From contig JAAUSC010000029.1 of NCBI GenBank assembly GCA_012031965.1, positions 1 through 47,334 of the forward strand: 47,334 bases of DNA, given 5' to 3'. The stretch comes from Scytonema sp. RU_4_4 (GTDB taxonomy: Bacteria; Cyanobacteriota; Cyanobacteriia; Cyanobacteriales; Nostocaceae). Below are positions 1-47,334 of this stretch, one piece after another; position 1 is the first letter of the stretch; every line of letters begins with the position of its first letter. The position numbers were made by a program, and so were the translations under genes. The notes under the pieces were generated by a model. It had not been told where the DNA came from. It worked only from the letters and a program-made list of their open reading frames with translations, and did not search any database.

Positions 1-2
1 CA

Positions 3-113
3 ACTGGCAGTATTCGTCCACAAATTTTACTGTGGGCGCGGGTGGACGAGGCTCAACCATACTCTCTGTCTCAGTTTTTGCGATCGCCCTTAATTATACT
101 TTGGCGAGAGTGA
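3..113 (+). other. possible 3' end of an upstream gene
   Basis: One frame is open from the window edge to a TGA at 111-113 and reads as ordinary protein, ending in SQFLRSPLIILWRE, with the HIP1 site at about 79-86 inside it. It could be the tail of a gene that starts outside the window. Two other frames are also open over most of this stretch, so the call is weak. It matters because the PhyH-like gene that follows lacks its normal first half. Confidence 0.2.
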
Positions 114-153
114 TAAAAGAGGGTTAATTTACAAAGGGGAAATTTTCGAGTTG

Positions 154-717
154 ATGGTGCAGCACCCAACAATAATCGAAATCATCGAGACTATTTTGGG
201 GAAAGACATGACACTTGGTGGTTTCTCGGCTCACATACTCAACCCTGGTGCGACAAACATGGGTGTACACGTAGACTATCCTTATTGGACAATGAAGCCG
301 CCCTTCCCGACTTATCCCATAATGGAAGTTCAAGTCATTTGGATGGTTGAGGACTTCACAGAGGAAAACGGTGCGCCACTTTTCACTCCAGGTAGCCAGA
401 AGCTTTGCAGTCCGCCTGACTTAGTACACTTTTCAAAAACGGCTGAAAAAGTCACTGGAAAGGCTGGCTCAGTCGTTGTTTCCCATGGTCTTTGCTGGCA
501 CGATACCTCTGTCAATGCTACAGAGAAGCCAAGAGTCTCAATTCTTGGCAACTATGGTCCTAAGTTCGTGCGTCCTCTTGAAGACCCGTTGCATGATGTG
601 CGGCAAGAAGTGCTAGAACGGGCAACTCCTAAGCTCAAACAACTGCTTGGATACCAATTTAAATCAGATCTGTTTAAAGATATTCAAAGAATCCGATTAC
701 AAGAATGGAACCGATAG
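154..717 (+). CDS. phytanoyl-CoA dioxygenase (PhyH)-like protein, N-terminally truncated
   Basis: This is a member of the PhyH family of Fe(II)/2-oxoglutarate oxygenases, which hydroxylate small molecules in the cytosol. The iron-binding facial triad is visible: HVD near residue 39, the distal His in CWHDTS near residue 115, and an Arg in KPRVSI that would bind 2-oxoglutarate. Family members are usually 250-300 residues; this reading gives 187 from the ATG at 154 (a TTG lies one codon earlier). The frame stays open upstream to a stop at 91-93, and that stretch (YKGEIFELMVQHP) still looks like family sequence, so the N-terminal third has probably been lost by truncation or frameshift. No good ribosome binding site precedes the ATG. 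It may be a pseudogene. The substrate cannot be told from sequence. Confidence 0.7.
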   Translation: MVQHPTIIEIIETILGKDMTLGGFSAHILNPGATNMGVHVDYPYWTMKPPFPTYPIMEVQVIWMVEDFTEENGAPLFTPGSQKLCSPPDLVHFSKTAEKVTGKAGSVVVSHGLCWHDTSVNATEKPRVSILGNYGPKFVRPLEDPLHDVRQEVLERATPKLKQLLGYQFKSDLFKDIQRIRLQEWNR

Positions 718-830
718 TCAAATGAGTTTTCCCGAGTTGCAATCTGCTATCTAACCGATGTTTAGGAAAGATTGACTCATTAATGGAAGCTAACGCTGCC
801 ACACTCCATCCCAGCCCAAACTATCAATCT

Positions 831-2225
831 TCAAACTGAACTAGAGCTAGTCTCCAAAACACGCTCATTTTGAGCGCGCCTCCTCGTTACCACCATCCGC
901 ACACCTCCTGCTGGTCCTATCAGAGCGCCCTTACGTACTGGCTGCACCGGTTTGCTATCAGCTAGTTCCATCTGCCATTGCGACAACACCGTTGCCAAAA
1001 CCAGTTTCATTTCAAATAGGGCAAACGCCATACCAATGCAGCGACGGTTACCACCACCAAATGGCAAATACTCATAAGGAGCAAATTGACGTTCCAGAAA
1101 ACGCTCTGGCTTAAACTGCTTTGGCTGAGGATATAAATCTTCCCGATGATGGGTCAAATAAATACTAGGAATTATTAAAGTACCAGGCTCAAACTTGTAG
1201 CCCATGATATCTAGCGGAGATTTGACCACTCGATTTAATGCCAACATCGCCACTGGATACAGACGCAATGTTTCAGAACAAACTGCATTCAAATAGGGTG
1301 CTTTGAAAATAGCGTTTGCATCAGGGTTTTCACCCAAGCTATCCAGTTCTTGCAGCAGTTTTTCACGCACCTCGCTTAAATGGTGAATCCAGTAAAATGC
1401 CCACGTTAAAGCAGTTGCAGTCGTCTCATGACCAGCTACTAACAGAGTGATTAACTCATCGCGTAATTCTACATCCGTCATCGGCTCACCAGCTTCATCG
1501 TGAGCTGCCATCATCAAAGAGAGGATATCAGTTCGAGATGTATCTGATTGTTCTTTGCGTTCCCGAATTTCGGCGTAGATGAGTTCATCTATTTGCTGTT
1601 TTCGGCGTATGAAGATTCCCCAAGGACTCCACGGACCTAAATCCCGTGCGAGTACTGGAAAAAGAAACATGAGCGCCGTCAATATAGGTGTTTTTGGATT
1701 GAGCAGCGCAATCAGAACTGCTTTGAGCTTTTCGTAACGTACACCTTCCTCTAGACCAAAGACAGCTTTCAAAATGACTTGGAAGGAGATTGCTTGCATA
1801 GAAGGTAGAACAGAAAAGGGTTCACCTACCTGCCATTGATTCGTTACTTGCTTGGTAATATCGGGAATGAGCTCACCATAAGCTAGCATTCTTTCTCCAT
1901 GAAAGGGCGGTGTCAACAACTTTCGTTGTCGCTGGTGAGGCTTACCTTCCAACGCTAGCATTGATTGTCGCCCCAATAAAGGTGATTTAATACCCGCTGG
2001 TTCGCCAGAATCCAATAGTTTTGGATCAGTGGTAAAAATTTGTTGCATGGCTTGGGGATTACTAATGAATACTTGTGGCTTAAAAACTGGACCAATCCTG
2101 AGAGTGAAGATATCACCATAGCGTTGAGCACAAGCTTCCATGTATTCTAAGGGGCTAGTTAGCCATTGAAGCGTCTGTACCAAAGGGTGAGTTTGAGGAC
2201 CGTCAGGCAGTTTCTGTTCAGGCAT
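831..2225 (-). CDS. cytochrome P450, CYP110-like
   Basis: Haem-thiolate monooxygenase of 464 residues, the normal length for a soluble bacterial P450. The landmarks are in order: the I-helix oxygen-binding motif AGHETT, the K-helix ExxR in SETLRL, the PERF motif, and the haem-binding loop FGGGNRRCIG whose Cys ligates the iron. There is no signal or membrane anchor. CYP110 enzymes are characteristic of filamentous cyanobacteria, and members studied elsewhere oxidise fatty acids, alkanes or terpenes; the substrate here is unknown. A close paralogue with the same layout lies at 19175-20557 on the same strand. The C-terminal tail after the haem loop is ordinary. The start ATG gives MPEQKLPDGP, the usual Pro-rich hinge. 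No redox partner is encoded nearby. Confidence 0.93.
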   Translation of the reverse strand: MPEQKLPDGPQTHPLVQTLQWLTSPLEYMEACAQRYGDIFTLRIGPVFKPQVFISNPQAMQQIFTTDPKLLDSGEPAGIKSPLLGRQSMLALEGKPHQRQRKLLTPPFHGERMLAYGELIPDITKQVTNQWQVGEPFSVLPSMQAISFQVILKAVFGLEEGVRYEKLKAVLIALLNPKTPILTALMFLFPVLARDLGPWSPWGIFIRRKQQIDELIYAEIRERKEQSDTSRTDILSLMMAAHDEAGEPMTDVELRDELITLLVAGHETTATALTWAFYWIHHLSEVREKLLQELDSLGENPDANAIFKAPYLNAVCSETLRLYPVAMLALNRVVKSPLDIMGYKFEPGTLIIPSIYLTHHREDLYPQPKQFKPERFLERQFAPYEYLPFGGGNRRCIGMAFALFEMKLVLATVLSQWQMELADSKPVQPVRKGALIGPAGGVRMVVTRRRAQNERVLETSSSSV

Positions 2226-2366
2226 TTTTGATACTTTCCTGATACTAAAGAATCATTGAACCAAGACTAGACTAGTCCTGTCATTCATGCATAGCCAACT
2301 TTATTATCCAAATATATTTTAAAAATTCTTGCCTCAAGAGATACGGATATTTGTTTCTACAACCAT

Positions 2367-2467
2367 AGGACTTACGCACCATCTGCTAGAAACCCGGTTT
2401 CTTCGTTCGTATTTGGTTGCAAAACAAACGATTTTTGGTAGAAACCGGGTTTCTTTGCGTAAGTCCT
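2367..2467. mobile_element. 101-bp MITE-like palindromic element, copy 1
   Basis: The element starts AGGACTTACGCACC and ends TGCGTAAGTCCT, so its ends are inverted repeats. A second inverted pair inside (AGAAACCCGGTTTC and GAAACCGGGTTTC) lets the whole element fold into a long hairpin. An element of identical length lies at 32856-32956 and differs at only three positions. It encodes nothing credible. The size, terminal inverted repeats and near-identity at two unrelated sites fit a non-autonomous transposable element. No clear target duplication is seen. Confidence 0.8.
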
Positions 2468-2473
2468 GTACCA

Positions 2474-2508
2474 ATAAAAGAAGAAAAAGGCAGGTTTAAA
2501 ACCTGCCT
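2474..2508 (-). terminator. rho-independent terminator of the glgP locus
   Basis: Read on the minus strand, a near-perfect stem AGGCAGGTTT / AAACCTGCCT is followed at once by a T-rich run (TTTTCTTCTTTT). It lies 30 bases past the stop codon of the phosphorylase gene and is correctly oriented to end its transcript. Confidence 0.85.
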
Positions 2509-2537
2509 CAATGCTGAACCAAGAAACTTAAAATTCT

Positions 2538-4750
2538 TTACACCAGAACCTTCGCTAAAATCGGTTCCACACGAGTGGCAATTTCTGGAACGTATACCTG
2601 TGAAACGTAATCAGCAATCATTCTGTCTGTGTTGAACAGTGGTGCATTCGTCTTGATTGATGCCTTCATCATTTGTACCCAGCGGTGAGGAGTACCGTTA
2701 GCATCTTGGTCGTAGTACAAAGGCACTATTTGCTCTTCCAATAGCTTATAAAGGGATTCCGCATCTATGCTATCTTGTAAATCCTGATCACTGGTGTGAG
2801 CATCCTCACCAATTGCCCACCCATTGATCCCTTGACCATTTGCATCTGTTTTGTATCCTTCGCACCACCAGCCATCCAGCACGCTGCAATTAATTCCACC
2901 ATTAAAGCAGACTTTTTGTCCACTTGTACCAGATGCTTCTAAGGGGCGACGGGGGTTATTCAACCAGACATCGACACCTTGCACCAGTTTTTGACCAACA
3001 TAAATATCGTAGTCTTCAATAAAAGCGACTCGATGCTGAATTGCTGAATGCTGACACCATTCCATCAAGCGTTGAATAATCCGTTTGCCTTCTTCATCAG
3101 CTGGGTGAGCTTTACCTGCAAAGATAATTTGTACGGGACGTTCTGCATTGCCAAAAATTCTGATTGCTCGTTCGGCGTCACGCAAAAGCAAATGACCCCG
3201 TTTGTATGGGCTAAAGCGTCTTGCAAATCCGATAGTCAGCACTTTGGGATCAAGCAGTGTTTCTGCCGCCTGAATTTTGTGGTATTCTTCACCCCGTTGT
3301 TCCCGTGCTTTTTTCACTTTATATCGAGTGTAGGCAATGAGTCTCTCTTTCAAGACGAGGTGTCGCCACCAGAGTTCCTCATCCGGAATATCGTTAACTT
3401 TTTCCCACGTCTTCGGGTCAATGACACGAGTTTTCCAGTCTTCACCTAAGTATTGAGCGTACAACTCTGCCATTAAGGGAGCAGTCCAAGTGGGCGCATG
3501 AACACCATTAGTAATGTAACCAATAGGAACTTTATCTTCAGAACGTTGTGGATATAAAATTGTCCACATCTTACGAGAAACATGACCGTGCAACTCACTT
3601 ACGCCATTGGCTGCACGACACATCCTCAGTGCCAAAACCGTCATACCAAAGGGTTCCCAAGGGTCACCCAGTCGCCGTGCGCCCAATGCCAAGAATTGCT
3701 CACGGGATAGACGTAGCTTGGTCCAGTAGTGGGCAAAGAAGGAGTCCATCAAGTCAGGTGAGAAGACATCGTGACCAGCGGGAACGGGTGTATGGGTGGT
3801 GAAGACGCAACGATTTCGCACATCGGCTTCGATGTCGTAGAAAGATTTGCCAGTGCGCTCAATTTCTTGTCGCGCAACTTCTAGAGTGGAGAATGCAGCA
3901 TGACCTTCGTTGAGGTGATAAACAGAAGGTTGAATCCCCAAGGCTGTTAGCGCCTTCACACCGCCAATTCCCAAGACGACTTCTTGAGCAATGCGAGTTT
4001 CCTGGTTACCACCGTAAAGGTGTCCAGTCAGCCAGCGGTCTATGGGATCATTATCGTGCGATCGCTATCCAATAAATAAAGACTCACTCGCCCCACTTGC
4101 ACTCGCCAAATTTGTACTTTCACCAGTCGTTGGCGAACTTGTAGCTCTATGGTGATTGGTTCCCCTTGCGGATTTCTCATTAACTCCAAAGGCATTTGGG
4201 AGAAGGGGTTGTCAACGTAGTAATCTTCTTGCCAACCACCGCGATTCAACCGTTGTCGGAAGTAACCTTGGCGATACAACAAGCCCACACCAACCATTGG
4301 AACTCCCAAATCTGATGCTGATTTCAGGTGGTCACCTGCAAGAATGCCTAAACCGCCAGAGTAGACAGCCAGAGATTCATGTATGCCAAATTCAGCACAA
4401 AAGTAAGCAATGGGATGTTCTTGGGTAATTTGTGGTGCAACTCGACTCACCCAAGTGTCTTTTGTGGTCATGTATTCGTCAAACTCACGTACGAGTGACC
4501 CTATTTGCTTGAGATAATACGGGTCTTCAGCAAGCTGGGTAAGACGTTCGTACGTCGCTGACTGTAACATTTCTACCGGATTGTGTCCGCAGCGTTCCCA
4601 TACTTGGGGGTCGATGGTTTGGAACAACGCTACGCGATCGCTTGTCCAACTCCACCAATAGTTGTAAGCCAAAGAAGCCAAGCGCTTGAGTGAAAAAGGT
4701 AATTTCTCACCCAATACTTGCACTGCGGTGTTTGCACTGCTGATATTCAT
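2538..4750 (-). pseudogene. glgP: alpha-glucan (glycogen) phosphorylase, one-base frameshift
   Basis: Alpha-glucan phosphorylase releases glucose-1-phosphate from glycogen with pyridoxal phosphate as cofactor. The N-terminal part (4750-4040, 236 residues) carries the DUF3417-type start with FSLKRLASLAYNYWWSW and the AYFCAEFGIHESL motif. The C-terminal part (from about 4050 down to 2538) carries YHLNEGHAAF, SPYKRGHLLL and the PLP loop EASGTSGQK. The two parts lie in different frames. The first frame runs into a stop just after YLLDSDR, while the second resumes as NDPIDRWLTGHLYGG. The join needs one added base near 4056-4057, next to a HIP1 site. With that base the product would be roughly 735-740 residues and complete at both ends. 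This is either an assembly error or a recent mutation. The 280 bases upstream (4751-5028) hold no gene I can support. Confidence 0.88.
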
Positions 4751-5028
4751 AAAATTCTAGGTTCTGTTGTTAGTTTTTCTCTTTTGCCGTCAAAACCTGC
4801 TTCTTCGCCATTGCTCCTTTTTGGTTCTTGCGCTTTCTTCTTGGTCTGGGAATCATCCTCTTAAGGGTGGTGCAGTTTTTAGACGGTTTTTATTTTTCCA
4901 GACTTATTCCAAATCATCCTTCTTTTTTGTTGATTTTGACAACTTTCTCTGCATCAAATTAATTGACGTTCTTTTAATTTAGTTTTTGTCTTGTGATATT
5001 TTCTTAATAATTTATCCAAACAAGACAC

Positions 5029-5285
5029 CTATGCTGAAGAGCGAATCTGTTTGCAGCGAAGGCGAGTGCGTACCTGGAGGGCATGTAAACGAATTGATGG
5101 CAAGTATACTTTATTGCCTTCTAACCTGACATCACCAGGTTTGTATTGAAATGACCGAAAATTAGACCGATTTTTAAATCCAGGAAATCCGCGACCATGT
5201 TTAAAAAACCCCTCGATTGCTGTATCCAAACGTTTAACCAACATTTGCAACACGTTTCTGCTCGTCTGGCTACTCGCGTTGAAAG
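5029..5285 (-). pseudogene. TnpB (OrfB, IS200/IS605 type) fragment
   Basis: The minus-strand reading contains TSRNVLQMLVKRLDTAIEGFF followed by KHGRGFPGFKNRSNFRSF and YKPGDVRLEGNKVYLPSI, typical of the N-terminal helical region of TnpB nucleases. The upstream frame is closed near 5290 and the family match stops after VYLPSI, so both ends are missing, including all RuvC motifs. It is a remnant of an insertion sequence and has no relation by frame to the TnpB gene at 25427. Confidence 0.7.
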
Positions 5286-5293
5286 GAAATTAT

Positions 5294-5590
5294 ATGAACA
5301 AGGCTGAAGAAGAATTCAAACTGCAACTGCATCCTCGCCCCAAAGAAACAGTATCTATAGAAATACCAAAAGATACTTTGGAATCGCTCAAAAAAGTCGC
5401 TGTCAGTCGAGATATGTCTTTTGAAGCCTTACTAAAATTTTATATTGGGCAAGGTTTAAGACAAGACTTAGCAAAATTATTTGCTGACCGCGTGCTTGAA
5501 GCGACTGCACAAGTGTTAGCAAAGCATATCGAATCAGAAGAAGAAATTTCTTGCATGATTCAAGAAATTCGAGCCGAGACAATTGGTTAG
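5294..5590 (+). CDS. small RHH-like protein, possible orphan antitoxin
   Basis: Protein of 98 residues starting at ATG 5294, preceded by AAAGGAAATTAT, an acceptable ribosome binding site; a TTG 15 bases upstream is less likely. The middle (VSIEIPKDTLESLKKVAVSR, then DMSFEALLKFYIGQGL) has the strand-helix-helix pattern of Arc/CopG repressors and of many cyanobacterial antitoxins. The C-terminal half is a charged helix (LEATAQVLAKHIESEEE) that could bind a partner. No toxin gene is adjacent: the TnpB remnant lies upstream and a repeat lies downstream. The role as an antitoxin or small DNA-binding protein is inference. Confidence 0.6.
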   Translation: MNKAEEEFKLQLHPRPKETVSIEIPKDTLESLKKVAVSRDMSFEALLKFYIGQGLRQDLAKLFADRVLEATAQVLAKHIESEEEISCMIQEIRAETIG

Positions 5591-5677
5591 TTTTGGGTTT
5601 TTTGAACAAATAGCGCTATCCTTATCTTTCTAGGGTATGCGCGTTTTGGGTGGGGCGATGCGGAAGTCGCCGCCAAC

Positions 5678-5712
5678 GCGATAAGCCAGAGGCTTGACGC
5701 TACGCGTATCGC
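5678..5712. repeat. 35-bp palindromic-ended interspersed repeat, copy 1
   Basis: The 35 bases begin GCGATAAGCC and end GCGTATCGC. With two flanking bases on the left and three on the right it is identical over 40 bases (5676-5715) to 34199-34238, and a diverged relative lies at 31627-31661. Here it is intergenic, just upstream of the ABC transporter. The other two copies lie inside genes. Confidence 0.8.
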
Positions 5713-5747
5713 TGCAACAAGGGGCATTTTTACACTATAAAAAGAAT

Positions 5748-7580
5748 ATGAGGATACGTAAAAAACGCAACGCCCTGCGCCAATCTCTTGCTGTCTTCCG
5801 GTACAGTGGACGCGCTATCAGCTTGGTATGGACGACTAGCCGCTCCCTGACTATTATCTTTGCGAGTTTAACTTTGGTGGCTGGTCTTTTACCAGCAGCT
5901 ATAGCCTATATCGGTAAGTTAATTGTCGATGCTGTCATTGTTGCTTCTCAAAGCAATGCACAAAGCAATGATTTTGTCAATAGCTATCGTCCTTTAATGT
6001 ATGTGGGATTAGAGGCGATCGCCGTAGCTTTACTGGCGCTTAGTCAGCGAGGACTCACGGTTTGCCAATCATTGCTACGGATGCTTCTTGGTCAGCGAGT
6101 TAACATTCTCATCTTAAAAAAGGCGCTAACGCTCGACCTCACACAGTTTGAAGACTCAGAGTTTTACGACAAATTAACTAACGCACGACGAGAAGCATCA
6201 ATTCGTCCCTTGTCTTTAGTCAACCGCACCTTTGGCTTGGTACAAAGCGCTTTGTCACTTGTCACTTACGGCGTTTTGCTGGTGAAATTCTCATTTTGGG
6301 CGGTGGCGATACTCATTTTAGCAGCCATGCCTGCATTCTTTGCTGAAACGAGATTTGCTGGAGAAGCCTTTCGCCTATTTAGTTGGCGTGCGCCGGAAAC
6401 CCGCCAACAGCATTACCTAGAAACGCTGCTTGCTAGAGAAGACTTTGCCAAGGAAGTGAAACTCTACCAACTAGGGGATATGTTGCTGGGACGTTACCAC
6501 AACCTATTCAATAGACTTTACGACGAAGACCGCAACTTGACACTACGGCGAGGACGGTGGGGTTATCTGCTGAGTTTGTTAAGTACCGCAGCCTTCTACA
6601 TGGCTTATGCCTGGATTGTGGTGGAGACAGTTGCGCTGAGAATTTCCCTGGGGGATATGACCATGTATCTTACCGTGTTTCGCCAAGGACAATCTACATT
6701 TTCCAATGCCCTAACTTCCATCGGGGGGATGTATGAGGATAACTTGTATCTTTCTAATCTTTATGATTTTCTAGAAGAGGAAGTACCAAAACCAAAAGGC
6801 AAAGCCACTAAAGGTTTAAAAGCCAAAGACGGAATTCGCTTTGAAAACGTATCATTCACTTATCCAGGAAGTTCGCAACCTGCATTAAAAAATATTTCAC
6901 TCCACCTGAAGCCTGGGGAGAAATTAGCCATTGTTGGTGAAAATGGTTCTGGCAAAACAACATTAATTAAGCTACTGACTCGACTTTACACCCCAGACTC
7001 CGGACGCATCTTACTCGATGGTTTGGACTTGCAAGAATGGGATGTGGATGTGCTGCGGCGGCGCATTGGGGTTATATTTCAGAACTTTGTCCGCTACCAG
7101 TTCACTGTTGGTGAGAATATTGGTGTGGGGGATGTGGACTACATTGAAGATAAAACCCGATGGAAAACTGCAGCTGAAAAAGGCATGGCACTTCCTTTTA
7201 TTCAACATTTACCAGAAAATTTTCAGACTCAGCTAGGCAAATGGTTCAGGGCTGGACAAGAACTCTCTGGGGGTCAGTGGCAGAAAATTGCTCTTGCGCG
7301 TGCTTTTATGCGAACGAACGCAGATATTCTAGTTTTAGATGAACCAACATCAGCAATGGATCCCCAAGCAGAATTTGATATTTTCAATCACTTTCGCGCC
7401 CTAACCAAAAATCAAATGGTATTCTTAATATCTCACCGCTTCTCCACAGTCAGGATGGCTGACAAAATCGTCGTCATTGAAGCTGGGGAAGTTGTGGAAC
7501 AAGGAACTCATGAGGAGTTGTTACAAGCAAAAAGGCGCTATGCGACACTGTTTTCGTTGCAAGCAGCAGGGTATCAGTAG
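5748..7580 (+). CDS. ABC exporter, fused membrane and ATPase domains
   Basis: Half-transporter of 610 residues from ATG 5748; a longer reading would begin inside the 35-bp repeat and is unlikely. Residues about 20-310 form the membrane domain with several hydrophobic helices (for example LTIIFASLTLVAGLLPAAI). The ATPase domain has Walker A GENGSGKTT, Q-loop IFQNF, signature LSGGQ, Walker B ILVLDEPTS with D-loop AMD, and the switch His in ISHRFSTVR, so it looks catalytically complete. It would act as a homodimer in the cytoplasmic membrane. It most resembles lipid/peptide/drug exporters (MsbA-like); the cargo is unknown. It begins a co-directional run with the metallophosphoesterase (60-base gap) and the exported methyltransferase (20-base gap), so the three may share a transcript. 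Confidence 0.9.
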   Translation: MRIRKKRNALRQSLAVFRYSGRAISLVWTTSRSLTIIFASLTLVAGLLPAAIAYIGKLIVDAVIVASQSNAQSNDFVNSYRPLMYVGLEAIAVALLALSQRGLTVCQSLLRMLLGQRVNILILKKALTLDLTQFEDSEFYDKLTNARREASIRPLSLVNRTFGLVQSALSLVTYGVLLVKFSFWAVAILILAAMPAFFAETRFAGEAFRLFSWRAPETRQQHYLETLLAREDFAKEVKLYQLGDMLLGRYHNLFNRLYDEDRNLTLRRGRWGYLLSLLSTAAFYMAYAWIVVETVALRISLGDMTMYLTVFRQGQSTFSNALTSIGGMYEDNLYLSNLYDFLEEEVPKPKGKATKGLKAKDGIRFENVSFTYPGSSQPALKNISLHLKPGEKLAIVGENGSGKTTLIKLLTRLYTPDSGRILLDGLDLQEWDVDVLRRRIGVIFQNFVRYQFTVGENIGVGDVDYIEDKTRWKTAAEKGMALPFIQHLPENFQTQLGKWFRAGQELSGGQWQKIALARAFMRTNADILVLDEPTSAMDPQAEFDIFNHFRALTKNQMVFLISHRFSTVRMADKIVVIEAGEVVEQGTHEELLQAKRRYATLFSLQAAGYQ

Positions 7581-7640
7581 AGGAATTGAGGGAGTAATGG
7601 GACAATAACGACATGACTCATAACTCATGAATACTGACTT

Positions 7641-9212
7641 ATGGAATTCATATTTGATCCACCCATTCCTGTGAAAATCCAAAAGATGAAGGAACGGGTA
7701 CGGTGGGGACATCCGAGTCTTGTCCAGCGTGGAATTGACCAAACCAGTATGGTTATAGATGATGGTAACTCGGATAATTCAGAATTCTCCTTTATAGTCA
7801 TAGGTGATAGTGGCACGACAGAGCATCATGGACATCACCCCCAACGGCGAATTGCTGAATTGATGCTTGCTCACCGTGAGGAGTGCCGTTTTGTCCTGCA
7901 TACAGGTGATGTCATTTATGTCGTGGGGTCTCATGAGTATTACCCAACCAACTTTATCGAACCTTACCGCGAGTTTCTTGTTAATGGCGAAAACCCGAAA
8001 CGCATTTCCTACGAGCGCATGGTCTTTAGCCTGCCAATTCTGCCAGTACTGGGTAATCATGATTACTATGATGTACCATTAATGTATCGTTTGCTCGCAG
8101 GAAGCACACGACCACTGCGTCGCCTACTCCGCTACAAAGATATTGAGATAGGTTGGCATGGCTCTTATAAAGGTGACGCTTATGCACGGGCGTTTCTTGA
8201 CTATCTTCAAGCACTGACTTCCGGTGAACAGTTGGAATATCACTTAGACAATCATTACACTGCTAAGACTGACACAGGACGCTGTTTACGTTATGAACCC
8301 GGACGTTTCACCCGCTTACCCAACCGCTATTATACTTTTCGTTATGGCGGGATTGATTTTTTCGCTCTTGACTCCAATACTTTTAATGCACCATTACCAC
8401 TCCCAGCTACAAAAGAGGGAGAAGCCGAACGCCGTGAATTGGTTCATCGTCAGCATGAGATAGAACAAGAGGAGATGCAAATTCTAGAAGTATGCGAGAA
8501 GCTCAATCCGGAAATACCTGCACAAGCTGAACAACTTGATGCTCTCAAAGCTAAGTTATACCAAATTGACGAGATAAAAATTGACATTGAAAAACAACTT
8601 GAATCTCATAAAGCGCCTGCTGTAGACTTTGAACAACTGAACTGGCTCAAGCAAAGACTCATTGAATCTTGGAATACCGAGCAAGTACGCGGACGTATTA
8701 TTTATTTCCATCATCCTCCTTACGTTACAGAGGCGACTAAGTGGCATCAAGCGCAAACGTTGGCAGTTCGCCGTCGCCTGCGTTGGGTCTTTGATGAAGT
8801 TGCAGATACCCTTGGTTCCTTGACTCAAGGTCGTTCAATAGTCGATTTGATTTTGAATGGTCATGCACACTGTCTAGAACACCTCCGCACCGTAGACACT
8901 GGACACGCTGACTCATTTATCAACTACATCATCTCTGGCGGTAGCGGTCATTACCCTCGGCGTCAGCGAAAGGAGGGATCACAATTGATGGAGACTTTTG
9001 AGGAGATTTCAGGTCGTGATGACCGTAAAGTTGCGGATTCATTTCTCTTCGTTGGTCGTCATGGATACGATATTCAAATGCGACGACCATACTCATTTGT
9101 ACGTATTGATGTTCGAGATGGTCGCCCACCGAAGTTTATTGTGAGACCGTTTGTTACTGAACGCTTTTTGGGAGAATGGTGCGATGTGTACTTAGAACCA
9201 TTTGTGATTTAA
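7641..9212 (+). CDS. calcineurin-like metallophosphoesterase
   Basis: Protein of 523 residues with the five metal-site blocks of calcineurin-like phosphoesterases in order: GDSG near residue 54, TGDVIY near 92, LGNHDYY near 136, FHHPPY near 355 and NGHAHC near 410. The long insert between GNHD and the C-terminal blocks includes a Glu/Lys-rich coiled coil (EIEQEEMQILEVCEKL and on), which is unusual. There is no signal peptide. The family splits phosphomonoesters or phosphodiesters using two metals; the substrate is not predictable. It follows the ABC exporter by 60 bases and precedes the methyltransferase by 20. The ATG at 7641 sets the start. Confidence 0.88.
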   Translation: MEFIFDPPIPVKIQKMKERVRWGHPSLVQRGIDQTSMVIDDGNSDNSEFSFIVIGDSGTTEHHGHHPQRRIAELMLAHREECRFVLHTGDVIYVVGSHEYYPTNFIEPYREFLVNGENPKRISYERMVFSLPILPVLGNHDYYDVPLMYRLLAGSTRPLRRLLRYKDIEIGWHGSYKGDAYARAFLDYLQALTSGEQLEYHLDNHYTAKTDTGRCLRYEPGRFTRLPNRYYTFRYGGIDFFALDSNTFNAPLPLPATKEGEAERRELVHRQHEIEQEEMQILEVCEKLNPEIPAQAEQLDALKAKLYQIDEIKIDIEKQLESHKAPAVDFEQLNWLKQRLIESWNTEQVRGRIIYFHHPPYVTEATKWHQAQTLAVRRRLRWVFDEVADTLGSLTQGRSIVDLILNGHAHCLEHLRTVDTGHADSFINYIISGGSGHYPRRQRKEGSQLMETFEEISGRDDRKVADSFLFVGRHGYDIQMRRPYSFVRIDVRDGRPPKFIVRPFVTERFLGEWCDVYLEPFVI

Positions 9213-9232
9213 CGTATGCAATACTGAGTGGT

Positions 9233-9997
9233 ATGAAGTTGATGAACTGTAAACACAAATATCATTTTTTACATTTCACCATAATTATCCTGCTGATAAT
9301 GGGCTACTTGCTACTTAACCCTGCTATGGCAAGTGCAGCCTCTCCATCTTCTACTGTTTACGAACAACGGCGAATCCATAGTCCAGATGGTCTTGGTAAA
9401 TTTTATATGGATCGAGAGATAGCTAAAGTTATGGGACACACGGGAGCATTTTGGTTAGAACGACCAAGTCGAGAGACTGAAGAACAACCAAGCAAGGTAG
9501 TTAGCATCCTTAACTTCAAACCTGACGATGTTGTGGCAGATATTGGTGCAGGAACAGGCTATATGAGCTTTCGTATTTCTCCCCTCCTAACAAAGGGAAA
9601 AGTGCTGGCTGTGGATCTTCAGCCAGAAATGCTGGATATTATTGAGTTCTTGAAGAAAGAAAATAATATTACAAATGTTGAACCTATCTTGGCAACTTTA
9701 ACGAACCCCAATCTACCACCAGAAAGTGTTGACTTGGCTTTGATGGTGGATGCATACCATGAATTTGAGTACCCACAAGAGACGATGGAAGGGATTGTTC
9801 GGGGGTTGAAACCTGGAGGTAGAGTTGTACTGGTTGAATATCGGGGTGAAAATCCCTTTATTATGATTAAGCCTGTGCATAAAATGACTCAGAGGCAAGT
9901 ACGAAAAGAAATGCAAGCTGTTGGTTTAGTTTGGCGTGAAACGAAAAATTTGTTACCGCAGCAGCATTTGATAGTGTTTGAGAAACCCCAAGCTTGA
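9233..9997 (+). CDS. exported class I SAM-dependent methyltransferase
   Basis: The 254-residue reading from ATG 9233 (a second ATG at 9242 is possible) starts with a clear signal peptide: a short charged region, the hydrophobic core FTIIILLIMGYLLLNPA, and a likely cut after AMA. The mature part has the SAM-binding motif VVADIGAGTGY, the acidic residue after strand 2 (AVDLQPEML), and a later strand LMVDAYHEF. A methyltransferase carrying a secretion signal is odd because SAM is cytosolic; the protein may instead stay anchored with its catalytic face inside. Similar proteins are common in cyanobacteria and bacteria. It is last in the exporter-phosphoesterase run. Substrate unknown. Confidence 0.85.
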   Translation: MKLMNCKHKYHFLHFTIIILLIMGYLLLNPAMASAASPSSTVYEQRRIHSPDGLGKFYMDREIAKVMGHTGAFWLERPSRETEEQPSKVVSILNFKPDDVVADIGAGTGYMSFRISPLLTKGKVLAVDLQPEMLDIIEFLKKENNITNVEPILATLTNPNLPPESVDLALMVDAYHEFEYPQETMEGIVRGLKPGGRVVLVEYRGENPFIMIKPVHKMTQRQVRKEMQAVGLVWRETKNLLPQQHLIVFEKPQA

Positions 9998-10007
9998 AAA
10001 AGAACAC

Positions 10008-10031
10008 AGAATTGCTGAATTCAGCAATTCT
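10008..10031. terminator. perfect 24-bp palindrome, possible terminator
   Basis: AGAATTGCTGAA and its exact inverse TTCAGCAATTCT abut with no spacer, 11 bases past the methyltransferase stop codon. The position suits transcription termination, but there is no T-run after it and a spacer-free palindrome may instead be a protein-binding or repeat sequence. Confidence 0.4.
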
Positions 10032-10068
10032 TAAGGTGGCGGTATAAAACCCAACCTAATTGCATTCT

Positions 10069-10172
10069 GATATCAAATCCGTTTGTATCGGAATTATTTC
10101 TCCTTCCTCTTCCTCTGCGTTCTCTGCGCCTCTGCGGTTTTTTAATCATTCAGATGCTACCGGATTTGATAT
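10069..10172. repeat. 104-bp element bounded by inverted repeats
   Basis: ATATCAAATCCG at 10070-10081 and its exact inverse CGGATTTGATAT at 10161-10172 bound a stretch rich in pyrimidine (CCTTCCTCTTCCTCTGCG). The structure suggests a small non-autonomous element or cyanobacterial interspersed repeat. No second copy was seen in this window. It fills most of the 222-base gap between the methyltransferase and mnmE, which are convergent. Confidence 0.5.
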
Positions 10173-10219
10173 GACTCCTTGGTGGAGCGTAGGCAGAGGG
10201 AACGCTTCTGCCCTTCTAC

Positions 10220-11602
10220 TTACTTCCCAATACAAAACTTACTAAAAATCCGGTCTAAGACAGACTCTGTGACTTCTTCCCCTGTTATTTCACCTAAAGC
10301 ATGAATTGCATCTCGTAAGTCAATTGTCCAGAAATCAAGAGGTAATTGTTGGGCAATTGTTAAGCGCACTTGTTCTAGGGATGTTTTCGCTTTTATCAAT
10401 GCTGCTGCTTGTCTTTGGTTAATTGCTAAATCTAAGTCTGCAGCTTGTACTTTGTCTAATCTCACTTTTTCTAAAATCGCAGTTTCTAGAGCATCAATAC
10501 CTTGATTTTGAGCGGCTACTGTTTTGACAATATGGTTGATACTTGGTGGATATTGCACCCCTTGTGCAGATGCTAAGTCAATTTTATTGATCACCAAAAT
10601 TAACGGACGATGTTGCACCTGAGAGTAAATTTCTTGGTCTAGTGTTGTCCAACCTGCTGCGGCGTCAATGGTCAAAAGCACTAAGTCTGCTGCACTGGCT
10701 GCACGGCGGGAACGCTCAACCCCTATCTTTTCTACTTGGTCTTGTGTTTGGCGAATTCCTGCTGTATCCAGTACCTGCACAGGAATTCCGCCGACAACGA
10801 GCTGCGATTCCACAACATCGCGGGTTGTTCCAGGCAAGTCGGTAACAATGGCTTTATCACTTCTGCTCCAAGCGTTTAATAAGCTCGATTTTCCTACGTT
10901 GGGACGCCCAACAATTGCCACTTTTAAACCTGTGCGGAGCAGTTCCCCTTTATCAGCAGTTGCGAGAATGTGAGAAATTTCTGCTGAAATTCTCTCAATT
11001 TCTGATATGATGACTTTATCATCCAGCGGAGGTAAGTCTTCCTCAAAGTCTATCCGCGCTTCAATTTCTGCTAAAACATCTAAGGCGATCGCCCGTAGCT
11101 GACAAATAGGATAGGCTAATTTCCCTTGTAAACCAGCAAGTGCGGCTTGTGCTGCTTGAGGCGATCGCGCTCCTACTAAATCAGCAATACTTTCTGCTTG
11201 AGTCAAGTCTAGTCGCCCATTCAAAAACGCCCGCAAGGTAAATTCTCCAGGTTGTGCTAATCTTGCACCATTTTCCAGACAGAGTTGCAAAACCTGCTGC
11301 ACCACCATAATTCCGCCATGACAGTGAAATTCCACCACATCTTCACGGGTGTAGGAACGGGGTGCTTTCATGATGAGCAAAAGTGCTTCATCTACCAGTT
11401 GCTGCGTTTGGGGATGGCGGATGTAACCGTAAAGGATATGGTGAGTTTCCCAAACTTGATGCCCGGGTGCAGAGAAAAGAGTTTGGGCGATGTGCATTGC
11501 TTGTGAACCAGAGACGCGCACAATCCCGACACTACCCTGTTGAGGAACAACAGCAGTGGCGATCGCGGCGATGGTTCCAGTCGTAGCAAAAATTTCCGAC
11601 AT
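10220..11602 (-). CDS. mnmE: tRNA modification GTPase MnmE
   Basis: With MnmG, MnmE makes the 5-carboxymethylaminomethyl (or taurine-like) modification on the wobble uridine of certain tRNAs, using GTP hydrolysis, a flavin and a folate donor. The 460 residues match the family length. The N-terminal folate-binding domain begins [20 protein letters not shown]. The inserted G domain has G1 [10 protein letters not shown] near residue 225, DLPGTTRD (G2/G3 area), DTAG and NKIDLA. The protein ends in the invariant Cys motif FCIGK needed for modification. It reads alone on its strand. Start and end both agree with the family, so no frame problem exists here. Confidence 0.97.
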
Positions 11603-11830
11603 TTGCGCCCTTTGAACAAAGACATTGAATATATTTCAATCCTTTCTCGATTGTAGAGACTCTGCATGAGTCGTCTAGGTAGAATTTTAGATTTTAGAAA
11701 TATTGCATAGAAGGTTACAGAAGGCAGTCACAAGGTTAAGATTTACTAAAGTAACACAAGTCCTTTGACTTCACAGTACGAATTCCTGCCAATGACTGCT
11801 GTTCTCAAAATGACCAATGAGGAGGTTTGC

Positions 11831-12019
11831 GTGGAAGAGGATAAGGTAAATAATCCAGAAAGCAAAACCAACGACAGTGCTTCTGATGAAAAATCGCACG
11901 TAGATGCTGCATCAAAGTTCATTCAAGAGACTTCTTTGGAAAAAATGCATGAAATAGCTGAAGCCGCACGACTGAAAAAACTTATGGAACCCCCAAAGTG
12001 GGTATATCCTAGCGAATGA
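11831..12019 (+). CDS. small acidic protein of unknown function
   Basis: I do not recognise this 62-residue protein. The start is chosen at GTG 11831 because GAGGAGG lies six bases before it; ATGs at 11792 and 11810 lie in frame upstream but have no such site. The product is highly charged and Ser/Asp-rich at the front, helical in the middle (LEKMHEIAEAARLKKL) and ends PPKWVYPSE. No signal or membrane segment. A degraded copy of its first third, including the same ribosome binding region, lies at 13442-13515. Function unknown; the coding call rests on the strong Shine-Dalgarno sequence and the duplicated copy. Confidence 0.6.
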   Translation: MEEDKVNNPESKTNDSASDEKSHVDAASKFIQETSLEKMHEIAEAARLKKLMEPPKWVYPSE

Positions 12020-12053
12020 GAACTCTTTTTTCATTGAGTTCACATGGTACTAG

Positions 12054-12076
12054 GGGCACGACGGTATGTCGTGCCC
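12054..12076. repeat. strong hairpin repeat
   Basis: GGGCACGAC and its inverse GTCGTGCCC are separated by GGTAT. This nine-pair stem lies 34 bases past the small gene at 11831-12019. There is no T-run, so it looks more like a common palindromic repeat than a classic terminator, though it could stall or end transcription from either side. Confidence 0.55.
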
Positions 12077-12186
12077 TTAAGCTTAATCGCTTCCTCTATT
12101 TGCTAAAATCAATTAGCACAATATCAGCTCCGCAAAATGTAGTACAGCGAAAACACATACACCTGAGTGTTAAGAGCAAAGTGGCT

Positions 12187-13080
12187 CTACACCGCAGTGT
12201 TTTGTGTTTCTTTAATCCAAGCATTCGGATTCGCCTCTTTTAGCTGCGCTAAAAAAGTTCCCATATTGCTATCCCCAAAGGTGGTGTACTTACCTTGAGT
12301 GTAGTTATCTGTTGGAGAGGCTGATAATGTCCCAAGGATTGTGCTGCAATCAATAACAGTTTTGTCTTCGCTAAATTGAAGGCTCGTAAGCCAGTCAAAG
12401 CTTTCATCTTGACCAACTATGGAAGTATCACCTTCAGGAGTGCTTGAGAGCGTGTTGTTACCCGTACCACCATAGAGCAGCCAGTCATGAGCTTGATTGT
12501 CTGTGAGTGTGTCACTACCAGTTTCTTTACCAGCGTCAGAAGTCGATTGAGATGTGGGTTCAGAAACAGAGTTTGAAGGAGAAATATTGTCCAACGTGTC
12601 CGTTGTCGGTGTGGAAGTAGATTCCGGAGCAGAGGTTGATTCGGATGCAACCTCTGGGTTAGATGTAGAGTCTGGTATGTTGCTAACAGGATTCGTATCA
12701 CCACTACCAAAATCCTGAACCCAATAGCCGTCATGGAAACCAACACCAAGCTCAGTATATTCGGGGTTGAGGATATTCTCTCGGTGTCCAGAGCTATTCA
12801 TCCAATCTTGAACAACTTGTTCCGGTGTTGTTTGACCTGCAGCTATATTCTCTCCCATCGTTTGAGCTTCGTAGCCAACTGTCTCGGCTCGATCCCACGG
12901 TTGAGAGCCATCTTCCCCAGTATGACTTAAGACACCACGTTGTGACATCTCTTCAGCATATGTATCAGCAGCATAGTTCAGTTCATCATTTGCTTTGAGA
13001 GGTGAAAGACCATTCTTGGCTCGTTCTTCGTTAGTGAGTTCTAAGACTTGCTGCTCGAACGTTGCGTTGTTTGATTCCAT
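12187..13080 (-). CDS. CAP-domain (SCP/PR1-like) protein with Ser/Thr-rich linker
   Basis: The 297 residues start at ATG 13080, with GAGGA a few bases ahead. Residues about 5-130 form a CAP domain: LTNEERAKNG, then SHTGEDGSQPWDR, GENIAAG and SGHRENILNPEYTELGVGF, with the His and Glu residues that line the CAP cavity. A Ser/Thr/Pro-rich linker follows (about 135-190), then a short C-terminal segment with DWLLYGGTGNNTL and FGDSNMGTF. The N-terminus has no signal peptide. The glycine-rich, acidic tail recalls proteins exported by type I secretion, but no RTX array is present. CAP proteins are extracellular and of mixed function; none can be assigned here. Confidence 0.82.
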   Translation of the reverse strand: MESNNATFEQQVLELTNEERAKNGLSPLKANDELNYAADTYAEEMSQRGVLSHTGEDGSQPWDRAETVGYEAQTMGENIAAGQTTPEQVVQDWMNSSGHRENILNPEYTELGVGFHDGYWVQDFGSGDTNPVSNIPDSTSNPEVASESTSAPESTSTPTTDTLDNISPSNSVSEPTSQSTSDAGKETGSDTLTDNQAHDWLLYGGTGNNTLSSTPEGDTSIVGQDESFDWLTSLQFSEDKTVIDCSTILGTLSASPTDNYTQGKYTTFGDSNMGTFLAQLKEANPNAWIKETQNTAV

Positions 13081-13189
13081 CAATCTGTCCTCGTAAAGAT
13101 TTGTTTACATGAACTTAGCAGAAGTAGCAATTCTACTGCCACTTTTTGTTACTGCCACTTTTGGTAGAAGCAAACCTGACGAGGGTTAA

Positions 13190-13440
13190 TTGATACTCCC
13201 TCGACTTGAAGTCGGGGGATTCTTGAGTTCTTGAGTGCCTATTTTCAGGAGTCCTTACTTCTAGGTCTGACATTTTTAGATTGCACCTTTCGGGTATGTC
13301 TATGGCGATCGCCGTTAGCGTTTGCCCGAGGGCGTGTGCGTGGCACTGGGCTCCTCTGCTGCGCGCTAGACTCACCATTATAAATGCCTCGAAGTATAGT
13401 ATCAGCTTGAGCGATTTTTGTATATATACAAAAAATATAA
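13190..13440 (-). mobile_element. IS200/IS605-type right-end remnant
   Basis: On the minus strand GAATCCCCCGACTTCAAGTC is followed by GAGGGAGTATCAA, a hairpin (13196-13218) built like the right end of the TnpB element in this window, where GAATCCCCC, a stem and GGGGGAGATGTCAA occur at 26824-26856. The adjoining 200 bases on the internal side contain no intact open frame. I read it as the end of a lost IS605-type element. Together with the pseudogene after it, this accounts for most of the 515-base gap between the CAP gene and the CBS gene. Confidence 0.5.
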
Positions 13441-13441
13441 A

Positions 13442-13515
13442 GAGGTTTGCACAGCATGCATAAGATAAATCATCCTGAAACCAAGACCGACGACAGTGCT
13501 TGGATGAAAAATCTT
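13442..13515 (+). pseudogene. truncated copy of the small protein at 11831-12019
   Basis: The bases GAGGTTTGC and the following codons (HKINHPETKTDDSA) align with the ribosome binding region and the residues DKVNNPESKTNDSA of the upstream gene. After GTGCTT a one-base deletion shifts the frame, and after GATGAAAAATC similarity ends. It is a broken partial duplicate of the small gene 1.6 kb upstream. Confidence 0.65.
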
Positions 13516-13598
13516 ATTTTTTCTTCTTCTAGACTCACTTTAGGAAGGCGTGACAGCTTAACAGGTTTGTCATTGCGATGGGCGTGCGACTACAAACG

Positions 13599-14651
13599 TC
13601 ATGACCCATTTTGTAACCACCTCACTGTCTGCTGCAAAGTTTTCATAACTTCATACACTTGTACTGGATTAAGGACTCGCAGTAAGCTGCTTTGAGTCAC
13701 AATGCCTATCCCTGTTCCTCCATTCCAAGACACTACCAATCTTGGCGTCTGTCGCCGTTGCATTTCCTCAAGAGCAGTCCATAAAGAATCCTCAGGATTG
13801 AGCAGAAATAGCTGTGTACTCATCACAGTTTGCGCCAGAACTTCAGATAGATTCACTTGCATTGCCTGAAATTGTACAATATCTTCTTCAGTGACAATTC
13901 CGACGGGGATGTGAACGAATTGTCCTAAATCTAACTGTGGGTGTTCCTCGGTGATCACCACACAGCTAATCCGAAACTCTTCCATAACCTGAGCTAAAGT
14001 CAATACCGAAGCAGTCATTGGAGCACGAATGACATGGGTTGTCATAACATCTGCGACACGCATGAACTTCAGGAGATGAACAGGGCGTAAAATGCTACGA
14101 ATACTGTTGTGGGAAACGACACCAATAAGTTCACCTTTTTGTCCTACTATCGGTAGATGACGAATGCGATACCGCCGAAATAAAAATAAAGCGGCAAAAA
14201 CATCTTTAAAAACAGCTTGCTCCAGGGTAACCACTGGTTGCGTCATAACTTCAGCTATTGTCATCTTTCCAAAGTCAACGCTATCCGCTGTTAACCGTAC
14301 AATATCCCGTTCTGTAAAAATGCCCAATAATTCTGTTCCTTGCATCACTAAGACACAGCTAGAACCTGTCTGATATGCGGTCAATGCATCTAATGGTGAA
14401 TCAACGCTAGATAATGAGCAACAATGAATTCGCTTTTGGTTCATCAAAGTAATGACATCTACCAGCAATGTTTTTGGTGTAACAATCAGTGGTTTGTAGT
14501 CTATTGCTGGTTGACTCAGCAGCAAGTCATCAAGTTGTATGGTTAATTTGTCTTGGGAATACTGTGGGTCATCAAGTTGCATGGCTGATTTGTATTGGGA
14601 ACACTGTTTCATAATGTACCAAGACTTCACAGAGCTCCTGACCTGTTTCAT
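13599..14651 (-). CDS. protein with two CBS-domain pairs
   Basis: The 350 residues are almost wholly four CBS motifs. The first pair is at about 55-185 (PKTLLVDVITLMNQKRIHCC, VLVMQGTELLGIFTERDIVR, VVTLEQAVFKDVF, LPIVGQKGELIGVVS). The second is at about 200-335 (RVADVMTTHVIRAPM, VGIVTEEDIVQFQ, LVVSWNGGTGIGIVTQSSLL). CBS pairs bind adenine nucleotides such as AMP, ATP or SAM and regulate attached domains; none is attached here. Similar four-CBS segments form the N-terminus of large cyanobacterial sensor kinases, and the sequence after the last CBS (VYEVMKTLQQTVRWLQ) looks like the start of such a linker, so this may be a stand-alone descendant of a kinase. The N-terminus contains a 14-residue duplication. 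ATG 14651 is used; ATG 14612 is possible. Confidence 0.85.
   Translation of the reverse strand: MKQVRSSVKSWYIMKQCSQYKSAMQLDDPQYSQDKLTIQLDDLLLSQPAIDYKPLIVTPKTLLVDVITLMNQKRIHCCSLSSVDSPLDALTAYQTGSSCVLVMQGTELLGIFTERDIVRLTADSVDFGKMTIAEVMTQPVVTLEQAVFKDVFAALFLFRRYRIRHLPIVGQKGELIGVVSHNSIRSILRPVHLLKFMRVADVMTTHVIRAPMTASVLTLAQVMEEFRISCVVITEEHPQLDLGQFVHIPVGIVTEEDIVQFQAMQVNLSEVLAQTVMSTQLFLLNPEDSLWTALEEMQRRQTPRLVVSWNGGTGIGIVTQSSLLRVLNPVQVYEVMKTLQQTVRWLQNGS
14527..14607. repeat. 42-bp tandem duplication in the CBS gene
   Basis: TCATCAAGTTG opens two diverged copies at 14527 and 14569, spaced exactly 42 bases. In protein this is a 14-residue duplication (QCSQYKSAMQLDDP, then QYSQDKLTIQLDDL) ahead of the first CBS motif. 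Confidence 0.75.
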
Positions 14652-14933
14652 CTGTTGTAAGTTTTGTCACTATTCGTTACATTGACTGATGACTTAAAAT
14701 CAAGTGAGTCATTGAGGTAAACAGGTATCTATTTTGATAGATGTCAGGTGATATGATTCCTGGTGCATATGTAAATTAAAAAACTGTAGAAATGCGATAG
14801 AATGAGCCCCACTGAAACAATATGAGTGGGAACCAAACTCGCAAGTAGCCTCCAAAGGCGGTATCAGTGTGCATCGAAGCTCCTCCTGCAGTGCGCTGTA
14901 GACGTGTCTTTCAGTCAAAAATCCTAGCTATTT

Positions 14934-15922
14934 ATGTCTAATACCACCTGGACTCGTCACCACATTCTTTCCCTCGCTGACTTCACGACCGCTGAGTATG
15001 ATACCGTTTTGCAAACGGCTGCTAGTTTTCAAGAGGTTCTATCACGGCGGACGAAGAAAGTCCCAACCTTGCAGGGACAAGTCGTGGCGAATTTATTTTT
15101 GAGCCATCCACTCGCACTCGCAGCAGTTTTGAACTGGCTGCTAAGCGGCTATCAGCGGATACACTGAACTTTGCCTCAGCAACCTCTTCAATGACAAAAG
15201 GAGAAACGATTCTCGACACGGCGAAAACTTACTTGGCAATGGGAACTGATATCATGGTGATTCGCCATCGAGAAGCAGGAGTTCCTCAGGCGATCGCCCA
15301 AGAAATGGATCGCCTCGGTGTACGAGTCAGTGTTCTCAATGCTGGTGATGGTCAGCACGAGCATCCTTCCCAAGCTCTGTTGGACTTATTTTCGATTTGT
15401 ACTCTCCTTGATCCTGACCTTCCACGAGTCGAGCTTTTAAAAGAAAAAAAGATTGCTATTGTTGGGGATATTCTCCATTCACGCGTAGCACGGTCAAATA
15501 TTTGGAGTTTGACAGCAAGTGGTGCTCATGTGCATCTTGCAGCACCACCCACCCTCTTACCTAAATTATTTGCAGATTACAGTGAAGATAAACCAGGTAA
15601 ACTGTTTCTCCACTGGGAGTTAGAACCAGCTTTGCAAGATGCAGATTTTGTGATGACTTTGCGCTTGCAAAAGGAACGGATGAGTGCTAATTTATTACCT
15701 TCTTTGCGAGAATATCACCAGATGTTTGGTTTGACACACTCCAGGCTGCAATTGTGCAAGCCTTATGTCAAAGTTTTGCACCCTGGTCCAGTTAACCGTG
15801 GTGTCGAAATTAGCTCAGAATTAATGGATGACCCAGAATTTAGCCTCATTCAAGCTCAAGTGACCAGTGGTGTTGCTGTTCGTATGGCGCTGTTGTATTT
15901 GCTAGGAAGTGGTAAGGCATAG
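14934..15922 (+). pseudogene. pyrB: aspartate carbamoyltransferase, one-base frameshift
   Basis: Aspartate carbamoyltransferase joins carbamoyl phosphate and aspartate in pyrimidine synthesis. Translation starts [17 protein letters not shown] at 14934. The carbamoyl-phosphate loop, normally [12 protein letters not shown], is present only if one T is added to the run TTTTT at 15096-15100; without it the frame ends at 15167. Downstream everything agrees with the family: SSMTKGET, the [14 protein letters not shown] motif, [23 protein letters not shown] and the C-terminal [11 protein letters not shown]. Length after correction is 329 residues, normal for cyanobacteria. Because the gene is normally essential, a sequencing error in a homopolymer or slippage-restored expression must be considered. 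It begins 282 bases after the divergent CBS gene. Confidence 0.92.
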
Positions 15923-16005
15923 CAGTAAAAGACAAGGAGGACAAACAGACAAGGGGAAAGGAAGTTTTTGACTCATGAGTCATGACTCATGACTAAATAT
16001 TAGTG

Positions 16006-16033
16006 TTGACATTTTTTGTATTTCGATTATTCT
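16006..16033 (+). promoter_or_regulatory. sigma-70-type promoter of the ArsR-type gene
   Basis: TTGACA at 16006-16011 and TATTCT at 16028-16033 are 16 bases apart. The ATG at 16040 lies only six bases past the -10 box, so the transcript would be nearly leaderless. TTCTAGAA next to the -10 is a palindrome and a possible operator for an autoregulated ArsR protein. Confidence 0.6.
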
Positions 16034-16039
16034 AGAAAT

Positions 16040-16905
16040 ATGGCTAACGAAGAAACGGCTCGGTATGCAGATATGTTTGCTGCATTGGGGTCAGAGCCAC
16101 GGCTTGAAATCATGCAGCTGCTGTTTGCGGCTTATCCAGAAGGGATGACAGTGGGTGAGATTCAGGAAAAGCTCAAAATCCCGAACTCAACCCTATCGCA
16201 CCATTGGAAAAGTTGCGGAATGAGGGTTTAGTGAAGAGCCGCAAAGATAAGCAATTTCTGTGGTACTCAGCGAATGCTGAGACGATGGAGGATTTGCTTG
16301 CTTTTTTGACGACAGGGAGAAATAGACGCGAAGGCGACAATCGCGTCTCCAATGAACACACCCTTGAACGCGCTAACAATACTTCTACACAGGAGCGGTT
16401 TATGTTTGAAAATTTTTTTGAGTCTATTTTTCAGAAACTGTTTGCATCTTTTTCTGACAGATTCCATCTTAAAGGCTTTGAAAGATTCACCCAAAAGGCA
16501 ATTAACGCGATTAATATAGCTCAGGCTGAATCGCGCCGTTTAGGGCATAATTTTGTTGGGACAGAACAAATCTTACTAGGATTGCTTGGTGAAGGAAGTG
16601 GGATAGGATGGCAATTTCTCAATTCTGTGGGGGTGAACTTGGAAAATGCACAGATTGAGGTCGAAAAAATTATCGGCAGAGGAAAAGGTGATACAGCTAT
16701 AGATATTCCCTTCACTCCCAGAGCCAAACGGGTGTTAGAACTAGCAGTAGAGGACGCTCGATATCTGAGTGTTAACGACGTTGGTACTGAGCATTTGCTA
16801 TTAGGAATTCTCCACGAAGGAGGGGGAGTCGCAATTCGGGTGTTGCAAAATCTTGGAGTAGATTTAGCTTCTCTAGAGCAGCGACTGCGAAGAGCTTTGA
16901 CTTGA
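16040..16905 (+). pseudogene. ArsR-type regulator fused to a Clp N-terminal domain, frameshifted
   Basis: From ATG 16040 the protein is a winged-helix ArsR/SmtB-type repressor ([31 protein letters not shown]). At 16204-16205 one T is missing: CAC CAT TGG should read CAC CAT TTG GAA to give the expected [12 protein letters not shown]. After that the frame is open through a linker and into two Clp N-terminal repeats ([31 protein letters not shown], then [32 protein letters not shown]), the substrate-binding part of ClpC-type unfoldases, without any ATPase. Corrected length is 288 residues. The frame through the linker has no stop, but an ATG at 16401 with AGGAG six bases before it could start a separate Clp-N protein. 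The ArsR half has no visible CxC metal site. Confidence 0.75.
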
Positions 16906-16986
16906 ACAGTTCACGTTTAGTGTTTGCTATCCTAGGTCAAGATACTAGCAAATAAAAAGTTCTTCACAACCGCCGTCTTGGTGCAA

Positions 16987-18315
16987 ATGACTGAGCAACG
17001 TGATGCTGATTTATCATCAGCTGATTCTCAACAGTTGACTGAATCGACTAATATAGTAACTAAGTCGGTCGATGATTCACGGACAAACCGCATTTCAGGT
17101 GTTTGGAACCAGACAACAGCACGGTTGATGAAACTCTTACCCGTAGAGAAAGTAGCACAGACAATTGTTGGGTGGTTTAGCGTCAACGAGGCGCAAGTCG
17201 CAGAAATTTTGGCAGCAATTCGAGCAGAACTCCCAACCACTGAAGCTCTCTTAATTGGTAAGCCCCAAGCAGGAAAAAGTTCAATCGTGCGAGGATTGAC
17301 CGGTGTTTCGGCAGAAATTGTCGGTCAAGGATTTCGTCCACACACACAACACACCGAGCGTTATGCCTACCCTTCAGGTGAACTGCCATTACTTATTTTT
17401 ACAGATACCGTCGGACTGGGAGATGTAAACCAGGACACTCAGACAATTATTCAGGAATTGGTTGGAGATTTACAACAAGAGAGTCGCCGCGCCAAAATCC
17501 TGATTTTGACTCTTAAAATCAATGACTTTGCAACTGATACATTGCGACAAATTGCTCAGCAACTGCGTCAGGAGTATCCAAACATTCCCTGTCTGCTGGC
17601 GGTGACTTGCTTGCATGAGGTTTATCCTCCTAGTAACGCTGATCATCCGGCATATCCACCAGATTTTGAGGAAGTTAACCGAGCATTTGCTGCCATACAG
17701 CAAGCCTTTACAGAATTATATGACCGCGCTGTCCTGATTGACTTCACCCTGGAAGAAGATGGCTACACGCCGGTGTTTTATGGCTTAGAAGCATTGAGAG
17801 ACACTTTAGCAGACTTACTACCAGAGGCAGAAGCCCGAACGATTTATCAGTTATTAGATGAAGACACTAGCAAACAAATTGGTCATCTTTACCGGGATAT
17901 TGGACGCCGTTATATTTTGGTATTTGCCATGATATCAGCTACGGTAGCAGCTGTGCCACTACCCTTTGCGACAATGCCAGCACTCACAGCTTTACAAGTC
18001 TCAATGGTGGGGCTGCTGGGAAAATTGTATGGACAAACGCTGACCCCATCGCAAGCAGGGGGTGTGGTGAGTGCGATCGCCAGTGGTTTTTTAGCACGAG
18101 CAGTCGCACGTGAGTTAATCAAATTCCTACCAGGTTTTGGTAGTGTGATAGCTGCTTCTTGGGCTGCTGCTTACACTTGGTCACTTGGGGAAGCAGCTTG
18201 CGTTTACTTTGGTGATTTAATGGGTGGAAAGAAACCTGATCCCAAGAAAATTCAATCTGTGATGCAAGATGCGTTCCAGGTCGCAAAAGAACGGTTTAAG
18301 GGTATGAAGCGTTGA
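16987..18315 (+). CDS. GTPase with C-terminal membrane-associated DUF697-like domain
   Basis: The 442-residue protein starts at ATG 16987 (TTG and GTG codons lie just upstream in frame). The GTPase domain (about 85-270) has Walker A GKPQAGKSS, the G3 motif in FTDTVGLGD and a weak G4 region. The C-terminal part (about 310-430) has hydrophobic helices (ILVFAMISATVAAVPLPFAT and GFGSVIAASWAAAYTWSLG) with the small-residue pattern of DUF697 proteins, which attach to or insert in membranes. The family is linked to envelope or tellurite-like stress in some bacteria; the role here is unknown. It starts 81 bases after the ArsR/Clp-N gene on the same strand and could be co-transcribed. Confidence 0.8.
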   Translation: MTEQRDADLSSADSQQLTESTNIVTKSVDDSRTNRISGVWNQTTARLMKLLPVEKVAQTIVGWFSVNEAQVAEILAAIRAELPTTEALLIGKPQAGKSSIVRGLTGVSAEIVGQGFRPHTQHTERYAYPSGELPLLIFTDTVGLGDVNQDTQTIIQELVGDLQQESRRAKILILTLKINDFATDTLRQIAQQLRQEYPNIPCLLAVTCLHEVYPPSNADHPAYPPDFEEVNRAFAAIQQAFTELYDRAVLIDFTLEEDGYTPVFYGLEALRDTLADLLPEAEARTIYQLLDEDTSKQIGHLYRDIGRRYILVFAMISATVAAVPLPFATMPALTALQVSMVGLLGKLYGQTLTPSQAGGVVSAIASGFLARAVARELIKFLPGFGSVIAASWAAAYTWSLGEAACVYFGDLMGGKKPDPKKIQSVMQDAFQVAKERFKGMKR

Positions 18316-18369
18316 GAGAACAGCTCTTGTGTCATGCAGCGATGATGGTTTTTAAAAATTTTTCTCTCA

Positions 18370-18777
18370 TCATGACTCAAAAAAAGCAGCTGGCGAAATG
18401 TGAAAAAACTCTGCCAGTTGACGAATGTGGTTCACGGTCAAATTGCGTTGACCACTCAAAACTTCAGATACTATAGATTCTGTTTTAAAGATAGGAACTA
18501 AATCTTTTTGCCGCAAACTTAGTTCAGCTATCAAGGCTTTGAGCAGTTCTACACCATGAATATCAGATATAGGTTTATGTTTTTCTTCGTACTCGTAAAC
18601 GAGAGTACCTAAGACATTAAGATAGTCTTGTTCATCTGGTGTTAATTCACCTTTATCGATAAGTGAATCTATGACTTTCTGCGTAGTCGTCAATTCTTCC
18701 TCTGAAGTAATTGGACGAGGAGGAAAAGTTTTGAGTAACTCGATATAAGCGTTAGTGCTAGGTGTACCAAGGGTCAT
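18370..18777 (-). CDS. higA: HigA-type antitoxin, XRE family
   Basis: The 135 residues start at ATG 18777, with AGGACTGGAAAA just ahead, inside the end of the toxin gene (20-base overlap). The C-terminal half is a helix-turn-helix (ELSLRQKDLVPIFKTESIVS, then EVLSGQRNLTVNHIRQLAEF); the N-terminal half would bind the toxin. HigA proteins neutralise HigB and repress the operon. The toxin upstream is interrupted by an amber codon while this gene is intact. The gene is convergent with the GTPase; only 54 bases separate their ends. Confidence 0.85.
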   Translation of the reverse strand: MTLGTPSTNAYIELLKTFPPRPITSEEELTTTQKVIDSLIDKGELTPDEQDYLNVLGTLVYEYEEKHKPISDIHGVELLKALIAELSLRQKDLVPIFKTESIVSEVLSGQRNLTVNHIRQLAEFFHISPAAFFES

Positions 18778-19060
18778 TTTTCCAGTCCTCTTTGTTGTAT
18801 TCTGCATGAGTGAGGACATGACGGATAAAAACTTTTTGGTATTTATAATCTACCAAGGCAATAAGCCGATAGTTATTACCGCCAATATTAAAAACTGTGA
18901 GATGACTAACCTGATCTGCTGAGGGGAAAAGCTGGCGTAACTCAACAAAGTTTTGCGATTGTGCCAATGATGCTAATTTGTACCAAAGTCGTAGGCTTGT
19001 TTCTGCGTTAGGATGCTTTTCCTAGAACTCAGCAATTCTTGAGCGAGAGATGATATGCAT
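18758..19060 (-). pseudogene. higB: HigB-type mRNA interferase with an in-frame amber codon
   Basis: HigB toxins cut translated mRNA at the ribosome. From ATG 19060 the protein reads MHIISRSRIAEF, meets TAG at 19022-19024, then continues in the same frame as EKHPNAETSLRLWYKLASL and on to the C-terminus RHVLTHAEYNKEDWKNDPWY, typical of HigB. The family has Trp at the stop position (EFWEKHP), so TGG to TAG is the simple explanation. The restored length is 100 residues, the family norm. An internal start could make only the last two thirds, which would lack the first strand-helix. It is followed by intact higA in the usual toxin-first order. Confidence 0.85.
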
Positions 19061-19174
19061 AAATTTTTAGTTTTAGTAAAATTCTGTTTGTTATAAGCGT
19101 CACCTCCAAAATATTTCTAAATCCAATCTTAGCAAATTGCGAAGATTAAGGTGGGCTTCAACCACCCTAATGAC

Positions 19175-20557
19175 CTACACAAGCACTGGAGTATTAATAT
19201 GCTTCTTCAAAGGCGTTGCAACCATCTGCAATCCTGCGGGTGTTGCGATGGTAAGACCACGACGAACAGGACGAACAGGACGCCTATTGACCAGGGAGAC
19301 TTGAAAGCGCGATAGAATTGTCGCCAATACGAGTTTCATTTCATACTGAGCAAACGCCAACCCAATACAGCGACGATTTCCACCACCAAAGGGCAAATAC
19401 TCATAAGGGGAGAATTGCCTTTCCAAAAAACGTTCTGGTTTAAACTGCTTTGATTGTGGGTAAGTTTCTTCCCTGTGGTGTGCTAAGTAGATACTGGGGA
19501 TAATGACTGTTCCCTCTGGGAGCGTGTAACCTTGAATTTCTATTGGCGATAATCGCACAATCCTAGGAAAAGTATTCATCGCAATGGGATATATCCGCAG
19601 GGTTTCTTGGCAAAGCGCATTTATGTAAGGCAATTTGGTCACAGTACTTGGCTCTAGGTTGTCGCCAAGGGTATCCAGTTCCCTCAGCAACTTGTCGCGC
19701 ACTTCTGGTAAATAGTCAATCCAGTAAAACGCCCAAGTTAATGCTGAAGCAGTCGTTTCATGTCCAGCCACCATCAGAGTCATCAACTCATCGCGTAACT
19801 CTTCATCAGTCATCGCTTGACCATCTTCATAACGAGCAGACATCATCAAAGTGAGAATATCTTGCCGATTTTGAGGAGATTCTGCACGACGTTCCCGAAT
19901 CAGCGCATAAATCATTTCATCTATTTGTTGTCGCAGGCGTAGCACTCGACCCCAAGGACTCCATGCGCCTAAATCTTTTTGTATAAACCGAAAAAATAAG
20001 CCAGCAGACAAAAGGGGGGAACCGATAGAATCCAACAGTACACTCAACAATTGTCGGATTTTTTCTAAACGGGGTCCTTCATCTAAGCCAAACACCACCC
20101 GCAAGATAACGCGCAAGGTAATTTCTTGCATCGACGCACGGATGTTAAATGGCTTACCCATCTTCCAGTTGTTACTCACTTGCTGCGTGATTTCGCGGAT
20201 AGTTTCACCGTAAGCACGCATCCGGTCACCATGAAAAGGAGGGGTTAACAATTGACGTTGGCGTTGGTGGCAATCGCCATTTAGTAGAATCAGGGAGTTA
20301 GACCCCAGCAAAAATTGTAAACCTCGGTTTCCACTTCCAGCATCTAAGTCACTCGAATCAGCATTAAAAATTTGTTGCAGTGCTTGAGGATGACTGAAGA
20401 AGACAATAGGAGAATCGTTACGACTCCAAAGAGTGAAGCTATCACCGTATTCCCTAGCAAAATCTTCCACATATTCCAACGGCTGAAAAATGAATTTCAT
20501 CCGGCGCAGGAAAACCGACATTTTGGGTCCATCAGGCAGATTGTTTATTGCTCTCAT
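19175..20557 (-). CDS. cytochrome P450, CYP110-like, second copy
   Basis: Haem monooxygenase of 460 residues from ATG 20557 (a GTG lies six bases upstream in frame). Motifs: AGHETTASALTWAFYW in the I-helix, CQETLRIYP for ExxR, PERFLERQFSPYEY, and the haem loop FGGGNRRCIGLAFA. The order and spacing match the P450 at 831-2225, and long blocks are shared, so the two are paralogues from one duplication followed by divergence. No ferredoxin or reductase is nearby. Substrate unknown; CYP110 members elsewhere act on lipids or terpenoids. Its downstream side holds a short inverted repeat (GGTGG / CCACC at 19150-19166) without a T-run. Confidence 0.93.
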   Translation of the reverse strand: MRAINNLPDGPKMSVFLRRMKFIFQPLEYVEDFAREYGDSFTLWSRNDSPIVFFSHPQALQQIFNADSSDLDAGSGNRGLQFLLGSNSLILLNGDCHQRQRQLLTPPFHGDRMRAYGETIREITQQVSNNWKMGKPFNIRASMQEITLRVILRVVFGLDEGPRLEKIRQLLSVLLDSIGSPLLSAGLFFRFIQKDLGAWSPWGRVLRLRQQIDEMIYALIRERRAESPQNRQDILTLMMSARYEDGQAMTDEELRDELMTLMVAGHETTASALTWAFYWIDYLPEVRDKLLRELDTLGDNLEPSTVTKLPYINALCQETLRIYPIAMNTFPRIVRLSPIEIQGYTLPEGTVIIPSIYLAHHREETYPQSKQFKPERFLERQFSPYEYLPFGGGNRRCIGLAFAQYEMKLVLATILSRFQVSLVNRRPVRPVRRGLTIATPAGLQMVATPLKKHINTPVLV

Positions 20558-20591
20558 AAACACTTGTGGCGTTGAGCGCTGATTGCTTCTA

Positions 20592-21207
20592 TTGTCACCT
20601 TTTTAAGGAAGATGTGTGTAAAATAACGACCGCAGTCAACCGGGCTGCAACCTTTGCACAAGAAAAAAAGTTCTTTTCATCGATGTAGATATTCAAGATT
20701 CTGCCAGTTGGTGGTTTGGACGTGGTTAGAATAGCATGGGATTCAATTTATCACAATCAACTGACCCCCAAACTTTTAAGTTATTTACGAGGAATAACAG
20801 GTTACGATTTAGTTGTAGTAGATACGCCTCCTGCGCTCTGAAGCATTGGCGACGGTCGTTGCTGTAGCAGATTATCTAGTTTTGCCTACGTCATATGCAC
20901 CAATGGATTTGACTGTCCTTATCGAGACAGTCCAACAAGTCGTCATTCCCGTTGAAAAGCCCCATCGGATTCTGCTGACTAAGGTGGATTCGCGGAGTTT
21001 AGGGGAAGTGCTAGAAGCTCAAAACACTCTTATGCAGATAGGAATTCCTGCTTGTAAAACTTTCATCCGTGCCTACAAAGCGCACGAAGAGCTGCGCTTG
21101 AGGGTGTGTTAATTACCCAATGGCGAGGAAAGAATGCACAGGAGGCGAAGTCAGACTACCGTTAAGTAGCTGAAGAACTAAAGCGTGATTGGAGGGAACA
21201 TGTCTGA
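20592..21207 (+). pseudogene. ParA-family ATPase, multiply frameshifted
   Basis: Pieces of a ParA ATPase appear in shifting frames. The Walker A region reads KEDVCKITTAVNRAATFAQE in place of KGGVGKTTTAVN, so three key residues are changed. FIDVDIQDSASWWFGR follows only after one base is added near 20668-20675. An in-frame stop comes next. Then GYDLVVVDTPPAL and, in another frame, EALATVVAVADYLVLPTSYA to FIRAYKAHEE are readable, and a further base is missing at about 21090 before the tail ITQWRGKNAQEAKSDYR. At least four lesions make this a true pseudogene, not a single read error. ParA proteins position DNA or large complexes in the cell. It overlaps the start of the coiled-coil gene at 21200 by eight bases, so the two were a translationally coupled pair. 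Confidence 0.85.
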
Positions 21208-21895
21208 GAAACATCTTTCTGACTTATTACAAGAAGAAGTGCAAAAATTTTCACCGTCAGAAGGTGAAACGACTATCGATGTTGTTGCTATTTCTGATGA
21301 GAATTCCTCCACGTCCTCCGATAATGATAAAGATAAAGAAGAGGGTTCTGCTCAAGTAGAGGAGGAATCAAAACAAGCAGTCGAGCCAACAACTTCTGGA
21401 TATACAAACTCAACACAAGTTGAGTTAGAAGCAACTGTAAAAGAGTTGAAAGAAACTGTGGAAAAGGCACAGCAGAAAGAATATTCTCTTGCTCAAGAAT
21501 TAAAAGAAACTGTGGGAAAGGCACAGCAAAAAGAATATTATATTGTCCAAGAATTAAAAGAAACTGTGGAAAAAGCACAGCAAAAAGAAGTTTTTCTTCA
21601 GCAGGAAGTGACTGATTTACGATCAGCATTAGCTGAGCAAACAAAATTAGCAGCAAGGCTAAAAACTGAACTTGATGATGCAAAACAGGCAGCGATACAA
21701 CTTGCAGAAGCTAATTCACAACTGACAGAAACAATCAGTACAATCAGTACAATACAAAAGCCAAAAGAAAAGCAAAAAGAACACATTCAACCACAAAAAA
21801 GCTATAGAAAATCATACCGTTTACCAGACAATATGCCTGCAAATAAGCCGGAAGAATCTGTTGACAATTCCTCCCCGATGTGGTTACTTGATTAA
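21200..21895 (+). CDS. coiled-coil partner protein of a ParA-type ATPase
   Basis: The 231 residues start at ATG 21200 with GGAGG seven bases before. The N-terminal 75 residues are acidic and disordered; residues about 75-185 are a coiled coil with three near-identical 18-residue repeats (LKETVEKAQQKEYSLAQE and variants), then LRSALAEQTKLAARLKTEL. The tail is basic then short, ending SPMWLLD. The ParA gene it overlaps is decayed, so the partner is now an orphan. Small coiled-coil proteins next to ParA ATPases include McdB, which positions carboxysomes and, as I recall, carries a conserved C-terminal Trp; the Trp here fits but does not prove it. A plasmid- or other cargo-positioning adaptor is equally possible. 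A terminator follows at 21999. Confidence 0.65.
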   Translation: MSEKHLSDLLQEEVQKFSPSEGETTIDVVAISDENSSTSSDNDKDKEEGSAQVEEESKQAVEPTTSGYTNSTQVELEATVKELKETVEKAQQKEYSLAQELKETVGKAQQKEYYIVQELKETVEKAQQKEVFLQQEVTDLRSALAEQTKLAARLKTELDDAKQAAIQLAEANSQLTETISTISTIQKPKEKQKEHIQPQKSYRKSYRLPDNMPANKPEESVDNSSPMWLLD

Positions 21896-21998
21896 GAAAT
21901 TAAGCAAATATTGCGTATAAGCGTAAGGCTAGAGAAATAGCAATATTATTTGATTTGTGTGAAAGTGCCTGCGCGTAGTGCATAAATTGAGAGACTCA

Positions 21999-22038
21999 GA
22001 TTCCCGAATTCGTAAAAGTTGTCGGGAATCTTGTTTTT
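21999..22038 (+). terminator. rho-independent terminator of the coiled-coil gene
   Basis: GATTCCCGA and its inverse TCGGGAATC form a nine-pair stem followed by TTGTTTTT. It lies about 100 bases past the stop codon of the gene at 21200-21895. Confidence 0.8.
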
Positions 22039-22099
22039 CACGTTCTTTGTAGCGTGCCCGTAGGGCTTATGATTTAGGACTGCTATACACTTCATGCTG

Positions 22100-23008
22100 T
22101 TAGACAAAATCCTGCAACTGGTCATTCCGGAACTCTAAAATAGATTGAGCTGTGATTTGCGGCTCTTCCAAATGAGGAACATGACCACACTCTTTAATCC
22201 AAATAAGTTTACTATTTGGAATTGCCAGCTTAAACCTCTTGGCATCTCTAATCCCTAAAATCTTGTCAGAATCACCCCACAAAATAAGTGTTGGTTGCAC
22301 AATTTCTGCGAGTTTCTTAAATCTAAAAGCAGAGTAACCGCCACTTTTTGTAAAAGCAATTAAAGCTTTATGCCAGTCGGAACATTCTAAATGTAATGCT
22401 GTACATAATTGGGCATCAAGTGATGCTAACTGCTTATTTTTATAAGCAGCGCGGGAGATACTTGCCCGAACTTTGGGACTACGCAAAAATTGAGTAGCCC
22501 AATAATCTAACGGTGGAAACATTAATTTACTTAATGGTGAACCACCTGTTAAACCAGCACTATCAATTAATACTAGCTTTTGGACGATTTTTGGGTAAGT
22601 CAAGGTGAAATCAATCGCTGCTGCACCTCCCATTGAAGCGCCCACTAAAATGATGGGTTTGTTAATTAGGGTTTTCCAGAAATAATAGAGATGGGTTTTA
22701 ATGTCACTTGGTCTAAACTTGACTCCGACTGGTCTATCTGTAAATCCAAAACCTAATAAATCTACTGCCCATGTCTCGTTTTGTACTGCAAGTAGAGGAA
22801 TAAGGCGACGAAATTCTAATACAGAACCATCAAAACCATGAATCAATACTATGGGTGTACCTCCACTTCCCTGATGTACATAAGTTGTAGTAATTGGTTG
22901 TGTACTCAAGGGAGTGGTAAGAGCAATTTGCTCAATGCTTTGAGCAAGAGCAATTGAGGAGGATTCTGTGAGTGTACTAACTGTAGTCGGTAAAAAACTT
23001 GGAAACAT
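22100..23008 (-). CDS. alpha/beta-fold hydrolase
   Basis: The 302 residues start at ATG 23008 (a TTG 36 bases upstream is less likely). The fold landmarks are the oxyanion HGFDGS, nucleophile elbow GASMGG (Ser nucleophile), the acid in LWGDSDKI and the His in CGHVPHLEEP. The cap region contains PLSKLMFPPLDYW. The N-terminal 45 residues are a poorly conserved helix without a clear signal peptide. The family includes esterases, lipases and C-C hydrolases; this one resembles the many cyanobacterial alpha/beta hydrolases of unknown substrate. It is divergent from hsp20, with about 215 bases between the two starts. Confidence 0.88.
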   Translation of the reverse strand: MFPSFLPTTVSTLTESSSIALAQSIEQIALTTPLSTQPITTTYVHQGSGGTPIVLIHGFDGSVLEFRRLIPLLAVQNETWAVDLLGFGFTDRPVGVKFRPSDIKTHLYYFWKTLINKPIILVGASMGGAAAIDFTLTYPKIVQKLVLIDSAGLTGGSPLSKLMFPPLDYWATQFLRSPKVRASISRAAYKNKQLASLDAQLCTALHLECSDWHKALIAFTKSGGYSAFRFKKLAEIVQPTLILWGDSDKILGIRDAKRFKLAIPNSKLIWIKECGHVPHLEEPQITAQSILEFRNDQLQDFV

Positions 23009-23196
23009 AAGATTTAGTTTACCTTGTGGCAGTGGAGTGGGCAATACCCTTTATTGAGGGACTTATATTATGTCTAATTTCGTGGTCGGTCATTAAGATT
23101 TTTTTGGTGATAAGAACCGAACCAACAATATTTTTAGCTTGCAATAATATGAGAATCAAAGGAAAGATTTGATTCCTGACTTGATGAAAAAAATGA

Positions 23197-23213
23197 TTTT
23201 CTTGATAAGAGGG
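23197..23213 (+). promoter_or_regulatory. candidate RNA thermometer over the hsp20 ribosome binding site
   Basis: In the mRNA, UUUUCUU pairs with AAGAGGG across a three-base loop (GAU), using four Watson-Crick and three G-U pairs. The paired AAGAGGG is the Shine-Dalgarno sequence, 11 bases before the hsp20 ATG. Four uridines facing the ribosome site in a short weak hairpin is the pattern of fourU-type thermometers, and hsp17 of another cyanobacterium is known to use a very simple thermometer. Function here is inference. Confidence 0.5.
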
Positions 23214-23223
23214 AGAACTATAT

Positions 23224-23670
23224 ATGTTAAGTCGTTGGAACCCCAGACAAGAATTTAACGCTCTCAGCGATCAACTCAACCGCCTATTTGATGAAACTCT
23301 AGCGCCGACTAGAAGTTGGGAAGGCTTCGTAAGATTTCCTGCGGCTGAACTGACTGAAGCAGATGATGCTATCCATTTGAAGTTAGAAGTTCCAGGCTTA
23401 GAAGCCAAAGATATAGATATTCAAGTGACAGAAAATGCCGTTTCTATCAGTGGTGAGCGTAAGTCTGAAACCAAAACTGAGGAGAAAGGCTACACGCGCA
23501 GTGAATTCCACTATGGGAAATTTCAACGCGTCATTCCTTTACCGACTTATATTCAAAACACCAAAGTCACCGCAGAATATAAAAACGGTATTTTGAATCT
23601 GACATTGCCTAAAAAGGAAGAAGCGAAAAACAAAGTTGTCAAAGTTAATCTCGAACAAGCTGCTCACTAA
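23224..23670 (+). CDS. hspA: small heat-shock protein, Hsp20 family
   Basis: The 148-residue protein is an ATP-independent chaperone that forms large oligomers and holds unfolding proteins, also at membranes in cyanobacteria. The start MLSRWNPRQEFNALSDQLNRLF is typical of bacterial class A Hsp20. The alpha-crystallin domain (about 40-135) contains VPGLEAKDIDIQVTENAVSI, the FHYGKFQRVIPLP strand and the conserved NGILNLTLPK motif. The C-terminus lacks a clean IXI motif but has KVVKVNL. The ribosome site GAGGGAG is inside a possible hairpin that could respond to temperature. A terminator follows at 23734. No CIRCE operator was seen upstream. Confidence 0.95.
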   Translation: MLSRWNPRQEFNALSDQLNRLFDETLAPTRSWEGFVRFPAAELTEADDAIHLKLEVPGLEAKDIDIQVTENAVSISGERKSETKTEEKGYTRSEFHYGKFQRVIPLPTYIQNTKVTAEYKNGILNLTLPKKEEAKNKVVKVNLEQAAH

Positions 23671-23733
23671 ACTGTTGTAAATTTCTACAGCGCAGTATAA
23701 ATTTCTTCCTCATGACTCTGTGACTTAAATATC

Positions 23734-23766
23734 AGCCTGGTTGCATTATAGCTACCAGGCTTTTTC
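23734..23766 (+). terminator. rho-independent terminator of hsp20
   Basis: AGCCTGGT and its inverse ACCAGGCT with a 12-base loop, followed by TTTTT, 64 bases past the hsp20 stop codon. Confidence 0.85.
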
Positions 23767-23895
23767 ATCATCTTGTGCAACGCATTAAATTGTTATAGCG
23801 GTTCTCATTTGGCTAAGGTACAGATTTATCTCTTGTCTGTCTGCTATAGGCTGCGGTTAATTCTTTCTTTTTGTACCTCACCTAGGCGGGAAACG

Positions 23896-24528
23896 CTATA
23901 AACCAACGCCGTTTTTGGCAAACTCTTCTACAGTTGTGTCTGAAAATTCATGGCTCGCCATAGCCTGTAACATTGGTAAAGGTAAAGTCAGATGATGAGC
24001 ACCAGCTTGTAGCGATGCTGCAGCTTCTTCTGGTGATTTAATACTAGCTGCTAAGATTTCAGTATTGCTGCCATTGAGTACGCTAGCCATATTTTGTACT
24101 AAGGCAATTCCATCACCTAATAAACGGGTAGCACGATTGACATAGGCGATCGCCATTCTAGCACCCGCCTCCCGTGCTACTGCTGCCTGTGCTGCACTGT
24201 AAATGGCTGTTACTGAACAAGTTATCTCTGGCGACAAACTCGCCACCACAGCAAACCCCACTGGTGTTGCTGGAATCTTTAACACAGTTTGTTTGCCAAT
24301 AATCTCAAAAGCTTTCTTCCCTTCCGCCAGCATCCCCTCAAAATCAGACGACATGAGCTGGTAAAACACTGGTCCTGAAGTCAACTGCGTCAATTTTTTC
24401 AGCGTGGTTTCAGGTGGGTTCTCGCTTTTTGCTAAAAGCGTTGGATTCGTCGTGATGCCTTTTACCCAGCCCATTCCACTGGCAATTTCAGCTTCAGAGA
24501 CAATTGCTGAGTCCAGATAGATTGCCAT
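23896..24528 (-). CDS. transaldolase / fructose-6-phosphate aldolase family
   Basis: The 210-residue protein starts at ATG 24528 (MAIYLDSAIVSEAEIASGMG). The short transaldolase family (TalC/Fsa, about 215 residues) is recognised by GITTNPTLLAKS, the Schiff-base Lys in VLKIPAT, CSVTAIYSAAQA and AYVNRATRLLGDG. It moves a dihydroxyacetone unit between sugar phosphates or splits fructose-6-phosphate; the two activities cannot be told apart from these motifs. It acts in the cytosol in the pentose phosphate network. It is divergent from the DUF433 gene, with about 175 bases between. Confidence 0.9.
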   Translation of the reverse strand: MAIYLDSAIVSEAEIASGMGWVKGITTNPTLLAKSENPPETTLKKLTQLTSGPVFYQLMSSDFEGMLAEGKKAFEIIGKQTVLKIPATPVGFAVVASLSPEITCSVTAIYSAAQAAVAREAGARMAIAYVNRATRLLGDGIALVQNMASVLNGSNTEILAASIKSPEEAAASLQAGAHHLTLPLPMLQAMASHEFSDTTVEEFAKNGVGL

Positions 24529-24702
24529 GATTGTCTCACTTTTTGAGATGTTGCAACAACATAGGTATGATCTCACATTCCGCACCTTGAATGGTAGCAG
24601 TTCTCTTAAAAGCATTTAGGGCAATGAACTGTTGCGGCATAACAACGACCTTGAAGCAGACAGATGTTTGCTACTATCAGAGTAGAAATTTTAGTATCAC
24701 TT

Positions 24703-25041
24703 ATGGCACTGTCAATCATAGCCGAGCCTGCACCATTAGAAACTAACGCTGATGGTGTCGTTCGGGTAGGCAAAACTCGCGTAACACTGGATACGGTCGT
24801 TGCTGTTTTCAAACAAGGAGCAACAGCAGAAGAAATTGTTTACCGTTATCCATCGCTGAAGCTGGCTGATGTATACGCCACAATTGCCTTTTACCTCAAT
24901 CATCAGCAAGAAGTTGAGATATACCTACAGCAGCGGCTGCAGCAAACGCAAGAAGTTCGCAGGATGAACCAGCAAAGGTTTGACCCGCAAGGGTTACGTG
25001 ACAGATTGCTTGCTCGTAAGGCTGAGCAGGAAGCATGTTGA
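24703..25041 (+). CDS. DUF433 antitoxin
   Basis: The 112-residue protein starts at ATG 24703 (an upstream in-frame ATG at 24664 is possible). It has the DUF433 core: a short N-terminal part, GVVRVGKTRVTLDTVVAVF, the helix ATAEEIVYRYPSLKLADVY, then AFYLNHQQEVEIYLQQR. DUF433 proteins are helix-turn-helix antitoxins that pair with DUF5615 PIN-like toxins. Its TGA overlaps the ATG of the toxin in ATGTTGA, so translation was coupled. The toxin is split by the TnpB element, leaving an intact antitoxin. Another DUF433 pair lies at 33952-34743. Confidence 0.85.
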   Translation: MALSIIAEPAPLETNADGVVRVGKTRVTLDTVVAVFKQGATAEEIVYRYPSLKLADVYATIAFYLNHQQEVEIYLQQRLQQTQEVRRMNQQRFDPQGLRDRLLARKAEQEAC

Positions 25042-25083
25042 AGCTGCTTGCTGACGAAAACTTCGACAATACTATCAGGCTGC

Positions 25084-25149
25084 AAGTGGGAGGATGAGAA
25101 CCCCTGAGGATGCGGCATGGAGCGGGGCGCGGAATGACACATCCGTCCT
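25084..25149 (+). repeat. left-end structured repeat, copy A
   Basis: It starts AAGTGGGAGGATGAGAACCC and ends CATCCGTCCT; the GGATG near the front can pair with CATCC near the end. The reverse complement of 33011-33074 matches it over the whole length with scattered changes. It belongs to the left end of the TnpB element. Confidence 0.7.
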
Positions 25150-25183
25150 TTAGGCAGGGTGATGAAATCCGACGCAACGGGTT

Positions 25184-25378
25184 TTAACCCGTTGTTTCTC
25201 TTCTTTTTTCTTGAATAAGAGCCTCAATATATTCACTAGCGCTAGTCTTTTCTTTGATAGCCTGTTCGCAAACAAAGTACCAAGCTGTGTTAGTCAGAAA
25301 TATCCCATGTTGCTTCTTTAACTCTTGATGCAACGCGGGTTGATTCTTGACCCTCTTTTTGCCTTTACCTGTTGACAT
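25184..25378 (-). CDS. small ribbon-helix-helix protein carried by the TnpB element
   Basis: The 64 residues start at ATG 25378 and read divergently from tnpB, with 48 bases between the starts. The N-terminus is basic (MSTGKGKKRVKNQPALHQEL). The pattern HGIFLTNTAWYFVCEQAIKE followed by KTSASEYIEALIQEKR is that of an Arc/CopG-type DNA-binding fold: one strand and two helices. The stop codon lies inside the palindrome CAACGGGTTTTAACCCGTTG (25174-25193), a likely terminator or left-end hairpin. A ten-base inverted repeat in the shared promoter region fits an operator. It probably represses itself and tnpB; this is inference. Confidence 0.6.
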   Translation of the reverse strand: MSTGKGKKRVKNQPALHQELKKQHGIFLTNTAWYFVCEQAIKEKTSASEYIEALIQEKRRETTG

Positions 25379-25383
25379 TTTTA

Positions 25384-25441
25384 GTACAGTTGAGTATTCT
25401 CTTTAGAGGCTACCAAGTTAAAAGAGGTGAGTCAACTGTAC
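25384..25441. promoter_or_regulatory. divergent promoter with inverted-repeat operator
   Basis: GTACAGTTGA (25384-25393) and its exact inverse TCAACTGTAC (25432-25441) flank the 48-base region between the RHH gene and tnpB. The right half-site lies in the first codons of tnpB, the left one just ahead of the RHH start. The layout suits a dimeric RHH repressor controlling both genes. Confidence 0.5.
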
Positions 25442-26824
25442 AAAACAATTCCGCTAAAGTCCAATTTTAATGATGAAGAAAAAGCTTTTTGGGTTAACCA
25501 GTGTGAGCACGCTAATAGTCTTGTTAATTCAGCGATTTACCACGCTCGACAAACCCATTACAACAAGCTCGAACAATTAGAAGAAGCGTTTACGACTTAT
25601 TGGCGTGGTGACGAATTACGCTATGGTTGGAAGACGTATAAATGCAGTACTACTTACCCCGAATTAGACAAATCTCTAAAAGAGATCTCACATTACAAAG
25701 CAATGGCTGCACAGTCAGCACAGCAAACATTGAAAAGTGTTGGTGAGTCAATTACTAGTTACAACCGGCTTGTTGACGCTTACTACAAAGGTGAAGTTGA
25801 TAAACCTTCATTGCCGAAGTACAGAAAGCGCGGTGGACTTGCAGCAGTAACGTTCCCACGTCAAGCACTCAACTATAAAGATGGTTGTTTTTACCCGTCA
25901 ATTAGCCGTGACACTAAGCCACACTTGCTGACTGAAATATTTTTGCAAGTACCTGATTTCATTGACTCAGACTGGGTTAAGGAAGTGACAATACGTCCTT
26001 GTTTAGGCGAGTTTATTATTGACTGGGTTATTGATGATGGTAAGGACCCAATCAAAGTTAATCCTAACCTTGACTACAGTCATGCTTGGAGTATCGACCA
26101 TGGTGGAACTAACTGGCTAACAGCGGTTTCAACTCGTGGTAAAAGCTTCATCATTGATGGTCGCAAACTGAAGGCAATGAACCAAGGTTATTGTCGTTTA
26201 GTTGCCAAATATAAAGCAGGCAAGTCAGACTTTTATTGGGATGCAAACTTGGACAGGGTGCAGCGTAAACGCAACAACCAAATGCGCGACGCCATTAACA
26301 AAGCTGCGCGGTTCATCGTCAATCGATGCTTAAACGACAAGATTGGCAACATCATAATCGGATGGAATGACGGGCACAAAGTCGGTTCTGAAATGGGCAA
26401 GGTTAATAACCAGAATTTTGTGCCCATTCCCACAGGGCGGCTAATTGCGCGGTTAAAGCAACTGGCTTGTGAATACGGAATTGTTGTCACAGTTACCGAA
26501 GAAGCGTATACAAGCAAAGCTTCATTCTTGGATGGCGATAGTCTACACAAATTTGGTGAGAAACCCGCATGTTGGAAGCCATCTGGTAGAAGAGTAGAGC
26601 GTGGCTTGTACAAAACAGCCTCAGGCTTGTTAATCAACGCGGATGCCAACGGAGCCGCGAACATCATGCGAAAAGTAGCTACACAGCTAGGTTTATGCCT
26701 AGTCGAGGTAGGTAGGGCGGTTTTGACAACGCCACAGCGATACGATTTGTTTACGCGATTAGATAAATCATATCGTAGACGCAGCGCAGATGGGCTTTTA
26801 GCCCTCGGAGCAGCAACAGTCTAG
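25427..26824 (+). CDS. tnpB: TnpB RNA-guided nuclease, divergent subgroup without zinc finger
   Basis: The 465 residues start at GTG 25427. TnpB proteins are RNA-guided RuvC nucleases, ancestors of Cas12, whose guide RNA comes from the 3' end of the element. RuvC-I is SIDHGGTNWLT with Asp224; RuvC-III is INADANGAANI with Asp406. The usual RuvC-II Glu is absent from IIIGWNDGHK, but Glu358/Glu359 in VTEEAYTSKASFLDGD sit at an alternative site, as in TnpB proteins with a rearranged active site. The four-Cys zinc finger between RuvC-II and -III is missing; instead there is PSGRRVERGLYKTASG. The guide would begin just past the right end, in the DUF5615 toxin gene. Confidence 0.88.
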   Translation: MSQLYKTIPLKSNFNDEEKAFWVNQCEHANSLVNSAIYHARQTHYNKLEQLEEAFTTYWRGDELRYGWKTYKCSTTYPELDKSLKEISHYKAMAAQSAQQTLKSVGESITSYNRLVDAYYKGEVDKPSLPKYRKRGGLAAVTFPRQALNYKDGCFYPSISRDTKPHLLTEIFLQVPDFIDSDWVKEVTIRPCLGEFIIDWVIDDGKDPIKVNPNLDYSHAWSIDHGGTNWLTAVSTRGKSFIIDGRKLKAMNQGYCRLVAKYKAGKSDFYWDANLDRVQRKRNNQMRDAINKAARFIVNRCLNDKIGNIIIGWNDGHKVGSEMGKVNNQNFVPIPTGRLIARLKQLACEYGIVVTVTEEAYTSKASFLDGDSLHKFGEKPACWKPSGRRVERGLYKTASGLLINADANGAANIMRKVATQLGLCLVEVGRAVLTTPQRYDLFTRLDKSYRRRSADGLLALGAATV

Positions 26825-26826
26825 AA

Positions 26827-26849
26827 TCCCCCTTTTTCTAAAAGGGGGA
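26827..26849 (+). repeat. right-end hairpin of the TnpB element
   Basis: TCCCCCTTTT and AAAAGGGGGA form a perfect ten-pair stem with loop TCT, three bases past the tnpB stop codon. This is the right-end signal of the element and the likely 3' scaffold of the guide RNA. Confidence 0.75.
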
Positions 26850-27193
26850 GATGTCAACGTTAGAGGCTTACTGCGACATAACCTGAATATTGATATTGTG
26901 CGAGTCCAAGATGTTGGTTTATCGGGTGAGGATGACCCAATCATATTGGCATGGGCAGCCCAAGAAAACCGAGTGTTGCTCACCCACGATGTCGCTACGA
27001 TTACACGCTATGCTTATGAACGAGTCACATAGGACCAGCCAATGCCAGGAGTTATCGAGGTTAGCGTAGATGCGCCAATTGGACAGGTGATAAAGGATAT
27101 TATCATCATTGTGGAGTGTAGTCTGGACGGAGAACTGGAAGGACAGGTTCAGTATCTTCCTCTGTGATTTGAATTTTGAATGATTCACCCTCC

Positions 27194-28285
27194 TCAACGT
27201 CTCATGAGAATTTCCCAAGTTTCTCCACCAGCCACACCGTCAGCCTCTATACCATAACGCTTTTGTAAAGCTATGACCGCAGCCTGAGTTGATGCGCCAA
27301 AATCACCATCAACTTCGCTCCTATTCAACAAACCGAGTCTTTGCAGTCGTCTTTGCAATCTCACAACCTGAGGACCACGCATTCCTACACGTAGAATTGG
27401 TAATCCTTCTGAGGTATATTGAATTGAAGAAATTTTTTGAGTACGAGTTGTTGAGCTAGGGCGAGAGGATTGCTGAGTACGAATGGTTTGCTCAGAGCGA
27501 CTTGAGCCAGAGCGATCGCTCTGTTGAATACGCGTTGTTTGCTCAGAACGACTTGAGCCAGAGCGAGTCGATGTTGATTGTCGTACGTATGTCCTCTGTG
27601 AACTAGCAGTTGTATTGCGTGTTGCAGGTCGTGGTTCTGGTTTGGAAGTTGCAGCACTGGTGTTACGAGTTGCGGTTGATGTTGTCGGTCGTGGTTCTGG
27701 TTTGGAAGTTGTAGCACTGGTGCTGCTAGTTGCTGTTGATGTTGCAGGTCTTGAATTAGAAGTCGGAACAACAACTTGATTGGTGTTAGAAGTCGCAGAT
27801 GGAGCAGGAAACTTGCTTGTAGAGTTAGGTGACGAGCCAGATGATGCGACTGTCGGTTCACCTGGGAAGAGTCGTTGCCAAGTTGTTACATCCACAATAC
27901 CATCTGCTTTCAAGCCAGCGGCTTCCTGGAAGCGGGAAACAGCGAGGACGGTACTTTCGTTATAAACTCCATCTACTGTACCTGTGTAGAAACCCAAAAG
28001 TTTTAAAGCTGCTTGAAGTTCCGTGACACGCTCTCCTTTGCTACCAACTTGAAGAGTCGGACGGTTGATACCTTCAGAGGAAGTTGCTTGTGCTATTTGT
28101 TGTGGTTCGGATGCAAGCGATACTGTCGTAGAGAAGCCAAGAAACAGAGATACACTACAGTACAGCAGTATTCTCATCCCCCATAAAGATTTAGACCTTT
28201 GCTGTGTTTTTATTCCGCAGCAATTTACAGACGGGTTGAGAAACCTTAAGTGACTAAAGATACTTTTTTTCATAGTGCCTTTCAT
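27194..28285 (-). CDS. exported protein with two peptidoglycan-binding domains
   Basis: The 363 residues start at ATG 28285 (AGGGGG eight bases ahead; other ATGs at 28306 and 28273). A long N-terminal region ends in a signal sequence, LLYCSVSLFLGFSTTVSLAS, near residue 60. Two PG_binding_1 domains follow: one at about 75-145 (LQVGSKGERVTELQAALKLL, ADGIVDVTTWQRLF) and one at the C-terminus (LRVGMRGPQVVRLQRRLQRL, ADGVAGGETWEILM). The 140-residue linker is Ser/Thr/Arg-rich with internal repeats (SKPEPRP twice, RSGSSRSEQT twice). Such proteins sit in the periplasm on the wall; no catalytic domain is attached. Confidence 0.88.
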   Translation of the reverse strand: MKGTMKKSIFSHLRFLNPSVNCCGIKTQQRSKSLWGMRILLYCSVSLFLGFSTTVSLASEPQQIAQATSSEGINRPTLQVGSKGERVTELQAALKLLGFYTGTVDGVYNESTVLAVSRFQEAAGLKADGIVDVTTWQRLFPGEPTVASSGSSPNSTSKFPAPSATSNTNQVVVPTSNSRPATSTATSSTSATTSKPEPRPTTSTATRNTSAATSKPEPRPATRNTTASSQRTYVRQSTSTRSGSSRSEQTTRIQQSDRSGSSRSEQTIRTQQSSRPSSTTRTQKISSIQYTSEGLPILRVGMRGPQVVRLQRRLQRLGLLNRSEVDGDFGASTQAAVIALQKRYGIEADGVAGGETWEILMRR

Positions 28286-28375
28286 GGATATTGCCCCCTG
28301 AATCATTTGATGCTAATACACTTATTGGTAATTGGTGTGTCATGCAACTATGAATAGCAGTATTTTAAATCCTCA

Positions 28376-29662
28376 TTAGGAATTGAAATATGCAATTGCA
28401 CCAGTAACCGCTTGTTCTTGACCGACTAATGACACATAAGGTTCCTGTAAATATCGGTAAGCAGCAGCCATTGCATCTGTAGCATTGACGGAGGCGATCG
28501 CCTCTTGGAAATCCCTATCAAAATCAATTCCCAATCCCAAAATTTCATACCAACCATATATTTGAGCGATTTGCGCGTTGGTTTGTTTACCCAAGGCGTA
28601 CTGTCCTAGTATCTTGTTTTTCGCTGCTTGGAGTGCATCTTCCTCTAGTTGCGTGGTGAATAATAAATCAACTTCTTTACGCAAACTAGAAAGAGCGGTT
28701 TGGGTATTTTCTGGTGCTGTACCCATGTAAACCACAAATGATGCTATTGAGAGTCGTGTTGGGTAAAATGCTGATACCTCGTAAGCCAAGCCACGCTTTT
28801 CACGTAATTCCACAAACAAGCGACTAGAAAGACCATTTCCCAAGTAAGTAGACAGTAACTTCAATGCGGCGTAGTCACCAGACAGCACGGATGGTCCCAA
28901 ATAACCCAGCATGACGATAGATTGCTGTGTCTGTTGAGGCGTAACTTTGATTTGAGGTTCAATGTTGAGTTCTGGTAAATTGAGTTTTAGCAATGGTTGA
29001 GTGGGAGGCGCTTGCCAATCACCAAAAACTTCTTCCACAAGGGCGATCGCATTTTCTGGTGTGATTCGTCCAACAATACTAATAACGATATTATCTGGAC
29101 GAAAATGAGTTTGATGATACTGCACTAAGTCTGCACGAGTTAAGCTGCTCATAGTCACTTCATTGCCTAATGCTGACCTGGCATAAGGATGGTTTTGATA
29201 CATGACATCCCGGAGTTGGTCAAAAGCAATGGTAAACGGCTGTTCTTGTTGTGAGCGAATATCTTGTAGAGCAATACGCCGTTCTAATTCTACTTCTGCT
29301 TGTGGAAACGTTGGCGATCGCAAAATTCGTCCCGCCAAAGTAAACATTTGTGCAAAATCTGACGTGACTGTCTTTAACGAAAGCAAAAAATAATCAGCAG
29401 CAGTGTCTGCGCTCAAACTCGCGCCCATCGACTCTACTTGTTCAGCTATTTCCAAACTTGAAAGTCCATCGCAACCTTTTGTAAGTACCGTTGATAGCAA
29501 ATATGCTAACCCAGCTTGCTCCTGGTTCTCATAACAGCTACCAGCGCGGATAAAAATCCGTCCTGCAATAATATCTGCCGCTGGATTTTCTACCACCAGC
29601 ACTACAATGCCATTGTTCAATACTATCCGATGAATATAAGATTTTTGCACCGATGTTGTCAT
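28376..29662 (-). CDS. M16 peptidase family protein, non-catalytic partner
   Basis: The 428-residue protein has the M16 fold: ENPAADIIAGRIFIRAGSCY at the front and KRGLAYEVSAFYP in the second half, the R/Y pair that aids substrate binding. Where the zinc motif HxxEH should be, it reads AGLAYLLSTVL, so it cannot bind metal. In mitochondrial processing peptidase and bacterial M16 pairs one subunit is inactive like this. The active partner is the next gene upstream (29793-31061), and the two probably form a heterodimer. No signal peptide. The partner's stop lies 130 bases before this start; the gap holds heptamer repeats. Confidence 0.9.
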   Translation of the reverse strand: MTTSVQKSYIHRIVLNNGIVVLVVENPAADIIAGRIFIRAGSCYENQEQAGLAYLLSTVLTKGCDGLSSLEIAEQVESMGASLSADTAADYFLLSLKTVTSDFAQMFTLAGRILRSPTFPQAEVELERRIALQDIRSQQEQPFTIAFDQLRDVMYQNHPYARSALGNEVTMSSLTRADLVQYHQTHFRPDNIVISIVGRITPENAIALVEEVFGDWQAPPTQPLLKLNLPELNIEPQIKVTPQQTQQSIVMLGYLGPSVLSGDYAALKLLSTYLGNGLSSRLFVELREKRGLAYEVSAFYPTRLSIASFVVYMGTAPENTQTALSSLRKEVDLLFTTQLEEDALQAAKNKILGQYALGKQTNAQIAQIYGWYEILGLGIDFDRDFQEAIASVNATDAMAAAYRYLQEPYVSLVGQEQAVTGAIAYFNS

Positions 29663-29682
29663 TTATCATTAGTCCTTTTTTA

Positions 29683-29736
29683 CAGTTATCAGTTATCAGT
29701 TATCAGTTATCAGTTATCAGTTATCAGTTATCAGTT
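29683..29736. repeat. heptanucleotide tandem repeat (CAGTTAT)n
   Basis: Seven full CAGTTAT units and one partial one sit between the two M16 genes. Such short tandem repeats are a hallmark of heterocystous cyanobacteria. Shorter runs occur at 33191-33210 and 47070-47104. Confidence 0.9.
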
Positions 29737-29740
29737 TCAC

Positions 29741-29778
29741 GTACACAAGTGTACAGTACACTTGTGTACTGTGTACTG
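29741..29778. repeat. palindrome cluster next to the heptamer run
   Basis: GTACACAAGTGTAC and then GTACACTTGTGTAC are two overlapping-type palindromes directly after the heptamers and TTTCAC. The same order (heptamers, TTTCAC, GTACACAAGTGTAC) occurs at 33191-33228, so the composite is itself a dispersed repeat. Confidence 0.65.
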
Positions 29779-29792
29779 AAAATGACTAGTAA

Positions 29793-31061
29793 CTAAGAGG
29801 GTTTAAGTACTGTCACTGCGTAATGATTAGGTGAAAGATACTCTTGTGTTAATTTTTGCAGTTGTTTGGCATTATATGATTGAATCTGGCGCGGATAAGT
29901 TGCTGCTAATTCAGCTTGGGCAATAGTGTTGTAGTATCCATAAAGCCCTGCTAGCTGATTTGGTGTTTCGGTAGAAAACGCAAAGTCATTACACAGTAGC
30001 CTTTGAGCGCGGATTATTTCCTGGTCGCGAATGCCGTTATCAATTAAATCCTGCAAATGAAGACGAATTAAGGATTCGACACGTTCCACATTTTCTGGTT
30101 CTAACCAGGCTGTTATTGTAAATAAACTGCACTCTTGTTGTAAGGAAAAATGACTGCAAATACCCTGCACCAATTGCTGCTCTTCTCGCAAATCGCGCAC
30201 TAGACGAGAAGTGCGTCCTTCCGCTAGTAACACAGAAAGCAAGTCCAATCCACAACAAGTGTGTAGCTGTTCCACTCCTGGTCCGGTCCAAGCCATTAAC
30301 AACCGCGCCACCTCTAAGCGAGGCAAAAAAAGTTCTTGACGGCGAATTCCTGATATAACTGGCTTTGCAACCTCTTTTCTTTGAGGAGAGTCGCTGCAAG
30401 GTTCGGCAAAATCAGCAAATGTCCGGCTCACTAATTCTAGAGCAGATTCGGCTGCTATTGAGCCTACAACCACCACTGTCATGTTTTCTGGTTGGTAGTG
30501 AGCGCGGTGAAAACAGCGCATAATCTCTGGGGATTGCTTCATCAATTCTTGCTCACTACCGAGTACGGAACGTCCATAAGGATGATGTTGGTAAACACTG
30601 GAGATGAGGGCGTGAAATCCTATCCAGTCTGGATCATCATGTGATTGACGAATTTCCTCTAGCACAACATCTCGTTCACGGATAAATTCATCTTCTGGTA
30701 TTGCCGCGTTTAACAGCAACTCCCCCAAGTGGGGCAAAGTATCTTCTAAATGGAGGGAAGCTGTGATCAGAGAATAATGGGCATAATCGTGGCTTGTCGC
30801 CGCATTGGTGACCCCACCCCAATTTTCAATTTTCTGATCAAATACCCCTGGCGGTAGTATTGCAGTACCTTTAAAAATCATGTGTTCGAGGAAGTGAGCC
30901 ATGCCAAACCACGGTTCTGGCTCTAGGTTGGCACCTGCACGTACCCAAATATCTGCCACAACGACAGGGGTTGTGGTAATTTCTTGATGAATCAAGGTTA
31001 AACCGTTGTCTAGTTTGAAAACCGAGGCTGGAAACACGGTATTTATCAGTTCTTGTAACAA
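29793..31061 (-). CDS. M16 zinc peptidase (insulinase/processing-peptidase family)
   Basis: The 422 residues start at TTG 31061 because an in-frame stop lies two codons upstream and no ATG precedes the zinc motif; GTG eight codons in is possible. The inverted zinc motif HFLEH in GMAHFLEHMIFKGT supplies two His and the catalytic Glu; the distal Glu is in RDVVLEEIRQS. The C-terminal half has the inactive repeat typical of the family. It degrades or processes short unfolded peptides, probably with the non-catalytic protein encoded next (28376-29662). No export signal, so a cytosolic role is likely. The pair reads as an operon. Confidence 0.92.
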   Translation of the reverse strand: MLQELINTVFPASVFKLDNGLTLIHQEITTTPVVVADIWVRAGANLEPEPWFGMAHFLEHMIFKGTAILPPGVFDQKIENWGGVTNAATSHDYAHYSLITASLHLEDTLPHLGELLLNAAIPEDEFIRERDVVLEEIRQSHDDPDWIGFHALISSVYQHHPYGRSVLGSEQELMKQSPEIMRCFHRAHYQPENMTVVVVGSIAAESALELVSRTFADFAEPCSDSPQRKEVAKPVISGIRRQELFLPRLEVARLLMAWTGPGVEQLHTCCGLDLLSVLLAEGRTSRLVRDLREEQQLVQGICSHFSLQQECSLFTITAWLEPENVERVESLIRLHLQDLIDNGIRDQEIIRAQRLLCNDFAFSTETPNQLAGLYGYYNTIAQAELAATYPRQIQSYNAKQLQKLTQEYLSPNHYAVTVLKPS

Positions 31062-31300
31062 TTCTTAATAGCTTTAACCACAATTTAGCCTAATTCTTGC
31101 GATTTTAACTCTTATTGGTACCTTCATATAAGATCACTTGACACAGATTTTCCTTATCCTAAGATTGGAACTTATTCTACAAATATGGTGCCTAGAATCG
31201 CCTTAATTAATGTGTAGCGTTGCACAAATATATATGAAGTTTTTGTATTTCACATGGTTAGATTTTTTAATTTTTCATGAATCATCAGCTAACTCATTTG

Positions 31301-31480
31301 AATAATTAAAGCTCCCATGTCTTAACTGATCAGGGGAGCTAAATCTTTTAATGCACCGCAACGCCGTTTTACCTAAGTTTATGACCTGGATAAACCAGGT
31401 GGGTACCTATTCCCTCGTTTAAAGTTTCCGGGTACTTAGCCCGGTCTACTGCCGCGAGAATTTTGAGGTTCCCTTATTTC
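31301..31480 (-). ncRNA. structured RNA downstream of purK, candidate 6S RNA
   Basis: No frame codes here, yet the minus strand folds well: a long arm pairs GGGAACC with GGTACCC and CTCG with CGAG, enclosing hairpin CCGGG/CCCGG; a second hairpin ACCTGG/CCAGGT follows; the end is AGCTCCC/GGGAGCT and TTT, a terminator. The length of about 180 bases, the long bulged arm and the place beside purK fit 6S RNA, which binds RNA polymerase and which I recall lying next to purK in some cyanobacteria. The identity is not proved and a different structured RNA is possible. No strong promoter was found; processing from the purK transcript is an option. Confidence 0.5.
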
Positions 31481-31592
31481 TTTTGACATAGATCAAAAAA
31501 CTTTATGGCAGTCACCAACGTAGCAGTGCAACAAACCCATTATAACTTTCAAAAAGATTTTGTGTGTTTTCAATTGAAAATTCCTGGCAGGT

Positions 31593-32786
31593 TCATTGAG
31601 GATACCAGATAGATTCTATATTTCGGGCGATACGCTCGCTGTCTTGCCTCCGGCTTATCGCCATAGCCTGATCCCAGTTTTGAGTATCCAGCAAAACGGT
31701 GACGTGTCCCAGTTTGCGCCCAGGACGCGATTCTGTTTTCCCGTACCAGTGGACGTGCGCTTGGGGAATCTGCTCTATTTGCTGGCGCTTTATCATATAG
31801 TCACTTTGGGAAATTTCATACCCCAAGAGGTTAACCATAACAGCACCAGGGCAAATCATGCTTGTGTTACCTAAGTGCATACCACAAACTGTGCGTAAGT
31901 GCTGTTCAAATTGAGAAGTTTCGCAAGCATCAATAGAGAAATGCCCTGAATTATGAGTACGAGGTGCGACTTCATTAACCAGCACCTTGCCATCAGCTGT
32001 AAGAAATAACTCTATACCAAAAACTCCAACTGCTTCCAGACTATTTAGTAAAGCACTGGCAATATTTTCTATTTCAAGAGTTACCTTCGATGAAATATCA
32101 GCGGGTGCAATGACTCGCCGACACACCTGTTCTTCCTGTTGAGTTTCTACAATTGGGAAGGTGCAAACCTCGCCATTTACAGAACGCGCCGCAATGACAG
32201 CGAGTTCTCGTTCAAACGGAATAAATTCTTCTAATAGGAAATGAGATTGACTTCCTACTTTTTCTGTGCTGTGTAATTCTAATTTTTGCTTTAAACTTTC
32301 TATTTCCTTTATGATAAAAGTCCCTTGACCGTCATAACCGTGGCGGCGAGCTTTCAAAACTGCTGGAAAACCAATTTGGGAGGTGAAGATAACTTCAGTC
32401 GTTGTATTCCACTTTTGTTCTATGGCGACAAACCGAGGAACTGGTAAACCCAAATCGCGTAAATAGCAGCGTTGGTGATATTTATCTAAAAGGGGAGCCA
32501 AAGCCTCTAGTCTGGGACGAAAGCAAACGCCTTGTTGTGCTAACTTTGATAAAGCTTCAATGTCAACAAACTCATTCTCAAAGGTGATGACATCGCTTCT
32601 TTTCGCCAAGAGAGCCGTGGCGTTAGCATCATCAATTGGGGCGAAAACGTTATCTTCTGCTGATATAGGTACAGCTGGATCGTTGCGGCTAGGAGTTTGC
32701 ACCACTAATTCAACTCCTAACTTCTTTGCAGCACCTGCCATCATCCATGCTAATTGTCCACCACCAATAACACCAATACGCTTCAT
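31593..32786 (-). CDS. purK: 5-(carboxyamino)imidazole ribonucleotide synthase
   Basis: PurK carboxylates AIR with ATP and bicarbonate in purine synthesis. The start MKRIGVIGGGQLAWMMA at 32786 matches the family (an ATG two codons upstream gives MP first). ATP-grasp features: VLKARRHGYDGQGTF, the LLEEFIPFERELAVI strand, GVFGIELFLT and NEVAPRTHNSGHFSIDA. The C-terminus is unusual: after DQAMAISRRQDSERIARN a 35-bp palindromic repeat (31627-31661) has been absorbed in frame, adding about 12 residues before the last turn. This end is far from the active site, so the enzyme may work normally. A structured RNA lies downstream. Confidence 0.95.
   Translation of the reverse strand: MKRIGVIGGGQLAWMMAGAAKKLGVELVVQTPSRNDPAVPISAEDNVFAPIDDANATALLAKRSDVITFENEFVDIEALSKLAQQGVCFRPRLEALAPLLDKYHQRCYLRDLGLPVPRFVAIEQKWNTTTEVIFTSQIGFPAVLKARRHGYDGQGTFIIKEIESLKQKLELHSTEKVGSQSHFLLEEFIPFERELAVIAARSVNGEVCTFPIVETQQEEQVCRRVIAPADISSKVTLEIENIASALLNSLEAVGVFGIELFLTADGKVLVNEVAPRTHNSGHFSIDACETSQFEQHLRTVCGMHLGNTSMICPGAVMVNLLGYEISQSDYMIKRQQIEQIPQAHVHWYGKTESRPGRKLGHVTVLLDTQNWDQAMAISRRQDSERIARNIESIWYPQ
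31627..31661. repeat. 35-bp palindromic-ended repeat inside purK, diverged copy
   Basis: The reverse complement starts GCGATAAGCC and ends GCGTATCGC, with the same length as the copies at 5678-5712 and 34201-34235 and differences mainly in the middle. It is in frame and encodes AISRRQDSERIA near the C-terminus of PurK. Confidence 0.7.
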
Positions 32787-32855
32787 CGGCATCTATCAAG
32801 AATTACGAGTTTCCACATCAATTTTAGGTTCACACCACTTGCTTTTTTTGACGTT

Positions 32856-32956
32856 AGGACTTACGCACCATCTGCGAGAAACCCGGTTTCTTCGTTCGTA
32901 TTTGGTTGCAAAACAGACGATTTTTGGTAGAAACCGGGTTTCTTTGTGTAAGTCCT
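32856..32956. mobile_element. 101-bp MITE-like palindromic element, copy 2
   Basis: It has the same ends (AGGACTTACGCACC and GTAAGTCCT) and length as the element at 2367-2467, with three base differences. It lies 64 bases upstream of the purK start and could carry or block promoter signals for purK. Confidence 0.8.
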
Positions 32957-33010
32957 GGACGTGTAAGACCCCGCCCCCTACCTGTTCGGCTTAAGTCGTT
33001 CCCGAAGGGT

Positions 33011-33074
33011 AGGACGGACGTGTTATCCTGCTGTGCTCCATGCTACATCATCAAGGGTTCTCATCCTTCCACTT
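33011..33074 (-). repeat. left-end structured repeat, copy B, with gene remnant beside it
   Basis: The minus strand begins AAGTGGAAGGATGAGAACCC and ends CGTCCGTCCT, matching the TnpB-element left end at 25084-25149. No tnpB is attached, so it is a relic or a short derivative. On its left CCCCGCCCCCTACC could be part of a right end. On its right (33075-33180) the minus strand reads a 35-residue tail with VTIRAMLAGCDTISLDFIAR, perhaps the end of a gene the element hit; I cannot name it. Confidence 0.6.
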
Positions 33075-33190
33075 TGTTTTGATAGCATCTTGCGATGAAG
33101 TCGAGGGAGATAGTGTCGCAACCAGCAAGCATTGCTCTGATTGTGACATTTCTTAATTCATAAAAGTTTATTTTCAAAACAAATTTTTAA

Positions 33191-33228
33191 CAGTTATCAG
33201 TTATCAGTTTCACTGTACACAAGTGTAC
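33191..33228. repeat. short heptamer run with palindrome
   Basis: Two CAGTTAT units, CAGTTTCAC and the palindrome GTACACAAGTGTAC repeat the composite found at 29718-29754. The rest of the 360 bases up to the next gene (33229-33592) is AT-rich and holds nothing I can name. Confidence 0.65.
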
Positions 33229-33592
33229 TGGTTTAAGATAAATATACATTGAAGTAGCGTTACGCAACTTTACATATCGGTGAGTAAAAACTATCTGTTT
33301 TTAAAGTCATCAATGACTATTTTGTTTAGAATTATTAAGTTTCCAATTTCAAGTAAAGTTTATTTTCTTTTAATGCAAGAATAGGCTAGATACTGTTAGC
33401 CTGTGAATTAAGAAAATCATCAATTCAACTCTATTACAGGTATTTTCGGTTCTTAATAAAGCTTAATAACTCAAAGCTTGATAACGATTGAATCATCCTT
33501 TAGTTTTCTATCAATGGGTAGAGTTTTCATTTCTATCAATTGGTAAACTGGTCAAAAATAAGCAAGGAATTTCTATTCAGTTTCTAAACATT

Positions 33593-33934
33593 ATGCTGAT
33601 TCGACTTCCCAGTTCCGACATGAAACATTATCGCAATGAATGGATTGAGCAATGGTGCCAAGAAAATGGCTGGACAGATTTATTTGAGGAGCGGCGTAAT
33701 AACTACTGGGCATTTCCTCCAGGAGCAGTGATGCCTGAGCCAATTCCGACCAATACCTTAAGATTGATTAAAGCTCAAAAGGGACTGACATACGAAGAGA
33801 AATTCTGGTCGATATCAGCAGTGCTTGGCACAATTGTAGCCGTCGTTTCTACTTATTTATTTAAATGTCCAATACCTCTAGTTTTGGCTTTTGCTTTTGA
33901 TGCAGTAACAGCAGCACAACTTGAGGTAGAGTGA
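33593..33934 (+). CDS. small conserved protein with C-terminal membrane helices
   Basis: The 113 residues start at ATG 33593 (MLIRLPSSDMKHYRNEWIEQ); an in-frame start 105 bases upstream is unlikely. The first 60 residues are soluble and Trp-rich (WCQENGWTDLFEERRNNYWA, FPPGAVMPEPIP). The last 45 contain two hydrophobic segments, FWSISAVLGTIVAVVSTYLF and PLVLAFAFDAVTAAQL, separated by KCPI. It looks like a cyanobacterium-specific membrane protein of unknown function. It is convergent with the DUF5615 pseudogene, whose end lies 18 bases away. Confidence 0.6.
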   Translation: MLIRLPSSDMKHYRNEWIEQWCQENGWTDLFEERRNNYWAFPPGAVMPEPIPTNTLRLIKAQKGLTYEEKFWSISAVLGTIVAVVSTYLFKCPIPLVLAFAFDAVTAAQLEVE

Positions 33935-33951
33935 CTGTTTTACTGAGTACC

Positions 33952-34372
33952 TCATGGAACAAAAATCCGACCGACTCCCATTGAGTTTTCAATATCAATC
34001 ACAGTTTCGATCAGGCGTGCAGCGCACCGTTCTCGATACCCACGCTCATGCATCCGCTCGATGTTTGCAAGTGTCATTACTGGAAGAGAAGCGACTGTAT
34101 TTTCATCGCGGATTGTTTCCTCCAGAGAGTCTTTTCCTTTCATGCTCCGATTTGCAGTAAGGATAATCATCTGATTCTGTTGAGCAAAGCGCCAAACGAC
34201 GCGATAAGCCAGAGGCTTGACGCTACGCGTATCGCTGCTTTCAACAGGAAGTCCAACCTCTTCAAACGTCACAAAGCGAATGGTTGTCCAATCAAGCCAA
34301 CCTTCAGCCAAAATAGTTCCCCAGAGCCAAGTTGCCTGTCCTTACAATATTATGATCGATCAGAAAAATCAT
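33952..34372 (-). pseudogene. second DUF5615 PIN-like toxin, frameshifted
   Basis: From ATG 34372 the reading is MIFLIDHNIV, then the frame breaks; family sequence resumes one base later as GQATWLWGTILAEGWLDWTT and runs to the end MGVGRIFVP at 33952. One extra T (ATTGTAAGGA for ATTGAAGGA) explains it. The Asp in LIDHN and the Asn/Arg in LTANRSMKG are the likely nuclease residues. A 35-bp palindromic repeat (34201-34235) is inserted in frame between ESSD and VVWRFAQQ, adding about 12 residues (TRSVKPLAYR). The ATG overlaps the stop of the DUF433 antitoxin in ATGA, so the two were coupled. Confidence 0.82.
34201..34235. repeat. 35-bp palindromic-ended repeat inside the DUF5615 gene
   Basis: Identical, with five flanking bases, to the intergenic copy at 5676-5715. 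It is inserted without breaking the local reading frame of the toxin gene. Confidence 0.85.
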
Positions 34373-34743
34373 GCTCTTGACTCAATTCTGGCTTTCCAAG
34401 CTTCCAGTTTAGCTCGGATTCCCTCTTGAGAGGGCTTTGTTGGCATTGCTGCAATTCGGGCAAAGTGTTCACGGTTGCGATCTTCCCAATATTGCCGAAT
34501 TTCTTCTGCATCTTTCAAAACGGTTTGATACTCTGCTTCGACTTCTGCACGGTTTGCCTCAATGTAAGACATGGCGGTATGAAATTGTTCATCAGAGATA
34601 TAAAATTGATGCCGGATTAAGTGTGGTGGGTAGCCAGCATGGATGTAGTCCATTAATTGGTACAACGTGATGCGCGTACCTGCAATGGTAAGTCCACGCT
34701 CTGTACGGATGATAGCTGCTTGCTCATTTGCTTCTCCAATCAT
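34369..34743 (-). CDS. DUF433 antitoxin, second copy
   Basis: The 124 residues start at ATG 34743. DUF433 features are IRTERGLTIAGTRITLYQLM, then HAGYPPHLIRHQFYISDEQF and the helix FHTAMSYIEANRAEVEAEY. The long charged tail (AEEIRQYWEDRNREHFARIA and on) is longer than in the first copy at 24703. It should neutralise and repress the adjacent DUF5615 toxin, whose gene overlaps its stop codon by four bases and is frameshifted. The antitoxin itself is intact. It is 75 bases from the end of the kinase gene's neighbour region and on the same strand as the kinase. Confidence 0.85.
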   Translation of the reverse strand: MIGEANEQAAIIRTERGLTIAGTRITLYQLMDYIHAGYPPHLIRHQFYISDEQFHTAMSYIEANRAEVEAEYQTVLKDAEEIRQYWEDRNREHFARIAAMPTKPSQEGIRAKLEAWKARIESRA

Positions 34744-34817
34744 ATCTATAGCCTCCTAGCATCCCTCTCTATCGTACCTCCTGAAAGCGTAGCGATGTTT
34801 TGATCGCCGTGGGAGTG

Positions 34818-37800
34818 TCAACAATACAACCAAACGCGCAATAGCGAAAGCAACTGCTCAATGTCTACAGGTTTGGTGATGTAGTCTGATGCACCTGCTT
34901 CGATACACTTTTCTCTGTCGCCTTGCATTGCCTTTGCAGTCAGTGCAATGATTGGCAGAGATTTAAATTGATTGTTTTGCCGAATGAGGCGTGTTGTTTC
35001 ATAACCATCCATTTCTGGCATCATGATATCCATCAAAACAACATTAATGTCTGGTGTGTTTTGCAAAACTTCAATGCCATCTCTACCATTTTCTGCATAA
35101 AAGACCTGCATTTGATAACGCTCTAGCATACTCGTGAGGGCAAAGATATTACGCACATCGTCATCTACGATGAGAACTTTTTTGCCCACAAGTACGGGGT
35201 CATTGGAATGCAATTGTTCTAGAATTTGTCGCTTGGGCGCAGGTAAATTTGCTTGAACTCTATGTAGGAATAGAGCCGTTTCATCAAGGAGACGTTCGGG
35301 CGATCGCACATCTTTAATAATAATTGTCTCTGCCATGCGCCTCAATTGAGTGTCTTCTACTCGACTCAATTCTCTTGCCGTATACACAATAATTGGTAGT
35401 GTTTCACCATTGGGATGTTGTTTGATTCTTTCGATGAGTTCAAACCCGCTCATGTCGGGCAAACCCAAATCAAGAACGACACAATCAAAAGACTCGTTCT
35501 GTATAGCTTCTAACGCCTCTGTACCAGTTTTCACGGCAGTGGTTGCAACATCGGTGTTGCCAATCAATTCTACAATGCTATGCCGTTGATGCTCGTCATC
35601 TTCCACGACTAGCAGATTCTTCACTGGGCGTTCAACGAAACCTTTGATTTTGGCTAATGCTTCATACAACGTTTCACTGCTGATTGGCTTTTGTATATAA
35701 GCAATTGCACCTAGTTGTAATCCCCGCTGGCGTCCCTCCTCAACGGTCATGATATGTACTGGAATATGACGAGTACTTGGGTTATGTTTGAGGCGATCTA
35801 GCACCATCCAACCATCCATTCCTGGTAAGCGGATATCCAAGATGATTGCTGAAGGTTGAAATTGTTGCGCCAGTGCTAAGCCTGCAGTGCCACCATGAGC
35901 GACAATGGCTTTAAATTCTTGTTCTCGCGCCATGTCTAAAAGGATACGGGCAAAATTCATGTCATCTTCGATGATGAGAAGTATGCGTTCGCCTTCTTCA
36001 ATATTGTCTCTGTCGTCGATGAGCGGAGTCGTGATTTGGTGATGAGCTGATGTAGTGACAGAACCAGGAAGATGAAGAGAATGAGAGGAATGTTGCTCCC
36101 AGCCTACGGCTCGCTTCGCTAACATCTGGCTCATCTGGCTCATCTGGCTCATCTCCCAGCCTACGGCTCGCTTCGCTAACATCGTCCCCATCTCTCCATG
36201 AGAGGGATGCGACTGGGGTAAGTACAGTGTAAAAGTACTACCTTCTCCAGGGCGACTCTGAAGTTTTATTTCTCCACCAAGAAGACGGGTAATTTCGCGA
36301 CTCACTGATAAGCCTAATCCTGTACCGCCATATCTGCGACTAGTAGTACCATCAGCTTGTTGAAACGCCTCAAAAATGATTTTTTGCTTATCCGGAGCAA
36401 TACCAATGCCTGTATCGCTCACTGCAAAAGCTATCACAGTTTGAGCGCGATTCAAAGTTTCGTGGTCGCGACTCCACCCTTGCGTTGCGACAAAAACTCG
36501 TAAGCGGACTTCTCCACGATCTGTAAATTTAAAAGCATTGGCGAGCAGATTTTTCAAGACTTGTTGTAAGCGCTTTGCATCAGTATGGATGCTTCTTGGC
36601 AGTTGGGGGGAAAAATCTATGGGAAAATCGAGTCCTTTGTCAACAGCGATTTGTCGAAAAGTTCGCTCAACGTGTTCTTGTAATTCTGTTAACAGTATCT
36701 GGTCTATGTCAATTGACATTGTTCCAGATTCGATTTTTGCCAAATCCAAAATATCATTGATCAGCGTCAAAAGGTCGTTTCCTGATGAGTAAATTGTATG
36801 GCTGTACTCAACTTGTTTCGGCGTAAGGTTTCTCTCAACGTTATCTGATAGTAATTTCGCCAAAATCAACAAGCTGTTTAGCGGTGTCCGTAATTCATGA
36901 GACATATTCGCCAGGAACTCAGACTTGTATTTTGACGAAAGTGCTAGTTGTTCTGCTTTCTCTTCTAATTCTCGGCTTGTCTGTTCAATTTCTTCATTTT
37001 TGCGCTCCACTTCTTTGTTTTGTAAAGCTAATAATTCCGACCTCTCTTCCAGTTCGACGTTCGTTTGTTGTAATTCTTCTTGCTGTTTCTTCAGTAAATC
37101 CTCGGAGGCTTTGAGCGATTGAGCCTGTTGTTCGAGACGCTTGTTTGTTTCCCTGAGTTCATTTTGCTGACTTTGTAACTCTTGTGCTAAAGACTGGGAC
37201 TGTTTGAGTAATTCTTCAGTACGCATACTAGCAGCGATGGTATTCAATACAATCGCTATACTTTCAGTCAGTTGGTCGAAGAATGTCAGATGAATTTCGC
37301 TAAAGCGTCGGAATGAGGCTAGTTCAATAACTGCTGTGACTTGTCCTTCAAACAGAACAGGTAAGACAACGACATTAAAGGGAGTCGCTTCGCCTAAACC
37401 AGAACCAATCTTGATATAGTCTTGCGGTACCTCTGTCAGCAAAATGCGTTCTTTTTCCAAAGCGCATTGTCCTACCAAACCTTCACCCAAGTAGAAGCGG
37501 TTAGCAAGATGCTTACGCTGACGATAAGCATAGCTGCTCAGTAACTTCAAATACTGTGACTCTTCCATAGCATCCATGATATAGAAGACACCATGAGCCC
37601 CTCCTACCAGTGGTGCTAACTCAGAGAGAATGAGTTTGGATACCGTTTCTAGGTCGCGCTGACCTTGAAGCATCCGGGTAAATTTGGCTAGGTTAGTTTT
37701 CAACCAGTCTTGTTCAGTGTTTTTCTGCGTTGTCTCTCGCAGGTTAGCAATCATCTGGTTGATGTAGTCTTTGAGCATGGCGACTTCACCTTGCGCCTCA

Positions 37801-40682
37801 ACAGCAATTGAGCGCGTTAAGTCACCTTTTGTGACAGCAGTTGCAACTTCGGCGATCGCCCGCAGTTGAGTCGTCAGAGTCGCAGCCAGTTCGTTCACGT
37901 TGTCGGTCAAATCTTTCCAAGTTCCCGCAGCCCCCGGTACTTTGGCTTGTCCGCCCAACTTACCTTCAATTCCCACCTCACGCGCCACGGTTGTCACTTG
38001 GTTGGCAAATGTCGCCAGAGTATCAATCATCTCATTAATCGTTTCTGCCAAAGTTTCAATTTCACCTTTAGCATCGAGTGTGAGTTTCCGCTTCAAATCC
38101 CCATTCGCAACCGCCGTCACGACTTTCGCAATACCTCGCACTTGTGCGGTCAAATTACCCGCCATCGAGTTCACATTGTCGGTCAAATCTTTCCAGGTAC
38201 CCGCCACGCCGACAACCTGTGCTTGACCACCGAGTTTACCTTCAGTTCCCACTTCCCGCGCAACTCGCGTCACTTCTGATGCAAAGGAATTGAGTTGATC
38301 CACCATTGTATTGATGGTGTTCTTCAATTCCAGAATTTCACCTTTAACATCAACAGTAATTTTCTTAGAAAGGTCACCGTTGGCGACAGCCGTAGTCACC
38401 TCAGCAATGTTGCGCACCTGTGCGGTTAAAGAACCCGCCATTGAATTCACGCTGTCGGTTAAATCTTTCCAAGTCCCAGCAACGCCTCGTACTTCGGCTT
38501 GGACGCCCAGCTTACCTTCTGTTCCCACTTCCCGCGCTACCCGCGTCACTTCCGATGCAAAGGAATTGAGTTGATCCACCATTGTGTTAACGGTGTTTTT
38601 CAACTCCAAAATTTCACCTTTAACATCAACAGTAATTTTCTTCGAGAGGTCACCAGTTGCAACAGCCGTCGTCACTGCGGCGATGTTTCGCACCTGCGCT
38701 GTTAAGGAACCCGCCATGAAGTTCACGCTGTCAGTTAAATCTTTCCAAGTACCCCCAACGCCTTTGACCTCAGCTTGTACACCCAGCTTTCCTTCTGCAC
38801 CCACTTCACGAGCCACCCGTGTCACTTCCGATGCAAAGGAATTGAGCTGATCCACCATGATATTGATGGTGTTTTTCAACTCCAAAATTTCGCCTTTGAC
38901 CTGCACAGTAATTTTTTTAGAAAGGTCACCGTTTGCTATTGCTGTCGTCACTTCAGCAATGTTTCGCACCTGCGCGGTTAAGGAACCCGCCATGAAATTC
39001 ACGCTGTCGGTCAAGTCCTTCCACGTACCAGCAACGCCTTTGACATCTGCTTGTACACCCAGCGTCCCTTCGGTTCCTACTTCCCGCGCCACTCGTGTGA
39101 CTTCCGATGCAAAGGAACTCAGTTGATCCACCATTGTGTTGATGGTATTTTTCAGTTCTAAAATTTCGCCTTTGACATCAACGGTAATTTTCTTGGAGAG
39201 GTCACCATTTGCAACTGCTGTCGTCACTTCGGCAATATTCCGCACCTGTGCGGTCAAAGAACCCGCCATGAAATTTACACTGTCAGTCAAATCCTTCCAA
39301 GTACCTGCAACGCCTTTGACCTCAGCTTGTACGCCCAGCTTTCCTTCTGCACCCACTTCACGAGCCACCCGCGTCACTTCACCTGCGAAGGAGTTGAGTT
39401 GATCCACCATTGTGTTGATGGTGTTCTTGAGTTCTCGAATTTCGCCTTTGACATCGACGGTGATTTTCTTGGAAAGGTCACCATTTGCAACCGCTGTGGT
39501 CACTTCGGCGATGTTCCGTACCTGGGCTGTCAAGGAACCCGCCATGAAGTTCACGCTGTCGGTCAAGTCTTTCCACGTACCAGCACCACCTTTGACATCT
39601 GCTTGTACACCTAACTTTCCTTCAGAGCCGACTTCACGAGCCACCCGCGTCACTTCCGATGCGAAGGAACTCAACTGATCCACCATGATATTGATGGTGT
39701 TCTTGAGTTCTAGAATTTCACCTCTGACATCAACAGTAATTTTCTTAGAGAGGTCACCATTGGCGATCGCCGTCGTCACTTCAGCAATATTCCGTACCTG
39801 CGCGGTTAAAGAACCCGCCATCAAATTCACGTTATCAGTTAAGTCCTTCCAAGTCCCCGCAACACCCCGCACTTCTGCTTGTACACCCAGCTTTCCTTCC
39901 GTTCCCACTTCACGAGCCACCCGCGTCACTTCTGATGCGAAGGAATTGAGTTGATCGACCATTGTGTTGATGGTGTTTTTCAACTCCAAAATTTCGCCTT
40001 TAACATCGACAGTGATTTTCTTGGAGAGGTCGCCATTTGCTACTGCTGTCGTTACCTCCGCAATATTACGAACTTGTGCGGTTAAGTTTCCCGCCATTGA
40101 ATTCACACTGTCAGTCAAGTCCTTCCAAGTCCCAGCAACACCTGGAACTTCTGCTTTCACTCCCAGCTTACCTTCAGTTCCGACTTCTCTGGCGACTCGT
40201 GTGACTTCCGACGCAAACGAATTTAACTGACCCACCATTGTATTAACCATTTGGGCAGTTTGCAGAAATTCCCCTTTGAGGGGTCTACCTTCAATTTCTG
40301 GGGCGATCGCCTGAGATAAATCCCCATTCGCCACAGCCCGGATCACACGCGCCGTTTCCGCTGTCGGCTGAACCAAATCTGTCACCAGTGTATTGACAGA
40401 ATCAATACAACTTGCCCAAGAACCACGAGTATTTCCTAGAGAGGCGCGTTCACTAATTCTGCCATCTTTACCAACAACATTACCTATCCGCTGTAGCTCT
40501 GCTGTTAGCCGCTCATTTTGTTCAATAATATCGTTGAGCGTATCAGAGATTTTTCCTGCCATACCAGTTTGGTCTATTGGCATACGAGCAGAAAAGTCAC
40601 CTTTTTTAGCAGCTACCAGCGTTTTCAGTAGCTGTTGTAAATCTAAATTATCGCTTTCTCTGGTTAACTGTTCAGTGGACAT
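34818..40682 (-). CDS. soluble poly-HAMP hybrid histidine kinase with three receiver domains
   Basis: The 1954-residue protein has no membrane helix. Residues 154-981 are nine 92-residue HAMP repeats (each with WKDLTDSVN and [14 protein letters not shown]). Then come a GAF domain (about 1005-1150), a coiled coil (1155-1255), HisKA with His1262 in NMSHELRTP, and an ATPase (N box [12 protein letters not shown]1 SDTGIGI, G2 [10 protein letters not shown]). A linker with repeat-derived sequence (1500-1530) is followed by receivers with Asp1616, Asp1738 and Asp1885. REC2 has IIIKD in place of KP. The architecture recalls fungal group III osmosensing kinases and related bacterial poly-HAMP kinases. 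The signal is unknown. No partner regulator is adjacent. Confidence 0.95.
36097..36183. repeat. duplicated palindromic repeat in the kinase linker
   Basis: Two identical 30-base copies containing CCTACGGCTCGCTTCGCTAA (36097-36126, 36154-36183) flank three TGGCTCATC units. In protein this is LAKRAVGWE, then MSQ units, then LAKRAVGWE between the ATPase and REC1. The whole stretch is in frame and looks like repeat DNA absorbed into a tolerant linker. Confidence 0.85.
37740..40223 (-). repeat. nine 276-bp HAMP-coding direct repeats
   Basis: The DNA coding for residues 154-981 of the kinase is nine tandem 276-base units, the inner seven nearly identical. Such arrays recombine easily, so unit number may differ between strains and short-read assembly may collapse it. 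Confidence 0.92.
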
Positions 40683-40981
40683 GGTGGCGGAGGGGGCATT
40701 AAAGTCTATATCAATTATCTCTGCTACGACTTGCTATCAGTTCCAATTGCGTTTTCTACACAAACAGTTACGCAAAAGGAAACTTGATGATTCGACAGGT
40801 AGCTGCATAAGAAATATCGTATAAACTATAACGAATTTCAAACACTTCACGAAATATATGTTATGAAAATCTATCTGGGGTATGAAAAGTAGTTATTAGG
40901 AGCTACTATAGCAGTCCGAATTGAATCGTGAGAAAATACGTAGGTTGAACATCAAATCTCAAAGTCAAATTTTATTCAGTC

Positions 40982-41074
40982 CTGGCGGCTACACAGACCA
41001 AACCCGCCTGCGCGGGTTATTTTATTCAGTCCACGTAGGTGGACTTTGTTTGTGTAGTAGCGAATTCTATGAGC
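40982..41074. repeat. intergenic repeat with nested hairpins
   Basis: GGCTACACAGACCAAA and TTTGTTTGTGTAG are imperfect inverted ends. Inside are AACCCGCCTGCGCGGGTT and GTCCACGTAGGTGGAC, two good hairpins. It sits in the 515-base gap between the kinase start and vapB. Similar hairpin fragments (CCCGCCTGCAGG, CCTACGCAGG) occur at 41960-41993, after vapC. Nothing else is evident in this gap apart from the vapB promoter. Confidence 0.65.
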
Positions 41075-41163
41075 CCAATTGTTTCCAAATTTCTCACGAA
41101 TAATTTAGGATTGCTATAACATCCTTGTGTTTGCAAACTAACATAACTCGTTCTATATAATGT

Positions 41164-41184
41164 ATAATGTAATGTATACATTAT
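41164..41184 (+). promoter_or_regulatory. palindromic operator over the vapBC promoter
   Basis: TAATGTATACATTA (41170-41183) is a perfect palindrome, nested with ATAATG and CATTAT, and overlaps a TATAAT-like -10 region. It lies 15 bases before the vapB start. Toxin-antitoxin operons of this kind repress themselves through such sites. Confidence 0.55.
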
Positions 41185-41198
41185 AGTTTGCTAAAATT

Positions 41199-41456
41199 GT
41201 GCCAAGCAAAATCCGCAAGCAAATTTATATCGAACCCCATCAAGAACATTTACTCAAGGCGATCGCCCAGCAAATAGGTGTAAGCGAAGCTGAAATTATT
41301 CGCCAAGCCATCGATTTACACATTGGTTCTATGACCACTTCTCAAACAAATATTGCCGCCTGGGAAGCAGAAAAAGTCTTTATCAACAGCATCAAAAATC
41401 GACCTTCTATAGCAGGAGGACGAGACTGGCAACGAGAAGACCTGTATGAACGGTAG
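41199..41456 (+). CDS. vapB: VapB-type antitoxin, ribbon-helix-helix
   Basis: The 85 residues start at GTG 41199 (MPSKIRKQIYIEP). RKQIYIEPHQEHLLKAIAQQ then IGVSEAEIIRQAIDLHI is an Arc/CopG-type fold; the C-terminal part (AAWEAEKVFINSIKNRP, then GGRDWQREDLYER) would wrap the toxin. It overlaps the PIN toxin gene by 11 bases, the usual arrangement for coupled translation. A palindromic operator lies just upstream. This is the only toxin-antitoxin pair in the window in which both genes look intact. Confidence 0.88.
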   Translation: MPSKIRKQIYIEPHQEHLLKAIAQQIGVSEAEIIRQAIDLHIGSMTTSQTNIAAWEAEKVFINSIKNRPSIAGGRDWQREDLYER

Positions 41457-41880
41457 AGTTTTGCTGGATACTAATATTCTTGTTTACATTTATGACTCTT
41501 TCGACTCTATAAAACAGGAACGGGCAATTGCAATTGTTGACAGACTTATTCAAACAAACCGTGCTGTGATTAGTACCCAAGTCATGGGTGAGTTTTTCAT
41601 GGCGACAACTCGTACCAGAAGACAGCTTCTGAGTCCAGCAGAGGCGATCGCCCGGATACGTAATTATATGAGTGCTTGTTCTGTGGTTGATGTAACCAGG
41701 CTCATTATTTTAGAAGCAATTCGCGGCGTTGAAGCTCATAAGTTTGGATTTTGGGATGCTCAAATTTGGGCAACTGCGAGGCTGAATCAAATTTCAGAGG
41801 TTTACAGTGAGGATTTCAACACTGGTGCAATCATAGAGGGTGTACAGTTTACTAATCCTCTCACAATTGAGCACCCATAG
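41446..41880 (+). CDS. vapC: VapC-type PIN-domain ribonuclease toxin
   Basis: The 144-residue protein starts at ATG 41446 inside vapB. PIN nucleases cut RNA with acidic residues: Asp8 in LLDTNILVYIYD, Glu near 48 in QVMGEFF, and Asp near 105 and 123 in FWDAQIWATA and YSEDFN. All are present and the length is normal, so the toxin should be active. Expression is expected to be repressed by the VapB-VapC complex. The next gene is on the opposite strand, and the 120-base gap is filled with short hairpin repeats. Confidence 0.9.
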   Translation: MNGRVLLDTNILVYIYDSFDSIKQERAIAIVDRLIQTNRAVISTQVMGEFFMATTRTRRQLLSPAEAIARIRNYMSACSVVDVTRLIILEAIRGVEAHKFGFWDAQIWATARLNQISEVYSEDFNTGAIIEGVQFTNPLTIEHP

Positions 41881-42003
41881 ACTGGAAGTCTATGGCTATA
41901 CAGACAAAGCTCCGTTCGCGCAGCGTGCGCTTTGCGCTCAGTTCCCTAGGTTGGGAAACCCGCCTGCAGGACTTCTCTGTACCTACGCAGGCTAAAGCAA
42001 AAC

Positions 42004-43425
42004 CTACCTCTCTCCTCGCTGAGTCCAACGCCAAGCCAGCCAACCAAAAAACAAGGTCGCTGCAACACTCCAAAACAACGATGTGACTATAGGATGGGGC
42101 GGGTTATGAAAAGAAATGGGCGCAAATGGTTTATCGATGTGTTGTGTGACAACGCCAGATACTATTGCACCTGCACCTAAGCCGACACCGACGATTTGAA
42201 TGGTGTTTTCTAGAGAGCGATCGCGTTCGGCTTGTTCTATTTCTACTATGCCGCGAATTGAGGATATAGCTTGCTCTAACAAGGTGGTACCGTGGCGGAA
42301 ATATCCCAAGTCAGCTTGAATTTGTTTTTGGAAGAAAGGAGAGTTTTCCTGACTGAAGGTTTTTAAAAACAGCAATTCATCATTTTCTATGATACCACTA
42401 ATTTGTTGCAAACGTTCAGAATAATTAGACTCATTTATGGCGATTGTATTTTGATAGTCTTCTAAATTTCGCAGCAAGCGAGTGTATCTTAAGGCTAATT
42501 GCGGTAATTCTTTTAATTTGTTTTTTAAGTCTTTTAGTTCGCTTGTTGTGACTTCATTATCTTCGCCTTGATTGGGCAAATTATCAATTGCGTCTTCTAT
42601 ATCTTGATAGGCAGAAGCGATGAGGCGATAAGTTTCTCTACTGTCTTGATAAGATTTGACAACCTTGGTGCGAAAGAAGAACAAATCTAAGAGTTCTTGA
42701 TAACATAGATTAAAATTATCATCTGCTTTGTTATCGCGGAATAACCAGATGAGGACGTGTTGATAATTTGGTAACTGGCTAAACAAGCCATATTCAAAAA
42801 TTGGACTTCCGAATAACTCTCCTTGACGACTCAAAGGCGGACGTTGAGATGGGTTAGGAAAAACTGCTTCCAGACACTCTTCGGCGATTTTAGAAAGATG
42901 TTTTTCATCTTTAGCGCCTGTTAACCAAGCGGTTATTAAGAGAGTTTGTCCAAGAAAGAATTTGTTTTTTTCTTTGTTTGTTTCTAGGGTGAAACAATTA
43001 TTTGGATTTAGCTTGCTCAAGAAAGCAATATCGACATCTTCAGTTGGGTTACCATCATCTTCTTTTTCGGGACGACGTAAATTGAGCCACAAACCGTAGC
43101 TGTCATGAAGTCGCAAGGGTTGAGCAAAGCCTTTGATGACGACTTGTTGCTTGTTATCTACGGAAATTTTACCTTTTATATCTACGACATAATTATCGTC
43201 TTTGACTTCTGAGTCTTTGAGCAAGTCAACGCGGGGACTTTCCGGTTCTTTATGAATATCTATACGCTGACTGAGATGTAAATCTTGATTTAGGGTGCTG
43301 TGGACTATTTTCTCAACACTTTGCCACAGTTGAATATCATCAGCTTGCACAGAAGTGGTATCTACATTTGCACCCTTGTAAAGCTGAAAAGCAAAGAGGT
43401 GAATATTAGGAGCATAGATTTTCAT
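42004..43425 (-). CDS. CHAT-associated protein with two C-terminal membrane helices, CATRA-like
   Basis: I do not recognise a catalytic family. The 473 residues start at ATG 43425. The first 230 residues are a mixed soluble domain (MKIYAPNIHLFAFQLYKG, FCFT-less FTLETNKEKNKFFLGQTLLI, VLIWLFRDNKADDNFNLCYQ). Residues 240-400 are helical and coiled-coil-like. Two hydrophobic helices end the protein, TIQIVGVGLGAGAIVSGVVT (408-427) and IVTSLFWSVAATLFFGWLAW (446-465). It is the third gene of a run with a CHAT protease and a small helical protein. The set matches, from memory, the CATRA (CHAT/caspase and TPR repeat associated) conflict systems; this gene would be CATRA itself and a membrane-acting effector or sensor. 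Confidence 0.6.
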   Translation of the reverse strand: MKIYAPNIHLFAFQLYKGANVDTTSVQADDIQLWQSVEKIVHSTLNQDLHLSQRIDIHKEPESPRVDLLKDSEVKDDNYVVDIKGKISVDNKQQVVIKGFAQPLRLHDSYGLWLNLRRPEKEDDGNPTEDVDIAFLSKLNPNNCFTLETNKEKNKFFLGQTLLITAWLTGAKDEKHLSKIAEECLEAVFPNPSQRPPLSRQGELFGSPIFEYGLFSQLPNYQHVLIWLFRDNKADDNFNLCYQELLDLFFFRTKVVKSYQDSRETYRLIASAYQDIEDAIDNLPNQGEDNEVTTSELKDLKNKLKELPQLALRYTRLLRNLEDYQNTIAINESNYSERLQQISGIIENDELLFLKTFSQENSPFFQKQIQADLGYFRHGTTLLEQAISSIRGIVEIEQAERDRSLENTIQIVGVGLGAGAIVSGVVTQHIDKPFAPISFHNPPHPIVTSLFWSVAATLFFGWLAWRWTQRGER

Positions 43426-43512
43426 GTAAGGTCTTGGTACTCAGTTTTTAATATTCTCATACTCTCTCTCATCTCTCTCTCGTCTCTCGTTCCCATGCTC
43501 TGCGTGGGAATC

Positions 43513-43950
43513 TCTCGTTCCCATGCTCTGCATGGGAATGCATTCTATGAGGCTCCGCCTCCAGTTTACCAGTCTTGAGGCAGAGCCTCACACCATGCGT
43601 TCCCAGCCACAGGCTAGGAACCAGAAGCACGAGAAGCCAAAGGCTAGGAACCAGAAGCACGAGAAGTCGAAGGCTAGGAACGAAAAACACGAGAAGCCAC
43701 AGGCTAGGAACCAGAAAATGAGAGACAAGAAACTTTATCGTACATTAAAGGGTTTCTCGTTCCCATGCTCTGCATGGGAATGCATTCTTATGAGGCTCCG
43801 CCTCCAGTTTACCAGTCTTGAGGCAGAGCCTCACACCATGCATTCCCAGCCACAGGCTAGGAACCAGAAGCACGAGAAGCCAAAGGCTAGGAAGCAGAAG
43901 CACGAGAAGTCGAAGGCTAGGAACAAGAAAATGAGAGACAAGAAACTTTA
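43513..43950. repeat. tandem duplication of a composite repeat
   Basis: Unit 1 (43513-43737) and unit 2 (43755-43950) both begin TCTCGTTCCCATGCTCTGCA and end GAGACAAGAAACTTTA. Each holds a hairpin (GAGGCTCCGCCTCC, GGCAGAGCCTC) and several 27-base copies of AAGGCTAGGAACCAGAAGCA; unit 2 has one fewer. It fills the 522-base gap between the last two genes of the CHAT operon. The stop codon of the small gene (43948-43950) lies at its edge. The open frame across it is repeat-derived, not a gene. Confidence 0.85.
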
Positions 43951-44280
43951 TTTATCTTCCTTCTTTCTCTCTTGTAACTTCTGCACTTCCTCTTGCACAA
44001 CTCGGTAACGATTTTCCAGAGTATTTTCTTGGCTTTGCGGCTTTGTCTTCGCGACTTTACTAATTTCTCGTTCTTCAATAAGTATGGCATCTCTCACAAA
44101 TTCATGATTAATGTACCACTGGCGAAGAACTTCTACAATTGTTTGTGAGGTAAGATTTTCTTCTATCGCAGTAAGGTTTTTTTGTAATGTGGGTAAATCA
44201 GCGATCGCCACGTCAGAAAACACATAATCTTGTTCTCTCACGACTTGGGTAAAGGCTTCGATGATGTTATCTGCTTCCAT
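43948..44280 (-). CDS. small helical protein of the CHAT operon
   Basis: The 110 residues start at ATG 44280. The protein is all helix by pattern: MEADNIIEAFTQVVREQDYV, LPTLQKNLTAIEENL, QTIVEVLRQWYINHEFVRDA, then a charged coiled coil to the C-terminus (YRVVQEEVQKLQERKKE). No signal, membrane or metal site. Its position between the CHAT protease and the membrane-helix protein, and its size, fit the CATRA-associated small protein described for such systems, as I recall the naming. It could be an adaptor, an inhibitor or the substrate of the protease. There are 139 bases between the CHAT stop and this start, largely a MITE. Confidence 0.6.
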   Translation of the reverse strand: MEADNIIEAFTQVVREQDYVFSDVAIADLPTLQKNLTAIEENLTSQTIVEVLRQWYINHEFVRDAILIEEREISKVAKTKPQSQENTLENRYRVVQEEVQKLQERKKEDK

Positions 44281-44338
44281 AATTTATACCTGTTTGAGAT
44301 TTTGAATTTGAGATTATCTTCTCTGCGCAAGCTTAAGG

Positions 44339-44421
44339 AACCTCACCCTGCCCTGCGGGCATCCCTCTCCTTAGCGAAGGAGAGGGAAAGATTTAGCGCA
44401 GCTAAAAGCGAGGGTGAGGTT
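44339..44421. mobile_element. 83-bp MITE-like repeat overlapping the CHAT stop codon
   Basis: AACCTCACCCT and AGGGTGAGGTT are perfect inverted ends around hairpin CCCTCTCCTT/AAGGAGAGGG. A near-identical copy ends the window (47249-47332) and a shorter relative lies inside the CHAT gene (45219-45278). Its right end supplies two bases of the TAA stop of the CHAT gene (44420-44422). Confidence 0.8.
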
Positions 44422-46942
44422 ATTCTCCAACTGCACAAAAAGCAGCCCAAAAAGCCGGCTGTTTAAATGGTCGCTCTTCTGGTTTATAGTTTTCTAATCT
44501 CTCTTTTACTTTCTGTTTTTGCTGAGCGTTCATATCTGTTTTACCATCAAGCCATTGCAGTAACTCGCGTTGAGTGACTCGACGAAACCACTGCTGGGCA
44601 GAGTTAAGAGCAAATGGCACATTTTGAGTTACAGTTTGCAGGTTTTCATAAAATTTAATCATTAACAAAGCAGTGGAAAAGTCATCCACAGCCCATAAAG
44701 CACTGACGATACTAGCAGCACCGGCGCAGATAAACCCACTGGGTAAACCAATATATTCATCGCTGATATTCAAACCGTCAACTAAGCCAGTTTCGCAAGC
44801 GGAAAGAGTGACAAGACGACAGTTTGGTAAACTTAATTGGAAGATATCTTTTAGAGTGAGACAATTTTCTAAGTCAATTTCTGTATCACGAGAGATTCGC
44901 AAATAGCGGGAGGTTTCTGCATCTTCTCGTCTCCGAGAAATTTCAGAAGCGGCTAACTGTAAAGCTGATTTTTCTGGTGAGTCAAAATTGAAGTAGCCGT
45001 GACAAGAAAAATGCAGCCAGTTTGCATTGCGGAAATTTTCGGCGGTTGGTGGTTCTGCTAAAGCAGCTGCTGTTGCTTCATTCTTTTTCAGGATGTGGCG
45101 TGGGTGAAATGCAGCAGCAATTGTCTCGACTTCGATATCGGTGAAGTCTAAATCCTTTGTGGGGTTTTGAATGGCGAATAGGTGACGAAATGGTGAGTCA
45201 TACCCAGTTGTATTCAAAACCTCACCCCCGCCCCTCTCCTTACTAAGGAGAGGGGTGCCCGTCAGGGCGGGGTGAGGTAATTTAGTATGAGATGATGTCT
45301 TGGCTTTGTTTTGAGTCACGCGCCAAAGTTGACAACTCGGTGCATAACTGACGCCATTGGGGAATTTGTCTATGAGATATTCCTCTGATGATAACGGTAA
45401 AGCATGGAGAGGGAGTAGGTGCAGGTAAAGATTGGGAATTAAAATAACTTTCTTGCATTGAGGTGAGACAAGAGAAAGAATTTCTTGTATATGTAAAATC
45501 TCAGCGAGTTTGCTCAGTTGATCATTGAGGGAAAATCGCCAGTGCTTTTTGTCGCCATAGTAAAGCTGGAGATATTCAACTATCCAATCCCACAACTTTT
45601 CTAAGTCTTGAGGTTCGGACTGCCAAATTTCTGGTTGTTCCTTGTGGCGGGTGATGATGAAAGCGCGAAAACAATTGCCAAAGATATAGAACTGAATAAT
45701 GGCAGTTTCCCTGTCTAACAGGTTGTAAATTTCGTCATAGCGGATGGGATTCAAGCCGATAATTCTTGTGATCAGTTGTTCTCCCTTTTGACGCAACTGA
45801 TTCAACTGGTGGCGATTGACAATATCATGGGGATTAGATTTTTCTGCTTGTTCTATACGGTGCTTTTCTTTTTCGATGTCTTGCTGTAGCTGTTGGAGTT
45901 GATTTTTGAATTCTTCAGGTATGGCGAGTTTGGAGTACAACTCAGGGCTAAACAACAGTTCCACCAAGTTACGGGTTTTGCTACGCTCAATATATTCAAT
46001 TGCTTCGGTAGATTTTTTCAACTCCAGACAAACTTCTACCATGCAGCGATAAAGTGCATTCCATTCTTCTGCTTGCTTGCGTTTGCTTTCCTCACCAGAA
46101 ACAATTTCCCCTCGCAACAACTCCGCTGTTTCAATAGCAGATTTAAAAGTTGTGTAAGCATCAGTGAACCGTTGTGCATCTTGGTAAGTAATACCCAGGT
46201 TGAATAATGTGTCAGCATGATTTTGCGGGAAGGCGTCGCGGGTTAATACAGACAAAGCAGCAGAGAAAGATGCGATCGCCATTTCTAAATTCTGTGCTTT
46301 CTCCCCCAATATTCTGTCAGAGTAAGCATTCCCCAGATTATTTTGCGTACTCGCCCAATCTTGGGGGAAGGCGTCGCGGGTGAATACGGTTAACACGACT
46401 TCATAACCAGCAATCGCAATTTCCATGTTGCTGGCTTTGTCACCCAAGGGGAATTGCTGAATGAGATTACTAAACTCAACAATCACTGCGGCGAAGAATT
46501 GTGCGACATCTGTCTCAACTTCCGCCAGCTTATTTGTCGCCCAAAGCCGCAAGAGTTCTGCTAAATTCAGATTGAGATATTGTGTGTTGTTTGCCAGCAA
46601 CGGGTAAACTACCTGCGCGTCACCATTGCTTTCTGCTGTTGCTTGCAGTACCTTCCCCAAGAATTGCAGATGCGCTTGTAACTCCTCTTCTGAAATGTTC
46701 CCAGCAGTTGGTGACGGTAAATTCAACGCTTCCCTCAACCGATTTGCCAGATTTCTCAACAAATTTGCAGTATTTTCATTCCCCTGCTGTACTTTCATCT
46801 CCGCCACAGCTTCCAGCATGAGCAAGAATTCAGCATCAAGTAAATCAAGGTTCGCCTGTAAAATCTCTGGTTCTTCTCCACTCGGACAATTCAGCAGTCT
46901 TTCAATCAAGTCGAGATAAGCTTGCTGGCGCTGTTCGTTCAT
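44420..46942 (-). CDS. CHAT-domain protease with TPR repeats
   Basis: The 840-residue protein has a helical N-terminus (1-150), TPR repeats (about 150-330, with DAFPQDWASTQNNLGNAYSD and a second DAFPQNHADTLFNLGITY), a coiled coil (340-390) and a C-terminal CHAT domain. CHAT is a caspase-like Cys protease; the dyad is His648 in LHFSCHGYF and Cys716 in VTLSACETG, both present. TPR-CHAT proteins act as proteases in bacterial conflict and cell-death systems, sometimes cutting a neighbouring effector. Residues about 555-575 (HPALTGTPLLSKERGGGE) come from a repeat inserted in frame. The gene leads an operon with the small helical protein and the membrane-helix protein. The ribosome site before ATG is weak. 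Confidence 0.9.
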   Translation of the reverse strand: MNEQRQQAYLDLIERLLNCPSGEEPEILQANLDLLDAEFLLMLEAVAEMKVQQGNENTANLLRNLANRLREALNLPSPTAGNISEEELQAHLQFLGKVLQATAESNGDAQVVYPLLANNTQYLNLNLAELLRLWATNKLAEVETDVAQFFAAVIVEFSNLIQQFPLGDKASNMEIAIAGYEVVLTVFTRDAFPQDWASTQNNLGNAYSDRILGEKAQNLEMAIASFSAALSVLTRDAFPQNHADTLFNLGITYQDAQRFTDAYTTFKSAIETAELLRGEIVSGEESKRKQAEEWNALYRCMVEVCLELKKSTEAIEYIERSKTRNLVELLFSPELYSKLAIPEEFKNQLQQLQQDIEKEKHRIEQAEKSNPHDIVNRHQLNQLRQKGEQLITRIIGLNPIRYDEIYNLLDRETAIIQFYIFGNCFRAFIITRHKEQPEIWQSEPQDLEKLWDWIVEYLQLYYGDKKHWRFSLNDQLSKLAEILHIQEILSLVSPQCKKVILIPNLYLHLLPLHALPLSSEEYLIDKFPNGVSYAPSCQLWRVTQNKAKTSSHTKLPHPALTGTPLLSKERGGGEVLNTTGYDSPFRHLFAIQNPTKDLDFTDIEVETIAAAFHPRHILKKNEATAAALAEPPTAENFRNANWLHFSCHGYFNFDSPEKSALQLAASEISRRREDAETSRYLRISRDTEIDLENCLTLKDIFQLSLPNCRLVTLSACETGLVDGLNISDEYIGLPSGFICAGAASIVSALWAVDDFSTALLMIKFYENLQTVTQNVPFALNSAQQWFRRVTQRELLQWLDGKTDMNAQQKQKVKERLENYKPEERPFKQPAFWAAFCAVGE
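45219..45278. repeat. 60-bp palindromic repeat inserted in frame in the CHAT gene
   Basis: ACCTCACC and GGTGAGGT are the ends; CCCCTCTCCTTACTAAGGAG and AGGGG form an inner hairpin. Sixty bases are exactly 20 codons. It is a shorter relative of the MITE at 44339-44421 and sits in a loop before the CHAT core. Confidence 0.8.
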
Positions 46943-47248
46943 GGGTAGGCGCGGGTGTTTTATATCTATATATATATATAAGATGCTTCAATCGCCTTAC
47001 CCGCGATTACGGAAATATAGGGAGATTGCTGAGTATAGCGCTTCTGACTTCGTTATCGTACAGTCTTAACAGTTATCAGTCATCAGTTATCAGTTACCAG
47101 TTAATCCCCATGAATGAATGAGCGGGGATTTTAAGGCGGAATAACTTTTCTTTTATTCCACAAATCAATTTGCTTGCTCGCACCATCTTATGAACAGTGA
47201 AAAGTGCTCCCGTTATCTGATAACTGTTCACTGTTCACTGATTCAGGT
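46943..47248. other. upstream region of the CHAT operon with repeats
   Basis: The region holds an alternating AT tract (46961-46980), which may be part of the CHAT promoter, five heptamer units related to CAGTTAT (47070-47104), and a hairpin AATCCCC/GGGGATT followed by TTT (47103-47133), a possible terminator or repeat. A further run of TGTTCACTGTTCACTG is at 47226-47240. No coding sequence is seen. Confidence 0.6.
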
Positions 47249-47332
47249 TACCTCACCCTGCCCTATCGGGCATCCCTCTCCTTAATAAGGAGAGGGAAAG
47301 ATTTAGCGCAGCTAAAAGCGAGGGTGAGGTTA
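47249..47332. mobile_element. MITE-like repeat, second full copy
   Basis: It begins TACCTCACCCT and ends AGGGTGAGGTTA, with the same inner hairpin and the same ATTTAGCGCAGCTAAAAGCG block as 44339-44421; the two differ mainly around the loop. It flanks the CHAT operon on its upstream side. Confidence 0.8.
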
Positions 47333-47334
47333 AA

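What the first reader, a model, noticed from the sequence alone, without database searches (positions are those of the whole stretch)
42004..46942. Three-gene CHAT protease / small helical protein / two-helix membrane protein operon
One-directional genes encode a TPR-CHAT protease with an intact His648-Cys716 dyad, a 110-residue helical protein and a 473-residue protein ending in two membrane helices. No housekeeping role fits. The set resembles CATRA-type conflict systems as I recall them. Hypothesis: the TPR domain senses a trigger, CHAT cuts the small or the membrane protein, and the membrane helices then disrupt or signal at the membrane. I am not aware that the biochemistry of this family has been worked out.
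Basis: partly seen in the sequence, partly recalled or inferred. Interest (0 to 1): 0.85.

Follow-up and report, generated by a model that had tools for sequence, protein, structure and literature searches.

The report
Conserved protease and membrane-protein gene trio
A cyanobacterium carries a three-gene unit, found again in many other cyanobacteria, that pairs a caspase-like protease with a small helical protein and a membrane protein whose predicted shape recalls a CorA ion channel; it may be a cell-death or immunity switch, but no part of it was tested in the laboratory here.

Summary
In detail: three minus-strand genes encode a TPR-CHAT protease (840 aa, His648/Cys716), a 110-aa helical protein (S110) and a 473-aa protein with two C-terminal membrane helices (M473). 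The trio is real: of 122 distinct M473 copies examined, 95 lie behind CHAT and S110 in the same order and strand. The three co-vary, plasmid copies exist, and one M473 is naturally fused to an S110 domain.

CATRA membership is not supported by sequence: CATRA-N gave no hit in 386 and CATRA-C none over cut-off in 244 cyanobacterial genomes. The layout (CHAT-TPR, small protein, larger partner) is parallel; a profile-to-profile test was not possible.

New here: AlphaFold2 gives M473 an alpha/beta head, a helical hairpin, a long stalk helix running into TM1, then TM2. The first 16 of 898 Foldseek hits are CorA, CmaX, ZntB or MRS2. Against it: weak superposition (TM 0.18-0.27), low model confidence in the membrane part, no GMN motif (0 of 53).

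Best model: a triggered CHAT protease frees or activates a CorA-like membrane effector held by S110. Trigger, cleavage and toxicity are inferred.

The parts
44420..46942 (-). TPR-CHAT protease gene, 840 aa; first gene of the trio
   Evidence: ORF; PF12770 E 5.4e-46, TPR_12 E 1.2e-7
44423..45514 (-). CHAT caspase-like domain (aa 477-840)
   Evidence: PF12770 place in the genome search
44999..45001 (-). Codon of catalytic His648 (HFSCHG)
   Evidence: sequence; invariant in 21 of 21
44795..44797 (-). Codon of catalytic Cys716 (LSACET)
   Evidence: sequence; invariant in 21 of 21
46127..46360 (-). Short TPR region (about aa 195-272); most relatives have longer arrays
   Evidence: Pfam TPR hits; unit counts by a crude pattern, window 1, median 6 of 72 CHATs
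45218..45278 (-). 61-bp interspersed repeat in frame in a CHAT loop; not part of the mechanism
   Evidence: similar stretches at 44340-44374 and 47250-47296; loop empty or differently filled in some relatives
43948..44280 (-). S110, 110-aa helical protein; second gene
   Evidence: ORF; AF2 five helices; no Pfam match over cut-off for the window protein
42004..43425 (-). M473, 473-aa protein with two TM helices and CorA-like arrangement; third gene
   Evidence: ORF; AF2 pLDDT 83.9, pTM 0.78; Foldseek CorA/MRS2/ZntB/CmaX
42736..43425 (-). M473 N-terminal alpha/beta head (aa 1-230)
   Evidence: AF2 secondary structure
42205..42732 (-). M473 helical hairpin and stalk helix (aa 232-407)
   Evidence: AF2 helices 232-281, 294-345, 352-429
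42148..42204 (-). M473 TM1 (aa 408-426), glycine-rich, continuous with the stalk helix in the model
   Evidence: hydropathy; AF2, pLDDT here about 46-55
42034..42090 (-). M473 TM2 (aa 446-464)
   Evidence: hydropathy; AF2, pLDDT about 65-74
43426..43947 (-). 522-bp S110-M473 spacer with 30-bp tandem repeats
   Evidence: tandem repeat finder

Best explanation
The trio is a cyanobacterial conflict (immunity or programmed-death) module. CHAT is a protease kept inactive until its N-terminal helical and TPR region meets a trigger. M473 is a membrane effector built on the CorA plan: cytoplasmic alpha/beta head, helical hairpin, long stalk helix continuing into TM1, then TM2, probably oligomeric. S110 is a small partner, most likely bound to M473 on the cytoplasmic side, that holds it closed or couples it to CHAT. 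When triggered, CHAT cuts S110 or M473, the membrane protein opens or rearranges, and ions leak, halting or killing the infected or damaged cell. Shown: conserved gene order, co-variation of the three, conserved catalytic residues, two membrane helices, one natural S110-M473 fusion, predicted fold. Inferred: trigger, cleavage and its target, channel activity, oligomer, the biological role.
For: Trio in 95 of 122 distinct M473 copies, and 79 of 99 where at least 3 kb upstream was held. S110-M473 spacing 32 bp or less in 57 of 83. Distance matrices of 87 distinct trios correlate: S110-M473 r 0.885, CHAT-M473 0.688, CHAT-S110 0.662, 0 of 999 permutations as high in each; all three share species history and CHAT was cut to its last 330 residues, so only the higher S110-M473 value hints at a direct pair. 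A 621-aa M473 with a C-terminal S110 domain in Scytonema NIES-4073 (E 1.1e-11). His/Cys invariant in 21 of 21. The CHAT protein resembles NCBIfam Csx29, the CRISPR TPR-CHAT protease, at E 1.9e-18, below that model's cut-off. CorA-like fold. Plasmid copies: 13 plasmid records match M473; of the 3 read, all have CHAT beside it, one on a conjugative plasmid. Paralogues: up to 11 M473 matches per genome.
Against: No cleavage, toxicity or defence result exists. 15 of 99 M473 copies with at least 3 kb upstream have neither partner nearby, so M473 can persist without them; in two of those genomes (G043, whose copy is only 347 aa, and G065) it is the only M473 match found. Superposition on CorA is weak (TM by query length 0.18-0.27, rmsd 9.9-17.9), the membrane part of the model is of low confidence (segments 415-421 and 429-439 under pLDDT 50), the GMN motif is absent in 53 of 53, and sequence profiles show no kinship with CorA (hhalign probability 0.7% against a narrow CorA profile). 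PADLOC recognises none of the three. Defence genes were seen near some trios but with housekeeping genes too and no control set.
Confidence: 0.45

Rival explanations
1. It is a diverged cyanobacterial CATRA system: M473 is CATRA (N plus C domains, with added membrane helices) and S110 is CATASP, too far diverged for HMMER.
For: Same three kinds of part. Sizes run parallel: Pfam CATRA-N 203, CATRA-C 137 and CATASP 86 positions against a 230-aa head, a helical region of about 175 aa and an S110 core of about 80 aa. CATRA is expanded as Caspase and TPR repeat-associated (one figure-legend passage, PMC12657218).
Against: No CATRA-N hit at E <= 0.01 in 386 cyanobacterial genomes. CATRA-C: none over cut-off in 244; two weak hits, of which L122 was read and looks like a chemotaxis-type receptor by eye, L121 was not read. 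Among 30 M473 and 30 S110 relatives no CATRA family appears in the families shown at E <= 0.1 (25 of 34 and 25 of 28 families shown). None of the CATRA searches rang in a control genome at the default threshold, so their reach is unproven.
Confidence: 0.25
2. It is a regulatory rather than lethal module: CHAT proteolysis tunes a membrane transporter or sensor, as HetF, the CHAT protein of heterocyst development, acts in regulation, with no conflict role.
For: HetF is a divisome and heterocyst protein of Anabaena (search listing and start of abstract only, PMC8406250; that CHAT is named after HetF was seen in a legend passage, PMC10910872). Some lone M473 copies sit in like chromosomal settings in related genomes. 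The own genome has 53 CHAT matches, so CHAT alone does not imply defence.
Against: Patchy presence (112 of 195 genomes of the order), several copies per genome, plasmid carriage and TPR arrays of 0 to 26 pattern units in 72 CHATs (crude pattern) look more like conflict genes than core regulators.
Confidence: 0.2
3. The CHAT protein cuts an unlinked host protein, and S110 and M473 are only an anchor or guard.
For: Csx29 cuts Csx30, an inhibitor of a sigma factor, rather than a membrane effector (passages of PMC10028731).
Against: S110-M473 co-variation and their fusion point to a local partner.
Confidence: 0.1

Closest known systems
[quoted passage not shown]
   Same: Caspase-like protease with TPRs, a small partner and a larger partner
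   Different: No sequence match to CATRA-N, CATRA-C or CATASP found; two membrane helices and a CorA-like arrangement in M473. The defining paper (Burroughs and Aravind 2020) was not held; what it says of CATRA is recalled.
Type III-E CRISPR Craspase (Csx29 TPR-CHAT with Csx30)
   Same: TPR-CHAT protease with a His-Cys dyad (passages of PMC9729208); candidate substrates in the same operon
   Different: Csx29 model not reached (66.7 bits against 300); the trio itself holds no Cas7-11 or sigma factor. Neighbours were not searched for Cas7-11 in particular.
Type III CRISPR CorA effector activated by SAM-AMP
   Same: Divergent CorA-type membrane protein with a larger N-terminal domain in an immune setting (passages of PMC10600005)
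   Different: Here the linked enzyme is a protease; no nucleotide-signal gene belongs to the trio
CorA/MRS2/ZntB two-TM channels
   Same: Order of parts: alpha/beta head, helices, stalk continuing into TM1, TM2 at the C-terminus (the CorA plan itself is recalled)
   Different: No GMN motif (0 of 53), no Pfam CorA match for the window protein, weak superposition
Bacterial gasdermin systems
   Same: Protease-activated membrane effector as a concept (recalled)
   Different: No gasdermin family among the Pfam matches shown and none in the 50 fold hits shown

Membership tests
CATRA system | CHAT/caspase protease with TPRs in the operon | tested here: met
   Pfam CHAT and TPR
CATRA system | CATRA-N domain (PF20269) | tested here: not met
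   own genome none; 0 of 386 cyanobacterial genomes at E <= 0.01. No control rang, so sensitivity is unproven.
CATRA system | CATRA-C domain (PF20270) | tested here: not met
   own genome none; 0 of 244 over cut-off, 2 below it at E <= 0.001. No control rang.
CATRA system | CATASP small protein (PF20271) | tested here: not met
   own genome none; not among the 25 of 28 families shown for 30 S110 relatives. No control rang.
CATRA system | Remote homology of M473/S110 to CATRA/CATASP by profile or fold | not testable with these tools
   no true CATRA sequence obtained: no match over cut-off for CATASP or CATRA-C in 3 actinomycete plasmid records (a fourth was too large), none for CATRA-N in 11
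CHAT proteases | PF12770 over cut-off with His-Cys dyad | tested here: met
   157.8 bits against cut-off 24; H648/C716 invariant in 21 of 21
Csx29 (type III-E CRISPR) | NCBIfam Csx29 over cut-off | tested here: not met
   66.7 bits against cut-off 300
Csx29 (type III-E CRISPR) | Cas7-11 next to it | not tested
   no search for Cas7-11 was made
CorA two-TM channels | GMN signature after TM1 | tested here: not met
   0 of 53
CorA two-TM channels | CorA fold and order of parts | tested here: inconclusive
   first 16 of 898 Foldseek hits are of this superfamily, best E 4.9e-5, but TM-scores 0.18-0.27 and low confidence in the membrane part
CorA two-TM channels | Sequence-profile kinship | tested here: not met
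   no Pfam CorA match for the window protein at E <= 1; not among the 25 of 34 families shown for 30 members; hhalign probability 0.7% against 16 cyanobacterial CorA proteins, one a fragment
CorA two-TM channels | Pentameric ion channel | not testable with these tools
   no multimer prediction or assay

The most novel reading that the evidence does not exclude
A caspase-family protease gates a CorA-architecture membrane channel through a small fuse protein: a proteolytically triggered ion-channel death switch, widespread in cyanobacteria. No description of it appeared in the listings of the ten paper searches.
Probability: 0.28. Interest if true: 0.82.

Novelty: new variant of a known kind. 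Interest (0 to 1): 0.62.

Why it matters
CHAT proteases are numerous in such cyanobacteria (53 matches in this genome), and, to my knowledge, few have a known substrate. This trio names two linked candidate substrates and one candidate effector with a testable predicted fold, so the question of what cyanobacterial caspase-like proteases do becomes a defined experiment. If the CorA-like reading holds, it joins the type III CRISPR CorA effectors as a second route by which immunity uses this channel plan, with a protease in place of a nucleotide signal.

Tried and rejected
S110 as a copy of the CHAT N-terminal adaptor: plausible by eye, rejected by hhalign (probability 0.6%). S110 versus M473 homology: none (probability 0.5%). 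S110 fold search in the PDB: best E 1.0. Viral fold library for M473: none at E <= 0.001. CATRA in actinomycete plasmids, to obtain reference sequences: nothing over cut-off; the weak CATRA-C hit in Embleya lies in an ORF that by eye is TPR-like repeats running into a CHAT-type protein. Actinomycete CHAT neighbours in L239, L242 and L244 tested as CATRA: no CATRA match. Defence-island enrichment: PADLOC matches among 86 of the 110 neighbours listed, which lie in 24 of the 32 trio loci that I chose (ZorA, ZorB, Csx1, TnpB-like and others), with housekeeping neighbours too and no control, so not used as evidence. The 326-aa Okeania ORF joining a CHAT N-terminal part and the M473 C-terminus may be a deletion product and is not counted as a fusion. 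CHAT tree (FastTree): trio CHATs cluster (5 changes against 10.6 shuffled), but only 4 CHATs of this genome outside the trio could be placed, so it says little.

Sampling limits: the 60 order loci were chosen by me from the places listed (the best plus some weaker ones), not at random; the 80 named loci are the best 80 of 264. Identical M473 sequences were counted once (140 to 122). Start codons were assigned mechanically. S110 and CHAT were recognised with profiles built from the same loci. Alignment A3 left out L069 and L104 after one search failed.
Full report
What is there. The order of transcription is CHAT (44420-46942), S110 (43948-44280), M473 (42004-43425), all on the minus strand. 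Pfam finds CHAT and TPR in the first and nothing over a cut-off in the other two; among 30 relatives of each, the best scattered matches are 0.0018 (DUF2207_C, M473) and 0.00042 (DUF2026, one S110), none shared by more than three members. PADLOC gives one weak match (BovA, E 0.21) for CHAT and none for the others. The catalytic His648 and Cys716 are at the stated positions and invariant among 21 aligned trio CHATs. A wider pattern count gave the His motif in 86 and the Cys motif in 86 of 94 CHAT ORFs of 600 aa or more; the listed misses include frames that other rows show to be split and others that I did not examine. All three genes are under purifying selection.

Is the trio real? A search of 195 genomes of the order found M473 relatives in 112. 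I took longer stretches around 60 of the listed places and 80 named loci from the GTDB collection (the best 80 of 264; all 80 have cyanobacterial titles). With identical M473 copies counted once there are 122: 95 have CHAT and S110 upstream in order and on one strand, 7 have S110 only, 1 has CHAT only, 19 have neither. Where at least 3 kb upstream was held, the numbers are 79, 4, 1 and 15 of 99. The S110-M473 spacing is 32 bp or less in 57 of 83, with a 4-bp overlap in 17, which suggests coupled translation. In the window this spacing is 522 bp and holds 30-bp tandem repeats. The own genome holds 53 CHAT matches but one S110 and one full M473 plus a relic with a stop, so the linkage is not a by-product of CHAT being everywhere.

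Inheritance. Among 87 distinct trios, distance matrices correlate at r 0.885 for S110-M473, 0.688 for CHAT-M473 and 0.662 for CHAT-S110, with 0 of 999 permutations as high in each. Shared species history contributes to all three, and only the last 330 residues of CHAT were used; the higher value for S110-M473, although S110 is the least conserved (median identity 0.22), suggests that these two fit each other. In Scytonema NIES-4073 one M473 of 621 aa carries an S110 domain after its membrane helices, which places S110 beside M473. Of 13 plasmid records with an M473 match I read three: Pseudanabaena (S110 and M473 precede CHAT genes), Nostoc C052 on a conjugative plasmid with transposases nearby, and Planktothrix, where the small middle protein was not recognised by my S110 profile.

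What M473 is. With 53 sequences AlphaFold2 gave pLDDT 83.9 and pTM 0.78: an alpha/beta region to residue 230, helices 232-281 and 294-345, a 78-residue helix 352-429 that contains TM1, and a last helix 445-472 that contains TM2. Confidence is high in the head and the helices but low in the membrane part (415-421 and 429-439 under 50). Foldseek against the PDB returned 898 matches; the first 16 are all CorA, CmaX, ZntB or MRS2, seven of them at E <= 0.001, the best at 4.9e-5. That is the CorA order of parts as I know it. Against it: TM-scores by query length are 0.18-0.27, there is no GMN motif in any of 53, no Pfam CorA match for the window protein, and hhalign against 16 cyanobacterial CorA proteins gave 0.7%, although that CorA profile was narrow. 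I therefore claim a CorA-like arrangement, not CorA membership. S110 has no fold match (best E 1.0).

CATRA. Pfam holds CATRA-N (203 positions), CATRA-C (137) and CATASP (86). None hits this genome. CATRA-N hit 0 of 386 cyanobacterial genomes at E <= 0.01 and CATRA-C 0 of 244 over its cut-off, with two weak hits. None of these searches rang in a control genome, so their reach is unproven, and no true CATRA sequence could be fetched for a profile-to-profile test. The likeness is one of composition and size. CATRA is expanded as Caspase and TPR repeat-associated in a legend of PMC12657218 (one passage seen) and called a caspase-dependent ternary system in PMC8195603 (passages seen); the founding paper was not held.

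How it may work. Csx29, a TPR-CHAT protease, is switched on by its complex and cuts Csx30, which inhibits a sigma factor (passages of PMC10028731; passages of PMC9729208). A CorA-type effector in type III CRISPR is proposed to open on binding SAM-AMP (passages of PMC10600005). By analogy, CHAT here would sense through its N-terminal and TPR region and cut S110 or M473, opening or freeing M473. The small gene before the membrane gene, close spacing and co-variation favour S110 as holder of M473. Lone M473 copies (15 of 99 with enough sequence upstream) show that M473 persists without its partners, which fits a protein that needs activation, or a non-lethal channel.

Literature. The listings of ten searches of the open library showed no description of this trio; most subscription papers are not in it, and the papers were seen as listings or passages, so this is no proof of absence.

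Verdict. A real, conserved module, undescribed in what was searched; conflict role likely (about 0.65, judgement), CorA-like membrane effector plausible (about 0.5, judgement), CATRA membership not met at sequence level but open at fold level.

Noticed in passing
window 45218-45278 (-); CHAT ORFs of L123, L124, L125, L126: One CHAT loop seems a hot spot for in-frame insertion of short repeats: the window and Scytonema NIES-4073 carry like inserts, Brasilonema UFV-L1 and UBA11370 carry different ones, Brasilonema CT11 has almost none.
   Followed up: partly
window 41199-41880 (+): A ribbon-helix-helix gene followed by a PIN-domain gene, a VapBC-like toxin-antitoxin pair, lies beside the trio on the other strand.
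   Followed up: no
window 34818-40682 (-): A 1954-aa protein with many near-identical repeats before histidine-kinase and receiver-like regions; by eye a HAMP-repeat hybrid kinase (not searched).
   Followed up: no
L198 1422-2402: A 326-aa Okeania ORF joins a CHAT N-terminal/TPR region directly to the M473 C-terminal membrane part, next to a complete trio; fusion or deletion remnant.
   Followed up: partly
L062-L068 (L144, L150, L152, L154 are partly the same places), L158, L160, L177, L181: M473 genes without CHAT or S110 recur in like chromosomal settings in Microcoleus, Oscillatoria and Tychonema kin; L160 has little sequence upstream.
   Followed up: partly
L239 345-1690 and L244 120-1456: Two actinomycete CHAT genes are preceded by a 132-141-aa gene and a 307-324-aa gene with hydrophobic stretches, none with a Pfam family over cut-off; a possibly analogous module.
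   Followed up: partly
G000 C312:27426-27809 (L219): Relic of a second M473 (C-terminal part, one stop inside) elsewhere in the genome.
   Followed up: no
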